Positions 1 to 64,000 of a stretch of DNA of 64,000 nt are shown in pieces. The notes under the pieces were generated by a model, which saw only the letters and a list, made by a program, of their open reading frames with translations, was not told where the DNA came from and searched no databases. The first letter of the stretch is position 1; every line of letters begins with the position of its first letter. A program made the translations under genes and the position numbers. The DNA is from Chloroflexota bacterium (GTDB lineage Bacteria; Chloroflexota; Anaerolineae; UBA4142): contig JACRBM010000056.1 in the NCBI GenBank assembly GCA_016219275.1, positions 1 to 64,000 of the forward strand, read 5' to 3'.

Positions 1-79
1 CACAACCGCATACCTGGGTATCGCCGGCGGAAAAGCGCAGTTTCGGTTCGGTTAGTTTGATGCGCCCTTCAAACGACAT
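1..79 (-). CDS. Partial hypothetical protein (N-terminus only)
   Basis: An ATG at 79 on the minus strand opens a frame of 26 codons that runs off the left edge without a stop. It begins MSFEGRIKLTEPKLRFSAGD and has a bacterial-looking composition. A weak GAAAG lies upstream. The rest of the gene is outside the window, so neither family nor function can be given. It could also be a chance open frame. Confidence 0.35.
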   Translation of the reverse strand, partial: MSFEGRIKLTEPKLRFSAGDTQVCGC

Positions 80-285
80 GCGCTTTCAAAACTCGTCTCA
101 AATTGGTTCATTTGCCTCTTGACTTTTTACCGCAAGTCTTACAGACAAAGACAAAGTGTGTTGAATAGTTGCGGCTATAGATGTTAAGATAATGATTTAG
201 AATCTCCAACTGCTGGAATGGCTTGTTTTAGGCATTTTCGCGGCGGGGGATTCTAAAAGCAAATGTTAACCTCTATAACTCGTGC

Positions 286-308
286 TTATACGGAAAGATT
301 CCGTATAA
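286..308. promoter_or_regulatory. Perfect 10-bp inverted repeat, operator-like
   Basis: TTATACGGAA at 286-295, spacer AGA, then the exact complement to 308. A TATAAT hexamer sits at 304-309. The same 23-bp layout recurs 40 bp downstream at 326-348, which suggests a pair of protein binding sites. Which gene it serves is unknown. Confidence 0.4.
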
Positions 309-325
309 TACCCCGTACAGGGATG

Positions 326-348
326 TTATACCGAGAATTTCTGTATAA
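326..348. promoter_or_regulatory. Second operator-like palindrome
   Basis: TTATAC at 326-331 and GTATAA at 343-348 form the arms of a 23-bp site aligned with the one at 286-308. The outer six bases on both sides are identical and the middle is degenerate. TATAAT lies at 344-349. Confidence 0.4.
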
Positions 349-492
349 TCACCTATGTGCGGATTATACAACAACTCGCAGGAAAGGTAAATTTCAGGAT
401 AAGAGTATCCCAGCATTATTTCCGCAGCGGTCGGCGGTTGCCATTCGGGAGTATTCCGTTGACCGCGTGGATGCCAGGTTTGGCAAGCCGCG

Positions 493-750
493 TTACAATT
501 TATCAAACTCTTCTGGCTCTACATCGGGGACGCGGCGTAGAAGTTCCAGGAATTTTTTTCGACTCCCGCGTTGGGCGCGTTTTTTTAGATATTCAATCGT
601 GGAAATGGCGGCAACTTTTTCGGCAACGGCAAGCATGACAAACTGATTGACCGAAATGCCTTCTTCGTGTGCCAGTTCCCGCAGTTGTCGTGGAAAGATT
701 TGGGTAATCGCAAACTTAGCGCGCTCATTCTTTCGCCTCGTGAATAACAA
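493..750 (-). CDS. Ribbon-helix-helix / HicB-like antitoxin-type protein
   Basis: An 85-aa protein. Residues about 12-45 (FAITQIFPRQLRELAHEEGISVNQFVMLAVAEKVAA region) read like the short beta strand plus two helices of Arc/CopG/HicB-type DNA-binding antitoxins, where the GISVNQFV stretch is typical. The C-terminal 40 residues are charged and end in VEPEEFDKL. Such proteins usually repress their own operon and pair with a toxin. No toxin gene is recognisable beside it here, so it may be an orphan or have lost its partner. The family call is by resemblance only. Confidence 0.6.
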   Translation of the reverse strand: MLFTRRKNERAKFAITQIFPRQLRELAHEEGISVNQFVMLAVAEKVAAISTIEYLKKRAQRGSRKKFLELLRRVPDVEPEEFDKL

Positions 751-780
751 GTGGCGATATTGTATACGATGTCTTATATC

Positions 781-908
781 AACACCTTCGCCAAAATCAT
801 AAATTCATCCGCGAATAACGCGAATAACGCGAATGAATTTAAAAATTAGCGGAGATTCGCGTTATTCGCGGATAAAAAAACAGGTGAAAACGATTTGGCG
901 AAGATATT
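781..908. repeat. Dispersed palindromic repeat, family A, copy 1
   Basis: Outer arms AACACCTTCGCCAAAAT (781-797) and ATTTGGCGAAGATATT (893-908) enclose an inner hairpin whose arms are tandem CGCGAATAA units (about 808-835) and their complement (about 851-873). A second copy with the same outer and inner arms is at 24555-24672. The family is non-coding, and its small size with terminal inverted repeats resembles a MITE- or REP-like element. Confidence 0.75.
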
Positions 909-933
909 AGACTTTATCGGAAACAACTTTTGC

Positions 934-1005
934 CTCTCGCCAAGACGCAACGCACGCAAAGAATCATCTTGAAAAAACTTGGCGTTCTTGGCGGCTTGGC
1001 GAGAG
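934..1005. repeat. Hairpin repeat of CGCCAAGACGC type
   Basis: CTCTCGCCAAGACGCAACGC at 934 onward is mirrored by TTGGCGTTCTTGGCGGCTTGGCGAGAG ending at 1005 (given here in outline). Both arms contain short direct subrepeats (CGCCAAG / ACGCAACGC). It sits between genes with no coding potential. Confidence 0.65.
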
Positions 1006-1237
1006 ATGTCTTATTCCCGATAATGTCTATTGTTATACGTTTGATGTGAAATGAATCGACCACACGCTCGGAACAGCCGTGCGATTGACACCGATTGGCT
1101 CAAATCAGACGAGAAAAACCGCCTAAAATCAATTCCACATCAAACGTGTTATATAATATCAATCAGAAAAAATTGTGGCATCTTTTCCGCGACGGTCGGC
1201 GGTCGTTTGTCGGCGGTCGTCTTTCAGGAGCAATTCG

Positions 1238-1507
1238 TTGAACCGATTTGATGAATCCGTGATGCAATTTCCAATGCACTTTCCAATCAAAGCCATCGGC
1301 AAACATACCGGCACGTTTGAGTTGATCGTCACCGAAATTGTGCGCCGGCACGCGCCGGATTTGCTCGATGCCGATGTCGTCAGCCGACCGAGCGCGAACG
1401 GGTCGTACCTCGCGGTCACCGCGACGTTTACCGCGCGCAGTCGCGAGCAACTCGACGCACTTTATCGCGAATTGACCGCGCACAAAAACGTGTTGTACGT
1501 GCTCTAG
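1238..1507 (+). CDS. YbeD-like (DUF493) small regulatory protein
   Basis: An 89-aa protein. The string FPMHFPIKAIGKHTGTFELI, followed by the RPSANGSYLAVTATFTARS block and a C-terminal EQLDALYRELTAHKNVLYVL, matches the DUF493/YbeD family (E. coli YbeD about 87 aa), small alpha-beta proteins resembling regulatory domains. I chose the TTG at 1238 because AGGAG lies 7 bases upstream (1226-1230) and it gives the family's normal N-terminal length. The first ATG (1262) would remove eight residues and has no ribosome site. The role in the cell is not established for the family. It is followed 73 bases later by the TPR lipoprotein gene. Confidence 0.75.
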   Translation: MNRFDESVMQFPMHFPIKAIGKHTGTFELIVTEIVRRHAPDLLDADVVSRPSANGSYLAVTATFTARSREQLDALYRELTAHKNVLYVL

Positions 1508-1580
1508 ACATTTTACGGGCGCGTGCGTCTGGTGTAGAATAGGGAGGCAAGACCAGAGTGGGTCTTGAGGGAGGAACAAC

Positions 1581-2210
1581 ATGCTACGGTACTGGCTCTT
1601 GTGTTCCGTGGTTGTTCTGACCGCGTGCAGCATTTTCGAACCCAGCACGGCAGAAGGATACCTCGCGCGCGGACGCGCCGCGTTTGAACAAGGCGATACG
1701 ACGCGTGCGATTGCCGATTATTCCCAGGCGCTCAAACTCAACCCAGGTTTGGCAGAGGCGTACTATCAGCGCGGTTTGGCGTATCGGCGCGCCGGGTCGC
1801 GCGGACGCGCCATCGCGGATTTCAGCGATGCGATCACACGCAAACCCGACTATGCCGAAGCGTACAATCAGCGCGGGGTACTGCTGGACGAGCAGGGCAA
1901 ATACGAGGCGGCGCTAGACGACCTGGATCGCGCGCTCCAACTCAAGCCCAATTTGGCGGAGGCGTACTATAATCGCGGCATTCTCTACGGCGAGATGGGG
2001 AACCTCCTGCAAGCGATTGACGAGTATTCGCAGGCGCTCGAACTCGAGCCGACGATGGCGGCGGCGTGGCTTGCGCGTGGGAGCGCGCGCGCGGTGCGCC
2101 GCGATCGCGATAATGCGATTGCCGATCTAAGGCGCGTGCTCGAATTGAGCCAAGACCCAGGTTTGCGCCAACAAGCCGAAATACAATTACGCGAGCTGGG
2201 CGCGCGGTAA
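1581..2210 (+). CDS. TPR-repeat lipoprotein
   Basis: A 209-aa protein. The N-terminus MLRYWLLCSVVVLTACSIFE is a lipoprotein signal with lipobox LTAC, so the mature protein should begin at Cys16 and be membrane-anchored. From about residue 25 to the end run five tetratricopeptide repeats of 34 residues, each with the AYYQRGLAYRRAG / A-I-DYSQALEL pattern. TPRs are protein-protein interaction scaffolds, and the partner is unknown. A GGGAGG ribosome site precedes the ATG, and a CAAGACC hairpin (about 1549-1567) lies in the leader. The gene ends into a bidirectional hairpin at 2254-2315. Confidence 0.85.
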   Translation: MLRYWLLCSVVVLTACSIFEPSTAEGYLARGRAAFEQGDTTRAIADYSQALKLNPGLAEAYYQRGLAYRRAGSRGRAIADFSDAITRKPDYAEAYNQRGVLLDEQGKYEAALDDLDRALQLKPNLAEAYYNRGILYGEMGNLLQAIDEYSQALELEPTMAAAWLARGSARAVRRDRDNAIADLRRVLELSQDPGLRQQAEIQLRELGAR

Positions 2211-2253
2211 TGGCGAACGTGTGCCCGTAACGTTATCTGAGACGAAATTTGTC

Positions 2254-2315
2254 ATCCACGAAGGACACCAAGGTCACAAAGAAAAAATTTCGTGTCCTTC
2301 GTGTTCTTCGTGGAT
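2254..2315. repeat. Hairpin repeat of CCACGAAGGACAC type between convergent genes
   Basis: ATCCACGAAGGACACCAAGG from 2254 pairs with CCTTCGTGTTCTTCGTGGAT ending at 2315. It lies between the ends of the TPR lipoprotein and the solute-binding protein and may serve as a terminator for both. A shorter hairpin with the CCACGAA arm recurs at 25771-25800. Confidence 0.65.
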
Positions 2316-2339
2316 AAAAATGGGTCTTGCGGATAACGT

Positions 2340-3239
2340 CTATTTCACCAACCACTCGTTCTGCAAGCGTTCCAAACGCCCGTCCTGTTTCATCGCGATC
2401 AACACTGCGTTGATCTGCGCGAACAGGTCGGGCGTGTCTTTACGCACTGCCATCACCGTCAATTCGTTGACGAGCGGATCGCCGACGATTTTTACCTCGT
2501 TCGACGCGCGCGCGAAATCGGTGAACGCGATAATGTCCGTGAACACCGCGTCCACCTGACCTAGAGTCAGCGCGCGCAACGCGTCGTTCGGTGTATTGAA
2601 CATGCTTACGTTGTACTTGAGTCGTCGTTGCCAACGCCGCGCGAAACTATCCCCGCTCGAACCTAGTTCCACGCCAATCCGTTTGCCTTCGAGGTCGGCG
2701 TACGTTTTTGTTGTCGCATCGCTCGCGCGCACGATGAGACGCGGACCCCCGTCAAAGTACGCCAGCGTGTATCGCACATCCTGGGTTTTTTTGGGATCGT
2801 ACGGCAACGCGGAAATAATCACGTCGTACTGTCCGGCAAGCAGTGCATCGTACAATCCATCGAAACCGTTATAAACAAAGTGGACTTTAACCTCTGTGTT
2901 GTTTTGTTCCGACCAGACACGTGCCATTTCTTCCGCCAGCGCGATGTCGAGTCCGCGCAAATTCCCCATACCGTCCTCCGATTCGAACGGCGGAAACGAG
3001 GGATCAATACCCACACGGAATTCGCCTTCGTCGAGAATGCGCATCCAGGTCGCGTCCGGTTTCGCCGGCGGCTTGGGGAACCAGGCAAGGTACGCGAACG
3101 CGTTGAACGCGACAAGCGCGATGATGGTGAGCGGGAGAGTTCCGACGCGCCAAAACCTGAAACGCGAAACGTGATGCGTATTGAGTGACTGTTGACTGTT
3201 CGCGAAGCGTGTTGACTGTTGGCTATTTCGCCGTAGCAT
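2340..3239 (-). CDS. Extracellular solute-binding protein, family 3
   Basis: About 299 aa. A membrane segment (LPLTIIALVAFNAFAYLAWF) serves as signal anchor. It is followed by the family 3 fold: EFRVGIDPSFPPFESED, GLDIALAEEMARVW, YDVIISALPYDPKKTQDVRYTLAYF and GQVDAVFTD. Such proteins bind amino acids or other small polar ligands outside the cell and deliver them to an ABC permease. No permease or ATPase is adjacent, so it may work with an unlinked transporter or as a sensor. The ATG at 3239 overlaps the upstream glycosidase by 17 bases, and the first 30 codons are made of a tandem repeat (AACAGTCAACAGTCA type), so the true start is uncertain. Confidence 0.8.
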   Translation of the reverse strand: MLRRNSQQSTRFANSQQSLNTHHVSRFRFWRVGTLPLTIIALVAFNAFAYLAWFPKPPAKPDATWMRILDEGEFRVGIDPSFPPFESEDGMGNLRGLDIALAEEMARVWSEQNNTEVKVHFVYNGFDGLYDALLAGQYDVIISALPYDPKKTQDVRYTLAYFDGGPRLIVRASDATTKTYADLEGKRIGVELGSSGDSFARRWQRRLKYNVSMFNTPNDALRALTLGQVDAVFTDIIAFTDFARASNEVKIVGDPLVNELTVMAVRKDTPDLFAQINAVLIAMKQDGRLERLQNEWLVK

Positions 3240-4344
3240 ATTTCTGCACTTCGTAGTAAATCGGCTTGGGGTCAAAATCCGGCGTGACGAACGAAAAATA
3301 ATCGAGGTACGTTTGCGTGGGCGCGGGATAACGAAATGCCCACAGCGCGCACGCGTCGAGCCAGTCCCACGCGCGGCATAGTTCGAACGCGCGCAACGTG
3401 TACTGAATGCGTTCCGCCGGATGCACGGCTTTGGTCCAACGCGGATGATCGTTCCAGCCGCCTTCGGTGATGAACACCCGTTTCGCCGCGTCGCCGTTTT
3501 GCGTCATAATCTCGCGTAACAATTCGGTGCGGCGAAAGTTCACGCGATTCGGCGCGGGGGCTTCGTCCGCCGGACTCGTCCAGCCATACGCGTGCGCGGC
3601 GAGCGCGTCAAAGTACTCGCGTGCGCCGGCATCGTACATCTGGCGCAAATAATCCAGGTCGTTCATCGCGTCTATCGAACCGGCCGGCGCGAGATTCGGC
3701 GCGAGCGCGCCGGCGAGAATTTGGATCTCGGGATCGGCTTGCTTGGCGAACGGATACACGGCTTGCAACATGCGCGTGTAGCCAGCCGGGTCCACCGGGC
3801 GATAACCCCATTCCAGGTTCACGTTTGGCTCGTTCCAAATAATGACGTAGCGAATGCGTCCTTTGAAATGCGCGACAAACTCGCGCGCGAAATTCGCAAA
3901 GTGGGGATAGCGCGATTCATCCAGGTAACTCGTGATCGGATTCTTGGGTCGCGCCCAGACCGGCGCAAAACCCAGGCGCGCGATCACAGTCAATCCTTGT
4001 CGCCGCGCGTGATCCACGACTTGATCCGCGTGCGACCAATCGTACTCGTTCTCGTTGTATTCGATATAGCCCCACGGAAAATACTCGACGATCCACGGCG
4101 CGCCCATCTCGCGCACCAGTTCCACATTCTTTTTGATTTTCCATTCTTCGACTTCATCGGTGAGACGCGTGTGAACGCCGATTTTTGGATTCGCCGTGCG
4201 CACGGTTTGCGGCGCGCCGAGCGTGACGAGAATCGGCGGCGGCGCGGACACCGCGTAGAGTATCGCGCTGAGAATCAATAGTTTGATCGCGTTGAATAGA
4301 ATTGACGCGGCGAGAAATAGGTTCCGTGTCTGCATTACGCCCAT
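3223..4344 (-). CDS. Clan GH-A glycoside hydrolase (GH39/GH5-like)
   Basis: About 373 aa with an N-terminal membrane segment (LFLAASILFNAIKLLILSAILYAV). The TIM-barrel landmarks of clan GH-A are visible: YFPWGYIEYNENEYDWSHAD, VIIWNEPNVN (acid/base Glu after the fourth strand) and RVFITEGGWNDH (nucleophile Glu). The overall plan fits GH39/GH5-type beta-glycosidases of about 350-450 aa. The substrate cannot be told from sequence. I use the ATG at 4344 (a TTG at 4350 and an ATG at 4335 are alternatives). The gene overlaps the solute-binding protein downstream, so the two are probably co-transcribed and may act on and take up the same extracellular material. Confidence 0.8.
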   Translation of the reverse strand: MGVMQTRNLFLAASILFNAIKLLILSAILYAVSAPPPILVTLGAPQTVRTANPKIGVHTRLTDEVEEWKIKKNVELVREMGAPWIVEYFPWGYIEYNENEYDWSHADQVVDHARRQGLTVIARLGFAPVWARPKNPITSYLDESRYPHFANFAREFVAHFKGRIRYVIIWNEPNVNLEWGYRPVDPAGYTRMLQAVYPFAKQADPEIQILAGALAPNLAPAGSIDAMNDLDYLRQMYDAGAREYFDALAAHAYGWTSPADEAPAPNRVNFRRTELLREIMTQNGDAAKRVFITEGGWNDHPRWTKAVHPAERIQYTLRAFELCRAWDWLDACALWAFRYPAPTQTYLDYFSFVTPDFDPKPIYYEVQKYATAK

Positions 4345-4455
4345 TGACAAAACTCGCTCATTCAGATTAAAATGCGAGCCACTCGAACGTTACCAACTGA
4401 ATCGCTTGCCCGCGTGAATCATCCCTGCCGACTTTGGTTTAGCAAAGGAGGTAGA

Positions 4456-5307
4456 ATGGCAGAAAGTGGAGAAGTAGCGCTGTTCATTGACTTTGAGAAC
4501 GTTCGCTACGGTTTGAAAAATAATTATGGACGTGAGCCGGACCCGCAACTGCTGATGGCAAAAGCGCGCAAATATGGTCCGGTTGCCCAAGCCGTGGCGT
4601 ATGCGGATTTTACGGAACATCCGGATTTCTTCCGGCGCAAACTGGAGGTTGCCGGCATTACGCCGCGCGACATTCCGCGCCGCAGTCCGGATGTGGCTCA
4701 CAAATCGTCGTCGGACATGGCGATGCTGATGGACATCATTGATTGCTTGCTCGACCGTCCGACGGTAAATACTCTGATCTTGATGACCGGTGACAGCGAT
4801 TTCATCCGCGTGGTCGCGCGTGCGCGCCATCGCTTCAACAAACGCGTCATCATCGCCGGCGTCCCCGGCAGTGTGTCGAACGACCTCATCGCTTCGGCGG
4901 ACGGCGCCGACCCGGTGGCGGAACCGGATTGGGCGCCCGTGACCCCGGTCGAATATTCGCCGGTGGTCCCATTACTTGAATCGTCTTTGACCCCGGAAAA
5001 CGTAACTAGCGAGTCTGATGAAATATCCGACATCGAACGTCACTTGATCAAACTGATTGACTATTTGGATCGCACGCGACCGTATCTCACTTTTCTCTTT
5101 GTCAAAACCCATGCTCTCTCGCCGACGAGTCAAGTGAATCTTAGCCCGATGCAGGTGGATATGGTCATGACCAAGTTTAAAGAACGCGGCATCTTGCGTG
5201 ACGAAGTACGTGATCTGGATGGGCGGACCTTGCGACTGTTGTTCTTTAATCGCGAACACCCGGTGGTGCAATTCGTGCTGGGTGTGCCCGCCAGCCCGCC
5301 CCAGTAA
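4456..5307 (+). CDS. NYN-domain (LabA/DUF88-like) protein with C-terminal helical domain
   Basis: 283 aa. AAAGGAGG immediately upstream fixes the ATG at 4456; a longer frame exists but lacks such a site. Residues about 5-160 form a NYN/PIN-like nuclease domain: VALFIDFENVRYG carries the first acidic residues, SSDMAMLMDIIDCLL the middle Asp, and LILMTGDSDFIRVVARAR the TGDSDF motif of LabA/DUF88 proteins. A C-terminal segment (about 195-280) resembles the winged OST-HTH domain often paired with NYN. Family members are thought to process RNA; a specific target is unknown. An intrinsic terminator follows. Confidence 0.8.
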   Translation: MAESGEVALFIDFENVRYGLKNNYGREPDPQLLMAKARKYGPVAQAVAYADFTEHPDFFRRKLEVAGITPRDIPRRSPDVAHKSSSDMAMLMDIIDCLLDRPTVNTLILMTGDSDFIRVVARARHRFNKRVIIAGVPGSVSNDLIASADGADPVAEPDWAPVTPVEYSPVVPLLESSLTPENVTSESDEISDIERHLIKLIDYLDRTRPYLTFLFVKTHALSPTSQVNLSPMQVDMVMTKFKERGILRDEVRDLDGRTLRLLFFNREHPVVQFVLGVPASPPQ

Positions 5308-5348
5308 ATATACCGGCAGAGATCGACGCGGCAAGACAGTTGGACAAA

Positions 5349-5383
5349 CAAGGGAGACCTATTGGGGTCTCCCTTGGCTTTTT
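5349..5383 (+). terminator. Intrinsic terminator
   Basis: CAAGGGAGACC (5349-5359) pairs with GGTCTCCCTTG (5366-5376), followed by CTTTTTGG. It lies 41 bases after the NYN gene. Confidence 0.85.
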
Positions 5384-5413
5384 GGTTGGGACCAGAGGTG
5401 TCACTGACGATAA

Positions 5414-5659
5414 TCACAAGCGCCCGATTTCCCGTAACGTTTTCAAATCAGCATCAAAATCAGCGACATCATAGTGTATGGGAATGCGCCGACTAGCGAG
5501 TAAGAATTGAAATTGCAATTGTGTCATCTGTGCGAGATGACTGGCTTGTCCCAGGGTGAGGCGCTCTTTTTGATACAGGAGTACCGCGAGTTCCTGTACC
5601 AGTTCCGAAGCAGACATGTGCGCGGTGTGTAGCATATCGTCCGAAATCACCACACTCAT
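5414..5659 (-). CDS. UPF0175 family protein (antitoxin-like)
   Basis: 81 aa: LVQELAVLLYQKERLTLGQASHLAQMTQLQFQFLLASRRIPIHYDVADFDADLKTL. The helix pattern (short acidic lead, KERLTLGQAS, FQFLLASRRIPIHY, DLKTL) is typical of UPF0175, small helix-turn-helix proteins usually found as antitoxins next to PIN-type toxins. No PIN gene is adjacent. It is preceded on the same strand by two small membrane-protein genes, 9 bases apart. Confidence 0.75.
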   Translation of the reverse strand: MSVVISDDMLHTAHMSASELVQELAVLLYQKERLTLGQASHLAQMTQLQFQFLLASRRIPIHYDVADFDADLKTLREIGRL

Positions 5660-5668
5660 TTGCGCCTC

Positions 5669-5986
5669 CTAGCCCTTCTTGTGCTCCTTAACGAATGTTT
5701 GAACCTGCCGCGCCAAGGAGATGACGACCGTCGCCAGTTGCGCCAGGTCTTGAATCGAAAAACCTGGGTGTCCGTCTTTCGATGCGCGAGGCGCGGTGTC
5801 CGCCTTGGTTTCCGCTGGGTTGCGCGGCGCGACGCGGCTCGCGATGATCGCCGCCATCAACGCGCCGGCAATCCCGCCGGCGATACCCCCCACAATCGCG
5901 GGATACGCGTCGCTCTTGCGAAGTTCTTTGGCGACTTGCCCCACGCGCGCGAACACTTCTGCCGGATTCGTTTGGGGTTCTGTCAT
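5669..5986 (-). CDS. Small membrane protein, unknown function
   Basis: 105 aa. A glycine/alanine-rich transmembrane segment (AIVGGIAGGIAGALMAAIIAS, about 30-50) sits between a hydrophilic N-terminus and a C-terminal amphipathic helix ending in VKEHKKG. I do not recognise a family. It overlaps the upstream gene by four bases (ATGA), which implies translational coupling with it. Confidence 0.65.
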   Translation of the reverse strand: MTEPQTNPAEVFARVGQVAKELRKSDAYPAIVGGIAGGIAGALMAAIIASRVAPRNPAETKADTAPRASKDGHPGFSIQDLAQLATVVISLARQVQTFVKEHKKG

Positions 5987-6285
5987 TCTTCACCTCGCAC
6001 ATAGTCCAGAATGCCGCGCAGCGTCACACGCGCGCGCGCCGCGTTGCTGTGCATTCGAATCGGAACTTCAGCGACCGAGTCGGAGGCGCGTTGCGCGCCG
6101 CGTTGAATTCGCAACGCCCAGATCTGTCCGTGCAACAATCCCAGGTGCACGTGCCGATTCAGCCAGCGCATTCCGCGCACGGCGTAAAAAAACGCGGCGC
6201 CTGGAATCAGCATAACGATGAACGTCCAGAAGACGAACCACACGATGGAAAGATCGCGCCACGGCGCGAGACCGGAATTGTCCAT
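5983..6285 (-). CDS. Small membrane protein, unknown function
   Basis: 100 aa. One strong membrane segment near the N-terminus (IVWFVFWTFIVMLIPGAAFFYAV, about 14-36) is followed by a basic cytoplasmic tail. It overlaps the next gene by four bases, so the two small membrane proteins are probably made together and may interact. The start region is preceded by a TTTTCGATTT-type repeat (6287-6391). No family recognised. Confidence 0.65.
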   Translation of the reverse strand: MDNSGLAPWRDLSIVWFVFWTFIVMLIPGAAFFYAVRGMRWLNRHVHLGLLHGQIWALRIQRGAQRASDSVAEVPIRMHSNAARARVTLRGILDYVRGEE

Positions 6286-6286
6286 G

Positions 6287-6391
6287 ATTGATTTTCGATT
6301 TCTGATTTTCGATTTTCGATTTCTGATTCTCGATTGCCGGTGATCGCGTCATCGAAGAAATCCAAAATCGAAAATCCAAAATCCAAAATGG
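6287..6391. repeat. Tandem GATTTTCGATTTCT repeat with inverted partner
   Basis: Several copies of GATTTTCGATT/GATTTCTGATT (6290-6340) face AAATCCAAAATCGAAAATCC units (6357-6390). Degenerate relatives occur inside the genes at 43975-46986 (about 45731-45752) and before 13055. Confidence 0.6.
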
Positions 6392-6395
6392 GCAG

Positions 6396-8081
6396 CTAGC
6401 TCTTGCCGTTGACGATGGCTAAAATCTCGGACGCGTACCGTCGTGCCTCGGCATCGCCGCTTTGCGCGATGCCGCGCAACGGTTCGAGCATCAGCGGACT
6501 GGTGATGCGCTTGAGCGCCTCCGCCGCGACCGCGCGCACTTCCGGTTCGCCGACTTGCAAATCAACGATCAACGCCGGTGCGGCGCGATCCGACCCGATT
6601 TCGCCGAGCGCCTTCGCCGCCGCCACGCGCAAGCGCGTGTCAATCTGACCGACGCGCGGATCGCCGCGCAACGCGACGAGCAACGGCTCGATCACGCGAT
6701 CGGTGCGCGCGCGACCCAACGCTTCCACGACCTTGTCGCGCACATCCGCGTTCACATCACGCAATTGTGGCAACAGATATTCGATACCGCGATCCAACTG
6801 CAACAGTCCCAACACTTGTGCGGCGCGCGTGCGAACGGCGGGGTCTTTGTCTTTGAGCTTCGCGGCGTAGCCGTCCACGGCGACCTCGCTGTTCATTTCC
6901 GAGAGACTCGCAATCGCGCGTGGGTCGCCCTGCCAGGCAAGGCGCGTCAGTTCGTCCGTCACCGCGTCGCGCAGGTCGGCGCGCGCCGCGCGCGCGTGCG
7001 CGAGAATTCTGCCAGTGAAATAAAGATCGCCGCGCGAGCGCACCGCGTCCGCGAGATTGTCCGCATCGCCAAGCCCGGCGTAGAATAACAACGTCTCTTC
7101 CCAGGACGGGTCTTGCAAATGCGCAAGGATCGCGGCAAGATCGGGGGTGAGCCGCAACGCGCGCGCGGCAAAGTACGCCTGCCACAACTCATGCACAAAT
7201 TCGGCGGTGCGATTTTTCGCCGTGCGCAACAACCCGCGCGATTTGCTCAGAAACTCGTTCGATGCCGGTTTGCCACGCTGAATCGCCAGCGCCAACGCTT
7301 CGAACATTTTGGCGGTTTCGTCCTGATCGCCGAGAATCACGCGCACGTACTCATCGAAAATCGCCGCGCGCCGCGTGGGCAACGGCTCGCCTTCGCGCCA
7401 GATGCGCGTGAGCATCGTGAGAATCATCGGATTCGTCGTGAGCGCGCGCGGCACACCTTTGAGCGCGGCGAGGAACGCATCCGTGCCGAGCGTTTTCTGC
7501 GCCAGCGTCGCAATGTCGCCATCGCTAAAACCGGGCAAACGATACTCCGCCCAACCTGGGAGCGGCGCGCGCGCGGTCGCAATCACGCGAACGTTCGTGA
7601 AATCCTTCAACCACGCTTGCAATTGTTCGGCGGTAAGCGCGTCCGCGTCGTCAATCAACACGACCGCGCGCCCGGCGTTGAACACGTTCGCGAAGAAAAT
7701 GCGCGGGCATTTCACAGTGAGCGCATCGCCAAGATTCAACCCGCGCGGTAAATCCGGAATGCGCGGCAGATTGCCCACCAGATCGCGCGCGTTGAAAAAA
7801 AGCGGAATCGTCGCCAGCGGATCGCCGTCGAGAATGGCTTGCCCGTTCGCCAGCGCGAGGTACGCCAAGGTGGTCGTTTTGCCCATTCCCGCCACGCCAG
7901 TGATGACGAGCCGATCGTTCTGCGCGAGCGCGGCTTGCAGTCCGCGCGGTTCGATCCAATCACGCGTCAAGTCTACGCGCGCAAGGGGCCACAAAATGTA
8001 CCGATAACGTCGGGCGAGATGATCGGCAAACGCGCGTTCAAAGCGGAGCGCCGGGTCGAAGAAGGATTGCAGAAAATTCAT
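6396..8081 (-). CDS. NACHT-like ATPase with HEAT repeats
   Basis: 561 aa from the ATG at 8081, chosen because AAAGGA lies upstream; the longer frame has none. Residues about 40-70 carry the P-loop VITGVAGMGKTTTLAYLAL, and AVVLIDDADALTAEQLQ is the Walker B region. The second half is a string of HEAT repeats (DPAVRTRAAQVLGLL, DVRDKVVEALGRAR, RVAAAKALGEIGSD). This is the plan of STAND/NACHT signalling ATPases, in which the repeats sense a ligand or partner. A small NACHT-HEAT protein like this can belong to defence or regulation, and no effector domain is visible. It is divergent from parA. Confidence 0.75.
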   Translation of the reverse strand: MNFLQSFFDPALRFERAFADHLARRYRYILWPLARVDLTRDWIEPRGLQAALAQNDRLVITGVAGMGKTTTLAYLALANGQAILDGDPLATIPLFFNARDLVGNLPRIPDLPRGLNLGDALTVKCPRIFFANVFNAGRAVVLIDDADALTAEQLQAWLKDFTNVRVIATARAPLPGWAEYRLPGFSDGDIATLAQKTLGTDAFLAALKGVPRALTTNPMILTMLTRIWREGEPLPTRRAAIFDEYVRVILGDQDETAKMFEALALAIQRGKPASNEFLSKSRGLLRTAKNRTAEFVHELWQAYFAARALRLTPDLAAILAHLQDPSWEETLLFYAGLGDADNLADAVRSRGDLYFTGRILAHARAARADLRDAVTDELTRLAWQGDPRAIASLSEMNSEVAVDGYAAKLKDKDPAVRTRAAQVLGLLQLDRGIEYLLPQLRDVNADVRDKVVEALGRARTDRVIEPLLVALRGDPRVGQIDTRLRVAAAKALGEIGSDRAAPALIVDLQVGEPEVRAVAAEALKRITSPLMLEPLRGIAQSGDAEARRYASEILAIVNGKS

Positions 8082-8153
8082 GATGTCCTTTCGGCGCGGG
8101 ATTGTAGCACGAGCGTCGTGAATAGTCAAAGTGTTTTTTGGTTCGTTCTGTGG

Positions 8154-8159
8154 TATAAT
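8154..8159 (+). promoter_or_regulatory. -10 box of parA; probable leaderless transcript
   Basis: TATAAT ends 8 bases before the parA ATG at 8168, which would put transcription start at or within a base or two of the start codon. No ribosome site precedes the ATG. A clear -35 box is not seen. Confidence 0.5.
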
Positions 8160-8167
8160 CCGGCGCG

Positions 8168-8938
8168 ATGGGACGCGTTATCGCGATCACGAACCAAAAG
8201 GGCGGCGTCGGCAAAACGACCACGACGATCAATCTTGGCGCGGCGCTCGCGGAAAAAGGGCATTACACCCTGTTGCTCGATATGGACCCGCAAGGCGCGC
8301 TTTCGATCGGTCTCGGTTTGCCGGCGTATGACCTCGAATTTACACTCTATTCGATCCTCACTGATTCGCGTATTCCCGTTGCCGCCGTCACGCATCACAT
8401 TCGCCCACACCTCGACCTCGTGCCATCGAACATTGACCTTGCCGGCGCGGAATTGCAACTGGTCGCGATGATGGGCCGCGAATTTATCTTACGCGATGCG
8501 CTCGCAACCGTGCGTGACCGGTACGACTTTATCCTGATTGATTGTCCGCCGAGTCTGGGTTTGTTGACGGTCAACGCGTTGACCGCCGCCGACGAAATCG
8601 TCGTGCCGCTGCAGTGTGAATTTCTCGCGATGCGCGGTCTCGACACGTTGATTGACGTGGTCGCGCGCGTGCAACGCCGTCTCAATCCTAAACTGCGTCT
8701 CATTGGCATCGTGCCGACGATGTACAACGCGCGGCGCGTTCATTCGCGCGAGGTGTTGGATAAAGTGCGAACGACGTACCCGAACAAAGTGCTCCCCGTC
8801 GCCGTGAAAGAGAGCACGCGTTTTGCCGAAGCGCCGGCGGCGCATCGCACTATCTTGGAGCTGGATCGCAGCGGCGAGGCGGCAGAATCGTATCGCGCGC
8901 TCGCGGAGGTGATTATCAATGCCCGACCGGAAGAATGA
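8168..8938 (+). CDS. parA: ParA/Soj family ATPase
   Basis: 256 aa, a normal Soj length. The deviant Walker A KGGVGKTTTTINLG (about 11-24), the LLLDMDPQGALSIGLG switch region, LIDCPPSLGLLTVNAL and VVPLQCEFLAMRGLDTL are all present. ParA ATPases bind DNA non-specifically as ATP dimers and move cargo marked by ParB or another partner. No parB is adjacent; instead the next gene overlaps it by 20 bases and encodes a membrane protein, so this may be an orphan ParA positioning something else. Two parS-like sites occur about 27 kb away. Confidence 0.9.
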   Translation: MGRVIAITNQKGGVGKTTTTINLGAALAEKGHYTLLLDMDPQGALSIGLGLPAYDLEFTLYSILTDSRIPVAAVTHHIRPHLDLVPSNIDLAGAELQLVAMMGREFILRDALATVRDRYDFILIDCPPSLGLLTVNALTAADEIVVPLQCEFLAMRGLDTLIDVVARVQRRLNPKLRLIGIVPTMYNARRVHSREVLDKVRTTYPNKVLPVAVKESTRFAEAPAAHRTILELDRSGEAAESYRALAEVIINARPEE

Positions 8939-9992
8939 TGTGCCCGTGCGTCCCGTGGACGCGTTATTTGGCGACAGCGGCGCGACCCACTCACCGAGCT
9001 ATGTGGTCGAACCGCCGCAACCGGTGGCGGACGTTACGCCGCCGGTCGTTGATAATTTTCCAGAACCGGTGCCACATGCCCCGGTGCTGGGAGAACATGT
9101 GACGCCGCGCGAACCTGAAACGGAGTGGATGCCGCCCTTGCCGACCGCGCGCGCGGACGAACCCGCGCCGCTGTTTGAACCGGCGACGCGCGCGATGGAA
9201 CTGCCGCAACTCGCGCCGCGCGAAGAAGCGACGCCGGCGGAATCCGAGTTCGAGATGCCCGCGCCAACGTACACGCCGCGCTCCGACGAACGTTTCGCCG
9301 CCGATTTGTCGTTCCGCATCGAGCGCTTGTACGACGACGTGAAAATGGATTTGCCGGACAGCCCGGTCGTCGCGCGCGAGTGTATGCTCGTGTTGCGCGA
9401 TGCGCGCGACGCGTTTCTCAAGCGCGATTACGCAACCGCCGAATATCTGGCGCAAATGGTGGACGCGCGATTAAAGCGGAGTATCAAGAGCATTCGCACC
9501 GCCAAAAGCCCGGCGGTCCTGGGTCTGTGGGCGTGGCAAGTGGTCGCGTTGTTGCTCTTTGGAGGTTTGCTCGCGGTTACGTTCATTCAAAATTTGACGT
9601 TGTTCGGCTTGCCCGTCGCGGGCGAACTGATCGCGTTTTTGCGCGTGCTCGCGTGGGGCGCGATTGGCGGTGTGCTTGGTGGAACGTACAATTTACTGTG
9701 GTACCTCCAGCATCGCGATTACGACCCGGCGTTCAATGTGAGTTATTTCGTGCGCCCCTTCCTCGGCGCGTTGGTCGGCGCGATTTTGTTTCTCGGCGCG
9801 CAGGCATTCTTGTTCACCGGCATCGTCGCGTCGTCGTCCGCCAAACCGGGCGATGTCGCGGCAGGGTCGGCGGTATTGTATCTCGTCACCGTTTTTGCTG
9901 GGTTCAAGCTGGATGATGTCATCGAGTACGTGGACGGGTTGAGCAAGGCGCTCATGCGCGGTTCGAAATCCTCGCGTCCCCCAAGCGCGTAA
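8919..9992 (+). CDS. Membrane protein coupled to ParA, unknown function
   Basis: 357 aa. The first 130 residues are rich in Pro, Glu and Ala and look disordered. Residues about 130-190 are helical and charged. The C-terminal half has about four membrane segments (LWAWQVVALLLFGGLLAV, FLRVLAWGAIGGVLGGTY, LGALVGAILFLGAQAFLF, SAVLYLVTVFAGFKLDD). Its ATG lies inside the last codons of parA, so translation is coupled. I do not recognise a family. By context it may be the membrane anchor or cargo of this ParA. Confidence 0.7.
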   Translation: MPDRKNDVPVRPVDALFGDSGATHSPSYVVEPPQPVADVTPPVVDNFPEPVPHAPVLGEHVTPREPETEWMPPLPTARADEPAPLFEPATRAMELPQLAPREEATPAESEFEMPAPTYTPRSDERFAADLSFRIERLYDDVKMDLPDSPVVARECMLVLRDARDAFLKRDYATAEYLAQMVDARLKRSIKSIRTAKSPAVLGLWAWQVVALLLFGGLLAVTFIQNLTLFGLPVAGELIAFLRVLAWGAIGGVLGGTYNLLWYLQHRDYDPAFNVSYFVRPFLGALVGAILFLGAQAFLFTGIVASSSAKPGDVAAGSAVLYLVTVFAGFKLDDVIEYVDGLSKALMRGSKSSRPPSA

Positions 9993-10020
9993 CTGAATTT
10001 CTACGACGAACAAATACGAA

Positions 10021-10057
10021 AACAGCCGGCGGCAAAATCCGCCGGCTGTTCGATTTT
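10021..10057. terminator. Bidirectional terminator
   Basis: AACAGCCGGCGG (10021-10032) pairs with CCGCCGGCTGTT (10039-10050), followed by CGATTTT. It lies between the convergent ParA-partner and oxidoreductase genes. Confidence 0.8.
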
Positions 10058-10085
10058 CATGCGACAGGCAATTTAGAAAATTGCC

Positions 10086-12212
10086 CTACACAATTCGCAC
10101 TTGGCGAATATTCCGCGGGGCAATCGCGTCGGCGGCGAGTGCGCCGGAAATCACGACGGCTTCGACGCCGCCACCAAATGTGTTTGCGCCGGCGAGGTAC
10201 AACCGTTCGAGCGGTGATTTCATCTGCGGGTGCCATTGCCCATGCGCCGGTCCGTAGATCGCGCCATCCGTCGCCCAGTCATAGCGCGCCATTGTCGCCG
10301 GCGTGCCCTCTTCGCGAAAGACGATGTGCTCGCTCAAGCCGGGTATCGCGCGTTCGGCGAGCGCGATCAACTCGTCGCCCTTGGCGCGTTTGCGTGCGCG
10401 ATAATCCGGCGCGCGCCGATCCCAGGATTGCGCTTCGCACTGCGGGATCAATGTGATCAACACGATGCTCGAATGTCCGAGCGGCGCGAGAGTTGGGTCC
10501 ACGTGCGATGGGATACAGATGCCGACTCCCTTACCATCCTCGGTTCGCGCCATCGCGATCGGCGCGATGTCTGGCACATAGTCCACGCCGAGAAACACTT
10601 CGAAAGCGGACGAAGACGCTTTCGATTTTTCGACCTGGGTTACGAAATCCACCGGCAAATGTTCGCGACCGATCAATTCCAAGAACGTGCGGTGCATGTC
10701 CGCATTCGAGATGATCGCTTCGGCGCAGTGTTGCTCGCCGTTCACAAGTTCCACGCCGGTGGCGCGTTGCTGTTCGACTAAGATGCGGCGCACCGGCGTC
10801 CGCAAGTACACCTTGCCGCGATTTTCTTCAATCACACTCACGAGCGCGTTCGCGATTTCTTGCGAGCCGCCCGCCGGATAAAATCCGCCGTCGAAATAAT
10901 AGCCAAAGATCGGCGCCAGGTTGCCGACGGTCAGTGTGTTGGCGTTGTCGCTGAGATAACCGGTGAGCGCGGACAGAAATTCCTTCAAGCGCGCGTCCTG
11001 GAAATATTGATCCAGCATCTGCTTGAACGGAATTTGCATCCACCGAAACGCGTGCGGGTGTGCGCGCGGGTACGCCAGCAAATCGTCCACATTGTCCGGC
11101 GCGCGCGGCACGCCGCCGGTTTTCTCAACGTCCGCGTACATTTCGCGATTGACCGCGCGCATCTCGGTAAAGAACGCGCGCAGGTTCGCGCGTTCCGCCG
11201 GAAATTTTTCGCCGAGCGCGTCCGCAAACACGTCCGCGTCTTCGGGAATTTTCATTCGCAGATCGGGCAGGATGTACTCGTGGTTCATCCGCCGCCAATC
11301 GAGCCGGTCCTCGATGTCGAGCCGGCGCAAGACGTTGCGCACGCTCCCGCGCTCGCCCAAGCCGCTCACATCGTGGACGCCGGCATCGAAGACATAACGC
11401 AAGCGCGTGTTGCCGCGCCGCACACCGCGTTCCCAGGACGTGCAATAGCCGCCGGGGATGAAATGTTGCTCGAACACCGCGACCTTGAGTCCGCGTTTTG
11501 CGAGCAATGCGCCCGCGGTCAATCCACCGATGCCTGAACCGACGACAATGACATCGTGTTCCGTCGGCGCGGTCGGCGGCTGCGCGGTGAAGGTGGGCGC
11601 GTCCCAGTGGTACGTTTCTTGTCGCGCGAGATAGCGCGCCATCGCCCAACGCGGAAACCAACGCGGAAACAGAATCGAAAACGCGATGCCGATGCCGACC
11701 ATCGAGTTCGCCAAGATCGCGGACAAGAAAATTTTCGCGTCCGGCATCGTGACGCTCAGCGCGCCGAGTCCGATGTCGAGCGTAAAGATGACGCCCCACA
11801 CTGCCGTGATGATATTGTTCGTCACACGAAACAATTCATTGTTCCAGTATTCGCGCGGATAATCGTCGCGCGCGTACTGAAACGTGAACGGCGAACGCGC
11901 GAGCAACGTACCCCACGCCATTGCGGCGAGCGTCGTGTTTACGAGAATCGCGTCGTACATTTTGAAAAGCGACGAACCCAGGATGACGGTCACGAGGAAA
12001 TGCGCGATAAAAAATCCGAGCGTGACAAGTTCCATCGCCTTCGCCTGGCGTCGCGTCCAACGATACGCGTTCAACACGAGCGACGCGAGCAAGCCGCTGG
12101 CAATTCCCGCCGTCAACGATCCCGCTCCCGCAAGCGCCCAGTACGAAATCCACGGAACGAACGAAATGAAAACCCAAGCCATGCCGGGAATCCGGCGCGA
12201 AGATTGAGACAT
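10086..12212 (-). CDS. Phytoene-dehydrogenase-like FAD oxidoreductase with N-terminal membrane domain
   Basis: 708 aa from the ATG at 12212, which has GAGGAG 8 bases upstream. Residues 1 to about 215 form a five- to six-helix membrane region (MAWVFISFVPWISYWALAG, LVTLGFFIAHFLVTVILG and others). The remainder starts with the dinucleotide-binding motif VIVVGSGIGGLTAGALLAKR and has the GGYCTSWERG signature and a C-terminal LAGANTFGGGVEAVVISG typical of the CrtI/phytoene desaturase and prolycopene isomerase (CrtISO) group of about 500 aa. The extra membrane domain is unusual. The substrate could be a carotenoid, retinoid or other isoprenoid; no carotenoid genes lie nearby. Confidence 0.8.
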   Translation of the reverse strand: MSQSSRRIPGMAWVFISFVPWISYWALAGAGSLTAGIASGLLASLVLNAYRWTRRQAKAMELVTLGFFIAHFLVTVILGSSLFKMYDAILVNTTLAAMAWGTLLARSPFTFQYARDDYPREYWNNELFRVTNNIITAVWGVIFTLDIGLGALSVTMPDAKIFLSAILANSMVGIGIAFSILFPRWFPRWAMARYLARQETYHWDAPTFTAQPPTAPTEHDVIVVGSGIGGLTAGALLAKRGLKVAVFEQHFIPGGYCTSWERGVRRGNTRLRYVFDAGVHDVSGLGERGSVRNVLRRLDIEDRLDWRRMNHEYILPDLRMKIPEDADVFADALGEKFPAERANLRAFFTEMRAVNREMYADVEKTGGVPRAPDNVDDLLAYPRAHPHAFRWMQIPFKQMLDQYFQDARLKEFLSALTGYLSDNANTLTVGNLAPIFGYYFDGGFYPAGGSQEIANALVSVIEENRGKVYLRTPVRRILVEQQRATGVELVNGEQHCAEAIISNADMHRTFLELIGREHLPVDFVTQVEKSKASSSAFEVFLGVDYVPDIAPIAMARTEDGKGVGICIPSHVDPTLAPLGHSSIVLITLIPQCEAQSWDRRAPDYRARKRAKGDELIALAERAIPGLSEHIVFREEGTPATMARYDWATDGAIYGPAHGQWHPQMKSPLERLYLAGANTFGGGVEAVVISGALAADAIAPRNIRQVRIV

Positions 12213-12313
12213 TGTTTTCTCCTCAGAAAAATTCTTGTTGATTTCTGCGAACATTCTACGCGTGAATCCACTCGCGCACATCATTCCTGGGTCACATTCG
12301 CCGGCATAAATAA

Positions 12314-12340
12314 AGCCGCGCATTTGCGCGGCTCGGTATG
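12314..12340 (-). terminator. Terminator of the two-component operon
   Basis: AGCCGCGC/GCGCGGCT stem with ATTT loop at 12314-12333. On the minus strand it is followed by TTTATTTAT (to about 12305). It lies just after the response regulator stop. Confidence 0.7.
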
Positions 12341-12386
12341 ACTAAAGTAATGCCCTTGACGATAGGACTGTCCGATTACCTGACGA

Positions 12387-13055
12387 CTAGACCCACCCCA
12401 ACTCTTTTGCTTTCAACACGGCTTGCGTTCGGTCGCGCACGCCCATCTTCGCGAGAATGTTCGACACGTGATTCTTGACGGTGCCTTCGGTGATAACGAA
12501 CTGTTCCGCGATTTCGCGATTCGACAAGCCGCGCGCGAGCGCGCACAAAATTTCCATCTCGCGTTCGCTCAACGCGTCGGGCAACGCCGGACGCGCTTCG
12601 CTCGCTTCGGCGCGCGATTCTTTTGCGCCGAGGCGCGTAAATTCCGCGACGACTTTGCGCGCGATGCTCGGTTCGATCAATGCCTCGCCGCGCGCAACGC
12701 GACGCAGCGCGTCCGCGAGAATTTCGACGGAGGTGTCTTTGAGCAAATAGCCCATCGCGCCGGCGCGCAACCCTTCGAACACGTACTCGTCGTCGTCGAA
12801 CGTCGTGAGGATGATGACCTGGGTGTTCGGCAGGCGCGCGCGAATTTGCCGCGTCGCTTGTACGCCGTCCATGTGCGGCATCCGCACGTCCATCAACACG
12901 ACATCCGGCTTGAGCGCGTCCGCCTGCGCGAGCGCATCAATGCCGTCGCCGGCTTGCCCGACGACGCGAATGCCCGGTTGCATTTCGAGCAGAGTTTGCA
13001 AACCCTGGCGCATCAAAGTTTGATCGTCCACGATCAGAACGCGAAGGTCTTCCAT
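12387..13055 (-). CDS. NarL/LuxR-type response regulator
   Basis: 222 aa. A receiver domain (about 1-120) has VLIVDDQTLMRQGLQ, phosphoacceptor Asp in PDVVLMDVRMPHMDG, IILTTFDDDEYVF and LLKDTS. A LuxR-type helix-turn-helix follows (LSEREMEILCALARGLSNREIAEQ, then TEGTVKNHVSNILAKMGV). It is the partner of the sensor kinase encoded 79 bases upstream on the same strand. Target genes are not evident. Confidence 0.92.
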   Translation of the reverse strand: MEDLRVLIVDDQTLMRQGLQTLLEMQPGIRVVGQAGDGIDALAQADALKPDVVLMDVRMPHMDGVQATRQIRARLPNTQVIILTTFDDDEYVFEGLRAGAMGYLLKDTSVEILADALRRVARGEALIEPSIARKVVAEFTRLGAKESRAEASEARPALPDALSEREMEILCALARGLSNREIAEQFVITEGTVKNHVSNILAKMGVRDRTQAVLKAKELGWV

Positions 13056-13061
13056 TGGGAT

Positions 13062-13134
13062 TTTTGATTTTCGATTGCAGATCGGATGATTCGACTACGT
13101 GACTAAACGACTATTTGACCACGCGACCACGCGA
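13062..13134. repeat. Tandem repeat in the kinase-regulator gap
   Basis: About six degenerate units of CGACTATTTGACCACG type fill the gap between the two-component genes. The arrangement resembles the CGATAGTT-type tandem repeat at 15168-15213. Confidence 0.5.
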
Positions 13135-14340
13135 CTATTCGACAACCTGACTCACCGGTAAATCAACCAATAACTCAAAACCGCCCTCCGCGCGATTCTG
13201 CGCGGTCAACGCGCCGTCGAGCAATTCGACGCGCTCGCGCAGACCCAGCAAGCCAAACCCGGTTGTCAGCGCAGACAAATCGCGACCGACGCCATTATCC
13301 GCGACGCGCAGCGAAATGCGCGCGTGGGCAAACTTGACCGTGATGTCCACCTGCGTCGCGCGCGCGTGCTTGTGCGCGTTCGTCAATCCTTCTTGCGCGG
13401 CGCGATAGAGCGTGAGCGCCTGCGCCGGCGGCAGCGCATCGAGCACGGACGCGGATTCGATAACAAGGTTGACCGCGATGCCAGTCGTCGTGCAAAATTC
13501 CTGGGTCAATCGTGCGAGCGACTCGCTCACGCGTAATTCTTGAAACGAGGTTGCGCGCAAGGTGCTCACCGATTGTCGCACCGCTTGCAATGCCTCTGCC
13601 GCGACCGCGCGCGCTTTTTCGATCTCGCTCGCCGCGCGGTCGGGTTCGCGTGCGATGAGTTTCGACGCGGCTTGCAGTTGCACGCTGAGCAACGTCAAGT
13701 GATGCCCGAGCGAATCGTGAATCTCGCGCGCGATGCGACTGCGTTCCTCGGCGACCGAGAGTTCTTGGACGCGCGCGGCGTAGTCGCGCAGTTGCGCGTG
13801 CGCGGTTTCCAACTCTTGCAAGAGACGTTCGCTTTTCGCGCGCGCAGCTTGCTCCAGCCGAAACGACGTCGTCACCGCGCCGAAAAAAATAAATCCGCCG
13901 CCGAACACCAATGCCATCACAATCGCGGTTGTCACGGTGGTAAAGACGAGGTAGGGCACAAGCAGCAAGAGCGTGCAAACAATCGTCCACGCCAGCGCTT
14001 CGCGCAATTCGAGATACAGAAACACCTGGGTGATGGGCAAGAAAAGGAGAATCGGCGCGGCGTTGTCGGTCCAGACCCAAAGGAGCGCCAAGGCAGTCGC
14101 GATCGCGCTCGCGAGCAGTCCGCGTACACGCGGGATGCGCGTCGGTGTTCCGCTCACCAACGGAATTTGAATCACTGTAAAAAGCGCCAACAGTCCGGCG
14201 ATGATCGCGAGGCGTATGCCCGGTGGCGTGCTCCATTCGGTGGCGAATGCGACGACGGCAACGCCGGCAATTGTCACGAACGCGGCGGCGCGCAGAAAAC
14301 GATTCGTCGTCGGTGAAGTGGTGGATGTTTCGGTGGTCAC
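13135..14340 (-). CDS. Sensor histidine kinase (HisKA_3/NarX type)
   Basis: 401 aa. Five or so membrane segments occupy residues 15-160, followed by a coiled linker (RLEQAARAKSERLLQELETAHAQLRDYAARVQEL). The phosphoacceptor is in ERSRIAREIHDSLGHHLTLL, and the HATPase domain shows TLYRAAQEGLTNAHKHARA, RVADNGVGRDL and GFGLLGLRERVELLDG. It has no large extracellular domain, so the stimulus is probably sensed in or near the membrane. It should phosphorylate the NarL-type regulator encoded just downstream. Confidence 0.9.
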   Translation of the reverse strand: MTTETSTTSPTTNRFLRAAAFVTIAGVAVVAFATEWSTPPGIRLAIIAGLLALFTVIQIPLVSGTPTRIPRVRGLLASAIATALALLWVWTDNAAPILLFLPITQVFLYLELREALAWTIVCTLLLLVPYLVFTTVTTAIVMALVFGGGFIFFGAVTTSFRLEQAARAKSERLLQELETAHAQLRDYAARVQELSVAEERSRIAREIHDSLGHHLTLLSVQLQAASKLIAREPDRAASEIEKARAVAAEALQAVRQSVSTLRATSFQELRVSESLARLTQEFCTTTGIAVNLVIESASVLDALPPAQALTLYRAAQEGLTNAHKHARATQVDITVKFAHARISLRVADNGVGRDLSALTTGFGLLGLRERVELLDGALTAQNRAEGGFELLVDLPVSQVVE

Positions 14341-14369
14341 GTTAAATTTTCGATTTCTGATTTTTGGTT

Positions 14370-14502
14370 GAAATTGGAGATTAGAAGTTGGAGGTTAGAA
14401 GTTGGAAGTTGGAAGTTGGAAGTTGGAAGTTGGAAGTTGGATTCCACCCGCCAATTTCAGACTTCCGACCTCTAATTTCTAACTTCCAATTTCCAATTTC
14501 CA
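14370..14502. repeat. GGAAGTT tandem repeat with inverted partner
   Basis: Five to six perfect TTGGAAG units at 14402-14440, preceded by degenerate TTAGAAGTTGGAGG units, face AACTTCCAATTTCCAATTTCC at 14480-14502. The inverted half overlaps the end of the hydrolase gene and encodes its last residues. A related element is at 46987-47068. Confidence 0.75.
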
Positions 14503-15167
14503 CAATGAGCGCCGACAAATTCGTCGAGCGCGCGCGCGTCGAACGGGCGTCCGTGTCCGCTGTAGAGGATGCGCGGTTGCGCGGCTTGGATTCGGCACGC
14601 GCTGTCGAGCGCGGCGCGCGGGTCATCCCAGTACAGCGGAAACGAGACGCGCAGCAAATTCAAAATTGCGTCGCCGACGAACGCGGCGCCATCGTCGCAT
14701 AGAATCGTCACTGACCCAGCTGTGTGTCCTGGCGTGTGCATGACGCGCGCGTCGAGTCCAAACTCGTGGAGCGATGCACCGTCTTCGAGCACGACATCGG
14801 GTGCGAACGTTTCAATCGGCGCGAGCCAACCCAGGTTGTCCATCAGCCATTTCGTGGAATTGATAAACCGATTGCGTCCCGGCGGAATTTTCAAACTGGG
14901 CGTAGCGACCAAAGGCACATCGTCGCGGTGCAACGCGATGGGCGCGCCGGTCAAACGTTTGAGCGCGACCGCGCTGCCGGCGTGGTCAATGTGCCCATGC
15001 GTGATCAGAATCAAGCGCACGTCTTTTTCGGAAAGACCGAGCGCGCGAATTTTGTCGAGGATGCGCCGCGCTTGATGCGGCATCCCAGCATCAACGACAA
15101 TCACGCCGCGCGAATTCTCGATGATGTGCGTGTTGGCGACGCCGGTGAAGAGGGTATGGATGTTCAT
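14472..15167 (-). CDS. Metallo-beta-lactamase-fold hydrolase
   Basis: 231 aa from the ATG at 15167; the longer frame starts in repeat DNA and is rejected. The zinc site is seen in LILITHGHIDHAGSAVALKR (HxHxDH), RVMHTPGHTAGSVTILCDDG and ILYSGHGRPFD. This is the general MBL hydrolase family (glyoxalase II-like and lactonase-like members), and the substrate cannot be assigned. The last eight codons (NWKLEVRN) are contributed by a dispersed AATTTCCAATTTCC repeat, so the natural C-terminus was probably displaced. Confidence 0.85.
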   Translation of the reverse strand: MNIHTLFTGVANTHIIENSRGVIVVDAGMPHQARRILDKIRALGLSEKDVRLILITHGHIDHAGSAVALKRLTGAPIALHRDDVPLVATPSLKIPPGRNRFINSTKWLMDNLGWLAPIETFAPDVVLEDGASLHEFGLDARVMHTPGHTAGSVTILCDDGAAFVGDAILNLLRVSFPLYWDDPRAALDSACRIQAAQPRILYSGHGRPFDARALDEFVGAHCGNWKLEVRN

Positions 15168-15213
15168 AGTTCGATAGTTCGATAGTTCAATAGTGCGATG
15201 GTGCGATAGTTGC
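15168..15213. repeat. Left flank repeat of nuclease-like cassette
   Basis: Tandem AGTTCGAT / AGTGCGATGG units. Read in reverse complement they match the units at 15865-15899 on the other side of the 15225-15833 gene. Confidence 0.7.
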
Positions 15214-15224
15214 ATACATCGCAA

Positions 15225-15833
15225 CTAACGTGCGTTTTGGCAGACGCCTGTTTCTGAATCATGTATTGTTGTATCTATCAAGTCCTGGACAAGCACAGAA
15301 TCAAAGAACATTCTATCGGCATATTTCTCTTTGGGATATTTTATTATTCTCGATCGGATAAATTTCCTTGTATGCGCCAAGGATATGTGGAAGAATTTCT
15401 CGTTACTTTCTATCTCCTTGGCATCATTTGAGAAGAGAATTTTGGCAATTTGAAAGCTCTGCGGTACGATTGTCAATGCTTGCCCAGATACAGCACTGAC
15501 CGCCTGACTGTGATTCGGCGTAAAGCCAAATCGCCCCATCGAGTACTCAATAACATCATCTCTAAAGATTCGAGCCACGTCTAATCTTCCTGTTTTCACT
15601 TCGCAAATGACACCAAGCGGTAGAGTCATATCGAAAAGTGGCAGGAAATCGAAATCCCAATCTTCTGGTTTGCCACCGATCTCTTCGTAGACATATGGTA
15701 GCCTAATGCCAAGTATGTCCACATCTGCACTGTATGCCAGCAATTTTGATCTGTGTGCTACAAAATTGCTGATAGGGAAAAAACCGTTGAGTCTGAGATA
15801 CCAATATGCCCACTCTTCTCCATAATTTGGCAT
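15225..15833 (-). CDS. Putative PD-(D/E)XK nuclease-like protein
   Basis: 202 aa, no close family recognised. YSADVDILGIRLP followed 40-50 residues later by GVICEVKTGRLDVARIF gives the D...ExK order of the restriction-endonuclease-like fold, so DNA cleavage is plausible but not shown. The sequence is visibly AT-richer than its neighbours (about 42% GC in the block at 15241-15300). It sits alone between inverted copies of a short tandem repeat (15168-15213 and 15865-15899), which suggests it arrived as a unit. Start is the ATG at 15833, with AGGAGG upstream. Confidence 0.6.
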   Translation of the reverse strand: MPNYGEEWAYWYLRLNGFFPISNFVAHRSKLLAYSADVDILGIRLPYVYEEIGGKPEDWDFDFLPLFDMTLPLGVICEVKTGRLDVARIFRDDVIEYSMGRFGFTPNHSQAVSAVSGQALTIVPQSFQIAKILFSNDAKEIESNEKFFHISLAHTRKFIRSRIIKYPKEKYADRMFFDSVLVQDLIDTTIHDSETGVCQNAR

Positions 15834-15864
15834 TCAAGAACCTCCTCGGGTAAACATTTTCAGA

Positions 15865-15899
15865 CAATCGCACCATCGCACTATCGCACTATCGCACTA
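15865..15899. repeat. Right flank repeat of nuclease-like cassette
   Basis: Four units of ATCGCACC/ATCGCACT, the inverted counterpart of the repeat at 15168-15213. Confidence 0.7.
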
Positions 15900-15901
15900 A
15901 C

Positions 15902-17140
15902 CTACTCGTACCGCAACGCATCAATCGGGTGCAAACTCGCGGCGCGCGCGGCGGGATACAAGCCAAAGAACAAGCCAACCGCGACGGAGAATCCAACCGC
16001 GAGTGTGACGGACGCCGGCGAGATGACGGTTGTAATCAAGCCGGTCAAGTTCACCAGCGCGCCGATGCCCACGCCGAACAAAATGCCAATGCTTCCACCG
16101 GTCACGCTCATCACGACCGCTTCGATTAAAAATTGCAACAGAATATCGCGGCGTTTCGCGCCGACCGCTTTGCGAATCCCAATCTCGCGCGTGCGTTCCG
16201 TCACCGAGACGAGCATGATGTTCATAATCCCGATCCCGCCGACGAGCAGAGAGATCGCCGCGATGGACGCGAGGAAAATCGTGAGAATGTCGGTGATCTG
16301 CGCGAGCGCGCCGAGGATGTCTTTTTGCGACAACACCGTGAAATCGTCCTGCTGATAGACGATCTTGTGGCGTCGCCGCAAAACCTGGGTGATCTCCGCC
16401 ATCGCCGCGTTCAACTGCTTGTCGCTCGCGGCTTGGATCGCAACCGCGCTCACACGCGGCGCGCCTTGCGCGGTCTGCGCCGAACTGCCGAACAAGCGTT
16501 GTTGCGCGGTCGTGATGGGCACGAAAATCACATCGTCCTGGTTGCCGCCGAAGAACGACGTGCCACCTTTCTCTTCCATCACGCCGATCACTTTGAACGG
16601 CACGCGATTGATTTTGATCGGCTGACCAATGGGGTCGGAATTCGGAAACAGATTTTTCGCGGTTGCAACGCCGATCACCGCGACACGCGCGATCGCGTCG
16701 AGATCGCGTTCGTCAATAAAGCGACCGCGCGCGGTCCGAAAATTTCGCACGCGCTCGAACGCGGGCGTGACGCCGGAAACCTGGGTGTTCGTGTTGTTGC
16801 TACCCGCGTTTGCCTGCGCCGTCCGGTTGTACACCGGCGCAACGCCGGCGATGTCGGGACAGCACACCGTGTCGTCGAGCGCGTTCGCATCGGCGAGCGT
16901 CAGATTCGCCGCGCCGGTGGGCACGCCACCCTGCCGTACCTGACCCGGAAAAACGAAAATCAAATTCGAGCCGATGCCTTGCACCTGTTGCGTGATCGCC
17001 GCGCCCGCGCCTTGTCCGACCGCGAGCAACGCGATGACCGCGCCGACGCCGATGATGATGCCAAGCATCGTCAGAATCGAACGCAACTTGTTCGCGCCAA
17101 GCGCGCGAAACGATACGCGGATACTTTCAAAAAGATTCAT
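15902..17140 (-). CDS. MacB-like ABC transporter permease
   Basis: 412 aa. N-terminal membrane helix (KLRSILTMLGIIIGVGAVIALLAVG), a MacB periplasmic core domain (about 50-260), then the three FtsX-type helices (ISLLVGGIGIMNIMLVSVTERTREIGIRKAVGA and two more), ending ARAASLHPIDALRYE. MacB-type permeases act with an ATPase and a membrane fusion protein. The fusion protein is encoded two genes upstream, but no ATP-binding subunit is fused or adjacent, so it must come from elsewhere in the genome. Confidence 0.88.
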   Translation of the reverse strand: MNLFESIRVSFRALGANKLRSILTMLGIIIGVGAVIALLAVGQGAGAAITQQVQGIGSNLIFVFPGQVRQGGVPTGAANLTLADANALDDTVCCPDIAGVAPVYNRTAQANAGSNNTNTQVSGVTPAFERVRNFRTARGRFIDERDLDAIARVAVIGVATAKNLFPNSDPIGQPIKINRVPFKVIGVMEEKGGTSFFGGNQDDVIFVPITTAQQRLFGSSAQTAQGAPRVSAVAIQAASDKQLNAAMAEITQVLRRRHKIVYQQDDFTVLSQKDILGALAQITDILTIFLASIAAISLLVGGIGIMNIMLVSVTERTREIGIRKAVGAKRRDILLQFLIEAVVMSVTGGSIGILFGVGIGALVNLTGLITTVISPASVTLAVGFSVAVGLFFGLYPAARAASLHPIDALRYE

Positions 17141-17148
17141 CGTTCAAT

Positions 17149-17730
17149 TCATCTCGCCAACGCAATCGCGTTGATCCACTTTTTCGAGAAATCGTTCGTC
17201 GTCCACGTTTCGATCACATCAAATCCGGCGGAGCCAAGTATCTGGATCAACTCGTCGGGTTGATAGTACGTAAAGAAACGCGCGCCCTCGTCCTCAATCC
17301 ATTTTTCGCCTTCGCCCATCTGCACGCCGATATAGAGCGGACGGTTCGTGGTCATCACGCGCCGCATCTCGGCGAGCGCGCCGGGCGCATCCTCACGCGG
17401 CAAATGCAGCAGCGACGCGCACAGCCATACCCCATCCACACTTGCGTTGGGGAGCGCGATCTGCCGCATATCACCGCACATCAACGCACCACCGACGCGC
17501 TGCCGCGCTTGTCCCAGCATCCCCATCGAAAGGTCTGCGCCGATAACGCAGAATCCGCGTTGGCGCAACCGCGCGACATCGCGTCCGGGTCCGCATCCCA
17601 AATCGAGCACACGCGCATTCGCGTTCAGCCGATGCGCGAACGCGTCCAACGCGCGGTCGAGGCGAATATCCCAGGTGCGTTCGGCAAATTGCGACGCGAT
17701 GTGATCGTACGTGCGAATCGTTGGATTCAT
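17149..17730 (-). CDS. Class I SAM-dependent methyltransferase
   Basis: 193 aa. Motif I is VLDLGCGPGRDVARLRQRG, followed by VIGADLSMGMLGQARQRV and LPNASVDGVWLCASLLHLPRED, the UbiE/type 11 pattern. The substrate is unknown. It overlaps the adaptor gene by four bases and is followed 8 bases later by the permease gene, an unusual place for a methyltransferase and evidence that it is in the efflux operon. Confidence 0.85.
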   Translation of the reverse strand: MNPTIRTYDHIASQFAERTWDIRLDRALDAFAHRLNANARVLDLGCGPGRDVARLRQRGFCVIGADLSMGMLGQARQRVGGALMCGDMRQIALPNASVDGVWLCASLLHLPREDAPGALAEMRRVMTTNRPLYIGVQMGEGEKWIEDEGARFFTYYQPDELIQILGSAGFDVIETWTTNDFSKKWINAIALAR

Positions 17731-19112
17731 CGCGTCCCGCCGAAGGGACCGCCGCCGAATGGATTTTGTTGCGTGAATGACACGACGACCGTTTGTCCTT
17801 CGTTCAATCCGCCGATAACCTCGGTTTCGAGATCGTTCGCCATCCCCAGTTTCACTTCGACTTCCTGGGTCGTCCCGTCCGGTTTTTGAATCGTCACGAA
17901 ACGTTTTGAACTCGACGCGCGTACCGCGCGGTTGGGCACGAGCAACACCTTTTCTTTGCGCGCGACGACGACGTTCGCATTCGCGGTCATGCCGATCTTC
18001 ACTGGCACGTTCCCAGGATTGATCGAAACCGTGACGACGTAATTCACGACGCCCTGCACCGTTGTCGCCGTCGCCGCGACATCGCTCACGCGCGCGTTGA
18101 GCGTCACGTCCGGATACGCGTCCAAGCCAATCGTCACGTCTTGCCCGGTTTGCACGCGCGCGATATCGGTCTCGTCAATGTTGAGTTTCACTTGCAGCAT
18201 GGAAATATCCGCGACGACGATGATCGCGCGACCGGCTGGCACGAACGAACCCAGGTCGAGGTCTACGCGCGTCGCCAAGCCGTCGAACGGCGCGCGAATG
18301 ATCGCGTCTTCGATGCGCGCTTGCGCGAGATCGCGCGCCGCGCGCGCTTGGTCCACCACGGCTTGCGCGCCCTTGAGATCGTTCGCGCTCGGATTCGTCA
18401 GCCGCGCGAGATTCGCGCGCGCCTGTTCGAGCGATGCCTGCGCTTGCTTGAGTTGGCTTTCGGTTGGATTGATTTTCGAATTGTAGAGCGCAGCCGCTTT
18501 TTGATAATCGAGCGTCGCTTGTTGGAGCGCGAGCGATTGCGGTGTGAGCGCGATGAACGGATTGCTCGCGCCGCCAATGCGGTCGTAATCGGCTTGCGCG
18601 CGTGCGACTGCCGCGCCGGCTTTGTCCAAGTCCGCTTTCGCGGCGAGAATGTCGTTCGGCAATGGATTCTGCAACTGCGCGAGCGCGGCTTGAGCAGACG
18701 TGACCGCCGATTGTGCCGCCGCGACATCGGCAGTCGCGGGAGTTTTCAACTGATCGAATTTCGCTTGCGCCGCGACCAGGTTCGCCTCGGCTTGCGCGAG
18801 TTGCAATTCGAGCGCGCGAGAATCGAGTTGCGCGAGAATCTGCCCGGCTTTCACCAGATCGCCCTGCCTGACGGCGAGTTTCGCAAGTGGTCCCGTCGCG
18901 CTAAACGCGAGTTGTGCCTCGCGCAGAGGACTGATCGCGCCGGTCGCGTTGACCGTCGCGACGAGTGTGGCGCGGCGCACGACCGCCGTATCGAACGCGT
19001 TGGCGTTTGCCGCGCGCGATGCGTTCGCTTGCATCACCAGCACAATCAAAACGACCAAGGCGACAATCGCCGCGCCGGCAATGAGAATCGCGGCGCGTTT
19101 GGAGAGTTTCAT
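17727..19112 (-). CDS. Membrane fusion protein (MacA/HlyD-type efflux adaptor)
   Basis: 461 aa from the ATG at 19112, with AAGGAA upstream. It has one N-terminal membrane helix (AAILIAGAAIVALVVLIVLV), a lipoyl half (VNATGAISPLREAQLAFSAT), a long alpha-helical hairpin rich in Ala and Gln (about 95-280), the second lipoyl half (IIRAPFDGLATRVDLDLGS), a beta barrel, and a Gly-rich tail NPFGGGPFGG. This matches MacA-like adaptors that link an inner-membrane ABC permease to export. It is the first gene of the operon. Confidence 0.88.
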   Translation of the reverse strand: MKLSKRAAILIAGAAIVALVVLIVLVMQANASRAANANAFDTAVVRRATLVATVNATGAISPLREAQLAFSATGPLAKLAVRQGDLVKAGQILAQLDSRALELQLAQAEANLVAAQAKFDQLKTPATADVAAAQSAVTSAQAALAQLQNPLPNDILAAKADLDKAGAAVARAQADYDRIGGASNPFIALTPQSLALQQATLDYQKAAALYNSKINPTESQLKQAQASLEQARANLARLTNPSANDLKGAQAVVDQARAARDLAQARIEDAIIRAPFDGLATRVDLDLGSFVPAGRAIIVVADISMLQVKLNIDETDIARVQTGQDVTIGLDAYPDVTLNARVSDVAATATTVQGVVNYVVTVSINPGNVPVKIGMTANANVVVARKEKVLLVPNRAVRASSSKRFVTIQKPDGTTQEVEVKLGMANDLETEVIGGLNEGQTVVVSFTQQNPFGGGPFGGTR

Positions 19113-19121
19113 GCGGTTCCT

Positions 19122-19184
19122 TTTTTTGTAGAGCAAGTTTCCAACTTGCCTCGTTATTTTGGCAAATTGGAAACTTGCCCTACG
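19122..19184. repeat. GCAAGTTTCCAACTTGC hairpin repeat
   Basis: GTAGAGCAAGTTTCCAACTTGCC and the mirrored GGCAAATTGGAAACTTGCCCTAC (in outline) bracket 19127-19184. The right arm supplies the last codons (QVSNLPK) of the hydrolase gene. A related hairpin is at 51863-51905. Confidence 0.65.
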
Positions 19185-19927
19185 AACTCGACGAGCGCGC
19201 GGCTTACCGCGTCTGGTTGTTCGATCATTACGGAATGCCCGGCGCGTTCGACGAGCACGCGACGCGCGCCCGGAATCTTCGCGACGAAATAGTCCGAGTA
19301 CTCGGGCGGCGTCATCTTATCCTCGGTGCCGCAAATCGCGAGCGTGGGCGCGCGAATTTCGGCGATTCGCGCGAGCACGTCGAATCCATTGCACGCGGTA
19401 TAATCGCCGTGCGTTACCGTCGCGGGGCATGCGCGAAATTCAGTTTCGGAGCGTTCGAGTAAAACCGGGTCGGGAGTCGCGCCAAAACAATTCGCGGTGA
19501 CGAACCGCGCGGTGTGGTCGAAATCGTTGAGGATGCCATCGAGAATCGCGGGGAGCACGCGCAAGCGCGCGCCAGTGCCAACGAGCGCGATGCCGGCAAC
19601 GCGGTCGGGATGCGAAAGTGCGAGCGTTTGCGTGATCGCGCCGCCCATCGAATGACCGACCATCACCACGCGCTCAATGCCGAGCGCGTCGAGCACACCC
19701 AGGATTACGTCGCGATACGCGGCGACTGTGTTGCGTCCCGCGCCGGTCGAACGTCCGTGTCCCGGCAAATCGAGCGCGCACGCGCGTGCGCTCAAACCGA
19801 CCGCGCGCAATTGGTTGCCCCAAATCAAGTGATTGCTTCCCGCGCCGTGTACAAAAAGAACCGGCACGCCTTGCGCGCCGCTCTGCGCGTAAAATAAATT
19901 GTCGTCGTGCACTGTTACGAATGGCAT
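19154..19927 (-). CDS. Alpha/beta-fold hydrolase
   Basis: 257 aa from the ATG at 19927 (GGAG upstream). The fold is clear: VLFVHGAGSNHLIW (oxyanion hole), CALDLPGHGRST, nucleophile elbow VVMVGHSMGGAITQ, acid in LAICGTEDKMTP, and catalytic His in VERAGHSVMIEQP. It resembles the general esterase/lyase/peroxidase group of about 260-280 aa; the substrate is unknown. The C-terminal QVSNLPK is encoded by a dispersed hairpin repeat. Confidence 0.88.
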   Translation of the reverse strand: MPFVTVHDDNLFYAQSGAQGVPVLFVHGAGSNHLIWGNQLRAVGLSARACALDLPGHGRSTGAGRNTVAAYRDVILGVLDALGIERVVMVGHSMGGAITQTLALSHPDRVAGIALVGTGARLRVLPAILDGILNDFDHTARFVTANCFGATPDPVLLERSETEFRACPATVTHGDYTACNGFDVLARIAEIRAPTLAICGTEDKMTPPEYSDYFVAKIPGARRVLVERAGHSVMIEQPDAVSRALVEFVGQVSNLPK

Positions 19928-20058
19928 AGTCGCTCCGTCCATCGCCAGACAAATTTGACGCGAGTATAACACTGGCAAGCGCACGGGTCAAACTCTTGCG
20001 AACAATAAAATCGTAAAGATGAGCAATTGACAAAGAAATCCAAACCGTATAGAATTTC

Positions 20059-20130
20059 ATCAGGTCAGCGAAGACCACATAAAGGCGTTAGCAATGCCCT
20101 GATTGGGATTTCCCGATCGGGGTCTTTTCT
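20059..20130 (+). promoter_or_regulatory. Structured leader RNA with attenuator-type terminator (riboswitch candidate)
   Basis: Upstream of the KimA-like gene. GGTC/GACC (20063-20066 with 20073-20076) and GGCGTT/AATGCC (20084-20089 with 20093-20098) form two hairpins. ATCA at 20059-20062 can close them with TGAT at 20100-20103, giving a three-way junction. The same TGAT belongs to the 5' arm of a terminator: CCC (20097-20099), bulged T, GATTGGG, loop ATTT, CCCGATCGGG (to 20121), then GTCTTTTCTTT. The two folds exclude each other. I do not recognise a known riboswitch class. Confidence 0.55.
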
Positions 20131-20163
20131 TTGACGCCGATACAGCAAATAGGAAGGTTCGGA

Positions 20164-22239
20164 ATGGGAGAGCAACCCAAGTCGCAGAACGAAGAAAAGG
20201 AACCGGCGAAACTCAATCCCGACCTGAGTGTGACGCAGATCAAACACGGCAAACGACCGGGCGATGTGTATGTGCACAAAGTCCGGACGCACGACCGCGT
20301 GTTTCGGCGCGTGGGACCGGGACATTTTGTGGCGACGGCGGAATCGGACGTGCCGACGAGCGGATTTGAAAAAGGATATCGCGCGTTCAAGCGCGTGTTG
20401 GTCGGTGCGCGCCTCGAATCCTCCGAAGAAGCGCATCAACGTCTGAACAAATTAAAGGCGCTCGCCGTATTCGGTTCGGACGCGATTTCGTCGTCCGCGT
20501 ATGCGACCGAGGCGTCATTGATCGTCCTGGTCGCCGCGGGGAACGCGGCGCTCGGCATTTCGTTTTACACAGCGTTCGCGATTGCGGTCATTCTTTCGAT
20601 TGTCGCGTTCTCGTACCGGCAAACCGTGTACGCGTATCCGCACGGCGGCGGTTCGTACAACGTTAGCCGCGAAAACCTGGGTCAGTTGCCGGGCTTGATT
20701 GCGGCGGCGTCGTTGATGATTGATTACGTGCTGACGGTCGCGGTCTCGATCGTGGCGGGTTCGGCGGCGGTGTTGTCCGCGCTGATTGCCTCTGGATACG
20801 GCGACCAAATCGAATTGATCGAAGCGCTCTTGCCGCCGTTCTTCAATCTAAACGTATTGATGAGTTTGTTCTTTATCGGCTTGATTACGCTGGGCAATCT
20901 GCGCGGCATTCGCGAATCGGGCAGTATCTTTGCCGTGCCGACCTATTTGTTCATCATCAGTTTGAGTATGCTGTTGGTCATCGGCATCGTCAAGGCGCTC
21001 ACCGGTAATTTAGCGCCAACGGAAGCTCCGCCGATCCTCGCCGTGAAAGAACCGGTCACATTGTGGTTGATCCTGCGCGCGTTTTCTGCCGGCGCGGTGG
21101 CGATGAGCGGCACGGAAGCGATTTCGAATGGCGTGCCGGCATTCGAAAAACCGGAATCGAAAAACGCGGCGACGACGCTGACGGTGATGGCGACAGTGCT
21201 AGGAATTTTCTTTCTCGGCGTGTCGTACCTCGCGACGCACATGGGTTTGGTGCCGGGCGAAGAAACGATCATTTCGCAGATCGCGCGCGCGGTGTTTGGC
21301 ACGAACGTTTTCTACTATATCTTTCAAGTTGCGACGATGGGCATTCTCGTGATCGCGGCGAACACTGCGTTCGCCGATTTTCCGCGCCTCGCGTCCGTGC
21401 TCGCGCGCGATAATTTTATGCCGCATCAATTCTTGTTTCGCGGAGATCGCCTCGCGTTCTCGACCGGCATTTTCGCATTGGGGACAATTGCCGCGTTCCT
21501 GGTTGTCGTTTTCAAGGGCACTGTGGATAGTTTGATTCACTTGTACGCCGTCGGCGTGTTCTTGTCGTTTGCCTTGTCGAACTCGGGCATGGTCGTGCAT
21601 TGGTGGCGCACGCGCGGCGCAAACTGGCAAACGAGTCTCGCGATCAACAGCGTGGGCGCGGTATTGACACTGATCATTTTGGTGATCGTCGCAATCACCA
21701 AGTTCGCTGAAGGCGCGTGGATCGTCATCCTGTTGATTCCACTCGTCGTCGCCGGACTAGAGATGATTCATCGCCACTATGTGCGCGTCGCGGATCAATT
21801 GCGGATCGAGCCGAGCCAATTGCCGCCGGCGACGATCAATCAATTGGTACTCGTGCCGATTGACGATTTGAATTACGCGTCGTTGCGCGCGATCGCGTTC
21901 GCGCGCACGATCTCGCGCCAGCCGGTCATCGTCCACGTTTCGACGAACGAAGAACGCGCCGAAAAAGTCAAGCATAAAATCGCCAAGTATGCGCCCGACG
22001 CCAAGCTGATCATTCTCGACTCGCCGTATCGCGCGTTCGTGCGCCCATTACTCAAGTACATTGACGCGATTCACAGTCAAAGCGAAGATGCGTTCGTGAC
22101 GATTGTCTTGCCCGAGTTTATCACCGCGCGGTGGTGGGAAGGATTTTTGCACAATCGGACCGCCTCGCGGTTGCGCGACTCGTTCGAGCGCCATCCAAAT
22201 GTGGCGGTGGTGCTGGTACCGTACTTGCTGGAAAAATAA
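20164..22239 (+). CDS. KimA-like APC-family permease (probable potassium importer)
   Basis: 691 aa from the ATG at 20164, with GGAAGG 6 bases upstream. After a hydrophilic lead come FKRVLVGARLESSEEAHQRL and KALAVFGSDAISSSAYATEA, the start typical of KimA (YdaO)-type APC permeases. Twelve or so membrane segments follow (for example LIAAASLMIDYVLTVAVSIV), then a C-terminal UspA-like cytosolic domain (about 560-691; LVLVPIDDLNYASLRAIAFA). KimA imports potassium with protons and is controlled by cyclic di-AMP in Bacillus. An amino-acid permease role is the alternative. It stands alone behind a structured leader and ends at a strong terminator. Confidence 0.8.
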   Translation: MGEQPKSQNEEKEPAKLNPDLSVTQIKHGKRPGDVYVHKVRTHDRVFRRVGPGHFVATAESDVPTSGFEKGYRAFKRVLVGARLESSEEAHQRLNKLKALAVFGSDAISSSAYATEASLIVLVAAGNAALGISFYTAFAIAVILSIVAFSYRQTVYAYPHGGGSYNVSRENLGQLPGLIAAASLMIDYVLTVAVSIVAGSAAVLSALIASGYGDQIELIEALLPPFFNLNVLMSLFFIGLITLGNLRGIRESGSIFAVPTYLFIISLSMLLVIGIVKALTGNLAPTEAPPILAVKEPVTLWLILRAFSAGAVAMSGTEAISNGVPAFEKPESKNAATTLTVMATVLGIFFLGVSYLATHMGLVPGEETIISQIARAVFGTNVFYYIFQVATMGILVIAANTAFADFPRLASVLARDNFMPHQFLFRGDRLAFSTGIFALGTIAAFLVVVFKGTVDSLIHLYAVGVFLSFALSNSGMVVHWWRTRGANWQTSLAINSVGAVLTLIILVIVAITKFAEGAWIVILLIPLVVAGLEMIHRHYVRVADQLRIEPSQLPPATINQLVLVPIDDLNYASLRAIAFARTISRQPVIVHVSTNEERAEKVKHKIAKYAPDAKLIILDSPYRAFVRPLLKYIDAIHSQSEDAFVTIVLPEFITARWWEGFLHNRTASRLRDSFERHPNVAVVLVPYLLEK

Positions 22240-22247
22240 TGCGCGAG

Positions 22248-22283
22248 ACGCTTGGGGTTCTCAAAACCTCAAGCGTCTTTTTT
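22248..22283 (+). terminator. Intrinsic terminator
   Basis: GACGCTTGGGGTT pairs with AACCTCAAGCGTC (one G-U pair), followed by TTTTTT. It ends the KimA-like transcript. Confidence 0.9.
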
Positions 22284-22295
22284 GGGCGCGGCGAG

Positions 22296-22323
22296 TTGAC
22301 ACGCGCGACGATTGGTATATTAT
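22296..22323 (+). promoter_or_regulatory. Sigma-70-type promoter of proline dehydrogenase
   Basis: TTGACA at 22296-22301, 16-base spacer, TATTAT at 22318-22323. The start codon is at 22381. Confidence 0.6.
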
Positions 22324-22380
22324 CAGATTGAAGTTTGGCGCGAACAACGTCGTTCGCGCGGTATTGTTTCGGAGGATTGG

Positions 22381-23310
22381 ATGTCTCTGTTTCGTGATCT
22401 CTTTCTCGCCTTGTCCACGAATGCGCTGATCCACAAATGGGTGGTCGGCTTTCCCTTGTCGCGCCGCGTCTCGCGGCGATTCGTCGCCGGGGAAACCTTG
22501 GACGAAGCGCTTGCCGTCGTCCGAAAACTGGGCGCGCAAAACATGCTCGTCACGTTCGATCAACTGGGCGAGAGTGTGACCCAGAAAAGCGAAGCGCGCG
22601 CGGCAAAGGATGGTTATCTGCGCGCGCTCGATGCGCTTGCCGCGAACCAGTTGTCGTCGCACGTCTCGGTCAAGTTGACGCAGATGGGTCTCGACCTCAG
22701 CCCCGATTTGTGTCTCGACCACATGCGCCAGATTATTCGCCGCGCGCAAGAAATCGGCACGCTCGTCACGATTGACATGGAGGATGGTAAGCACACCCAG
22801 GTCACGCTCAACGTGTTCAAAACCTTGCGCGAAGAGTTCGCCAACGTCGGCATCGTGATTCAAAGTTACTTGTATCGCAGCGAAGCCGATATGCGCGCGT
22901 TGTTTGAAATGGGCGCGCACGTGCGCTTGTGCAAAGGCGCGTACAAAGAGCCGGCAGACATCGCGTATCCGCAGAAAAAGGATGTGGACGCGAATTATCG
23001 CAAACTCGCGGAACTATTTTTGCGGGCGAACGGCAATTCGCATGGCGCGTATCTCGCGCTCGCGACGCACGACGAAAAGATCATCACCTGGGCAAAGGAG
23101 TTTGTCGCCGCGCATCACGTCCCGCGCGACCACTTTGAATTCCAGATGCTGTACGGCATTCGCTCCGATTTACAACGCCAACTCGCGCGCGAGGGGTACA
23201 CGATGCGCGTGTACGTGCCGTACGGCTCGCACTGGTACCCGTACTTGATGCGCCGTCTCGCCGAACGACCGGCGAACGCGATTTTCTTGTTGAGCAATCT
23301 GTTTCGCTAA
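22381..23310 (+). CDS. Proline dehydrogenase
   Basis: 309 aa, the length of monofunctional bacterial proline dehydrogenases. A CGGAGG site precedes the ATG at 22381. The barrel motifs are SSHVSVKLTQMGLDLS, LVTIDMEDG, VGIVIQSYLYRSEADM, VRLCKGAYKEPADIAYP, LATHDEKII, FEFQMLYGIRSDLQRQL and the FAD/substrate segment VYVPYGSHWYPYLMRRLAERP. It oxidises proline to pyrroline-5-carboxylate with FAD at the membrane face. No P5C dehydrogenase is adjacent. Confidence 0.93.
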   Translation: MSLFRDLFLALSTNALIHKWVVGFPLSRRVSRRFVAGETLDEALAVVRKLGAQNMLVTFDQLGESVTQKSEARAAKDGYLRALDALAANQLSSHVSVKLTQMGLDLSPDLCLDHMRQIIRRAQEIGTLVTIDMEDGKHTQVTLNVFKTLREEFANVGIVIQSYLYRSEADMRALFEMGAHVRLCKGAYKEPADIAYPQKKDVDANYRKLAELFLRANGNSHGAYLALATHDEKIITWAKEFVAAHHVPRDHFEFQMLYGIRSDLQRQLAREGYTMRVYVPYGSHWYPYLMRRLAERPANAIFLLSNLFR

Positions 23311-23313
23311 TCG

Positions 23314-23341
23314 GTAGGGACGTTCAATTGAACGTCCCTAC
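23314..23341. repeat. Perfect 14-bp palindrome GTAGGGACGTTCAA
   Basis: GTAGGGACGTTCAA is followed directly by its complement, between proline dehydrogenase and cinA. It has no T-tract, so it is a repeat rather than a standard terminator. It shares the GTAGGG start with 31491-31519. Confidence 0.7.
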
Positions 23342-23352
23342 GAGGTGAATCA

Positions 23353-24537
23353 ATGAAAGCAGAAACTATTTCTATCGGCACGGAATTATTGCTGGGTGAA
23401 ATCACTGATACGAACGCGGTGTGGATCGCGGAGCGTCTCGCCGAAGTCGGCGTAGACATCTATTTTCGCACGACGGTCGGCGATAACGTCGGGCGCATCG
23501 TGGACGCGCTCAAGCACGCGCTCACGCGCGCGGATGTCGTCATCACGACCGGCGGTCTCGGTCCGACGGTGGACGACATGACGCGCGAAGCGGTCGCGCG
23601 CGCGACTGAACGCGAATTGTATCTCGACGAAAATTTGCTCGCGCAAATTCGCGAGCGCTTCGGCAAGTGGGGTTCGACGATGAGTGAGAACAATGTGCGC
23701 CAAGCGTACATCCCGCGCGGCGCGACCCCCGTCGAAAATCCGGTCGGCACCGCGCCGTGCTTCATTGTCGAGATCAATGGACGATTCGTGATTTCGCTTC
23801 CCGGCGTGCCGCGCGAAATGAAGTATCTGATGGAAACGCGCGTGCTGCCGTGGCTGCGCGAAAAAACCGGCGGCGAGCAAACCATCGTCAGCCGCGTGCT
23901 CAAGACGTGCGCGATGGGCGAGAGTCTGGTGGATTCCAAGATCGCGGATCTCGAAACCATGTCGAATCCGACGGTCGGTCTGCGCGCGCATCCCGGTCAA
24001 ACCGACATCGTCATCACCGCCAAAGCGCCGACGCGCGCCGAAGCGGAAAAGATGATCAAGGAAATGGAAACCCAGGTGCGCGAACGCGTCGGCGACGCGA
24101 TCTATGGCATTGGCGAAGAAACGGTCGAGGAAGTGGTCGCCCGTTTGCTCGCGGCGAAAAATTGGCGCGTCTCGATTGCCGAAACGAACACGGCTGGGAA
24201 AATCGCGGAACGATTGCGCGCGCGTCCCGAAGGCGCGCGCATTTTGAAATCAGCCATGCTGCTCGACAACGTGACCGAACTGACCGAGCAGAACGCGGCG
24301 ACGATTGCGGAGCAATTTCGCAACGTGACCGGCGCGGATGTCGCGATTGCCGTGCTCGGCACGACCGGCTCGGCGGAAAATATGTACGGTCCCGAAACCG
24401 GCAAAACGGCGATGGCGGTGGCGACCGCACGCGAGACGACCCGACGCGAGTTCACCGTCGGCGGCATCAGCGATCAGGCGCAAGCGTGGATCATCATCCG
24501 CGCGCTCGATCTCGTGCGCCGCGCGGTGTTGAAATAA
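23353..24537 (+). CDS. cinA: CinA-like protein with degenerate C-terminal domain
   Basis: 394 aa. The N-terminal MoCF-like half is canonical: ETISIGTELLLGEITDTNAVWI, VVITTGGLGPTVDDMTREAV, MSENNVRQAYIPRGA, FVISLPGVPREM. The C-terminal half aligns with the nicotinamide-nucleotide amidase (PncC) domain but lacks its signature: where active enzymes have AESCTGG this one reads AETNTAG, and the usual YSN segment is missing. The ADP-ribose pyrophosphatase/MoCF half may work while NMN deamidation is doubtful. Confidence 0.85.
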   Translation: MKAETISIGTELLLGEITDTNAVWIAERLAEVGVDIYFRTTVGDNVGRIVDALKHALTRADVVITTGGLGPTVDDMTREAVARATERELYLDENLLAQIRERFGKWGSTMSENNVRQAYIPRGATPVENPVGTAPCFIVEINGRFVISLPGVPREMKYLMETRVLPWLREKTGGEQTIVSRVLKTCAMGESLVDSKIADLETMSNPTVGLRAHPGQTDIVITAKAPTRAEAEKMIKEMETQVRERVGDAIYGIGEETVEEVVARLLAAKNWRVSIAETNTAGKIAERLRARPEGARILKSAMLLDNVTELTEQNAATIAEQFRNVTGADVAIAVLGTTGSAENMYGPETGKTAMAVATARETTRREFTVGGISDQAQAWIIIRALDLVRRAVLK

Positions 24538-24554
24538 CAGCGGTTGCACTAAAC

Positions 24555-24672
24555 AACACCTTCGCCAAAATAATAAATTGATCCGCGAATCACGCGAATC
24601 ACGCGAATAAAAAACAAAATTAGCGAAGATTCGCGAGATTCGCGGATGAAGGAATAAATTGGCGAAGGTATT
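24555..24672. repeat. Dispersed palindromic repeat, family A, copy 2
   Basis: Same outer arms as 781-908 (AACACCTTCGCCAAAAT and AATTGGCGAAGGTATT) and the same inner tandem CGCGAATCA units with their complement. The middle differs, which indicates an old or independently evolving copy. Confidence 0.75.
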
Positions 24673-24692
24673 GACTAACAGGAAAGATTTCT

Positions 24693-24753
24693 TTGGACGC
24701 GGATGAACGCGGATTTTTTCTATCCGCGAAAATCCGCGTTCATCCGCGTCCAA
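24693..24753. repeat. Hairpin repeat of GGACGCGGATGAACGCGG type
   Basis: TTGGACGCGGATGAACGCGG at 24693 onward is mirrored by CCGCGTTCATCCGCGTCCAA ending at 24753. Related hairpins are at 35011-35086 and, more distantly, 30868-30934. Confidence 0.75.
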
Positions 24754-24793
24754 AATGACTTTGGATTTTAGACTGTCCGGGTGAGGAGGCAAC

Positions 24794-25711
24794 GTGGCAG
24801 ACAATCCCAGGTTTGTGTGGGTAGATGGCAAACTCGTACCGTGGAATGACGCCACGGTGCACATTACGCAAATGGGCATCGCGACGGTGTCGCTCATCTA
24901 CGAAGGAATTCGCGGGTACTGGAACGAGGCGGAGCACAAGACGTACGTCTTTCAACTCGATGCGCACACGCGACGCTTGATGCAATCGGCGCGCTTGGTG
25001 CGGATGAAGCCCGCGCTCGCGGCGAGCGAGGTGAGCCGCGGTGTCCTGGATTTACTCCGCGCGAATCAAATCGCGGGCGACATTTATATTCGCCCGTTCG
25101 CGTTCACCGAAGGACTGACGTTCAGCGTTGCCGCATCCGACGTGCCCCGCATCGTCGTTACGAATCAAGCCTGGGCAACGCGACTCAAGAGCGGCAAGGT
25201 GTCGCACGCGTGCGTCAGTTCATGGGCGCGCATCACGGACAATGTGATGCCACCGCGCATCAAAGCATCATCGAACTATCTCAATTCGCGATACGCATCG
25301 GAAGAAGCCAAGCGCAATGGTTACGATGTCGCCTTGTTTCTGAATCCGAACGGCAAAGTCGCCGAAGCGCCGGGCGCGTGTTTGATGATCGTGCGCGACG
25401 GAAAACTCATCACGCCAACGGTGACGAGCGGCATTCTCGAAAGTATCACGCGCGCGACCTTGATTCAACTGTGTCACGACGTGTTGAACATCGAGGTGAT
25501 CGAGCGCGAATTGGATCGCACCGAATTGTACATCGCGGACGAAGCGTTCTTGTGCGGCACCGGCATGGAGATCACGCCGATCGCCTCGGTGGATCGTTTC
25601 ATGCTTGGCGATGGCGGTATCGGTTCGATTACACAGCGCGTCGAATCGTTGTACCACGATCTCGTGCGCGGGATTGATAAACGCTACGACGAGTGGCGCA
25701 CAGTTGTGTGA
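24794..25711 (+). CDS. ilvE: Branched-chain amino acid aminotransferase
   Basis: 305 aa with a GTG start at 24794 and GGAGG upstream. It shows fold type IV PLP features: VWVDGKLVPWNDATVHI, YEGIRGYWN, IRPFAFTEG, the PLP Lys in PPRIKASSNYLNS, NGKVAEAPGACLMIV, TPTVTSGILESITRATLI, ADEAFLCGTGMEITPI. It catalyses the last step of leucine, isoleucine and valine synthesis or the first step of their breakdown. It is monocistronic here, flanked by repeats. Confidence 0.92.
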   Translation: MADNPRFVWVDGKLVPWNDATVHITQMGIATVSLIYEGIRGYWNEAEHKTYVFQLDAHTRRLMQSARLVRMKPALAASEVSRGVLDLLRANQIAGDIYIRPFAFTEGLTFSVAASDVPRIVVTNQAWATRLKSGKVSHACVSSWARITDNVMPPRIKASSNYLNSRYASEEAKRNGYDVALFLNPNGKVAEAPGACLMIVRDGKLITPTVTSGILESITRATLIQLCHDVLNIEVIERELDRTELYIADEAFLCGTGMEITPIASVDRFMLGDGGIGSITQRVESLYHDLVRGIDKRYDEWRTVV

Positions 25712-25770
25712 ACCGATTCAAGCGGGAATAGAACCACTGATTTCACTGATTACATAGATTTTATTTCATT

Positions 25771-25800
25771 CCACGAAAGACACCCAGGTGTTCTTCGTGG
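25771..25800. repeat. Short CCACGAA hairpin
   Basis: CCACGAA-GACACC and GGTGTT-TTCGTGG arms with a CCAG loop region. The arm matches part of the repeat at 2254-2315. It may also terminate ilvE. Confidence 0.6.
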
Positions 25801-25808
25801 ATTTTTGT

Positions 25809-25837
25809 TTTACGCCGCGCTCAAACGATGCTATAAT
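25809..25837 (+). promoter_or_regulatory. Promoter of LysM-M23 gene
   Basis: TTTACG at 25809-25814, 17-base spacer, TATAAT at 25832-25837. The AAAGGAAAG ribosome site and ATG at 25858 follow. Confidence 0.65.
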
Positions 25838-25857
25838 GTTGACGAAAGGAAAGTTGA

Positions 25858-27093
25858 ATGCGTTTGAATGTACGGCTGTTTGCGCTCCTCGTGTTGAGCG
25901 CGTTCGTTTTTCTTGGCATACCCGCACAGGTTGATGCCGCGCCGCCGTCTGCCGGACCAGAAACCTACGTGGTACAAAGTGGCGACACGCTCTTTGCGAT
26001 CGCGCTCAAATTCAAAACCTCGATTGCCGAAATCAAGAAACTCAATGGACTCGGCAACAATGATATCATCGTCGTTGGACAAAAATTGCTCATCCCCGCG
26101 AGCGATAGCCCCGCGTCCGCGGTGATTGCCGCGACGAACACGATTTCGTACACGGTTCAGCCCGGCGACACACTCGCGCGCATTGCGTCGCGCTACGGCA
26201 CCGGGCTACGCGCGCTCGCCGAACTGAACGGCATTCCGAATCCGAATCTACTTGCTGAAGGACAAGGCATCGCGATTCCCAGCGACCCTGCGCTCGTCAA
26301 GCCAGGGCTGATGATGGACCCGCTCCACGCGCGGCAAGGCGGCACGATTGTGATTCAAGTCGAGCGTCCCGACCTGACCGTCGCGACCGGGCTGTTGAAC
26401 AGCAAGCCGCTCAAATTTACGCGCGCGGGCGGATATTATTACGCATTGCTCGGCATTTCGCGTTGCGCGAAACTTGGCGAGGCGCCGCTAACGATTGTCA
26501 CGACCGATGCGAACAACAAGCCGACGACCGACAATCTCAAACTCAATGTCGCGGCGACCGCGTTTCCGGTGAACGCGATTACGTTGCCGCCGACTGGCGT
26601 GAGCATTTTGCAAAACACCACGCTCGTCAATCGCGAAGCGGCGGATCTCGCGACGATCATCAATCAGCACACGCCGACGCGTTTGTGGCGCGGCGCGTTT
26701 CGCCAACCGGTGTACACCGCGATCACCGAAAACTTTGGCACACGCCGTTCGTACAACGGCGGACCCGTGAGTGCGTGCGGACACGAAGGCACGGATTTCC
26801 GGATGTCGCTCGGCGATCCGATTTATTCGGATGCGCGCGGCAAGGTTGTGTTCGCCGCACTGACCCAGGTGCGCGGCAACATGGTCGTCGTAGATCATGG
26901 TCTCGGCGTGTTCAGCGCGTACTATCACATGTCCGAAATCGCGGTCAAGGTGGGACAACTCGTCAATGCTGGCGCGCTGATTGGCAAAGCCGGCAGCACC
27001 GGACTTTCGACGGGTCCGCATTTGCATTGGAGTATGTGGGTCAACGGCGAGTACGTTGACCCGATGGAATGGACGCGGCGCGTGATTCCGTAA
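25858..27093 (+). CDS. LysM and M23-peptidase domain cell-wall protein
   Basis: 411 aa with a signal peptide (LFALLVLSAFVFLGIPAQVDA). It has two LysM domains (about 39-82, YVVQSGDTLFAIALKF; about 96-140, YTVQPGDTLARIASRY), a middle beta-rich region, and a C-terminal M23 domain with zinc ligands in CGHEGTDFRM and GPHLHWSMWVNG plus the YYHMSEIAV segment. It is probably exported, binds peptidoglycan and cleaves or remodels cross-links. It is in its own transcription unit. Confidence 0.92.
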   Translation: MRLNVRLFALLVLSAFVFLGIPAQVDAAPPSAGPETYVVQSGDTLFAIALKFKTSIAEIKKLNGLGNNDIIVVGQKLLIPASDSPASAVIAATNTISYTVQPGDTLARIASRYGTGLRALAELNGIPNPNLLAEGQGIAIPSDPALVKPGLMMDPLHARQGGTIVIQVERPDLTVATGLLNSKPLKFTRAGGYYYALLGISRCAKLGEAPLTIVTTDANNKPTTDNLKLNVAATAFPVNAITLPPTGVSILQNTTLVNREAADLATIINQHTPTRLWRGAFRQPVYTAITENFGTRRSYNGGPVSACGHEGTDFRMSLGDPIYSDARGKVVFAALTQVRGNMVVVDHGLGVFSAYYHMSEIAVKVGQLVNAGALIGKAGSTGLSTGPHLHWSMWVNGEYVDPMEWTRRVIP

Positions 27094-27097
27094 TTGC

Positions 27098-27131
27098 CGA
27101 CCTTGCGAAAGTTTTGTAACCTTCGCAAGGT
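27098..27131. repeat. Hairpin ACCTTGCGAA / TTCGCAAGGT
   Basis: Ten-base arms around an AGTTTTGTAACC loop, 5 bases after the peptidase stop. It could act as a weak terminator before the kinase gene. Confidence 0.55.
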
Positions 27132-27147
27132 TATCCGGGAGGAGCGA

Positions 27148-27633
27148 ATGGAACTCAAGAGCGTACGAATTGAAAATCCGAGCGAGTTGAATTTCATTCT
27201 CGGACAAACGCACTTTATCAAGACCGTCGAGGACATGCACGAGGCGCTGGTGACGGCGGTGCCGGGCATCAAGTTCGGTCTGGCGTTTTGCGAGGCATCC
27301 GGTCACGCGCTCGTGCGCGCGAGCGGCAACGATCCTGCGCTCGTCGAGCTTGCCAAGCAGAACGCGTTCGCGTTGAGCGCGGGACATTCGTTCATCGTGT
27401 TTCTCGGCGCGGGTTTTTTCCCGATCAACGTTTTGCACGCGATCAAAAACGTGCCGGAGGTCGTCAACATTTTTTGCGCGACGGCGAATCCCGTCGAGGT
27501 CATTCTCGCGGAGACGGAACTGGGACGCGGCATTCTCGGTGTGATTGATGGCGTGAAATCAAAAGGCATCGAAGACGCGTCGGGCATCGAGTGGCGCAAG
27601 AGCTTGTTGCGAAAATTCGGCTACAAGTTGTAA
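27148..27633 (+). CDS. Adenosine-specific kinase family protein
   Basis: 161 aa from the ATG at 27148 (GGGAGGAG upstream). The family block is well kept: NFILGQTHFIKTVEDMHEAL, KFGLAFCEASG, SAGHSFIVFLGAGFFPINVL, IFCATANPVEVILAETE, RGILGVIDGVKSKGIE. Members bind adenosine, and archaeal and bacterial homologues are annotated as adenosine-specific kinases; the physiological role is poorly known. Confidence 0.88.
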   Translation: MELKSVRIENPSELNFILGQTHFIKTVEDMHEALVTAVPGIKFGLAFCEASGHALVRASGNDPALVELAKQNAFALSAGHSFIVFLGAGFFPINVLHAIKNVPEVVNIFCATANPVEVILAETELGRGILGVIDGVKSKGIEDASGIEWRKSLLRKFGYKL

Positions 27634-27644
27634 CGCGAAAAAAA

Positions 27645-27674
27645 ACGAGTCGCTTGGTTTTTCAAGCGACTCGT
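27645..27674. terminator. Bidirectional terminator
   Basis: ACGAGTCGCTTG, loop GTTTTT, CAAGCGACTCGT. On the minus strand a run of eight Ts follows, so it mainly ends the ssb transcript. It separates the convergent kinase and ssb genes. Confidence 0.85.
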
Positions 27675-27693
27675 GATTATCTTTGTGGTCGGG

Positions 27694-28119
27694 TTAGAAC
27701 GGCAAGTCTTCGCCAGCGGCAGGTTCGGGAGCGACGACTTCGGTGCTACCGGTGCTGGCGGGTGCGCCACCCTCGCGTTTACTACCAAGGAAGCGGACGG
27801 TCTCCGCGAACACTTCAAACGAAGCGCGCGGTTTACCGTCTTGTCCGGTCCACAATCGCGGACCGCCATTTTCGTCGGCAGTCAGGTGCCCTTCGACCAA
27901 AACTTGACGACCCTTGCTCAAGTACTGGTTACAGGCTTCGGCTTGCTTGCCGAACACCGAGACGCGAAACCACGCGGTTTCTTCTTTTTGCTGTCCATCC
28001 GCCGTGTTGTACTTGCGACTCGTTGCGACGGACAATCGGGTAACGGGAGTGCCCTGGGGCGTATAGCGCATTTCCGGGTCATTCCCCAAATTCCCGACCA
28101 GAACAATCTTCTGATACAT
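27694..28119 (-). CDS. ssb: Single-stranded DNA-binding protein
   Basis: 141 aa. The OB fold opens with MYQKIVLVGNLGNDPEMRYTPQGTPVTRLSVATSR and continues with ETAWFRVSVFGKQAEACNQYL and RQVLVEGHLTADENGG. A short Ala/Pro/Gly linker leads to an acidic tail ending EDLPF, the partner-binding tip of bacterial SSB. It coats single-stranded DNA in replication and repair. An AGGAGG site precedes the ATG. Confidence 0.95.
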   Translation of the reverse strand: MYQKIVLVGNLGNDPEMRYTPQGTPVTRLSVATSRKYNTADGQQKEETAWFRVSVFGKQAEACNQYLSKGRQVLVEGHLTADENGGPRLWTGQDGKPRASFEVFAETVRFLGSKREGGAPASTGSTEVVAPEPAAGEDLPF

Positions 28120-28225
28120 TTTTCCTCCTTAGGATGCAAAACACTGACCGGGGTAAAGTTAAATCGTTGGCGAGAGTATACCACACATTTGTTCTAATTG
28201 CAAACGCGTTGTGGATTTGGCTAAT

Positions 28226-29377
28226 TTATTTTTCACTCGCAATCGCGACGATCAATTTCGCGAGCATTGCCGCGCGCGGCACGATAGAATCCACACGCAA
28301 GTACTCCTCCATCGCGTTGTGCCCATTGCCGCCTTGCGGTCCCAGCCCGTCGAGTGTCGGCGTTCCGAATGACGCGGTAAAGTTTCCGTCCGATCCGCCG
28401 CCGGTCATCACGTCTTCGATTTGGAATCCCAGGTCGTGCGCCGCGTTTTTGGCGAGCGCGACCAAGTGTGCGGTCGCGTCCGTTTTCTCCATCGGCGGAT
28501 TGGCGAGTCCGCCGCTCAATTCGGTCGTCGTCCCAGGGACGATTTCGCGCGCGGTGATTTCTCGTACCGCTTGTTCGAACGGCGCGACGTCGGAGGTGCG
28601 TGGAAAGCGCACGTCAATCTCCGCCTCCGCCGTTTCCGCGACGACGTTCGGTCGCGTGCCGCCGCGAATCACGCCGACGTTCACGGTCAGGTCTGGGAGC
28701 AAGCCATTGAGTTTTTTCAGCGCGCCGATGTGCTCGGCGAGTGTGTAAATCGCATTCGCGCCTTTTTGCGGTTCGACGCCGGCGTGCGCGGGTTTGCCAC
28801 GCACTTTGACCCAGTACGTACCAACACCTTTACGCGCGCTGACAATCGCGCCGCTCTCGCGTGCGCCTTCGAGAACGAGCGCGGCAGTTGCGCCGCGCAC
28901 GATTGGCGCGTACAACTCTTTCGACACTGGCGAGCCGACTTCTTCTTCGCTGTTGAAGAAAAATCCGATCTCGCCAAAGTTCTCGAATCCCGATTGCGCG
29001 ATAGCGTGCGCGGCATAGATGCCGTTGAGCAAGCCAGACTTCATGTCAATCACGCCGCAACCCAGGGCTTTGCCGGCGACGCGGCGAAATGGAAACTCGT
29101 TGGTCTTGCCATCCGAGTACACCGTGTCCATGTGTCCGATCATTACGATCCGCGCGTTGCCCTTGCCGCGCCAGCGCGCGTAGAGACAATCGCCGTACTG
29201 CGGTTGCGGAAATTCGACGACCTCTGCGCCAAACTCGCGCACGCGTTCGTGTACGACGCGCGCAATCGCGTCCACGCCGGCTTTGTTGTGCGTGCCGCAA
29301 TCGGTGTTGACGAGCGTTTCGAGATCGCGCAGATAATTCGGCAGAGCAGTAGTGAGTTGACCAAGAAAATCTGTCAT
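28226..29377 (-). CDS. M20 family peptidase (carboxypeptidase G2-like)
   Basis: 383 aa. Metal ligands and catalytic residues are visible in MIGHMDTVYSDGKT (His, Asp), GCGVIDMKSGLLNGIYA (bridging Asp), FFFNSEEEVGSPVS (catalytic and metal Glu), the lid-domain KPAHAGVEPQKGANAI and the final His in GGNGHNAMEEYLRV. Relatives hydrolyse C-terminal glutamate or other N-acyl amino acids. No Cys anchor or signal peptide is evident, so it is likely cytosolic. Confidence 0.9.
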   Translation of the reverse strand: MTDFLGQLTTALPNYLRDLETLVNTDCGTHNKAGVDAIARVVHERVREFGAEVVEFPQPQYGDCLYARWRGKGNARIVMIGHMDTVYSDGKTNEFPFRRVAGKALGCGVIDMKSGLLNGIYAAHAIAQSGFENFGEIGFFFNSEEEVGSPVSKELYAPIVRGATAALVLEGARESGAIVSARKGVGTYWVKVRGKPAHAGVEPQKGANAIYTLAEHIGALKKLNGLLPDLTVNVGVIRGGTRPNVVAETAEAEIDVRFPRTSDVAPFEQAVREITAREIVPGTTTELSGGLANPPMEKTDATAHLVALAKNAAHDLGFQIEDVMTGGGSDGNFTASFGTPTLDGLGPQGGNGHNAMEEYLRVDSIVPRAAMLAKLIVAIASEK

Positions 29378-29415
29378 GTTTCAGCTCCAAAAGGAATAAT
29401 CCCTTCCGGGATTGT

Positions 29416-29655
29416 TTATTTCTTAATTTTGCGAAGTTTTGGTTCTAGGTTATCTTTTAGAAGCTCGTCGGTGGATACTTGAAATAATTCTGCAATGTCA
29501 AGCACAAGATTGACAGTGGGCTGTTTCTTGCCAACCTCTATCTCGGAAAGATAACTGTGAGTCGTGTAACCCAGTGCAGCAGCCAGTTCTTGCAATGTCA
29601 TTTTGCGTTGTGTACGCAAAATACGTAATTTTCCACCGAATCTTTTTGTCTTCAT
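29416..29655 (-). CDS. XRE-family helix-turn-helix regulator
   Basis: 79 aa consisting of one Cro/C1-type domain: LRILRTQRKMTLQELAAALGYTTHSYLSEIEVGKKQPTVNLVLDIAELFQVSTDELL. It is transcribed away from an HNH nuclease gene, with a palindrome in the 70-base gap (29694-29714). The size and arrangement recall controller proteins of restriction loci, and it probably represses the shared promoter region. Confidence 0.85.
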   Translation of the reverse strand: MKTKRFGGKLRILRTQRKMTLQELAAALGYTTHSYLSEIEVGKKQPTVNLVLDIAELFQVSTDELLKDNLEPKLRKIKK

Positions 29656-29667
29656 TCAAGTAAACGA

Positions 29668-29695
29668 TTGACATTTCTTCGAGATGTGTTATCAT
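29668..29695 (+). promoter_or_regulatory. Promoter of the HNH gene
   Basis: TTGACA at 29668-29673, 16-base spacer, TATCAT at 29690-29695. It overlaps the operator palindrome. Confidence 0.5.
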
Positions 29696-29714
29696 TGTCT
29701 CTATTAGAGACAAT
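29694..29714. promoter_or_regulatory. Operator-like palindrome between XRE and HNH genes
   Basis: ATTGTCTCT, spacer ATT, AGAGACAAT: a perfect 9-bp inverted repeat that covers the -10 end and likely transcription start of the HNH gene. A natural site for the divergent XRE repressor. Confidence 0.6.
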
Positions 29715-29725
29715 AAGGAAACACG

Positions 29726-30202
29726 ATGATTTGCCTCAATTGTGGTGTTGAAACAGCGAACCCGAAATTTTGTAGCCGATCTTGTGCTGCTCAGTACAAC
29801 AACAAACAGTTTCCTAAACGCGATCGGAAACAATTCCGGTGTGAAAAATGCGGTGGTGTGGCAGAGTACCGGCGCAAGTTTTGTGAGGATTGCAGTCCCA
29901 AGAATGGAGTAGATTGGAGTAAACGAACATTCGGATTTGTGCGATCTTCCTTGGACTTCCATGCCCGGATTCGTCAACTTGCGCGTAAAGCATATTACAC
30001 GTCGGATCGCCCAAGCCAGTGCGTCGTTTGTGGATACTCAAAACATATCGAAATCTGTCACATCAAATCTATCCAGGAATTTTCGGAACATACACCGATT
30101 TCTGTGATCAACTCACTGGACAATCTGGTCGCGTTGTGTCCCAACTGTCATTGGGAGTTTGATCATGGCTTGTTGAAATCAGAACAGTTGAAACTACGAT
30201 AA
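29726..30202 (+). CDS. HNH-type endonuclease with zinc ribbons
   Basis: 158 aa. The N-terminus has two Cys clusters (CLNCGVETANPKFCSRSC and CEKCGGVAEYRRKFCEDC), probably zinc-binding. The C-terminal half is an HNH nuclease: CVVCGYSKHIEICHIKSI, then SLDNLVALCPNCHWEFDHG with the Asn and final His. It is likely a DNA endonuclease. The DNA is AT-richer than the neighbourhood, and with the divergent XRE gene it forms a small regulated module ending in a terminator. Start at the ATG with AAGGAA upstream. Confidence 0.82.
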   Translation: MICLNCGVETANPKFCSRSCAAQYNNKQFPKRDRKQFRCEKCGGVAEYRRKFCEDCSPKNGVDWSKRTFGFVRSSLDFHARIRQLARKAYYTSDRPSQCVVCGYSKHIEICHIKSIQEFSEHTPISVINSLDNLVALCPNCHWEFDHGLLKSEQLKLR

Positions 30203-30208
30203 GAAAAC

Positions 30209-30240
30209 GGGAGCGCTACGAACGCGGCTCCCTTTTTCTT
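30209..30240 (+). terminator. Intrinsic terminator
   Basis: GGGAGC...GCTCCC stem with an inner GC pair, followed by TTTTTCTT, directly after the HNH stop codon. Confidence 0.8.
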
Positions 30241-30247
30241 GTCACGA

Positions 30248-30518
30248 TGGGCCCGGCTGGATTCGAACCAGCAACCAACTCCTTCTGGTTTGTGTCGGTT
30301 TCCCGGCTCCCTGGACTATACCTTCGCCATGACGCTTGCGCGTTTTAGGTGGTGACCGTCTAGTCTCTACACCTTCCGACTTGTGGTCGGCTTGGCTCGG
30401 GATGACCATGAGTCTTCACTTTTAGGTTTCCCCGAATTTGGCCACTAACATTCGCAAGATTTCTCAAGCGACGCACACTTTGTATGAGGGAGCTGCTCTG
30501 CCCTTGAGCTACGGGCCC
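30248..30518 (-). tRNA. tRNA-Ile(CAU) interrupted by a group I intron
   Basis: Exons 30484-30518 and 30248-30284 join into a 72-nt tRNA. Acceptor GGGCCCG pairs with CGGGCCC, the T arm is GCTGG-TTCGAAT-CCAGC, the anticodon stem is GCTCC/GGAGT and the loop is CTCATAA with anticodon CAU. CCA is not encoded. C4-G69 and C5-G68, together with the GGTTGC variable region, favour tRNA-Ile2 (lysidine-modified by TilS, reads AUA) over elongator Met. It is third in a minus-strand cluster after tRNA-Pro and tRNA-Gly. Confidence 0.85.
30285..30483 (-). ncRNA. Group I self-splicing intron in tRNA-Ile(CAU)
   Basis: 199 nt between anticodon position 36 and position 37. The 5' exon ends in CAU, which can pair with the guide GUG 5 bases into the intron (U-G wobble at the splice site). 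The intron ends in G and leaves AA-GGAGT. A P7 pairing GACTA (30361-30365) with TAGTC (30314-30318) and a GGGGAAACC tetraloop hairpin (about 30424-30433) are visible. CAU/GUG and the roughly 200-nt size match the Azoarcus tRNA-Ile ribozyme subgroup. It has no reading frame inside. Confidence 0.85.
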
Positions 30519-30537
30519 CCAAGCAAGACGGAAGACG

Positions 30538-30588
30538 AACGACGGAGGACGGAAGCGATCCGTCATTCGTCATCCGTCCTCCGTCGTT
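30538..30588. repeat. AACGACGGAGGACGGA hairpin repeat
   Basis: Sixteen-base arms AACGACGGAGGACGGA and TCCGTCCTCCGTCGTT between tRNA-Gly and tRNA-Ile. Both arms hold GACGGA subrepeats. Confidence 0.7.
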
Positions 30589-30594
30589 TGAAAG

Positions 30595-30666
30595 AGCGGG
30601 AGACGAGGTTCGAACTCGCAACGTCCACCTTGGAAGGGTGGCATTCTGCCATTGAATTACTCCCGC
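30595..30666 (-). tRNA. tRNA-Gly(UCC)
   Basis: 72 nt. Acceptor GCGGGAG with CTCCCGC, discriminator T, anticodon loop CTTCCAA (UCC), T arm GCGAG-TTCGAAC-CTCGT. CCA not encoded. Confidence 0.95.
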
Positions 30667-30674
30667 ATGGTCTG

Positions 30675-30747
30675 TCGGGGCGATTGGACTTGAACCAACG
30701 GCCTCATCGTCCCAAACGATGCGCGCTACCAACTGCGCCACGCCCCG
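30675..30747 (-). tRNA. tRNA-Pro(UGG)
   Basis: 73 nt. Acceptor CGGGGCG with CGCCCCG, discriminator A, anticodon loop TTTGGGA (UGG), T loop TTCAAGT. CCA not encoded. First tRNA of the minus-strand cluster. Confidence 0.95.
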
Positions 30748-30867
30748 TCATCGCGCGCAAGTATATGCGAATTCTGGGGAATCGTCAAACGGTACAGATT
30801 TGAGTTCTTTATGCCTGATAGGAAAAGTCTGGGCAAAGTTTTTAGTGTCTGCTCGTAACCTTACATG

Positions 30868-30934
30868 AACCACAGATAAACACAGGTGAACACAGATTAT
30901 TTCTATCCGCGTTTATCCGTGTTCATCTGTGGTT
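30868..30934. repeat. AACCACAGATAAACACAGG hairpin repeat
   Basis: AACCACAGATAAACAC at 30868 is mirrored by GTGTTCATCTGTGGTT ending at 30934. Direct ACACAG subrepeats lie in the arms. The rest of the 344-base gap 30748-31091 shows nothing else recognisable. Confidence 0.75.
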
Positions 30935-31091
30935 GATCGTCCGATCTTTGTTTGGGTTATCCGTACGCGAAAAATACACGCGCCGGGATGCAGTCTCGCC
31001 GCGTGTGTTTTTGCTTTTGACGCGCGTCGCAAGTTGTGTTATAAAATGCGCCAATTTCCGTATCCCACCTTTATTGTGAGGGGCAACCGAC

Positions 31092-31457
31092 ATGGTCAAG
31101 CGAAACCACATGAACGATATCGAACGCAAAAAGCTAGAGAAGGAGCGCGCACTGGTTCGTGAGGAATTAAATCGTCTCCGCGAGTATCTCAAAACTGAAC
31201 CCGAGTCAACGGGCGATGAAGTGGACCTCGCGGTGTACGAACGCGAAAAGAATCTCGCGCTCGTGAAACATCTTGAACAGAAAATCGAAGAGATTGATCG
31301 CGTGTTGCAGAACGCGAAAAAGGGCAAGTACGGTATCTGCGAACGCTGCGGCAACGCGATTGATCCGGCGCGTCTCGCCGCGATGCCGGAGACAACACTG
31401 TGCATCAAGTGCAAGAGCGAGGTTGAACGCGCGGCGCGGCGTGCGGCGATGCGGTAA
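31092..31457 (+). CDS. DksA/TraR-type zinc-finger protein
   Basis: 121 aa. A long coiled-coil (about 8-85; ERKKLEKERALVREELNRLREYL and LVKHLEQKIEEIDRVLQNAKKG) precedes a C4 zinc finger YGICERCGNAIDPARLAAMPETTLCIKCK. This is the DksA/TraR layout; DksA binds the secondary channel of RNA polymerase and works with ppGpp. The coiled-coil tip acidic pair of true DksA cannot be placed with confidence, so the exact role is open. Confidence 0.85.
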   Translation: MVKRNHMNDIERKKLEKERALVREELNRLREYLKTEPESTGDEVDLAVYEREKNLALVKHLEQKIEEIDRVLQNAKKGKYGICERCGNAIDPARLAAMPETTLCIKCKSEVERAARRAAMR

Positions 31458-31490
31458 GAAATCAAAAGAACAAATGTTCTTGTTGAATTA

Positions 31491-31519
31491 CGTAGGGGCG
31501 AGGTGACCTCGCCCCTACG
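31491..31519. repeat. Perfect 14-bp inverted repeat CGTAGGGGCGAGGT
   Basis: Arms of 14 bases with a single G between them, just after the DksA-like gene. It may help terminate that transcript; a TTTTATAAA follows. Confidence 0.7.
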
Positions 31520-31535
31520 CGTTTTATAAAACGCG

Positions 31536-31564
31536 TTTGCGCGATGATACGATTGGCATATAAT
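31536..31564 (+). promoter_or_regulatory. Promoter of the chelatase gene
   Basis: TTTGCG at 31536-31541, 17-base spacer, TATAAT at 31559-31564, 40 bases before the ATG at 31605. Confidence 0.55.
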
Positions 31565-31604
31565 ACACGCGACGCAACGATGCGATCTTATTGCGAGATA
31601 TAAA

Positions 31605-32696
31605 ATGGCTCAACCGATTTTTCCTTTCACTGCCATCGTCAACCAAGATAAAATGAAACGCGCACTCGTGCTCAACGCGATCAATCCGTTGATCGGCGGC
31701 GTGCTCGTGCGCGGCGAACGCGGCACCGCGAAATCCACCGCGGTGCGCGCCCTCGCCGCGTTGCTCCCACAAATCAGCGTCGTCGCGGATTGTCCGTTCA
31801 GTTGCAATCCGTACGAACACGATCGCTTGTGCGATAATTGTCGCGAACGCGTCGCGCGCGGCGAAGAGCTGCCCATCGCGAAACGACGCGTGCGTCTCGT
31901 GGACTTGCCGGTTAGCGCGACCGAAGACCGCGTCGTCGGTACGCTCGACATCGAGACCGCGATCAAAAAAGGCGAAAAGAAATTCGAGCCAGGTGTGCTC
32001 GCCAACGCGAATCGCGGAATTTTGTACGTGGACGAAGTGAACTTGCTCGACGATCACGTCGTTGACCTGTTGCTCGACAGCGCGGCGATGGGCGTGAACG
32101 TCGTCGAGCGCGAAGGTATTTCGTTTCAACATCCCGCGCAATTCGTTCTCGTCGGTACGATGAATCCGGAAGAAGGCGAACTGCGTCCGCAGTTGCTCGA
32201 CCGCTTTGGCTTGTCCGTCGAAATCAAAGGCATCAGCGACGCGGACGCGCGCGTCGAAATTATCGAGCGCCGCCTCGCGTTCGAAACCGACCCCGTTGGC
32301 TTTTGCAACGAGTGGTGCGTCGCCGAAGAAAAACTCTCGAAGGAAATTGACACGGCGCGGCACACACTTCCTTCGGTCAAACATTCGCAACCCGATTTGT
32401 ACGCGATTGCCGAACTCTCCGCCGGCTTGGAAGTGGACGGGCACCGCGCCGACCTCGTGATTCTAAAATCCGCGCGCGCACACGCCGCGTTCATTGGACG
32501 CGATCAAATCAACGAAGAAGATATTTTGCTCGCGGCGGAACTCGCGTTGCCGCATCGCATGAAACGGCGCGCGTTCCAAGAAGTCGAGTTGCGAATGGAG
32601 CAACTCGAAAAACGGCTCGATCAATCCAAGCAAGGTCTGGCGAATCAAGCGCAAAAGAGCGACCAAGCGCGTGATGTAAAAAAAAAGCCAGCGTAG
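31605..32696 (+). CDS. chlD: Magnesium/cobalt chelatase ATPase part (ChlI-like), zero-frame product of chlD
   Basis: 363 aa. Walker [17 protein letters not shown], Walker [21 protein letters not shown] and the chelatase insert [22 protein letters not shown]...[13 protein letters not shown] mark the AAA+ ATPase of Mg-chelatase subunit I/D. It drives metal insertion into tetrapyrroles using ATP. The frame ends at TAG 32694 directly after an A9 run. A -1 slip at A-AAA-AAG (32681-32687) would instead continue into the VWA frame and give about 680 aa, the normal ChlD size. So this stretch may encode both a ChlI-like short product and the N-terminus of ChlD. Confidence 0.9.
32681..32687 (+). promoter_or_regulatory. 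Slippery heptamer A-AAA-AAG for -1 frameshift
   Basis: Zero-frame codons AAA (32682) and AAG (32685) within a run of nine As (32678-32686). Slipping back one base enters the frame of the VWA domain exactly; the zero-frame stop is two codons later. A CGGCG-GACT-CGCCG hairpin lies at 32709-32722, further away than usual, so transcriptional slippage on A9 is also possible. Confidence 0.7.
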
Positions 32697-33646
32697 CCGG
32701 TGAGCAATCGGCGGACTCGCCGCCGCCCGAGCCGAGCGAACAATCGGTGCAAGGACAGGGGCACGAGCCGGGCAAACCGACGCCGCGCCCCGCCGATCAT
32801 CACACCGACATCGGCAAAGCGTTTCGCCCCAAGAAACTCCAAACTCCCCTCGACAAACTCCCGCGCAAGGTCGCGGGTAAACGCTCGCGCACGCGCACCG
32901 AGCGCAAGCGCGGGCGTTACATTTCCGCGCGACCGATGACCGGCACGAAAACAGACCTCGCGTTCGACGCGACGTTTCGCCAAGCCGCACCGTTTCAAAT
33001 TCGCCGCGTGAAAAAGAACACCGCGATCGCGATTGAATCCCAGGACTTGATGCGCAAAGTGCGCGTGCGCCGCGCCGCGAATTTGATCTTGTTCGTCGTG
33101 GACGCGTCCTGGTCTATGGCGGCGGCGGAGCGCATGATCGCGACTAAGGGTGCGATCATGTCCTTGCTGATTGACGCGTACCAAAAACGCGATCGCGTTG
33201 GCTTGGTCGTGTTTCAGAAAGAAGATGCGCGACTCGTCCTGCCGCCCACCTCGTCGGTTGATCTCGCCGAGAAAGCATTGAAAGATATTCCGGTCGGCGG
33301 CAAGACGCCGTTGAGCGCGGGCTTGTTGCTCGCGCACCAAGTCCTCGTGCGGGAGCGCGCGAAAGATCGCGAAGTGATGCCGTTGATGATTATCGTGACC
33401 GATGGCGCGGGCAATGTTTCGATGACGGATCTGCCGCCGCAAGAGGAAGCGCATCGCGTCGCGACGATGCTCAAGAAAGCAGACTTACGTTCGGTCGTCA
33501 TCAACACCGAGCACGAAGCGTTTGATCGTGGGCTTGCCGCGACGCTCGCCGACGACCTCGGCGGACCGTGTTACACGCTCAAGCAGTTGCGCGCGGAAGA
33601 GTTGTACGCGCGTGTGCGCGAGGAGATGAAGGTTATTTCCAAGTGA
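32687..33646 (+). CDS. chlD: VWA-domain part of chelatase subunit ChlD (reached by frameshift)
   Basis: 319 codons. It opens with a Pro/Glu/Gln linker ([16 protein letters not shown]) like that between the AAA and VWA domains of ChlD. This linker precedes any possible start: the first candidate, GTG at 32747, is inside it and has no ribosome site. The VWA domain has MIDAS residues in FVVDASWSM (DxSxS), [10 protein letters not shown] (Thr) and [10 protein letters not shown] (Asp). An RGRYISARP-type basic segment precedes it. Together with the upstream ATPase it makes the D subunit that bridges ATPase and catalytic subunit (ChlH or CobN), which is not in this window. Confidence 0.85.
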
Positions 33647-33655
33647 GGTTTTGTG

Positions 33656-34231
33656 ATGGCGTGGATTCAGATGATTGACGAGGCGGATGCGCGCGGCGAA
33701 CTCGCCGAGATGTACAAACGGGAAACATCAGGTTGGGGTATTGATCACATCCTCAAGGTTCACTCCCTGAATCCAGCGTCGCTCAACGCGCATCTCGTGG
33801 TTTATCGGACATTGATGTACGGCAAGTCGGGACTGTCGCGCATTCAGCGCGAAATGATCGGCACGGTCGTTTCCGCGCTCAATCATTGCGAGTACTGAAC
33901 CGTGCATCACGGCGAAGGTCTTCGCCGCCTCACGCACAAACCCAAACTCGTCGCACAACTCAAAGACGATTATCGCACTGCGCCTTTATCGCCGCGCGAC
34001 CGCGCGATGCTTGATTATTCGACAAAACTTACACGCGAACCCTGGGCAATGGTTGAGAATGATGTCCAAGCCCTGCGCGACGTGGGATTTACCGACACGG
34101 ATATCCTCGACATCGCACAGATCGTGGGTTATTTTGCGTATGTGAATCGCATCGCCGACGGGCTGGGTGTGCGTGTCGAGCCGGAAAAATGGAAGGAAAT
34201 TCGCGCGAATGAAGAACGCGATCAGCATTGA
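33656..34231 (+). CDS. AhpD-like peroxidase, selenoprotein with in-frame TGA (CxxU)
   Basis: 191 aa if TGA 33896-33898 is read as selenocysteine (residue 81). The frame continues without shift on both sides and both halves belong to one family: ...LSRIQREMIGTVVSALNHCEY-U-TVHHGEGLRRLTHKP..., matching the CxxC-HHG active site of AhpD/carboxymuconolactone-decarboxylase-like peroxidases, with the second Cys replaced. A SECIS-like hairpin follows the TGA. The enzyme would reduce peroxides through the Cys78/Sec81 pair. The ATG at 33656 has GAGG 7 bases upstream. A pseudogene with a nonsense mutation is the alternative. Confidence 0.8.
33902..33937 (+). promoter_or_regulatory. Bacterial SECIS-like hairpin
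   Basis: CGGCGAA (33910-33916), loop GGTC (33917-33920), TTCGCCG (33921-33927): seven pairs with the GGUC apical loop known from E. coli fdhF. GTGC/GCAC at 33902-33905 and 33934-33937 can extend the base. The loop begins 18 bases after the TGA, within the spacing accepted for SelB-dependent recoding. Confidence 0.7.
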
Positions 34232-35036
34232 CCTCGAAGATTGGTTTTGCGCGTACAACCTGAATATCAAGATCGAAGATTGGGACAAACAAGAATTGCG
34301 CGTTGTCGCGAATACGCGGCGCGTACTCGACGTGCTCGCCAAGCACAACACGCGCGCGACGTTCTTTGTGCTCGGCTGGGTCGCCGCGCGCGTGCCCGAC
34401 CTCCTGCGCGAAATCGAATCGGCGGAACACGAAATCGCGACGCACGGGTACTCGCACACGCTGCTGACCGAGATGACGCCGGACGCGTTCGAGCAGGACT
34501 TGGCGAACGCATTGCGCGTGACGCGCGCGTGCGTTTCGCAAAAAATCATCGGTTATCGCGCGCCGTCGTTCACGATCACGCGCAAAACGCTGTGGGCACT
34601 CGACATTCTTGCCAAGCTCGGCATCGCGTACGACTCGTCCATCTTTCCGATCAGCGGTCATCCCGATTACGGCATCGGCGACGCGCCGCTCGTGATTCAC
34701 CAACGCGGTGCGCTGACCGAGGTCCCGATGAGCGTCGCGGAGATCGCGGGCAAGCGCGTGCCGTGCAGTGGCGGCGGCTATTTTCGCGTGTTCCCGTACG
34801 CGCTGACGACGTACTTGATGCGCCAGGTCAATCGCGCTGGACGCCCGGTAATTTTCTACCTGCACCCCTGGGAGTTCGACCCCGACCAGCCGCGCCGAAA
34901 CCTGTCACGCTCGAAAGCGTTCCGCCACTATTTCAACCTCGATCAGACTGCACGGCGGCTCGACCGATTGCTGTCCGAGTTCGAGTTCGCGCCGATTAAG
35001 GAAATTTTGAATGGGACGCGGACTAACGCGGACTAA
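34209..35036 (+). CDS. Polysaccharide deacetylase (XrtA/DUF3473-type)
   Basis: 275 aa from the ATG at 34209, which overlaps the end of the selenoprotein gene by 23 bases. NodB-type motifs: SIDLEDWFC, THNTRATFFVLGWVA-like KHNTRATFFVLGWV, EIATHGYSHTLLTEM, IGYRAPSFTITRKT. The C-terminal VIFYLHPWEFDPDQPR is typical of the DUF3473 subgroup linked to exopolysaccharide/exosortase loci. It would deacetylate a cell-surface sugar polymer. No signal peptide or exosortase genes are seen. The last codons (NGTRTNAD) come from the GGACGCGGACTAACG repeat. Confidence 0.88.
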   Translation: MKNAISIDLEDWFCAYNLNIKIEDWDKQELRVVANTRRVLDVLAKHNTRATFFVLGWVAARVPDLLREIESAEHEIATHGYSHTLLTEMTPDAFEQDLANALRVTRACVSQKIIGYRAPSFTITRKTLWALDILAKLGIAYDSSIFPISGHPDYGIGDAPLVIHQRGALTEVPMSVAEIAGKRVPCSGGGYFRVFPYALTTYLMRQVNRAGRPVIFYLHPWEFDPDQPRRNLSRSKAFRHYFNLDQTARRLDRLLSEFEFAPIKEILNGTRTNAD

Positions 35037-35086
35037 CGCGGATTTTATTTTTTATCCGCGCTCGTCCGCGCTCGTCCGCGTCCCAT
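35011..35086. repeat. GGGACGCGGACTAACGCGG hairpin repeat
   Basis: ATGGGACGCGGACTAACGCG and the complementary CGCTCGTCCGCGTCCCAT arm enclose an AT-rich loop. It overlaps the stop of the deacetylase gene and lies 11 bases before the next ATG. Confidence 0.75.
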
Positions 35087-35096
35087 AAAGGATTCT

Positions 35097-35759
35097 ATGA
35101 GCCAGGAACTGGAGACGCAAAAAAAATACTGGGACCGCACGGTCACGGATTTCGATTCGATCTACTCGCATCGCAAGAGCAAATTCGATAATTGGGTGGA
35201 CGCGACGTTTCGCTGGGATATGTACGCGCGGTTCGATTACACGATGGCGCACAGCGAGCCGATTGCCGGGCGCGCGTTTCTCGAAGTGGGTTGCGGCACT
35301 GGACGCTACGCGCTCGAATATGCAAGGCGCGGTGCGGTGCGCGTCGTCGGGATTGACATCGCGGCGAACATGCTCGATGTGTGCCGCGAACGCGCGCAAA
35401 CCCTGGGTGTCAGTGATCGGTGCGAATGGGCGCACAGCGATCTCCTCGCGTACGCGCCGCGCGAAAAATTCGACGTGGTGATTGGCATCGGCTTGTTCGA
35501 TTACATTCGCGATGCGTTGCCGGTACTCGCCAAGATGCGCCAGGTTGCGACCGACCGCGCGATTGTGACTTTGCCGATGTTGGAGACGTGGCGCGCGCCG
35601 GTTCGCAAAGTGCGGCTCGCGCTCAAGCGGGTGCCGGTGTACTTTTACAGCCGCGCACGCGTGGATGAGTTGATGAAGGGTGCCGGATTTGGGCGGTATG
35701 AGATGGAACGTATCGGGCAATTGTGGTGCGTCACCGGTTATGTTTCACGTGACACATAA
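35097..35759 (+). CDS. Class I SAM-dependent methyltransferase
   Basis: 220 aa. AFLEVGCGTGRYALEYARRG is motif I, GIDIAANMLDVCRERAQTLG motif II, and FDVVIGIGLFDYIRDALPVL motif IV. The ending VTGYVSRDT is encoded by a parS-like sequence (35741-35756). The substrate is unknown; the neighbourhood suggests cell-surface or secondary metabolite chemistry. No strong ribosome site because the upstream hairpin occupies the leader. Confidence 0.85.
   Translation: MSQELETQKKYWDRTVTDFDSIYSHRKSKFDNWVDATFRWDMYARFDYTMAHSEPIAGRAFLEVGCGTGRYALEYARRGAVRVVGIDIAANMLDVCRERAQTLGVSDRCEWAHSDLLAYAPREKFDVVIGIGLFDYIRDALPVLAKMRQVATDRAIVTLPMLETWRAPVRKVRLALKRVPVYFYSRARVDELMKGAGFGRYEMERIGQLWCVTGYVSRDT
35741..35756. promoter_or_regulatory. 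parS-like site 1
   Basis: TGTTTCACGTGACACA differs by one base from the bacterial ParB site TGTTTCACGTGAAACA. It lies at the end of the methyltransferase gene. Confidence 0.45.
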
Positions 35760-35811
35760 GAATGTACTTGTGTCCACAACCGCACGGGAAAACAAGCCCG
35801 ATTGTGGTATA

Positions 35812-35827
35812 CGTTGCACGTGAAACA
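35812..35827. promoter_or_regulatory. parS-like site 2
   Basis: CGTTGCACGTGAAACA differs by two bases from the parS consensus. It lies 71 bases from site 1, just ahead of the TIR-TPR gene. Confidence 0.4.
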
Positions 35828-35852
35828 TTTACATAAATATAAAGGCGGTTCT

Positions 35853-37517
35853 ATGGCAGAACAACAGCCAGTCCGTTTTTTCATCACCCATTCGTGGCAC
35901 GATAACGAATTTACGCTCAAACTCACGCGCGATTTACGCGCGCATGGCTTCGATGGTTTCCTCGACGTGTACTCGGTCAAGCCCGGCGACAACATCCCCG
36001 CCCAGATCAATCGCGGCTTGGAAACGTGCGACGTGTACATCCCCATTCTCTCGTCCGCGTCACTCAAATCGAAATGGTGCGAGCGCGAAATTAACGCCGC
36101 GCTCATGCTCAGCGGCGAAGCCGGGCGCGGCGGACGACCGTTGCTCATTCCAGTTCTCGCCGAAGATTGCGCCAAGAATTTGCCTCCGCTCCTCAAACCG
36201 CTCCTCTACATTTCCTTTTTCAATCGTTACCCCGACGCGTTCAAGGACTTGCTCGCCGGTCTCAATGTCTTGCGCGGGACCGAAGCGGCTTCGATTGTCG
36301 AGCCAGCCCCGAAGGCAAAACCCCGGACTGCAAAGAAACCGGTCGAGCGCAAACCGACGCGCAAAGTCAAACCGCCAATCGCCAAGAAGACCACGCGAAG
36401 CGAGCCGGTCGCACGACTGGATGAGGTTCGCGCGAAATTGCGCGCCGATCTGGAAACGGCGGAGAAGAACCAGGAATGGAACTATGTGGTTTCGCTGGGA
36501 GAAAAATTTCTCGCGTACGACGACGACCCGAAACTCAAAACCAGGATCGCGCTGGCGTATCACGAACGCGCGATCAAAAACACCAACGGTAAGAACCCCG
36601 ATTACGACGCGGCGCTGAACGATTTCAATCGCGCAATTGAACTCGATCCCAGCAACGCGTTGTACTACAACAATCGCGGCGTGTGCCAAAACAATCAACG
36701 CTTTTCCAGTGGCACGGGCGATTACGCACGCGCGATTGCCGATCACACTCGCGCGATTGAACTCGATCCAACGCATTCTGAATTTTATCAGGCGCGCGGC
36801 AAGGCGTATCGCAACGCCGGGGATTGGAAAAAGGCGTTGGCAGATGGTTGGGAAGCCGGGCACTTGGGTACGATGAACGTAGCCGAGTTCCAGGCGACGG
36901 GCTGGGATTATTACAATCAAGGCAAGTACGATTTGGCGATTGCGTACTTTACGCGCGGCTTGCAGATGGAATCGAACGCCGACATGCTCGCGGGACGTGG
37001 CATGAGTTATTACGCGAAAAACGAGTACGACCACGCCCTCGCCGATTTTGATCGCGCGATCAAGATGGATCCCAAACACGCGTCGTATTATCTTTCGCGT
37101 TCGTTTTGCTACGAGGACCAGAAAAATTTCGACCGCGCGTTGGCGGATTTGGATCAAGGTATTCAGCTCAAGCCGAAGAATCTGGCGACGTACTTTCAGT
37201 GCCGCGGGCGCGTTCACTATCGCAAGACAGATTACCCGCGCGCTATCGCGGACTGTTCGCGCGCGCTTGAACTCGACGCCAAGTATGCTGCCGCATATTT
37301 TGTGCGCGGTCTCGTTTACCGCGATCAAGGCGACGCGACACGTGCGCGCGATGATTTTAGTCACGCGATTCAATTCGATCCCCAGGTCGCCGCGTACCAT
37401 CGCGAGCGCGGAAAAAGCTACAAGGTAAAAGGCGACTTGGTTGCGGCGCGGCGCGATCTGCAAAAGGCAAGCGAACTGGGTGATGCGGAAGCGAAAGGAT
37501 TGTTGACGACGCTGTGA
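35853..37517 (+). CDS. TIR-domain protein with TPR repeats
   Basis: 554 aa from the ATG at 35853 (AAAGGCGG upstream). Residues about 6-130 form a TIR domain: VRFFITHSWHDNEFTLKLTRDL, DVYSVKPGDNIPAQI and KSKWCEREINAALML, which holds the WCxxE glutamate of NAD-cleaving TIRs. A basic Lys/Pro linker (about 150-190) leads to about eight TPRs (AALNDFNRAIELDPSNALYY and similar). TIR-TPR proteins can be NADase effectors of antiphage or stress systems, or scaffolds. The stop overlaps the next gene's GTG, so the two are coupled. Confidence 0.85.
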   Translation: MAEQQPVRFFITHSWHDNEFTLKLTRDLRAHGFDGFLDVYSVKPGDNIPAQINRGLETCDVYIPILSSASLKSKWCEREINAALMLSGEAGRGGRPLLIPVLAEDCAKNLPPLLKPLLYISFFNRYPDAFKDLLAGLNVLRGTEAASIVEPAPKAKPRTAKKPVERKPTRKVKPPIAKKTTRSEPVARLDEVRAKLRADLETAEKNQEWNYVVSLGEKFLAYDDDPKLKTRIALAYHERAIKNTNGKNPDYDAALNDFNRAIELDPSNALYYNNRGVCQNNQRFSSGTGDYARAIADHTRAIELDPTHSEFYQARGKAYRNAGDWKKALADGWEAGHLGTMNVAEFQATGWDYYNQGKYDLAIAYFTRGLQMESNADMLAGRGMSYYAKNEYDHALADFDRAIKMDPKHASYYLSRSFCYEDQKNFDRALADLDQGIQLKPKNLATYFQCRGRVHYRKTDYPRAIADCSRALELDAKYAAAYFVRGLVYRDQGDATRARDDFSHAIQFDPQVAAYHRERGKSYKVKGDLVAARRDLQKASELGDAEAKGLLTTL

Positions 37518-38404
37518 CGACTCCGATTTGTTCCTACGAAAACTCTCCCTGGCGCACCGAGTTCTGGCGCGGGCGCGATTACGAAGACCTCGCCGAACGC
37601 ATCGCTCTACGCGCGCTGTTGCCGCCGCGCGGCACGCGGCTCTGCGAAATTGGCGCGGGGTTCGGTCGGCTCGCCGATTATTATCTCGGGTACGATCAAA
37701 TCATCCTGATGGATTACGCGCGCACGATGTTGCAGCAAGCGCGCGAACGATTGACCCAGGATTCACGATTTACGCATCACGCATCGCGCTTTATTTTCGT
37801 CGCCGCCGATCTCTACAACTTGCCGTTCGCAGATAACGCGCTCGACACCGCGCTGACGATTCGCGTGTTGCATCACGTCGTGGATGTGCCGCGCGCGTTC
37901 AGTGAAATCGCGCGTGCAGTGCGACCGAATGGAACGTATGTTCTAGAACACGCGAACAAACGCCATCTGAAGACGCTACTACGTTACGCGCTCACACGTC
38001 GCGCGCCGAATCCATTCGCGCTTGAGCCATACGAGTTCGTCAAACTCAACTTTGATTTTCATCCGCGCTACATCGTCGAGCATTTACGCGCGGTGAATTT
38101 TATCGCGCGCGACCAACGCGCGGTTTCCATGTTGCGTGTCCCTGCGCTCAAACGGCTCGTCCCCGCGCGCCTCCTGGCTTGGCTCGATGGCGCGCTCCAA
38201 GTCCCCCTCGCACGGCTCCAACTTGCGCCCAGTATTTTTCTCCGCGCGGAATCGCGCAAACCTGGGTCGCCCGCACTCAATCCTGGGTTGTGGCGTTGCG
38301 TCGCGTGTCACGCGACCAACCTTGCAGAAACACGCGACGCGCTCACCTGCCGCGCGTGCGGACGCGCCTATCCCATCGTGGATGGCATTGCAGATTTCAA
38401 ATGA
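37514..38404 (+). CDS. Methyltransferase with C-terminal zinc-ribbon
   Basis: 296 aa, GTG start at 37514 overlapping the upstream TGA. LCEIGAGFGRLADYYLGYDQ is motif I; LPFADNALDTALTIRVLHHV motif IV. The C-terminus has CVACHATNLAETRDALTCRACGRAYPIVDGI, a Trm112-like zinc ribbon usually a separate or fused partner of methyltransferases. Residues DSRFTHHASRFI between motifs II and III are encoded by a TCACGATTTACGCATCACGC-type repeat (about 37762-37793). Being coupled to the TIR gene is curious. Confidence 0.82.
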   Translation: MTTPICSYENSPWRTEFWRGRDYEDLAERIALRALLPPRGTRLCEIGAGFGRLADYYLGYDQIILMDYARTMLQQARERLTQDSRFTHHASRFIFVAADLYNLPFADNALDTALTIRVLHHVVDVPRAFSEIARAVRPNGTYVLEHANKRHLKTLLRYALTRRAPNPFALEPYEFVKLNFDFHPRYIVEHLRAVNFIARDQRAVSMLRVPALKRLVPARLLAWLDGALQVPLARLQLAPSIFLRAESRKPGSPALNPGLWRCVACHATNLAETRDALTCRACGRAYPIVDGIADFK

Positions 38405-38407
38405 TTC

Positions 38408-38471
38408 ACCACGGAGATCACAGAGCACACAGAGAAAATAAAAACTCGGTGTCCTCTGTGATCTCTGTGGT
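38408..38471. repeat. ACCACGGAGATCACAGAG hairpin repeat
   Basis: ACCACGGAGATCACAGAG at 38408 is mirrored by CTCTGTGATCTCTGTGGT ending at 38471. It fills the gap between the methyltransferase and ftsK genes. Confidence 0.75.
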
Positions 38472-38534
38472 AAGATTTTCCGCGTACTCTCTACCTCTTT
38501 TCCGAATTTTGTTGTATAATACAAATGTTCCATC

Positions 38535-40967
38535 ATGGCTGAGAAAAAATCTGCACGCGCAAAAACAAAAGAAGAACCGAAACCACCCAAGCCCGTCTTT
38601 CGTCTCGACGCCGATCGTTGGGAAGAGATTGGCGCGATTGGCGTGTTCATCCTCGCGTTGCTCACGTTCGCCGGCGCGCTGAACTTGAGCGGTGGATTCC
38701 TGGTCGAGTTGTGGGTTGGCACCTTGCGGACTCTGCTCGGCTGGGGCGTGTACTTTACGCCGTTCATTTTGATCGCGTTAAGCATCTGGATGTTTCTCGA
38801 CGCGATTGATCATACCTGGAATATCGGCTGGGAACGTCCGCTGGGCGTGGGCGTGCTTTACGTGTTCGTGCTCGCGGTATTGCATTGGGCGGTCGCGTTC
38901 GACAATCCGATGAAAGAGCCGCGCGCGTTTGCCGGCGGCGGAATGCTTGGCTGGACGATTGCGTCGCTCCTCATCTCCGCGCTCGGCGCGATTGGCGCGG
39001 CGTTGGCAATGACCGCGTCTATCGGCGTGGCGCTGATTCTCCTTTTTAACATTTCGCTCCCCGAACTGGGTCGCCGCATTTTGTACGTCGCGCGCATCAT
39101 TCCCCATTTGCCGCAAGAGTTGAGTCGCAGACCGGCGGAACCGCGAGCGACGCAACCGCCGCTCCCGACGATCAGTCCGCGCCCGCGTCCCTCCGCGCCG
39201 TTTGTCACGCCGCGCGACCTGGAACCGCGACGCGAATCACCCGCGCCGGTCGAGCCGCCCGCGCCGCCGCGCGGTCCCGTCGCCGCGCGCATCATTGGCG
39301 GCAACGCGCCTGCCGAACCGGTTCCACCCGCGATTGCCGCGTCCGACGCGCCCACGCCGATCATTCAACGCGAGTGGCGTTTGCCGGAGTGGAGCGGGAT
39401 GCTCGAAGAGAGCATCGAGTCCGACATGAACCAGCACGAGATTCGCGAACGCGTGCATCGCATCGAAGAGACCTTGCAACATTTCGGCGTGCCCGCCAAA
39501 GTGATTGAAGTGAACCAGGGTCCGACGATCACACAGTTCGGCGTCGAGCCAGGATTCGTCGAGCAAAAAGGTGTGGACGGCAAAGTGCATCGCGTCAAGG
39601 TCAAGGTCAGTCGCATCAGCGCGTTGCAACACGATCTCGAACTCGCACTTGCCGCCGCGCCGATTCGCATCGAAGCGCCGGTGCCAGGTCGCAGCGTCGT
39701 CGGCATCGAAGTGCCGAACTCGCAGATTGCGCGCGTCAGTTTGCGCGGCGTGATGGAATCGGACGTGTTCAAGAATCTCGAAAAGAAAACCAAGTTGCGG
39801 ATCGCGCTGGGTCAAGATGTGGCGGGACAACCAGTGTGCGCGAATCTCGAATCCATGCCACACTTGCTCATCGCCGGCGCGACCGGTTCCGGTAAATCCG
39901 TTTGTGTAAACGCGGTCATCGCCGGGTTGCTGTGCACGACCACGCCTGCCGATGTGCGCTTTGTGATGGTAGACCCCAAGCGCGTCGAGTTGGTGAACTT
40001 TAACGGCATTCCGCATCTGCTCTTGCCGGTCGTCGTCGAGATGGATCAAGCGGTTGCCGCGCTCGAAAACACCGTCAAGGAAATGGATCGTCGCTTCAAG
40101 TTGTTCCAGAGCAGAGGCGCGCGCAACATCGAAATTTATAATCAGATTGTCGAAGGCAAACCAGACGAAGAAAAACTGCCGTTCCTCATCGTCATCGTGG
40201 ACGAGCTCGCGGACTTGATGATGGTCGCTCCCGATCAAGTCGAGCACACGATCACGCGGCTCGCGCAGATGGCGCGCGCGACGGGCATTCACTTGATTCT
40301 CGCGACGCAACGTCCATCGGTGGACGTGGTGACCGGGTTGATCAAGGCGAACTTTCCCTCGCGTATTTCGTTCGCGGTGACGAGCCAGATTGATTCGCGC
40401 GTCGTGCTCGACACGCCCGGCGCGGAAAAATTACTGGGTCGCGGCGATATGTTGTACATGGCGAGCGACTCGTCCAAGTTGGTGCGCTTGCAAGGATGCT
40501 TTGTCTCCGACCGCGAACTCGAAAAATTAGTTTCCTTTTGGAAGGATTTCACGCCGCCGCCGTTGCCGACATCGCCAACGACTACTCCCAGTGAAGGGTA
40601 CGAGCAGGTCACGTTGTGGGGCGAGGTCGCGCCCAAACCAAAGACGCCCTCCGGCGATGACGATTTGTTGCCGCAGGCGATGGACGTGTTACAACAAAAT
40701 AATCGCGCGTCCATTTCGTTATTGCAGCGCAAACTACGTATCGGCTATTCGCGCGCCGCGCGCTTGATGGAACTGCTCGAAGAAAAAGGATTTGTGGGAC
40801 CGGACGAAGGTCCGACGAAAGGTCGTTCGGTGCGCGCGCCCGACACGAATGAATCGCTGCCACGCGCGCAAAAAACCACGCCCGCCTCGCGTCGCACGTT
40901 TGAAGAGGAAAACGATCCGTTCGCCGATTTCACGGAGGAAGACTGGGAGGAGTTGGACAAGGGCTGA
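38535..40967 (+). CDS. ftsK: DNA translocase FtsK/SpoIIIE
   Basis: 810 aa. Four N-terminal membrane helices (about 30-175), a Pro-rich linker (about 200-280), then the alpha/beta motor: PHLLIAGATGSGKSVCVNAV (Walker A), PFLIVIVDELADLMMVA (Walker B), ATQRPSVDVVTGLIKANFPSRI. The C-terminal gamma winged helix is present (LPQAMDVLQQNNRASISLLQRKLRIGYSRAARLMELLEEKGF). It is a hexameric ATP-driven pump that segregates chromosome termini at the septum. Single gene. Confidence 0.95.
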   Translation: MAEKKSARAKTKEEPKPPKPVFRLDADRWEEIGAIGVFILALLTFAGALNLSGGFLVELWVGTLRTLLGWGVYFTPFILIALSIWMFLDAIDHTWNIGWERPLGVGVLYVFVLAVLHWAVAFDNPMKEPRAFAGGGMLGWTIASLLISALGAIGAALAMTASIGVALILLFNISLPELGRRILYVARIIPHLPQELSRRPAEPRATQPPLPTISPRPRPSAPFVTPRDLEPRRESPAPVEPPAPPRGPVAARIIGGNAPAEPVPPAIAASDAPTPIIQREWRLPEWSGMLEESIESDMNQHEIRERVHRIEETLQHFGVPAKVIEVNQGPTITQFGVEPGFVEQKGVDGKVHRVKVKVSRISALQHDLELALAAAPIRIEAPVPGRSVVGIEVPNSQIARVSLRGVMESDVFKNLEKKTKLRIALGQDVAGQPVCANLESMPHLLIAGATGSGKSVCVNAVIAGLLCTTTPADVRFVMVDPKRVELVNFNGIPHLLLPVVVEMDQAVAALENTVKEMDRRFKLFQSRGARNIEIYNQIVEGKPDEEKLPFLIVIVDELADLMMVAPDQVEHTITRLAQMARATGIHLILATQRPSVDVVTGLIKANFPSRISFAVTSQIDSRVVLDTPGAEKLLGRGDMLYMASDSSKLVRLQGCFVSDRELEKLVSFWKDFTPPPLPTSPTTTPSEGYEQVTLWGEVAPKPKTPSGDDDLLPQAMDVLQQNNRASISLLQRKLRIGYSRAARLMELLEEKGFVGPDEGPTKGRSVRAPDTNESLPRAQKTTPASRRTFEEENDPFADFTEEDWEELDKG

Positions 40968-41149
40968 CCCGGCGCCTCGACTAATTTTTGTGCTATTTCA
41001 AAAATTGTGTTATAGTTTTTGCCGCGCTCCAATTCAGCGCGCTGCTCAGCCCGCAGAGAAGCGGAACGCCGAAGCCATCGCACGTGTCGGTGTCCCGAGA
41101 TCACTCTGCGGTTCGATTTTATTGGAATTAAAATTCAAGGAGCTAATTG

Positions 41150-42721
41150 ATGAAAACCCGCGTCTTGGTTTTACTTGCGCTCGCATCGCTCGCGCTCATC
41201 GCCGTGGCGTGTGGATCGCCAACCCCGACGCCAAAGCCACTTGCTTCGCCAACCGCGTTGCCCACCTTCGCTCCGACGGCAACGCCGCTACCGCCGACCA
41301 TCACCCCGACGGCGACGCCCACACCAGTGCCATTGTCGTTGAACGTCCTCAAAAATGCCGAGTACCCAAGCGAGTATCCCGCGAACAAAAAAGCAAAATT
41401 AGTTGATGGCGCGTACGAAGAAAAGCAAGCCAAGACCAACGCCAAAACGACGATGAAGATGCTCGACGTATTTGCGACGGGCGACTTGAATGGCGATGGA
41501 GTGCCGGACGCGGCAGTCGTAATCGCAACGAACACCGGCGGCACTGGCGTCTTTCACGATTTGTACGCGGTCGTCAATGAGCGCGGCACGCCCAAGCCGG
41601 TCGCATCGTTCGCGTTGGGTGATCGCGTTCAGCTCAAAGCCGCGGCGATTCAAGGCAGCGAGGTCGCGCTCGATCTGATCGTGCATGGTCCCAAAGACCC
41701 GCTGTGTTGCCCGACGCTTGCGGCGACGCGCAGTTATCGTTTGCAAGGCGACCAAATTATTTCGACAACACCGGTAACACCTACTCCAGTCGCCGCCGCA
41801 GCGCCATCACGTGCCGCCACCACACCCATCGCGCGCGCGACCGCAACCGCAACGCGTCCGCCTGCGCCCAAAGGGTTCATCCTGTTTCAGTTCAACGATA
41901 ACGGAGTGGATCGCGTTTCGACTGTAGATGTGCAAACGAAAACCGTCCGACCATTTTACGACGTCGGTCCGGTGTTGGATATTGTCAACACCAACGCCGC
42001 GATGATGGCATGGTCGCCGGACAATAGCAAGATTGCGTACATCGCGACGCGCGGTCTCGGCGAGACGAATGCGTTGCGCGTCTACGACCCGCGGCTCGAC
42101 ACGCATACGGGATTGTATTCCGCACCCGCCGGCGGCGGTCTGTCCAGTCCAACGTGGTCGCCCGACGGCAAGCAAATCGCGTTCGTCCGACTCGCGGCAG
42201 ACAAAAGAGGATGGAACGTGCTGATCGTGAACGCGGACGGTACGCCGTGTTCGTCCGACAAGCAACAATGGTGTGATGTCAAAAGCAATTCCCAGGGCGA
42301 GCAATTCCGCGGTGGTTTGAGCTGGTCGTCGAAAGGGCAACTCGCGCTCGGCTTGGTCACGACCGGGGAAAATGATATCTACGTGCTCAACCCCGATGGC
42401 GGCGGCTTCCGCAACATCACGAACAACCCCGCCGACGATTCGACCCCGGCGTTTAGCCCCGACGGCAAATTGATCGCGTTCACTTCTAAACGCGATGGTC
42501 GAGCGCAAATCTATGTGATGAACGCGGATGGTTCCGGCGTTCGGCGCGTGAGCCAGAGTACCGTGCCAGACTTTTCACCGTCCTGGTCGCCCGATGGCAA
42601 CTGGCTTGCATTCGCGTCCACGCGCAACAACTCGACGAATATCTTTATGATGGATTTGCGCGGCGGGAATGTAACCCAGTTAACGTCAAGCCCCGGACAA
42701 CATCCGGTATGGTCGCGTTAG
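41150..42721 (+). CDS. TolB-like beta-propeller lipoprotein
   Basis: 523 aa; start at ATG 41150 with AAGGAG 8 bases upstream. Lipobox LIAVACG puts the lipidated Cys at about 22. A Thr/Pro/Ala-rich linker (TPTPKPLASPTALPTFAPTA) follows, then a middle domain of unknown type (about 65-220), a second Thr/Ala/Pro spacer and a C-terminal propeller of PD40/WD40-like repeats (MAWSPDNSKIAYIATRG, TPAFSPDGKLIAFTSKRDGRAQIYVMNADGSG, SPSWSPDGNWLAFASTRN). Surface-anchored binding protein; ligand unknown. A shorter paralogue follows. Confidence 0.85.
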   Translation: MKTRVLVLLALASLALIAVACGSPTPTPKPLASPTALPTFAPTATPLPPTITPTATPTPVPLSLNVLKNAEYPSEYPANKKAKLVDGAYEEKQAKTNAKTTMKMLDVFATGDLNGDGVPDAAVVIATNTGGTGVFHDLYAVVNERGTPKPVASFALGDRVQLKAAAIQGSEVALDLIVHGPKDPLCCPTLAATRSYRLQGDQIISTTPVTPTPVAAAAPSRAATTPIARATATATRPPAPKGFILFQFNDNGVDRVSTVDVQTKTVRPFYDVGPVLDIVNTNAAMMAWSPDNSKIAYIATRGLGETNALRVYDPRLDTHTGLYSAPAGGGLSSPTWSPDGKQIAFVRLAADKRGWNVLIVNADGTPCSSDKQQWCDVKSNSQGEQFRGGLSWSSKGQLALGLVTTGENDIYVLNPDGGGFRNITNNPADDSTPAFSPDGKLIAFTSKRDGRAQIYVMNADGSGVRRVSQSTVPDFSPSWSPDGNWLAFASTRNNSTNIFMMDLRGGNVTQLTSSPGQHPVWSR

Positions 42722-42756
42722 CAGTCGAGACGATTTTGTGATTTCGACAAATTTGG

Positions 42757-42762
42757 TATAAT
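42757..42762 (+). promoter_or_regulatory. -10 box of second TolB-like gene
   Basis: TATAAT 33 bases before the ATG at 42796, within GGTATAATG; the -35 is not clear. It suggests separate transcription from the first paralogue. Confidence 0.45.
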
Positions 42763-42795
42763 GCGGTTCGCATCTGTGAATGGAAAGGATGGACG

Positions 42796-43917
42796 ATGAA
42801 AACACGTTTCGTTTTGACGACCCTCGCTCTCGTGGCAGTGGTTTGGTTAGCGACCGCCTGCGGCGCGCCGCCCACGCCGACGCCGATTCCTTCGCCTACG
42901 CTCGCGCCATTGCCAACCGCGTTACCGCCGACCGCGACACGCGTCGTGCCGACGAGTACGCCCACGCGCGCGGCAACCGCGACGACCGCGCCGCCAACGG
43001 CGACGTCACTCCCGCCCACACGCACGCCAGTCCCGGTCGGATCGGTGCCGACCGTACCGCCCCAACCCACCGCGCGCCCGGTGTCGCCGCCGACCGGCAC
43101 GATCGTGTATCATGCGATCACAGATGCTCAGAGCCGACTGTTCCATGTTGACCCGAACTCTGGCGCGGTGACGCCCTACCTCTCCGCCGGTTCCGGGATG
43201 GACTTGACGTTGGATAATTTTGGCACGAACGCGCGCCTCGGCGAATTCTCGACCGGGAACGCCAAATTCGCGTACGTGTTCGCCGCCCAACCCGGCGCGG
43301 TGAATGTGTTGCGTCTGCGCGACACCGCCGGCAATACGCGCGACATTACATCGGACATCGGTCTCTCCAGTCCATCGTGGTCGCCCGATTTCAAACGCCT
43401 CGCGATGATTCGTCAAGCGACGAATGGTTGGTTTATCAGTATGATTGACGAAGACGGCAAAAATCGCGAGGATGTGCCGATGCCGGCTGAACTTGCCGGC
43501 GCGCAATTCCGCGGCGGCATGTCCTGGTCGAAAACTAACTTGATGGTCTTTGCTGCGAACACGAGCGGGGCGAGCGACATTTTCACCAACTATCCGGACG
43601 GCAAGCAATTGCGCCGGCTGACCGATCATCCGGCGGACGACACGACGCCCGTGTTCAGCCCGGACGGTAAACTGATCGCGTTCACCTCGACGCGCGATGG
43701 TCGCGGCCAAATCTACGTGATGAACGCCGATGGCAGTGGCTTGCGTCGTGTGCGACCCAGCACCAGCAACGATTTCTCGCCGACCTGGTCGCCGGATGGC
43801 AACTGGATCGCGTTCGCCTCGAACAACAATTCGGGGACGAGCATTTTCATTATGGACATCAACGGCGCGCATGTGCGCCAACTGGCTGGGGGCGATCACC
43901 CAGTTTGGACACGCTAG
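42796..43917 (+). CDS. TolB-like beta-propeller lipoprotein (paralogue)
   Basis: 373 aa with lipobox LATACGA and an 80-residue Thr/Pro linker. The propeller repeats are near-identical in pattern to the previous protein (TPVFSPDGKLIAFTSTRDGRGQIYVMNADGSG, SPTWSPDGNWIAFASNNNSGTSIFIMDI), which shows a tandem duplication in which this copy lacks the middle domain. The AAAGGATGG leader precedes the ATG. A strong terminator follows. Confidence 0.85.
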   Translation: MKTRFVLTTLALVAVVWLATACGAPPTPTPIPSPTLAPLPTALPPTATRVVPTSTPTRAATATTAPPTATSLPPTRTPVPVGSVPTVPPQPTARPVSPPTGTIVYHAITDAQSRLFHVDPNSGAVTPYLSAGSGMDLTLDNFGTNARLGEFSTGNAKFAYVFAAQPGAVNVLRLRDTAGNTRDITSDIGLSSPSWSPDFKRLAMIRQATNGWFISMIDEDGKNREDVPMPAELAGAQFRGGMSWSKTNLMVFAANTSGASDIFTNYPDGKQLRRLTDHPADDTTPVFSPDGKLIAFTSTRDGRGQIYVMNADGSGLRRVRPSTSNDFSPTWSPDGNWIAFASNNNSGTSIFIMDINGAHVRQLAGGDHPVWTR

Positions 43918-43923
43918 AAATCC

Positions 43924-43960
43924 CAGGGGCAGGTCAGCAAGACCTGCCCCTGAGTTTTTT
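43924..43960 (+). terminator. Intrinsic terminator
   Basis: CAGGGGCAGGTC, loop AGCAA, GACCTGCCCCTG, then AGTTTTTT. It lies between convergent genes. Confidence 0.9.
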
Positions 43961-43974
43961 CCCGGCATCCATCT

Positions 43975-46900
43975 TCATCCGCGCAAAATTTCCGCGCTGA
44001 CCTCTTCAAGTTGGCGCGCGCGCCCGCGTGCTTGCGCGGCAGTGAAGGCGGTGCTTTTCAGACGCGGCGCAATCGCGCCCAGCAAACTCTGTGCGCGATC
44101 ACGCGCTTCCTGTTCGCTGCTTGCATGCGCGGCGACCAAGGCAATGATTTCGACGGCTCCTGCGCTGTTTCCTTCGGCGTGCCACAACGCGCCGAACTCG
44201 GCGCACACGAGTAACGCGAGCGGAACGGCGTTGATCGCGACGGCGGTGTCCAGCGCATCGCGCAAATGTTGCCGCGCCTCCGCATAATCGCCGAGCGCGC
44301 ACGCCACCGCGCCGAGACGCAGGAGAGTGAAACCGGCGATGATCCCGCGGTGTGAATCCGCGCTGCCCATGCTCAAACTTTGCCGCAAGAATTGCCGCGC
44401 CTCCGCGCAATGTCCTTCACGAAAAGCCAGCGCGCCCAGGTTATTCAACGCGGTCTGCGCGCCGCGTTGGTCGTCGAGCGATTGGTAAATCGCCAGACTT
44501 TCCTGATGAAATTCTCGCGCAAGCGCGAAATCCTTTTGCTCCCGCGCGATAATTCCCAGGTTGTCGAGCGTATTGGCGATACTTCTCTGGTCGCCCAATT
44601 GCCGCTTGATCGTCAAACATTCCTCGAACACTTGACGCGCCTCCGCGTATTCGCCGCGCGCCAGCGTGACCGCGCCGAGATTGTTCAACGCCACCGACAA
44701 CATACGCAGATTGCCGCCCGCGCGCGTCAATGCCACGCTCTCTTGCATAAACTGTTTGGCTTCGCCGAGATTCCCCAACCGATAGGTGATGTGACCCAGG
44801 TTATTGACCGCGCGCGCGAATTCGGTCTGCGCGTCCGTATCGCGCAAAATAGTCAAGCACGTATATCCGACCGCGCGCGCCTCCGCGTAGCGATCGAGGC
44901 GAATCAGAAAACTCATTTGGGGAATGAGCAATTTGGCATAGAGTTTCTGCTGGGCAGGTTCGCTTGCGCCGGCAAACGCCGCGGCGGCTTGCTGAAAGGC
45001 GGCAAGCCCTTCTTGGAACCGACTTTTGATTTCGTAGAAATATCCGAGACTCACGAAACTGGACTCGACCCAGTCCGCGCGTCGCCGCGCGATCATCCAC
45101 TGCCACGCGGCATTCACGTTATCCATTTCGCCGCCGACCTGGTTCAGCGCGTCTTTTTGGTTCGCGCCTTGGATCGGCGCGGCGAGTTGCGCCAAGAACG
45201 TCGCCAAGTACTCGCCATGCCGATCACGCACCGCTGCTTCCGCGTCAACCGACGCACCCAGCTTCTCCGCCGCGTATTCTCGCACAACTTGGTGCAGCCC
45301 GTATCGCCCCGCGCTGCTTCGCACGAGTGACTGGTCTACGAGCGCGGTCAGGGTCGTCAGCGACGCGCCCGCCACCCACTCCGCCGCCTCGCGCGTGAAT
45401 CCACCCCGAAACACGGACAGACGCGCCATCACCGCGCGTTCGTGCTCGGACAACAAACGCCACGAGTAATCGAACACCGCCCGCAAACTGCGTTGTCGTT
45501 CGGGTACATCGCGTGCAGTCGTCGCGAGAAACGCATACCCGCGCGCGATCGCGTGCGCGATGTCATCGCAGGTGTGCGTTTGCGTCCACGCCGCCGCCAG
45601 TTCGATCCCCAGCGGCAACCCCTCGACCAGTTGGCACACGCGCGCGACGCTCGTCCACAGCGCGTCGCTCGTTTCCAAATCCCCGCGCACCTGGCGCGCG
45701 CGTTCGACGAACAATTCCACCGCCGCCCATTTTCGATTTTGGATTTCTATTGGCGCGGTTGTGTCCGACCGAAAATCCGGATAGTCAAGCCCTTCAATCG
45801 CGATCAGCCACTCGGCGCGCACATTCAATCGCTCGCGCGACGTAATGAGTAGTTTCACGTGCGGCGCGTCACTTTGCAACTGGGCTAGCCAGGTCGCCGC
45901 GTCGAGCAAATGCTCGAAATTGTCGAGAACGAAGAGCGTCTCTTTTTCGCGCAGGAAATTGGCGAGTTGCGTTTTGGGGTCTTGCTTGCCGGTGAAAGTA
46001 AAACCACACGTGTCTGCCATCGCGGCGACCAACCGGTCGGGCGAATTCACTCCCGCGAGTGGAACGAAAAACACGCCATAGAGAAACGCGCCGATTTTCA
46101 ACGCGCGTTCCGCCGCTTCAAGCGCGAGTCGTGTTTTGCCAACACCGCCCGTGCCGAGGAGCGTGAGCAACCGGCAATCGCGCTGGAGCAAACGCGTCTC
46201 GATGTTGGCAAGTTCTTTTGTGCGACCGATGAATGAGGTGGGTTGCGCGGGCAAGTTATGACGCGTGGCATCCCCCGCCGCGCGAATGCGTTCGTACAGC
46301 GCGGTCGTTTCCGCCGATGGCTCGACATCCATCTGTTCGCGCAGTTCGCGTTTGCACACTTCGTACTGTTGGAGCGCGACACTGCGTTGACCGGTGCGCG
46401 CGAGCATCAGCATCAAATCGCGATGCGTTTCTTCGCGCCAGGGATCGAGCGCGATCAAACGCGTCGCGTACTCGATGCCGCGCGCGTTATCGCCGCGCGC
46501 GGCATGTTGCGTCACGAGCGCGCTCATCGTTTGAAGCGCGAGGTCGCGCAGGCGCGCGCGTTGCGCGAGCATCCATTCTTCGAACTCGGGCGCATCGCGC
46601 ACGAACACGCCGTCGAGAAAATCGCCGGTGTAGAGTTCGACTGCCGCGCTCAAATCTTGGGCGCGGAGTTTTTGTTCGAACAGCTCGATGTCGAGCGCGT
46701 ACGGCGCGTCGAAATTGAATTCGACGGTATCGCGCGTGATGAGGAGGTGCGGTTCGAGGAGTTTGCGGAGATTCGTGAGGCACTGGCGCAGATTCGTCTT
46801 GGCGTCGGCGTCGCTCATCTCGCCCCACAAAAGCGCGGCGAGGGAATCGCGTGTCGGCGCGCGGCGCGTGATGGCGAGGTACGCGAGGAGCGCGGGCGCT

Positions 46901-46986
46901 TTGTTCGAGTAAAAGCCAGTGATCGGCTTGCCGTCGAACGTGACGCGCAATCCACCAAAAAGCCGAATCTGCAAAGTTGCTAGCAT
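43975..46986 (-). CDS. SARP-type transcriptional regulator with ATPase and TPR domains
   Basis: 1003 aa from the ATG at 46986. N-terminal winged helix (LQIRLFGGLRVTFDGKPITGF) and BTAD helices (about 95-245) are those of SARP/AfsR activators. An NB-ARC-like ATPase follows (LTLLGTGGVGKTRLALEAAER; ETLFVLDNFEHLLDA), then about ten TPRs (NNLGAVTLARGEYAEARQVFEECL and similar). AfsR-type proteins activate transcription after ligand- or partner-triggered ATPase switching. The leader is a TTGGAAGTTGGAGGG repeat without a ribosome site. IEIQNRK near the middle is encoded by a TTTTCGATTTTGG repeat. Confidence 0.9.
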   Translation of the reverse strand: MLATLQIRLFGGLRVTFDGKPITGFYSNKAPALLAYLAITRRAPTRDSLAALLWGEMSDADAKTNLRQCLTNLRKLLEPHLLITRDTVEFNFDAPYALDIELFEQKLRAQDLSAAVELYTGDFLDGVFVRDAPEFEEWMLAQRARLRDLALQTMSALVTQHAARGDNARGIEYATRLIALDPWREETHRDLMLMLARTGQRSVALQQYEVCKRELREQMDVEPSAETTALYERIRAAGDATRHNLPAQPTSFIGRTKELANIETRLLQRDCRLLTLLGTGGVGKTRLALEAAERALKIGAFLYGVFFVPLAGVNSPDRLVAAMADTCGFTFTGKQDPKTQLANFLREKETLFVLDNFEHLLDAATWLAQLQSDAPHVKLLITSRERLNVRAEWLIAIEGLDYPDFRSDTTAPIEIQNRKWAAVELFVERARQVRGDLETSDALWTSVARVCQLVEGLPLGIELAAAWTQTHTCDDIAHAIARGYAFLATTARDVPERQRSLRAVFDYSWRLLSEHERAVMARLSVFRGGFTREAAEWVAGASLTTLTALVDQSLVRSSAGRYGLHQVVREYAAEKLGASVDAEAAVRDRHGEYLATFLAQLAAPIQGANQKDALNQVGGEMDNVNAAWQWMIARRRADWVESSFVSLGYFYEIKSRFQEGLAAFQQAAAAFAGASEPAQQKLYAKLLIPQMSFLIRLDRYAEARAVGYTCLTILRDTDAQTEFARAVNNLGHITYRLGNLGEAKQFMQESVALTRAGGNLRMLSVALNNLGAVTLARGEYAEARQVFEECLTIKRQLGDQRSIANTLDNLGIIAREQKDFALAREFHQESLAIYQSLDDQRGAQTALNNLGALAFREGHCAEARQFLRQSLSMGSADSHRGIIAGFTLLRLGAVACALGDYAEARQHLRDALDTAVAINAVPLALLVCAEFGALWHAEGNSAGAVEIIALVAAHASSEQEARDRAQSLLGAIAPRLKSTAFTAAQARGRARQLEEVSAEILRG

Positions 46987-47068
46987 TTGGAAATTGGAAG
47001 TTGGAGGGTGGAGGGTGGAAGGTGGAGCCATGTCTAACCTCTAACTTCCAATCTCCAACTTCCAATTA
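46987..47068. repeat. TTGGAAGTTGGAGGG repeat with inverted partner
   Basis: Tandem TTGGAAATTGGAAGTTGG and GGAGGGT units (46987-47025) face CTAACTTCCAATCTCCAACTTCCAAT (47040-47066, outline). Same family as 14370-14502. It occupies the leader of the SARP gene. Confidence 0.7.
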
Positions 47069-47147
47069 CCCGACTCACGATGTACTCACGATGGTTTGTT
47101 AAACTAGGGTCAGAATAACACGAGAGAAAGCGCACGTCAAGAGACTT

Positions 47148-47357
47148 ATGTCCATTCAGTCCAAACCGCGAACGTATCGCTCGTTTCTGCTTCGTTTGTG
47201 GGCGGAAGGCGAGCCGCCCGTCTGGCGATTCAGTCTCGAAGACCCGCACACTGGCGAGCGGATTGGAATGGCGAATCTGGACGCGCTGATCGCGTTCCTA
47301 AAGGAGGCGATGGAGCAAGTCAATCAAAATGAAACGATCAATCATTCGTCTGCATGA
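47148..47357 (+). CDS. Small hypothetical protein
   Basis: 69 aa: PRTYRSFLLRLWAEGEPPVWRFSLEDPHTGERIGMANLDALIAFLKEAME. It reads as a compact alpha-beta domain of a kind often seen in short proteins beside SARP or AfsR-like genes in Chloroflexota. Its function is unknown. It is divergent from the SARP gene and 30 bases before the next gene on its strand, so it may be its neighbour in an operon. Confidence 0.6.
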   Translation: MSIQSKPRTYRSFLLRLWAEGEPPVWRFSLEDPHTGERIGMANLDALIAFLKEAMEQVNQNETINHSSA

Positions 47358-47387
47358 AATCATGATCAAATGGAAGGAGGTATGTTC

Positions 47388-47807
47388 GTGAAAAAGTTAC
47401 AATGGTGGTTTCGCATCGTCGGCGCGTTCTATCTGCTTCTGACGCTGATGAATCTGGGAGTTACGATTTTCGATACCCAACTTCAGATGTACAAAGATTT
47501 GTTGCCGCCACCGCTGACTGGCAACACGCTCGCCGCCCGAGGATTTGCGGACGCGTGGTTCGTTTTCGTGATGGACGTGTTGGGAACCGCGATTTTCTTG
47601 TTGTGGGCATCGCGCAATCCATTGAAGCACATCAGCGTCGTCTGGTTCGCGGTCTTGCTCGAATTCCTTCATGGTGTTGTAGGGGATGCGTACTGGATCA
47701 CGCGAGGATACGACGTGATGAGCTATCTCGTTTTCATCGTCATCCATTTCATCATCATCGTTACCGGCGCGATGTTCGCGCGAGAAGCGTCGGCACAAAC
47801 TGCGTAA
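47388..47807 (+). CDS. Four-helix membrane protein (BphX-like)
   Basis: About 139 aa. An AAGGAGG site at 47374-47380 is 7 bases from the GTG at 47388 but only 1 from the ATG at 47382, so I prefer the GTG. Four membrane segments: VGAFYLLLTLMNLGVTIF, DAWFVFVMDVLGTAIFLLWA, HISVVWFAVLLEFLHGVVG, MSYLVFIVIHFIIIVTGAMF. The layout resembles the BphX family of small membrane proteins with no assigned activity. Confidence 0.7.
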   Translation: MKKLQWWFRIVGAFYLLLTLMNLGVTIFDTQLQMYKDLLPPPLTGNTLAARGFADAWFVFVMDVLGTAIFLLWASRNPLKHISVVWFAVLLEFLHGVVGDAYWITRGYDVMSYLVFIVIHFIIIVTGAMFAREASAQTA

Positions 47808-47826
47808 GGCAAATTTCTAATTTGCC
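47808..47826. repeat. GGCAAATT-TCT-AATTTGCC hairpin
   Basis: Eight-base perfect arms overlapping the stop of the previous gene and preceding an AGGAGG site. Same word as in 51863-51905. Confidence 0.6.
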
Positions 47827-47843
47827 CATCAGGAGGAGTTCAA

Positions 47844-48275
47844 ATGAAACATATCGAAACAAGCATCACCATCAATCGCCCGATTGATCAGGTCTTTACC
47901 TTTGTGACGGATTTTAGCAAAGCCGTCGAGTGGCAAGCCGGGATCGTCGAAGCGCGCATCACGTCGAATGCTCCACGCGGCGTTGGCACCACGTACGTCT
48001 GGGTGCAACAGATTGTCGGTCAAAAGATGGATACGAGCGGCGAGATTACCGCGTGGGATCCGCCACGGCGATACGAATGGAAATCGGTCAATGGTCCCTT
48101 CCCGGTTTCGGGTGGAATTACTTTTCGCGCCGAGGGCAACGGCACAGCTGTGACGCAATATGCCGATGCAGAGCCGGGCGGATTTTTCAAACTCGCCGAG
48201 GGCTTGCTCGTCAAGCAAATCGAGGGACAGTTCGCGCAATCGCTCAAGACGTTGAAAGAGTTACTCGAACAGTAA
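47844..48275 (+). CDS. SRPBCC/polyketide cyclase-like protein
   Basis: 143 aa. Starts MKHIETSITINRPIDQVFTFVTDFSKAVEWQ and continues with GEITAWDPPRRYEWKS and a long C-terminal helix (FFKLAEGLLVKQIEGQFAQSLKTLKELLEQ), the START/SRPBCC helix-grip pattern. Such proteins bind hydrophobic small molecules; ligand unknown. AGGAGG precedes the ATG. Confidence 0.85.
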   Translation: MKHIETSITINRPIDQVFTFVTDFSKAVEWQAGIVEARITSNAPRGVGTTYVWVQQIVGQKMDTSGEITAWDPPRRYEWKSVNGPFPVSGGITFRAEGNGTAVTQYADAEPGGFFKLAEGLLVKQIEGQFAQSLKTLKELLEQ

Positions 48276-48287
48276 ACAACAATTCAA

Positions 48288-48320
48288 AGACCTTCGAGGT
48301 CTGCGAGACCTCGAAGGTCT
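48288..48320. repeat. Perfect 15-bp inverted repeat AGACCTTCGAGGTCT
   Basis: AGACCTTCGAGGTCT, spacer GCG, AGACCTCGAAGGTCT. Each arm is itself nearly palindromic (AGACC...GGTCT), so it can fold as one long or two short hairpins. It lies between the SRPBCC and cytochrome genes. Confidence 0.75.
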
Positions 48321-48339
48321 CACAAAGAAGGAGGGACAT

Positions 48340-49290
48340 ATGATTCTCAACCTGATCTACCTTTTAATTCTCGTCGCGTTCGTCGTCTTGTTCGCGTGGC
48401 TTACGATTCGCGCCGCGCGCGCAAAACGCTGGCTCGTGAAAATTCCCGGCGTGTTGTTCGCGGGATTGCTCACGCTCGTTCTCGCGCTGATCGTCTTCGT
48501 CGCCGGCAAAGGCGTGGCGATGAAGTACGTGCCGACGTCCGAACCCGCGCCGAATCTCAGAGTCGAAGGGACGCCGGAACAAATCGCGCGCGGCAAGTAC
48601 ATCGCGTACATCGGTTGCGCCGGTTGTCATGGGAACAAGGAAGAGTTTCCGCTCACCGGCGGTGTTGACATTGCCTCGGAAATTCCGATGCCAATCGGCT
48701 CAGTGGTCGCTTCGAATATCACGCCAGGCGGTGTGTTGAAAGATCGCACCGACGGCGAATTGTTCCGCGCGCTTCGACACGGCTATGGCAAAGATGGCAC
48801 GCTGTTGATTATGATGTCGTTGATGCCGTACCGCCAATTGAGCGACGACGACACCAAAGCACTCATCGCGTTTCTGCGGTCTCAGCCGGCGGCGGAAGGC
48901 ACACCACAAGGTGGCGACGACGTCAATCTGCTTGGCGCGATTCTCTTTGGCGCGGGAATGTTTCCGAATCCCGATCCGATCAACAAAAACGCGATCAGCG
49001 CGCCGGCAAAAGGCGTCAACGCCGAGTACGGCAAGTACGTCGCGACGTTCGGCGAGTGTCGCGGGTGTCACGGTCCCGACATGACCGGCAGTCCGCCGAA
49101 TCCGGCGCAACCGGAGGGTGTGCCCAATGCGCGTCCCTACTCCGCGGCATTGACACGCGAGCAATTCGTTCAAATGATGCGGACTGGCAAACGTCCCAAC
49201 GGCAACGACTTGAAAATGCCGTGGAAGAACGCGTCGCGCATGGATGACCAGGATTTAAGCGCGTTGTACGAGTACGTCAAAGTAAAATAG
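48340..49290 (+). CDS. Diheme cytochrome c
   Basis: 316 aa. An N-terminal membrane anchor pair (LIYLLILVAFVVLFAWL; LLTLVLALIVFVAGKGVA) precedes two c-type heme domains with GCAGCHGN (about 90) and ECRGCHGP (about 245). Distal Met candidates are in the MPIGS and KMPWKN segments. It fits membrane-anchored electron carriers, such as the cytochrome partners of dehydrogenases, working outside the membrane. The partner enzyme is not seen here. AAGGAGG precedes the ATG. Confidence 0.9.
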   Translation: MILNLIYLLILVAFVVLFAWLTIRAARAKRWLVKIPGVLFAGLLTLVLALIVFVAGKGVAMKYVPTSEPAPNLRVEGTPEQIARGKYIAYIGCAGCHGNKEEFPLTGGVDIASEIPMPIGSVVASNITPGGVLKDRTDGELFRALRHGYGKDGTLLIMMSLMPYRQLSDDDTKALIAFLRSQPAAEGTPQGGDDVNLLGAILFGAGMFPNPDPINKNAISAPAKGVNAEYGKYVATFGECRGCHGPDMTGSPPNPAQPEGVPNARPYSAALTREQFVQMMRTGKRPNGNDLKMPWKNASRMDDQDLSALYEYVKVK

Positions 49291-49291
49291 A

Positions 49292-49879
49292 ATGAAATGG
49301 TTCTACGAAATTTTGTACGGACGCTTGCGCGCGCCGTGGGACATTGGCGCGCGCAAAGAACTCGTCGAGTTGGTCGAGCGCGGGCGGATCGAGCCGTGCC
49401 GCGCGATTGATCTCGGCAGCGGCACGGCGAGCAATTGCATCTATCTCGCGCAACACGGCTTTGACGTAACGGGCGTGGATTTTGCAGAATCGGCAATCGA
49501 ACTGGGACGCAAACGCGCGCGCGCCGCAAACGTGAATGTAAATTTTATCGTGGACGATCTCACCAACCTGAGGCGCGTGCGCGGCACATTCGATCTGCTC
49601 GTGGATTACGGCACCCTCGACGATTTATCGCCCGCGCAACGCGACCGGTACATGCAAAATGTGTTGCCACTCATGCGCGCGGGAACGCGATTTTTGTTGT
49701 ACGTGTTTGAGTGGAAGCCGGTTTGGTGGGAGCAACCGTTCTACTCGCGGATGGCGCTCGAGCTGGGCGAGGCGGAGCGGCGGTTTAGTCCGTACTTTGT
49801 GATCGAGCGGTACGCCGGCGCAAGTGGACTCGCCGGATTTCCGCGCGGCTGGGCGGTGTATTGGATGACGCGGAAATGA
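49292..49879 (+). CDS. Class I methyltransferase (thiopurine-methyltransferase-like)
   Basis: 195 aa. AIDLGSGTASNCIYLAQHGF is motif I; GVDFAESAIELGRKRARAA motif II; FDLLVDYGTLDDLSPAQRD motif IV. The ATG is 1 base after the cytochrome stop, so translation is coupled. It is one base from the convergent EamA gene, with no room for a terminator. Substrate unknown. Confidence 0.83.
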   Translation: MKWFYEILYGRLRAPWDIGARKELVELVERGRIEPCRAIDLGSGTASNCIYLAQHGFDVTGVDFAESAIELGRKRARAANVNVNFIVDDLTNLRRVRGTFDLLVDYGTLDDLSPAQRDRYMQNVLPLMRAGTRFLLYVFEWKPVWWEQPFYSRMALELGEAERRFSPYFVIERYAGASGLAGFPRGWAVYWMTRK

Positions 49880-49880
49880 T

Positions 49881-50759
49881 TTACAAAATCATCCACACGC
49901 CAACCACCGAAAGCACCGTGCCGACCGCGACGAGCGGGGTCACGCGCTCGCGCAAAAAGATGACCGAGAGCGGCACGCCGATCAGCGGCGCGGCGGTGTT
50001 GAACAACGCGGCACGCGCCGCGCCGGCGTAACTCACACTGAGCGTCCACACGATCATCCCAATGCCGGTGCTGTACATCGCGAGCGCGCCCAGCTTGGGC
50101 AGACTTGCGCGCGTAAAACCGCGCCAGGGATCGCCGCGCGTTTGATAAAGCGCAACGAACGCGGTGGCAAGCGCGGCAACCGGCAAACGCACCGCGTTGA
50201 CCACGAGTACGCTCGGCGATTCTTGTAGACCCAGCTTCAGCAGCATTGTCGCAATTGCCCACAATGCCGCCGCCGTGATGGCGGCGAATGTGCCGAGCCG
50301 TTCGCTCCGCGCGTCGGTCTGAACGCGTGAGCCATTTTTTGGCGCGAGCAAGTAAATGCCGATGACGACGAGCGCGGTGCCAAGCATCGCCGTGGGTGTG
50401 GGCTGTTCACCGAGAAACGGGATGGCGAGCGCCCACGTAAAAAGTGGATACGAGCCGGAAAGCGGCAACGCGCGCGACGCGCCGATTTGCGTCAGACTCC
50501 AAAAATACAACACGTCGCCAATCGCGATGCCGATGATGGAGGAAACGGCGAGCACGAGGACCGTGCCGGTTTGAACCTGGGCGATGGCATGCCAACCATC
50601 GAAGAACGGCAGAATTGCAAACGTAAAAATCGTCGCGACGATCATTCTAAACGCGTTGAACGAGGTCGGGTGAATTTCATCCGCTTGCGCTTTGATCGCA
50701 AGACTCGTCGTCGCCCAAATGAACGCGCTGAGTAAACCGAAGATAATTCCTATTGTCAT
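49881..50759 (-). CDS. EamA/DMT-family transporter
   Basis: 292 aa from the ATG at 50759; the longer frame starts in a repeat. Ten membrane segments in two EamA halves: IGIIFGLLSAFIWATTSLAIKAQ ... AMLGTALVVIGIYLLAP, then AAITAAALWAIATMLLKLGL ... VTPLVAVGTVLSVVGVWMIL. The family exports or exchanges metabolites such as amino acids; the substrate is unknown. Confidence 0.88.
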   Translation of the reverse strand: MTIGIIFGLLSAFIWATTSLAIKAQADEIHPTSFNAFRMIVATIFTFAILPFFDGWHAIAQVQTGTVLVLAVSSIIGIAIGDVLYFWSLTQIGASRALPLSGSYPLFTWALAIPFLGEQPTPTAMLGTALVVIGIYLLAPKNGSRVQTDARSERLGTFAAITAAALWAIATMLLKLGLQESPSVLVVNAVRLPVAALATAFVALYQTRGDPWRGFTRASLPKLGALAMYSTGIGMIVWTLSVSYAGAARAALFNTAAPLIGVPLSVIFLRERVTPLVAVGTVLSVVGVWMIL

Positions 50760-50770
50760 GGCTCTCTCAA

Positions 50771-50833
50771 ATGACGTGTGACGAGTGGTGTGTGGCGAAT
50801 TTGCGTCACTCGTCACACGTCACTCGTCACACC
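50771..50833. repeat. GACGTGTGACGAGTGGTGTG hairpin repeat
   Basis: ATGACGTGTGACGAGTGGTG is mirrored by CACTCGTCACACGTCACTCG in which the TCACTCGTCACACG unit is tandem. Between two minus-strand genes. Confidence 0.65.
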
Positions 50834-51844
50834 TCAAGGATTGATTTGCGGCTTGATCGTGCGACAACCAATCACCGCCATTTTCGCGCGAATGTTCTCG
50901 AACATCGCGTCGTCGCGATACGTGCCGATGATCGCGCCGCCGGAGCCGGCGAATTTCGCGCTCGCACCGCACGCGCGCGCCACTTCGACCATCTCGACTT
51001 GCCATTCCGCTAACTGGAAAATTTTGCGCCGCGTGTTGAAATTCTCATCCATCAACGCGGCGAGTCGTGCGGTATCGCGTTGTAAAATCGCCGCACGCGC
51101 TTGCGCGGCGAGATCGGCAAAGTGGTTCATCGCATTGACCACTTGTTCTTCGCCGCGATCATAGCGCCCGCGAATATCGTTGTGAAACACTTCGGTCGGT
51201 TCGCTCAACGTGTTGTTGTACGACACGTACACCGGCGGCAAGAGCGCGGGATCGAGTTGCTCGTACGCGTAACACTTGAATCCTTCGACCACGCATTCGC
51301 GCGCTTTGTCAAAATCCATATACACGACGCCTTCGTACACCTGGATCACGCGATCCTGCAAGCCCGCCGCGATACCCAGTTCCTCGCGTTCAATCGAGAG
51401 CACGAAGCTGGGTTGCACTTGGCGCGGAATCGTGACGCCGTAAAAATCCATCAAGGCGCGCAACGTTGCGACGATGATCGCGCTCGACCCGGCAAGCCCA
51501 ACCTGGCGCGGAATGTTCGTATCGTACCGCACCGAAAAATTCCGGTCGTGCAATAGGATGTTGCGCGCGTCGCAGTACTCGACAAAGCGTTTGATCGTCG
51601 CTTTGATGAGCCGAATGCCGCCGTAATAACCGTGTAGTTGCACATCCTTGGCGAGATCGCGCACCGAGCGAAAACGCGCACGGTCGTTCTCGGCAAGGAC
51701 GATGTCCACCGAGTCCCACTCGTACAGCACGACCTCCGCCCAAAAGTTGCGCACGGTGATCGAAATCGTTTTGCCGTTGTAGCCGTCCGACGGATTGCCG
51801 ATGAGTCCGGCGCGCGCATACGCGCGTTGGCGAATGAGGTGCAT
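50834..51844 (-). CDS. GHMP-family sugar kinase (glucuronokinase-like)
   Basis: 336 aa from the ATG at 51844. Motif 1 [22 protein letters not shown], motif 2 [20 protein letters not shown] (the GxGSSA phosphate loop) and motif 3 [16 protein letters not shown] are clear. The first motif is most like glucuronokinase and heptose kinase-type GHMP enzymes that phosphorylate a sugar at C1 or C7. The neighbouring GalU-type pyrophosphorylase supports a sugar-1-phosphate to nucleotide-sugar route. Exact sugar uncertain. Confidence 0.82.
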
Positions 51845-51862
51845 CTTGTTCTCCGGATGTTG

Positions 51863-51905
51863 GCAAATTGGAAATTTCCCCCACGCAGCGCAAATTTCCA
51901 ATTTG
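51863..51905. repeat. GGCAAATTGGAAATTT hairpin repeat
   Basis: GGCAAATTGGAAATTTCCC and GCAAATTTCCAATTTGCG face each other between the kinase and galU genes. Related to 19122-19184 and 47808-47826. Confidence 0.6.
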
Positions 51906-51907
51906 CG

Positions 51908-52780
51908 TTAAACGATTTGCTTCAAATGCTCGCGCAACGACGCGCCGTACTTTTCGTCGGCGAGCGCAAATTCGACGAACGCGCGAAAGTACGCGTCATA
52001 GTTGCCGATGTCGTACCGGCGTTCGTCGCGCAGCGTCAGCCCGAACACCCTGCCGCCCTCTTGCAGCACCAAGCGAATCGCGTCGGTCAGTTGGATCTCG
52101 CCGCCCTTGCCTGGCTTGGTGCGCGCGAGCGCGTCGAAAATGTTGGGCGCAAAAACGTAACGCGCCGCAATCGCGAAATTGCTCGGCGCTTCTTCCGGAC
52201 TCGGTTTCTCGATCACGTCCGCGATTTCGAATACGTCGCCGTCGTTTTTCGGTTTCGCGATACCATAACGATGCACTTCACTGCTCGGCACTTGCTCGAA
52301 CGCGACGACCGCGTCGGCGTGGTTGTCGCTGAAAACCTGGGTCATGCGCCGCACAATGTCGCTCTGCGCGTGCAAGCCAATGATCGAATCGCCGAGCGCG
52401 ACGACGAACGGTTCGTTACCGACAAATTCGCGCGCACACAAGACCGCGTGACCCAGCCCCAACAGTTGGCGTTGGCGCGTGTAAAAATACTGAATCGGCG
52501 CGCGTTCGAATTCAAGTTCTTCGAGCAAATCCTCTTTGCCGTTTTCGCGCAACGTTTGAATCAACTCGTCGTCCACGTCGAAATGATTTTCGATAGACGC
52601 CTTGCCGGGACCGGTGATGAACAGCATCTGCCGCATTCCCGCGCGCGTCAATTCTTCGACGACGTACTGAACGACGGGCTTGCGTCCGACCGGCAACATT
52701 TCCTTCGGCTGCGATTTGGTCGCGGGCAAAAGTCGCGTGCCCAGTCCGGCAACGGGCACGACCGCAATGTTGATCTCCAT
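51908..52780 (-). CDS. galU: UTP-glucose-1-phosphate uridylyltransferase
   Basis: 290 aa, the usual GalU length. VVPVAGLGTRLLPATKSQPKE is the nucleotide-binding signature, followed by MLPVGRKPVVQYVVEELTRAG, FVVALGDSIIGL, KPGKGGEIQLTDAIRLV and GRVFGLTLRDERRYDIGNYDAY. It makes UDP-glucose or a related UDP-sugar for surface polysaccharides. It is upstream of the sugar kinase on the same strand (63-base gap). Confidence 0.93.
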   Translation of the reverse strand: MEINIAVVPVAGLGTRLLPATKSQPKEMLPVGRKPVVQYVVEELTRAGMRQMLFITGPGKASIENHFDVDDELIQTLRENGKEDLLEELEFERAPIQYFYTRQRQLLGLGHAVLCAREFVGNEPFVVALGDSIIGLHAQSDIVRRMTQVFSDNHADAVVAFEQVPSSEVHRYGIAKPKNDGDVFEIADVIEKPSPEEAPSNFAIAARYVFAPNIFDALARTKPGKGGEIQLTDAIRLVLQEGGRVFGLTLRDERRYDIGNYDAYFRAFVEFALADEKYGASLREHLKQIV

Positions 52781-52811
52781 GGTCTCACCTCTTTATCAGG
52801 TTTTACGTGTT

Positions 52812-54161
52812 TTACAAATCGGCGAACCCGTTGAAAATGCGCGCGATGTGACGCGCCGCGTTCAGAAAATCTACGAGGCGCACGTGTTCGTCCGGCGCGT
52901 GCGTGCGATTGTTCGCGTATCCCACGCCGCACGTGACGATAGGAATGTCGAGCGGTTTCGCAAACGCGTACATCGGACTACTGCCGCCGCCCATCGGATT
53001 GAGCACGGTCGGCACGCCGTAAATTTCTTCGCCAGTGCGCGCGGTGAGATGGACGAACGGATCGTCGGGCGACACTTTGCAGGGCCACATCGCGCCGAGC
53101 CATTCCGCGCGCACATCGTCGAAACCTTGCTTGTCGAGATGCTCGCGCAGTTTGGCGAAAACATCATCGGGGCTTTGATCGGGCACGAGTCGAAAATCAA
53201 TCTTCGCCGACGCGCGCGCGGGAATGACGGTCTTGTTGCCTGCGCCTTGATACCCGGCGGTGATGCCTTGAATGTTGCACGTCGGCTCGAACACGGCGCG
53301 ATTGAGCGCCTTGCCGCGCGCGCCGCGCACGAATTCCTTGACGCCAAATGATTTGCGCGCCCACTCTTCGTGTTGCGGCAGCACGTCGAGTAATTTCAGA
53401 TCGGTCGCGCTCGGTGGTTGCACGTGATCGTAAAAGCCGGGAATGCGAATGCGCTCATCGCGATGTTTGAGCGACGCGAGCGCCCACGTCAAACGCCACG
53501 CCGCATTCGGCAAAATGTGCGCGCTACCCGAGTGCGCGTCGCGTGTCATGGATTCGACCGACAGCTCGACCGACAAGACGCCGCGCCGACCCAGTCCAAT
53601 TTCCGGTCGTCCCTCCGGATCCATGCCGCCCTCTTCCCAAATCGCGCCGTGCGATTGCAAAAGCTCGGTATGGTCGCGCACAAATTCCGCGATGTGCGGA
53701 CTGCCGATTTCCTCTTCGCCTTCGACGACGAACGTGACGCCGCAGGGCAATTTGCCATCGCGCGCCGCGCGCACCGCGTCCACCGCCATCAATCGCGCGA
53801 CGAACTCGCCCTTGTCGTCTTTCGCGCCGCGCGCGTATAACGCGCCATCGCGAATCGTCGGCTCGAAGGGCGGCGTCGTCCACAGTTCGAGCGGCTCTGG
53901 CGGTTGCACGTCATAGTGATTGTAGAACAATAACGTGCGGCGCAACGCGCCATCCGCGTGACCGACGATGATCGGATTGCCGGGCGTCGCGAATTTCTGC
54001 ACACGATAACCATGCTTTTCCAATGTCGCGACAATCAGATTCGCGCATTCGTGCGTGCCTTCGCCCTTCGCCGAAATGCTGGGTTGCGCGCACAGGCGCG
54101 CCGTTTCCGCGATGTACTCATCCAAGTGCGTCTTCAAAAACGAATCAAGTTTTTCTGACAT
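52812..54161 (-). CDS. M20-family dipeptidase
   Basis: 449 aa. Dinuclear metal site: LLFYNHYDVQPPEPLELWTTPPFEP, LYARGAKDDKGEFVARLMA, FVVEGEEEIGSPHI and a C-terminal ANNRTHAPDEHVRLVDF with the last His. The dimerisation lid lies at about 200-330. Relatives are cytosolic non-specific dipeptidases of about 450-470 aa. AGGAG precedes the ATG. Independent of its neighbours as far as can be seen. Confidence 0.9.
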   Translation of the reverse strand: MSEKLDSFLKTHLDEYIAETARLCAQPSISAKGEGTHECANLIVATLEKHGYRVQKFATPGNPIIVGHADGALRRTLLFYNHYDVQPPEPLELWTTPPFEPTIRDGALYARGAKDDKGEFVARLMAVDAVRAARDGKLPCGVTFVVEGEEEIGSPHIAEFVRDHTELLQSHGAIWEEGGMDPEGRPEIGLGRRGVLSVELSVESMTRDAHSGSAHILPNAAWRLTWALASLKHRDERIRIPGFYDHVQPPSATDLKLLDVLPQHEEWARKSFGVKEFVRGARGKALNRAVFEPTCNIQGITAGYQGAGNKTVIPARASAKIDFRLVPDQSPDDVFAKLREHLDKQGFDDVRAEWLGAMWPCKVSPDDPFVHLTARTGEEIYGVPTVLNPMGGGSSPMYAFAKPLDIPIVTCGVGYANNRTHAPDEHVRLVDFLNAARHIARIFNGFADL

Positions 54162-54263
54162 GACTACTCCTCAAAATTTTCACGCGACGATTATAGTGCG
54201 TAAAGGCGAGGAGCGCAAACCAAATTAAATCGCCAGTCGCAAGGGACTGGCGAAGATTCGTAG

Positions 54264-54312
54264 GGAACGCTCGCCGGAGCGTTCCTCAATGGAACGGAAC
54301 AGCGTCCGTTCC
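54264..54312. repeat. Double hairpin GGAACGCTC / GGAACGGA
   Basis: GGAACGCTC-CGCCG-like loop-GAGCGTTCC (54264-54285) followed by GGAACGGA/TCCGTTCC (54291-54312), 50-90 bases downstream of the dipeptidase start region. Could terminate the iron-sulfur gene transcript. Confidence 0.6.
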
Positions 54313-54322
54313 CTGCCCAGGT

Positions 54323-55885
54323 TCACGCGCGCGAGGGGAACACGGTCGGCGCGTACACCCGAATCGCCGCGGGACCGACGAGCGGGCATTGGTACTCGCA
54401 GATGCCGCACCCGATACACAAGGTGTGAATCACGCGCGGGCGTTGCAGATGCACGCGCGCGCCGTCCGGCGCGATAACATCAACCTCGTCGAGCCGAATC
54501 GCTTTTTCCGGCACGGGACACATTTCTTCGCAGACGACACAGCGATTGTAACTCGCCCAGGGAATGCAGCGATTCTCGTCAATGTACGCGTGCCCGATGA
54601 CCGTCGCGCGTTTCGCGTCGAGCGCGAGCGGCGGAATCGCGCCGGTTGGACAAATCTGTCCGCACGCGTTGCACGAGAAATCGCAATAACCCAGGCGCGA
54701 GACGAGAAGCGGCGTCCAGAATCCTTCGATCCCGGCTTCGAACAAACTGGGTTGCAGTCCGCCGGTCGGGCACACCTTGACGCACTCGGCGCAGCGAATA
54801 CATTTTTCGAGGAAATGATTTTCGCGCGCGCCAGGCGGTCGCACGAGAAACGCGTCATCACGTTGCGCGCTCGGCGCGGCGCGGAACAATGCGACCGAGG
54901 TCACCGCGGTTGCCGCGCTCGCGATGAATTGGCGACGCGAGAGTGCTCGACCGCCGACGGCTGACGGCTGACCGCCGCTAATTTGCGGTCGGCGGTCGGC
55001 GGTCGGCGGTCGGAAACCAATCACCGATTCAGGACACGCTGAAACGCAATCCATACACGCGACACACTCCGCCGAATCAACCGTGAAACCTTGCTTCGTG
55101 ACCGTGATCGCGCCGGTCGGACACGCCTTCATACACGCGGCACAGTGACTGCATTCTTTCACCGCGCGTGGACGCAGCCAGGAAATTTTCGCTTGCAATG
55201 CGTACACCGCGCCGAGCGGACACAAGTAGCGACACCAAAAGCGCGACGCGACCCAGTTTAGCGCGACGATGCCGACGAACACGAGCGCGAACAAAATGCC
55301 TAGCCCGTACGTCGTTTGTTGCGCGGGCAACACCGTGCCGCGAAAATTCTGCTCGATAAAATCCACGATGGGCGCGAGCGGCGCAATCGGCGTCAAGAGT
55401 GTTTCGATACCCAGGATCAATGCGTTGAGCGCAGGCAACGCCGCGCCGCTAAACGTGCGATTGAGAATCGTGATCGGGTCGAGAATGAGGAAGGTGAGAT
55501 TGCCCATCAGCGCGGCAAAGAAAATGACGAGGAGTAAAATGAATTTGATGTTGGGAGAAACCTGGAAGGCGCGAAGCGTGGAAACCTTCCAGGTTTTTGG
55601 TGTTGTCCAATCGAGGAGCGCGCCGAGCGGGCAGAGCCAACCACACCACGCGCGCCCGACGACAAAGCCGAGCGCAAGCGCGACCATCGCGAGCGCCATC
55701 GTCGCGATGAACGCGCGCGTCGCCATCATCGCCGCGAACGCGACGAGCGGATTGACGCGCAAGTACAGATCAAGTGGAACCAGCGACTCTGCGCCGCGAT
55801 ACGTGAGAAACGCGAGCAGAAAAAACAGAATGACGCTTGCGATTTGTGTGATTTGTCGTGCGCGTTGCCAGCGAGTTGCGGTCAC
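54323..55885 (-). CDS. Polyferredoxin, NapH-like membrane part fused to NapG/MauM-like part
   Basis: About 520 aa. A GTG at 55885 preceded by GAGG is the likely start; an upstream GTG at 55936 lies in repeat DNA. The membrane half has about five helices with WCGWLCPLGALLD and WCRYLCPLGAVYA, and ferredoxin motifs CSHCAACMKACPTGAI and CVACMDCVSACPESVI, as in NapH. After a linker (about 310-340) comes a Tat-like SRRQFIASAATAV and four more iron-sulfur motifs (CIRCAECVKVCPTGG, CNACGQICPTGA, CVVCEEMCPVPE, CIGCGICEYQCPLVG) as in NapG/MauM. It probably passes electrons from quinol; the acceptor is unknown. The linker is encoded by a GGTCGGCGGTCGG repeat. Confidence 0.85.
   Translation of the reverse strand: MTATRWQRARQITQIASVILFFLLAFLTYRGAESLVPLDLYLRVNPLVAFAAMMATRAFIATMALAMVALALGFVVGRAWCGWLCPLGALLDWTTPKTWKVSTLRAFQVSPNIKFILLLVIFFAALMGNLTFLILDPITILNRTFSGAALPALNALILGIETLLTPIAPLAPIVDFIEQNFRGTVLPAQQTTYGLGILFALVFVGIVALNWVASRFWCRYLCPLGAVYALQAKISWLRPRAVKECSHCAACMKACPTGAITVTKQGFTVDSAECVACMDCVSACPESVIGFRPPTADRRPQISGGQPSAVGGRALSRRQFIASAATAVTSVALFRAAPSAQRDDAFLVRPPGARENHFLEKCIRCAECVKVCPTGGLQPSLFEAGIEGFWTPLLVSRLGYCDFSCNACGQICPTGAIPPLALDAKRATVIGHAYIDENRCIPWASYNRCVVCEEMCPVPEKAIRLDEVDVIAPDGARVHLQRPRVIHTLCIGCGICEYQCPLVGPAAIRVYAPTVFPSRA
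54949..55014. repeat. CGGCGGTCGG tandem repeat inside the iron-sulfur gene
   Basis: Four GGTCGGCGGTCGG units and an inverted GCCGACGGCTGACGG arm, in frame. It encodes the linker residues ADRRPQISGGQPSAVGG. The same CGGCGGTCG word is at 1191-1222. Confidence 0.65.
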
Positions 55886-55939
55886 ACTTGCCTCATTCGA
55901 GATCGTCAAACGCGATGCGTAACACGTGAATTTCACGCA

Positions 55940-56983
55940 TCACGCCGTCACTTCCTTCACGCGCAGTTTCGCAAAATCGTAACTACCCAGCCCCATCTCC
56001 GCCGCGTACTTGATGTAACCGATGGATTCCGGTTTTTTCTTAAAGAATAACTGGGTCGCGTACCCATCCGCCGCAACCGGGTCAACGCTCGCGATGATCG
56101 TGTTGTCCTGTCGAACGTAATCGAGCCGCCCGCCGGTCGGTCCGTGCGAGGTGAGCACGCGAATGCCGTCAACGATATTCAACGTCGGCTTGATGAGCGT
56201 ACTCAAATCGGCGATGCGTTGATCGAGCGAGAGGTGAATGCCGTTGCGATCCTGGATCACGCCCATCAATCCTTTCATCGCCAGCGTGACTTGCGCCGAG
56301 CCGTGATGTTTTGCAATCGGCACGTTGATGACGACATCGGCTTTCAAAATATCTTGATACACGCCCCAGGTTTTGATGTCGCGCGCATTGGGCAACGCGA
56401 CATTCGCGTATTTGGACGCGCTCATAATTTCCATTTGTCCGCCGGCTTTTTCGACCGCCTCGCGAATGCCGCTGCGTTTATAGCCCTCTACTGCCGAGCC
56501 GGAAAATCCATTGTCCATCACGCGCACGCGTTTCGCGCCGGCTTCGAGACACAGCTTGACAAGTTCCGCGATGACGTCGGGATTCGTCGTCGTCGCGTAC
56601 TCGGGTCCGTACGACGAGTTGCAAATGTTTGGCTTGATGATGACGTCGTTCCCGGTCTTGACGAATTTTTTCATCCCGCCAAGCGCATCCACTGCCGCGC
56701 GTGCAATCGTCGCGGCGACCGCGCCGCGTGCGACGACGAGGTGCGGCTCGACCGCGCTGGGCGGCACCGGTGTCGCAGTCATCGTTACGACCGGCGCAGA
56801 AGTTGGCGCGGGCGCGTTCGTCGCTGGCGCACGCGTGGCAGTTGGCGCGGGAGGGTTGATCGGAGCTGGCACGGAAGTTGAGGCAGGCGCGGGCGCGGGC
56901 GTCGGCGTCGGCGCGCACGACGCGAGCGCGGCGCCCATCGTCACGAGAATCGAACGGCGTAGAAAATCGCGGCGAGTTAGCAT
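55940..56983 (-). CDS. DUF362-domain protein, exported by Tat
   Basis: 347 aa from the ATG at 56983 (GAGGAGG upstream). TRRDFLRRSILVTMGAALASCAP is a twin-arginine signal with lipobox-like LASC, followed by a Pro/Ala/Thr linker (about 25-75). The DUF362 core includes KPNICNSSYGPEYATTTNPD, INVPIAKHHGSAQVTLAMKGLMG, and DPVAADGYATQLF. DUF362 proteins are often found with ferredoxin clusters, and this one is 4-55 bases from the NapH/G-like gene and transcribed with it, which suggests a shared redox role outside the membrane. Confidence 0.85.
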   Translation of the reverse strand: MLTRRDFLRRSILVTMGAALASCAPTPTPAPAPASTSVPAPINPPAPTATRAPATNAPAPTSAPVVTMTATPVPPSAVEPHLVVARGAVAATIARAAVDALGGMKKFVKTGNDVIIKPNICNSSYGPEYATTTNPDVIAELVKLCLEAGAKRVRVMDNGFSGSAVEGYKRSGIREAVEKAGGQMEIMSASKYANVALPNARDIKTWGVYQDILKADVVINVPIAKHHGSAQVTLAMKGLMGVIQDRNGIHLSLDQRIADLSTLIKPTLNIVDGIRVLTSHGPTGGRLDYVRQDNTIIASVDPVAADGYATQLFFKKKPESIGYIKYAAEMGLGSYDFAKLRVKEVTA

Positions 56984-57004
56984 GGTTCCTCCTCGGGGGG
57001 ACAC

Positions 57005-57072
57005 GTATACAAGTAAACAGGAGACAGGTAGACAAGTTTGCTTGTCTACTTGTCTACCTGTCTACTTGTATA
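57005..57072. repeat. GTATACAAGTAAACAGG hairpin repeat
   Basis: GTATACAAGTAAACAGGAGACAGG and the CCTGTCTACTTGTATAC arm with TCTACTTG tandem units. Upstream of the DUF362 gene's leader. Confidence 0.7.
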
Positions 57073-57115
57073 CTCACATCATCACAATTCGCGTCCAAAA
57101 TCAGTCAGAAACCGG

Positions 57116-57559
57116 TTACGCGCGCGTCAGCCACCACCACGCACCGGCGATTCCGAGCGCCGCACCGGCGACGACTTCGATGGGTGTGTGTCCCAACAAT
57201 TCGCGCAAGTGCGTTTCGCTGATGGGGTGTCCTTGAAATAGCTCGTCAATGATTTGATTGAGGATGCGCGCTTGAATACTCGCGGCGCGACGCACGCCCG
57301 CCGCGTCGTACATCACGATGACGGCGAGGACGAACGCGACCGCGAACAGACTCGACCCGGTGCCTTCTTGGATCGCGACGGCTGTCGCGAGCGCGCACAC
57401 CGTCGCCGAATGGGACGAAGGCATACCGCCGGCACTCGTCAGCAAACGTAAATTCAATTTATGATGCCACAATAATTCGACGATGACTTTGAGGATTTGC
57501 GCGATTGCCCAGGGAATGAACGTGGCTTGCGCGATGCGGTTGGCGAGAAGATCGTTCAC
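57116..57559 (-). CDS. Divergent PAP2 family protein (DUF212-like)
   Basis: 147 aa from the GTG at 57559, which overlaps the xseB stop by four bases. About four membrane segments; the phosphatase-like signature KLNLRLLTSAGGMPSSHSATVCALATAVA and DAAGVRRAASIQARILNQI, LGHTPIEVVAGAALGI. The family is annotated as divergent PAP2/vanadium-haloperoxidase-related and its substrate is unknown. Coupled translation with xseB. Confidence 0.82.
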   Translation of the reverse strand: MNDLLANRIAQATFIPWAIAQILKVIVELLWHHKLNLRLLTSAGGMPSSHSATVCALATAVAIQEGTGSSLFAVAFVLAVIVMYDAAGVRRAASIQARILNQIIDELFQGHPISETHLRELLGHTPIEVVAGAALGIAGAWWWLTRA

Positions 57560-57798
57560 GCGTTGTCCTCGTCGAAATCTTGTGCGGAAACAGTCTCGCC
57601 GCGCGGCACGAGTTCTTTGATGCGCAGTTCGGCGGCATCGAGCAGCGCGCCGCATTGCTTGGCGAGTTCCATCCCGCGCTGAAACAGCGCGAGCGATTCG
57701 TCGAGCGGCAAATCGCCGGCTTCGAGTTTCGCGATCGTCGTTTCGAGTTCGGAAAAAAGATTTTCAAAGGATTCGGATTTCTCTTTTGATTTTGGCAT
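57556..57798 (-). CDS. xseB: Exodeoxyribonuclease VII small subunit
   Basis: 80 aa. ESFENLFSELETTIAKLEAGDLPLDESLALFQRGMELAKQCGALLDAAELRIKELV is the XseB helical hairpin. Partners with XseA to degrade single-stranded DNA. xseA is not next to it. It overlaps the PAP2-like gene at GTGA. Confidence 0.9.
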   Translation of the reverse strand: MPKSKEKSESFENLFSELETTIAKLEAGDLPLDESLALFQRGMELAKQCGALLDAAELRIKELVPRGETVSAQDFDEDNA

Positions 57799-57802
57799 TA
57801 TG

Positions 57803-60800
57803 CTATTTCTCCAATTCTTCCTGCGCCAGCAATTGCTTCAACGCCCCATACGCCGCATTTTGCACGTCCGATCTCACATCCTGCTGTGCCAGGTACAGTA
57901 AGCCATCCAGAACACTCTGCGTCTTTTCGCCCAACTCTCCCAACGATTGAGCCGCGTCCCGTCGTACCTCTCCATCCCTCGCCTTGAGCGCCAAGTCGAG
58001 TAACAAGGGTACTGCTTGCGTTGTCCCGCCCAACTGCCCCAACGACCGAGCCGCGTCCTGTCGCACTGATTCGTTACTTGCCGTGCGCGCCAAGTGGAGT
58101 AGCAGTGGTACCGCCTGTGCTTCCTCCCCCAATTTCCCCAATGATTTAGCCGCACGTTGCCGCACCCATTCAGCACTTGCAGGGCGCGTCAAATCGAGTA
58201 ACAGTTGTGCTGCTTGCGCTTTCTCACCCACCTCTCCCAATGCTTCAACCACCGACAGCCGTATCCATTCAACACTCGTCGTGTGTGCTAGGTCAAGTAG
58301 CAGTCGTGCTGCCTGCGCCTCCTCGCCCAACTGTCCCAACGCTCGGCCCGCATCGTAGCGCACCAATTCGCTATTTGGCGCGACTGCCAAGTTGAGTAAT
58401 CCGTTGACAATCGCTTCGCTCTTCTCACCTAGCTGTCCCAATGACCAAGCCGCAAGTCGTCGCACATCTTCGTCACTCGCCGTGCGAACCAAGTCGAGTA
58501 ATCCGTCAACAACCATTTGGCTCTTATCGCCTAACTGCCCCAATGACCGAACCGCAAACCGCCGCACCCATAAGTCGCTTGATGTGCACGCTAAATCGAG
58601 TAGTCCGTTGACAACCACTTCGCTCTTCTCGCCCAACTGCCCCAATGCTTCAGCCGCATTTTGCCGCATCCTCTCATTATTCGCTGTGCGCGCCTGGTCG
58701 AGTAGCAATTGTGCCGCTTGCGCTTTCTCGCCCAGTTCTCCCAATGCTTGAGCCACATCCAGCCGTTCAAATTCAGAACGCGCCGTGCGCGCTAGGTTGA
58801 TTAGCAGTTGTGTCGCTTGCGCTTTCTCGCCCAAATGCCCCCACGCTTCAGCCGCCTTCCGCTGTACCCATTCATCATTCGTGGGGCGCGTCAAGTCGAG
58901 TAACAGTTGTGTCGTCTCGGGTTCTTTTCTTGCCACTAATGGATTCATCCAATCGGCACACCAACTATCCAAAAATCTCTTGTGCGAATCCCTCAGAATC
59001 AACGTTGCAATACCACCATTTTCGCCTCTAGCAATCCAAGTCAGGATTTCAATGTACTCCCTATGAAGTTTCTCGCGCAAATGAGTGTGTAACAAACCAT
59101 CGCACAACTCTTTCACCACGCGCTCCACCACCGCGCGCTCGACCATCACGTCATCGGCAAGAACGCGCGCGGCAAAGAAAAGGTCGCGATGCAAAACGCC
59201 TTCGCCCCAACTGTTCGCGCTCAAGATGGCTTGCAGCAATTTCGTCGTGGGCTTGACCTTGAGTTTCGCCATCGTCAGCAAGCTCACTTCTTCCCAGCGC
59301 GGGTCGTGCAGGTGCGACATCACGGCGTCGTGGACAATCTGCGGGTCTTCTTCGTCCAGATAGCGATTGTAAATGTCCATCGCCGCAAAATATTCCTGAA
59401 AGGTGCGATGCGCAAACGCAAAGCGGTCGGGACTGCGCTCGACCAGAATGCCCGCGCGCTCCACCAATCGGTCAATGAATCGCGATGCTTCATCCGCCGC
59501 GTCGGGATAGCGCGGTTTCAAGAATCGGGTCAACTTGCGCTGCAACTCGTCGCGTTCCACATCGCCGATGTTCTCGCTGTGCATCCAATACGCGATGTGT
59601 TCCAAGCGTCGCCGCTGTTCTTCTTCCCCGATTGGCGCGCCGCCGATGCCGCGCACCTCGTCCCATTTCACCAGGAGCGATTCGGCGCATTTGTCGTACA
59701 ACCTGACGCGCTGATTCGGCAATCGTTCCGTGCGATGGATGGTCGCGATAATCGTGAGCATCAGCGGATTGACCGCGAGTCGCTTGACGTTCGGATTCGC
59801 GTCCAGCGATTCCGACAAAAGCCGCGCGCCCTCTTTCGCTTCGGGTTCGTTCTTCCCCTCGACCGCGCGATACCAGTTCTCGATGAATTGGCGAATCGCG
59901 TCGTCGTCGAAATCCAAGATGCTGAACGTGTAAAACTCGCGGCGGTCGAGCGGGGCGGCTTCGTATCCTTTCGGACGCGATGTGACGATGAAACGATTGG
60001 CAGGATGCGCGCGCGCCAGATTCTCGATGAGGTCGCGCATCTCGATTCTCTGGGCGGCAGTGCCGACCTCGTCCATCCCGTCGAACAACAGCGCGCACTC
60101 TCCGCGCTCGATGAAATGGCAAAAGAATTGCGACGGAAAATTCTGCCCGCGCGCGCGATAGTGGTCGTGCAAATAATCTTCAACTGCATATCCCGCGCCC
60201 CGCCGACTGCGTTCCCGCGCGAATTCTCGCAGCACGATTCGCAACGGCACGCGCGATTCGTCGCGTACGGGCGCGGTCGCCGCACCGTGCCATCCGCGCG
60301 CAAACGAAAGCGCGAGCCACTGCAACAGCGTGGACTTGCCCGCGCCAGGCGTGCCCAGCACAACCGCTTTCCGCTGGACCCGTAACGCGAAGGCTATGCC
60401 AACTTTTCGCTCTGTCACATCACGTTCATTAATCGCTCTCCAAAGAACCCGTCGCAACGCCGCAGATGTTGTTCTCGGGGACTCCTCGATTTCTGTCCCT
60501 TTCTCGAACGGTTCCCTGCTCGCGACGCTCTCCACGCGCAGCGGCACAAACACCTGCTCCAGTTTTGGGTCGTCAACCACCTTGCCCGCGTGCGAAAAAC
60601 CAATCAGGCGAATCTTTTCCCACTCGCCGATGACGTGCGCGAGATATTGCTCGCGCTGCTGTTCCATTGTGATCTGTTCTTGCTCGCGTTCCCAATTGCG
60701 AATCGCGGTGACAACTTTCGTCGCCAAATCCTGCGGCGATCTGAATTCGGCGCGCAGCACGCCATTGACACGCGCACGGAATTCGCGCTGTCGTTTGCGT

Positions 60801-61141
60801 TTCGATGCGTTCTCGACGAGATTCGCGGGAATTGGAAAATCGTCGGGCGCGATGAACATCAAGCGCGGCTTGTTCGTCTCAACCGCCGCGTCGTACTCTT
60901 GTTGCGTGTACGACTTGTCCGAACCCTTCGGACTGCTTCCAAAATAATGCCCGACGATTCCAACAAACACCTCGCACTCAGCAACTTTGGCGCGGCAAAA
61001 CTCATCTGCCATTACCGCCCGTGCGCCAAAATCCTCCATGCGGACGCAATGCAAATCGTCGCACGCCTGAATCGCCGCGAACACCGCGTCGCGATATTCC
61101 TGCAAATCTTTGGCGGTTGAACTCAGAAAAATTTTTCGCAT
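57803..61141 (-). CDS. DUF4062-NACHT-HEAT repeat protein
   Basis: 1112 aa. N-terminal DUF4062 (about 1-155: RKIFLSSTAKDLQEYRDAVFAAI, VFVGIVGHYFGSSPKG), a TIR-like fold. Then a NACHT ATPase: GTPGAGKSTLLQWLALSF (Walker A, about 265), GECALLFDGMDEVGTAAQRIE (Walker B), RFIVTSRPKGYE. The remaining 500 residues are about 12 HEAT repeats of about 36 aa (EWVRQRAAKSLGKLGEEAQA and similar). The layout matches bacterial NLR-like sensors, several of which are antiphage. No separate effector gene is adjacent. Ends 5 bases before xseB. Confidence 0.85.
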   Translation of the reverse strand: MRKIFLSSTAKDLQEYRDAVFAAIQACDDLHCVRMEDFGARAVMADEFCRAKVAECEVFVGIVGHYFGSSPKGSDKSYTQQEYDAAVETNKPRLMFIAPDDFPIPANLVENASKRKRQREFRARVNGVLRAEFRSPQDLATKVVTAIRNWEREQEQITMEQQREQYLAHVIGEWEKIRLIGFSHAGKVVDDPKLEQVFVPLRVESVASREPFEKGTEIEESPRTTSAALRRVLWRAINERDVTERKVGIAFALRVQRKAVVLGTPGAGKSTLLQWLALSFARGWHGAATAPVRDESRVPLRIVLREFARERSRRGAGYAVEDYLHDHYRARGQNFPSQFFCHFIERGECALLFDGMDEVGTAAQRIEMRDLIENLARAHPANRFIVTSRPKGYEAAPLDRREFYTFSILDFDDDAIRQFIENWYRAVEGKNEPEAKEGARLLSESLDANPNVKRLAVNPLMLTIIATIHRTERLPNQRVRLYDKCAESLLVKWDEVRGIGGAPIGEEEQRRRLEHIAYWMHSENIGDVERDELQRKLTRFLKPRYPDAADEASRFIDRLVERAGILVERSPDRFAFAHRTFQEYFAAMDIYNRYLDEEDPQIVHDAVMSHLHDPRWEEVSLLTMAKLKVKPTTKLLQAILSANSWGEGVLHRDLFFAARVLADDVMVERAVVERVVKELCDGLLHTHLREKLHREYIEILTWIARGENGGIATLILRDSHKRFLDSWCADWMNPLVARKEPETTQLLLDLTRPTNDEWVQRKAAEAWGHLGEKAQATQLLINLARTARSEFERLDVAQALGELGEKAQAAQLLLDQARTANNERMRQNAAEALGQLGEKSEVVVNGLLDLACTSSDLWVRRFAVRSLGQLGDKSQMVVDGLLDLVRTASDEDVRRLAAWSLGQLGEKSEAIVNGLLNLAVAPNSELVRYDAGRALGQLGEEAQAARLLLDLAHTTSVEWIRLSVVEALGEVGEKAQAAQLLLDLTRPASAEWVRQRAAKSLGKLGEEAQAVPLLLHLARTASNESVRQDAARSLGQLGGTTQAVPLLLDLALKARDGEVRRDAAQSLGELGEKTQSVLDGLLYLAQQDVRSDVQNAAYGALKQLLAQEELEK

Positions 61142-61151
61142 TAGGACGATT

Positions 61152-61499
61152 CTATCGTTTCGTCACTTCACGCGCAATCCAGATCACGCCAATCGTAATC
61201 AACAGAATTGGAAAAAAAGGTAGGTCAATCGGTAAACGAAACACGGCACGCGCCACATCCACCGCGCCGATGACGAGCGCGATGACGCCGAGCGTGATAG
61301 TGAAACCGCTGGTGGAAATCCTGTTCAGGTAACGCGCGAGATTTAGTCCCAGCAGAATCACACCGATGCCGATGGTCGCGCTGCCGTCCGGTAAAAACCG
61401 GAACAGACTAGTCAAGCCCCACACAATAAAGAACGTCCCCCACGCAATCGTCTCGAAACGCCGATTCAAACTTTTCGCGTCGTCCACGGTTCGCCTCAC
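61152..61499 (-). CDS. Small four-helix membrane protein, unknown function
   Basis: 115 aa. Four hydrophobic segments (IAWGTFFIVWGLTSLFRFL, TIGIGVILLGLNLARYL, TITLGVIALVIGAVDVARAV, LPFFPILLITIGVIWIAREV) resemble the LiaF/DUF5668 type of membrane domain. No catalytic residues. 17 bases after the FAD/iron-sulfur gene and 10 before the NACHT gene on the same strand. Confidence 0.7.
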   Translation of the reverse strand: MRRTVDDAKSLNRRFETIAWGTFFIVWGLTSLFRFLPDGSATIGIGVILLGLNLARYLNRISTSGFTITLGVIALVIGAVDVARAVFRLPIDLPFFPILLITIGVIWIAREVTKR

Positions 61500-61516
61500 A
61501 TTCGTTTTTGATTCGT

Positions 61517-62968
61517 CTATTGTGTCGCCGCTTGTTCTATCGCCTCGATGATTTTATAGTACCCGGTGCACCGGCACAAATTGCCGGTTAGCGCGTGCTG
61601 TATCTCCTCACGTGTCGGCTGCGCAATTTCGTCGAGCAGCGCCGCGCCGCTCATGATAAAACCCGGCGTGCAATAGCCGCACTGCACCGCGCCAGTCTCG
61701 ATGAACGCGCGTTGAACCGGATGTAGCTTTCCGTCGCGTGGCAAACCTTCAATCGTCACGATCTCCGCGCCGTGCGCGCGCGCCGCGGGCACGAGACAAC
61801 TCATCACCGCGATGCCGTCGAGAAAAACCGCGCACGCGCCGCACTCGCCTTCCGCGCAACCTTCTTTCGTGCCTGGTAATCCCAGATCTTCGCGCAACAA
61901 GCGGAGAAGAGTTTTGTCGGATGCATTCTCAATGGTATGCGCTTTGCCGTTGACGACGGTTTCGATGGTGTCTGAATTCGTAATTCGAAATTCGGAATTT
62001 GCTTGCGCGGCGAATTTCGAATTACGAATTTTGAATTTGCCTTCCGTTTTTCCCCACAACATCACCGGTTGTTCTGGACTATCTTCGCGCTCGGCGCCGT
62101 CGCGTAGTTGGCGCAGCGCGCGCGCGACGAGGACGCGCACCATTTCGCGGCGATAATCGGCGGTGCCGCGAATGTCGTCAATCGGTCGCGCGGCATTCAT
62201 CGCGAGACGCGCGGCTTGCTCGATCGTTTCGTCGTCGAGCGTTTTGCCGATGAGGAATTGCTGCGCGTCGGTCGCCGCGACAATCGTCGGCGCGACAGAC
62301 CCTAATGTAATCCAAACCGATTCAAGCGGTGAATTTCGAGTTTCGAATTTCGAATTTCGAAATCCCAACACGACCGCAACATTGACCACCGAAATCGCTT
62401 GTGCGCGGCGCAGACCCAGTTTGATGAACGTGCCGAATTCGTTTTGCTTGAGCGCGGGGAACGAAATCGCGGTGAGCATTTCATCCGGTTCGAGCGCAGT
62501 CTTGCGGACGCCGCGCATAAATTCTTCGAGGTCCAGCTCGCGTTTGCCGCGCCCCTTGCTTTCCAGCGTCACCCATGCGCCGAGCGCGCGCAACGGCGTG
62601 ATCGTATCGTTCGCCGGCGACGCGGTGATGAGGTTGCCAGCGACCGTCCCGCGATTGCGAATCTGCGGCGCACCCACTTCCCAGCACGCGCGCACGAGCG
62701 GGTACGCGTGTGCGCGCAAGCGCGCATCGGCGACGACTTGATTGTGCGTGACGCTCGCGCCAAGATGAAACGTGCCGTCCTCGAAGCGGATTTCGTCCAG
62801 TTTCGGAATTCGACTGACATCAATCACAACCTTGGGCGCGCGCGCCTTGCGTTCGATTTCCAAAATCAAATCCGTGCCGCCGTTGATGAGCCGCGCGTTG
62901 TTGCCGTGCTGTGCGAGCAGGTCAAGCGCGTGTTCAATGGATGTCGCGGTGATGTATGTGTCCCACAT
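61517..62968 (-). CDS. Fused FAD-binding and 2Fe-2S subunits of xanthine/CO dehydrogenase family
   Basis: 483 aa from the ATG at 62968. The N-terminal half is the FAD subunit (CoxM-like): LINGGTDLILEIERKA, GAPQIRNRGTVAGNLITASPANDTI, and a C-terminal ADYRREMVRVLVARAL. The C-terminal half is the 2Fe-2S subunit (CoxS-like): CAEGECGACAVFLDGIAVMSC and VQCGYCTPGFIMSG...LTGNLCRCTGYYKI. Fused subunits are known but less common. The molybdopterin catalytic subunit is not adjacent. Two repeats lie in frame: RNSKFETRNSPL (about 62326-62364) and KIRNSKFAAQANSEFRIT between the halves (61970-62041). Confidence 0.85.
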   Translation of the reverse strand: MWDTYITATSIEHALDLLAQHGNNARLINGGTDLILEIERKARAPKVVIDVSRIPKLDEIRFEDGTFHLGASVTHNQVVADARLRAHAYPLVRACWEVGAPQIRNRGTVAGNLITASPANDTITPLRALGAWVTLESKGRGKRELDLEEFMRGVRKTALEPDEMLTAISFPALKQNEFGTFIKLGLRRAQAISVVNVAVVLGFRNSKFETRNSPLESVWITLGSVAPTIVAATDAQQFLIGKTLDDETIEQAARLAMNAARPIDDIRGTADYRREMVRVLVARALRQLRDGAEREDSPEQPVMLWGKTEGKFKIRNSKFAAQANSEFRITNSDTIETVVNGKAHTIENASDKTLLRLLREDLGLPGTKEGCAEGECGACAVFLDGIAVMSCLVPAARAHGAEIVTIEGLPRDGKLHPVQRAFIETGAVQCGYCTPGFIMSGAALLDEIAQPTREEIQHALTGNLCRCTGYYKIIEAIEQAATQ

Positions 62969-63015
62969 GGTTCCCCGTAAATGGTAAATGGTAAATGGCA
63001 ATTACCAACAACCAA

Positions 63016-63786
63016 TTACGCCTTTCGTTTTACTTGAATGATCTCCGCCATGATGCTCACCGCGATTTCCTGCGGCGTCTCGGCGTTGATTTCTATTCCA
63101 ATCGGCGCATGGACGCGCGCGAGTGCGGCGTCGCTTACGCCGCGTTGTTTCAGTGCGTTCTTCGCGGTTTGCGCGCGCCGGTCGCTGCCCAGCATCCCAA
63201 TGTATGCAACATCCTTTTCGACAAGCGCGCCCAGCAACGCGGGATCGAGCGCGTGCGCGCGGGTAACGAGGACGACGTACGTTTGCGGCGTGAGGTCAAG
63301 CGCGGCGATTTTTTGGACCAGGTCGCCGGCGATGCGTTCGTCCGCGCACGGAAATTTTTCCGGCGTCACAAATTCCGGACGGTCGTCGAGCACGACGATG
63401 TAAAAACCGAGCGACCGTGCGAGTGCGGCGACTGCCGCGCCGACGTGTCCCGCGCCGACAATCACGAGCGTAAGCGCGTGTGTGAGCGGCTCGATGAAAA
63501 CGTCCATCTCACCGCGCTCATCGTCCAAATTTCCGCCCGCGTGATTTTGTAAATCCAAATCAAGACAGCGCGCCTTACCCTCGCGAATCGCGACGCGCGC
63601 CTCGGCAATGACGCGCAGTTCCATCTCGCCGCCGCCAATCGTGCCGACAAATTTACCGTCGGGATAGACGAGCATTTTCGCGCCGGGTTCGCGCGGACTC
63701 GCGCCGCGCGTTTTGACGACCGTCGCGAGCGCGACAAGTTGGTTGTTTTGTAGAGCATCCATCAACGCATGAAAAACTGGATCCAT
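63016..63786 (-). CDS. xdhC: XdhC/CoxI-family molybdenum cofactor insertion protein
   Basis: 256 aa from the ATG at 63786. The N-terminal XdhC/CoxI region includes VKTRGASPREPGAKMLVYPDGKFVGTIGGGEMEL; the C-terminal Rossmann part has LVIVGAGHVGAAVAALARSLGFYIVVLDDR, ADERIAGDLVQKIAALDL, TPQTYVVLVTRAHALDPALLGAL and YIGMLGSDRRAQTAKNAL. XdhC helps deliver sulfurated molybdenum cofactor to xanthine-dehydrogenase-type enzymes. It leads the operon with the FAD/iron-sulfur subunit (47-base gap). Confidence 0.9.
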   Translation of the reverse strand: MDPVFHALMDALQNNQLVALATVVKTRGASPREPGAKMLVYPDGKFVGTIGGGEMELRVIAEARVAIREGKARCLDLDLQNHAGGNLDDERGEMDVFIEPLTHALTLVIVGAGHVGAAVAALARSLGFYIVVLDDRPEFVTPEKFPCADERIAGDLVQKIAALDLTPQTYVVLVTRAHALDPALLGALVEKDVAYIGMLGSDRRAQTAKNALKQRGVSDAALARVHAPIGIEINAETPQEIAVSIMAEIIQVKRKA

Positions 63787-63844
63787 TAAAACTCCGCTGA
63801 CAAAACCTGGGGCTTGCTTTAGAATGCGGCGAGAGAGGTGTGAA

Positions 63845-64000
63845 ATGGCAACTCCCAAAACAGTAACTCTGATTTACGCGAATGGCGTGTTCACCCCAGT
63901 CGAAAAAATAAAACTGCGCCCGCGTGAAAAAGTGCGCGCCAAGATTATACCGTTTGCGCCACCCACGCGCAAAACGACGCCGCGCAAGCGTGTGTGCGCA
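63845..64000 (+). CDS. Partial DUF104-like antitoxin, C-terminus missing
   Basis: 52 codons to the window edge with no stop. TVTLIYANGVFTPVEKIKLRPREKVRAKI matches the beginning of DUF104 (antitoxin AF2212-like) proteins: an I-x-A-x-[YN]-G-V-F-x-P strand followed by a charged strand. A GAGAGGTG site precedes the ATG. The partner toxin would lie beyond the edge. Confidence 0.55.
   Translation, partial: MATPKTVTLIYANGVFTPVEKIKLRPREKVRAKIIPFAPPTRKTTPRKRVCA

Follow-up and report, generated by a model that had tools for sequence, protein, structure and literature searches.

A 64,000-nucleotide stretch of a Chloroflexota contig (hereafter the window) was found to contain a gene that very probably encodes an AhpD-like selenoprotein, with an in-frame TGA predicted to be read as selenocysteine (Sec) at residue 81, the second position of the active-site pair (C78-E-Y-U81). 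We place the probability of this reading at roughly 95%. The sequence-only reading had proposed a CxxU selenoprotein, a claim that is now backed by a complete Sec machinery in the same genome, the interchange of TGA and cysteine codons at site 81 among relatives, and hairpins that recur downstream of the TGA. The features of the window that bear on this analysis are:

31605-32696, plus strand: upstream neighbour, an AAA ATPase of ChlI/BchI type corresponding to the N-terminal half of a putative cobaltochelatase-type subunit
32747-33646, plus strand: VWA protein corresponding to the C-terminal half of the cobaltochelatase/ChlD type; 9 nt separate it from the start codon of the selenoprotein gene
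33656-34231, plus strand: AhpD-like (TIGR01926, peroxidase-related) selenoprotein gene, 191 aa, predicted Sec at residue 81
33887-33889, plus strand: TGC codon of C78, the putative resolving cysteine that partners U81 in CxxU
33896-33898, plus strand: in-frame TGA, predicted U81, at the place of the second Cys of the CxxC active site (here CEYU)
33910-33927, plus strand: SECIS-like hairpin CGGCGAA-GGTC-TTCGCCG, 7 bp, apical loop GGTC at 33917-33920
34209-35036, plus strand: XrtA-system-type polysaccharide deacetylase, downstream, with a 23-nt overlap with the end of the selenoprotein gene

A GAGG ribosome-binding-like motif lies directly upstream of the ATG at 33656, and the TGA at 33896-33898 (context ...NHCEY-TGA-TVHHGEG...) is the sole internal stop of the plus-strand frame from 33656 to 34231, in agreement with the initial observation that a single TGA splits one AhpD-like frame. 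Translation with table 11 yields an upstream open reading frame at 33653-33898 (81 aa from GTG 33653, 80 aa from ATG 33656) and a downstream one of 109 aa at 33902-34231, the 80-aa stub and 109-aa fragment that standard annotation had been expected to produce.

The 191-aa read-through protein scored 162.7 bits against TIGR01926 (cut-off 81.8), with residues 2-177 aligned to model positions 1-178, and 40.8 bits against Pfam CMD, for which the first fragment alone fell below the cut-off (21.4 bits) and the second gave no match. Membership in NF041238 (AhpD_rel_CFYUT, Sargasso Sea hypothetical protein 1) was rejected at 64.5 bits, below the curated cut-off of 175; this model describes an AhpD-like domain that is related and has CxYU as its motif, but a different, longer family. 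An AlphaFold2 model of the protein (mean pLDDT 82.1) matched structures 3c1l, 2pfx, 2prr and 6k40 in Foldseek with query TM-scores of 0.76-0.83. Structures 3c1l, 2pfx and 6k40 share the fold and family of the window protein, with 31-42% identity over the Foldseek alignments, but they contain Cys and their function is mostly unassigned.

In a ten-sequence alignment, the columns of E66, C78, Y80, U81 and H85 were invariant, with either Sec or Cys at site 81, and the AhpD active-site helical hairpin E-x11-C-x-x-C-x3-H is present as E66, C78, U81 and H85. By spacing, the five residues match the Glu118-Cys130-His132-Cys133-His137 relay of Mycobacterium tuberculosis AhpD (residue map in PMC3141380). 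This enzyme and Pseudomonas aeruginosa PA0269 have the same helical hairpin, E-x11-C-x-(H/Y)-C-x3-H, but carry Cys where the window protein would have Sec; a Tyr stands in place of AhpD His132 in the window protein, as in PA0269 (PMC3141380). According to the mechanism that we propose, SelB with Sec-tRNA(Sec) would recognise the mRNA hairpin just downstream of the UGA and deliver Sec at codon 81, and the AhpD-like product of 191 residues would be a thiol peroxidase or a disulfide reductase. The U81 selenolate would then attack peroxide or another oxidised substrate, C78 would resolve U81 as a selenenylsulfide, with E66, Y80 and H85 acting as the proton relay.

Judged from this active site, a peroxidase activity is the function that we lean towards, by a narrow preference. 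The selenoprotein might instead act as a dehalogenase, disulfide reductase or decarboxylase, an alternative that concerns function only and not Sec insertion. Such a role would be consistent with the fold matches, which reach the debrominase Bmp8 (6ohi/6ohj) and CMD proteins, and with a family name, 'peroxidase-related', that has little biochemistry behind it, while the neighbouring genes offer no hint of a substrate. However, the AhpD relay residues (E, C, Y, C/U and H) are invariant, and PA0269, with the same Cys-x-Tyr-Cys pattern, does reduce H2O2, though weakly (PMC3141380), which makes a non-peroxidase function the somewhat less probable of the two.

Site 81 was compared across homologues collected by searches of 60 relatives and then of 400 genomes of the phylum, together with loci from a contig scan that contributed three relatives. 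The codon was read directly in 86 loci, and removal of five re-fetched duplicates left 81 distinct relatives, of which 61 had TGA and 20 had a Cys codon (TGT or TGC); no other codon occurred. Cys had been expected at residue 81 in homologues, and either Cys or the same TGA was found, the latter in many genera and several families rather than as a private mutation of this genome. In the genomes sampled, Sec is the common state of this family. In a 76-row tree built with site 81 masked, a quick reconstruction without an outgroup and with weak deep branches, the Sec and Cys states needed six changes, against a mean of 15.7 when shuffled, and the window gene paired with a Cys orthologue (L021; support 98) within a clade of 12 members (10 Sec, 2 Cys). 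Within the same taxonomic family, about 14 genomes were sampled and only two carried this orthologue, so the gene is dispensable there.

The distribution of the TGA also bears on whether it could be a true truncation or a wrong base, with a dead downstream half. The draft state of the assembly, in 107 contigs, and the sense codon TGT in the nearest orthologue would be compatible with a pseudogene or a sequencing error. However, 61 distinct relatives of many genera share the TGA at this position, a hairpin is conserved after it, and the downstream half has no other stop. Furthermore, dN/dS (NG86, against L021) was approximately 0.15 upstream of the TGA and 0.24 downstream, and amino-acid identity to two further relatives (L036 and L035) was 59-63% on both sides; these values indicate that purifying selection acts on both sides of the TGA and that what follows the codon is not dead. 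Truncation or error is thus very improbable, and the selenoprotein reading is retained.

Family searches of the genome itself, a 6.16-Mb draft in 107 contigs with 97.9% completeness, located SelA (585 bits, cut-off 268), SelB (336 bits, cut-off 242), SelD (366 bits, cut-off 125) and tRNA-Sec (70.6 bits to RF01852, gathering score 47; called by ARAGORN as tRNA-SeC with anticodon tca), so that all four components named for checking by the sequence-only reading were recovered. The selD gene itself carries one in-frame TGA where Sec usually lies in SelD (CAG-U-ASK), and two full-length genes for the formate dehydrogenase alpha subunit, with a third relative, have a TGA at the classic site (ARI-U-HS, ARI-U-HS and ARL-U-HA). 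The probable selenoproteins of the genome outside the window are accordingly SelD and three formate-dehydrogenase-like proteins (L009, L136, L137 and L138, on contigs C52, C9, C40 and C33). Given the complete machinery and the TGA codons at the Sec sites of SelD and FdhA, Sec decoding is present and used by several genes, and we infer that selenium is also incorporated in the AhpD-like protein. Decoding of the TGA as Trp (code 4), Gly (code 25) or Cys would likewise yield conserved read-through, but is highly unlikely in a genome that has SelA, SelB, SelD and tRNA-Sec, where other TGAs fall at the classic Sec sites of SelD and FdhA, where TGA terminates both this gene and its upstream neighbour as a normal stop, and where site 81 alternates among relatives with Cys only, never with Trp or Gly.

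In bacterial selenoprotein genes, the UGA is followed at a short distance by a stem-loop whose apical loop has a G near its start. The hairpin at 33910-33927, which agrees with the 7-bp stem and GGTC loop first described 18 bases from the TGA, follows this rule: its stem begins after a spacing of 11 nt, its loop after 18 nt, and GGTC provides the early G. Among 5000 synonymous recodings of the window sequence, its hairpin score was reached by 52 (about 1%) and its folding energy by 331 (about 7%). The hairpin alone is thus only modestly unusual given the encoded protein, suggestive but not decisive, and it is the comparative evidence that makes the selenoprotein observation convincing. No known RNA was found by Rfam at the TGA and hairpin site, where the only match was a chance one to a snoRNA (E 4.1).

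The hairpins of the relatives are clade-specific and include compensatory changes. The same columns were paired in 81% of cells across 20 TGA relatives, compared with at most 62% in slid registers and 34% for the same columns in 13 Cys relatives, and a second clade reached 92% (GACCTC..GAGGTC, GATCTC..GAGATC), although the registers were picked after inspecting the sequences and these percentages lean towards structure. Stronger evidence for the hairpin comes from the contrast with the Cys relatives and from the compensatory changes, which would preserve pairing: double changes convert CGGAGA..TCTCCG to CGCAGA..TCTGCG and CGGAG..CTCCG to TGGAG..CTCCA, and in a third clade the hairpin hardly varies and shows a single compensatory change. 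The register in the window differs from the commonest one and is common only to the Cys orthologue L021, the single close comparison for the predicted pairing of the window hairpin itself.

This nearest orthologue (L021:1501-2057, plus strand; L116:3066-3626, plus strand) has TGT (Cys) at the Sec site and lies in the same gene order, behind ChlI-type and VWA genes, in a genome that still carries SelB. Its DNA is 68% identical to the window gene, and the longest identical run in the gene is a stretch of 21 nt, CACGGCGAAGGTCTTCGCCGC, that covers the hairpin. The chance of such a run, estimated from the gene's own synonymous identity, is about 1.4%, which supports the argument without being decisive alone. 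The simplest reading is that L021 probably represents a recent replacement of Sec by Cys through a single-base change, and that its hairpin has yet to erode. The direction of this change is a matter of parsimony, given the limits of the tree, and is helped by the hairpin. The pair formed by L021 and the window gene, in which the hairpin persists, would then be a compact natural case of selenoprotein loss.

A second departure from the CxxU state was observed in a genome (G012) of the same taxonomic family as the window genome, which has SelB. In this relative (L027:1393-1935, plus strand, also L118 and L117; G012:C70:125075-125614), both active-site positions are TGA (NG-U-AH-U-TASH), and the protein scored 123 bits against TIGR01926. 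A 58% identical copy (L119:1501-2040, minus strand; G710:C206:26071-26610), from a genome of another family of the same class, keeps both TGAs of the UxxU motif, preceded by an additional in-frame TAA; this copy may be a pseudogene, a decaying gene or the product of a base error. No further close relatives came to light among 48 sampled genomes from the order to which G710 belongs or among 400 from the phylum, and a scan of viral contigs with the UxxU protein gave no match. The second TGA of another locus (L078, genome G348) raised the possibility of a UxxU motif there, which was rejected because Cys occupies the first active-site position. On these sequences, the existence of an AhpD-like UxxU form of TIGR01926 with two active-site selenocysteines is slightly favoured, our confidence being held down by the TAA in L119 and the small sample. 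UxxU motifs are reported for Prx-like, metal-binding and FmdB proteins in a 2026 review, with AhpD-like proteins not among them (PMC13188914), and if the present form is genuine it would be a variant absent from the table of that review. Together with the window gene, the UxxU relatives suggest free movement among CxxC, CxxU and UxxU states in the TIGR01926 family.

The window gene adds one sequence to an already described selenoprotein family and is otherwise an ordinary selenoprotein gene. AhpD-like CxxU selenoproteins were first reported from the Sargasso Sea set (27 sequences, COG2128; PMC1088965), were abundant in the GOS data as 'AhpD-like 1' (299 sequences; PMC2398784), and appear in Table 1 of the 2026 review as a predicted selenoprotein, 'AhpD-like protein, TIGR01926, CxxU', with MCB9421940.1 as the example (PMC13188914). 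The known TIGR01926/COG2128 members share with the window gene the family model, the Sec position and a SECIS-like hairpin just after the UGA; the window gene differs in adjoining a ChlI/ChlD-type pair and in having a nearest orthologue that uses Cys with the hairpin kept. Selenium use in these little-studied bacteria is under-counted, because automatic annotation splits or drops such genes.

The flanking genes give no clear hint of a substrate, and no neighbouring reductase was seen near the selenoprotein gene. Among the relatives examined, the ChlI/ChlD-type pair was found only beside the nearest orthologue, the more distant relatives being without it, and we therefore claim no functional link between this pair and the selenoprotein. 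In the pair itself (31605-33646), a putative cobaltochelatase-type subunit (TIGR02442) is divided between two neighbouring genes. The downstream polysaccharide deacetylase (34209-35036) scored above the TIGR03006 cut-off and is probably unrelated in function to the selenoprotein. Upstream of these genes, a tRNA-Gly(tcc) and a tRNA-Pro(tgg) lie side by side, 7 nt apart, on the minus strand at 30594-30747; two tRNAs were the Rfam matches in the window at the gathering threshold.
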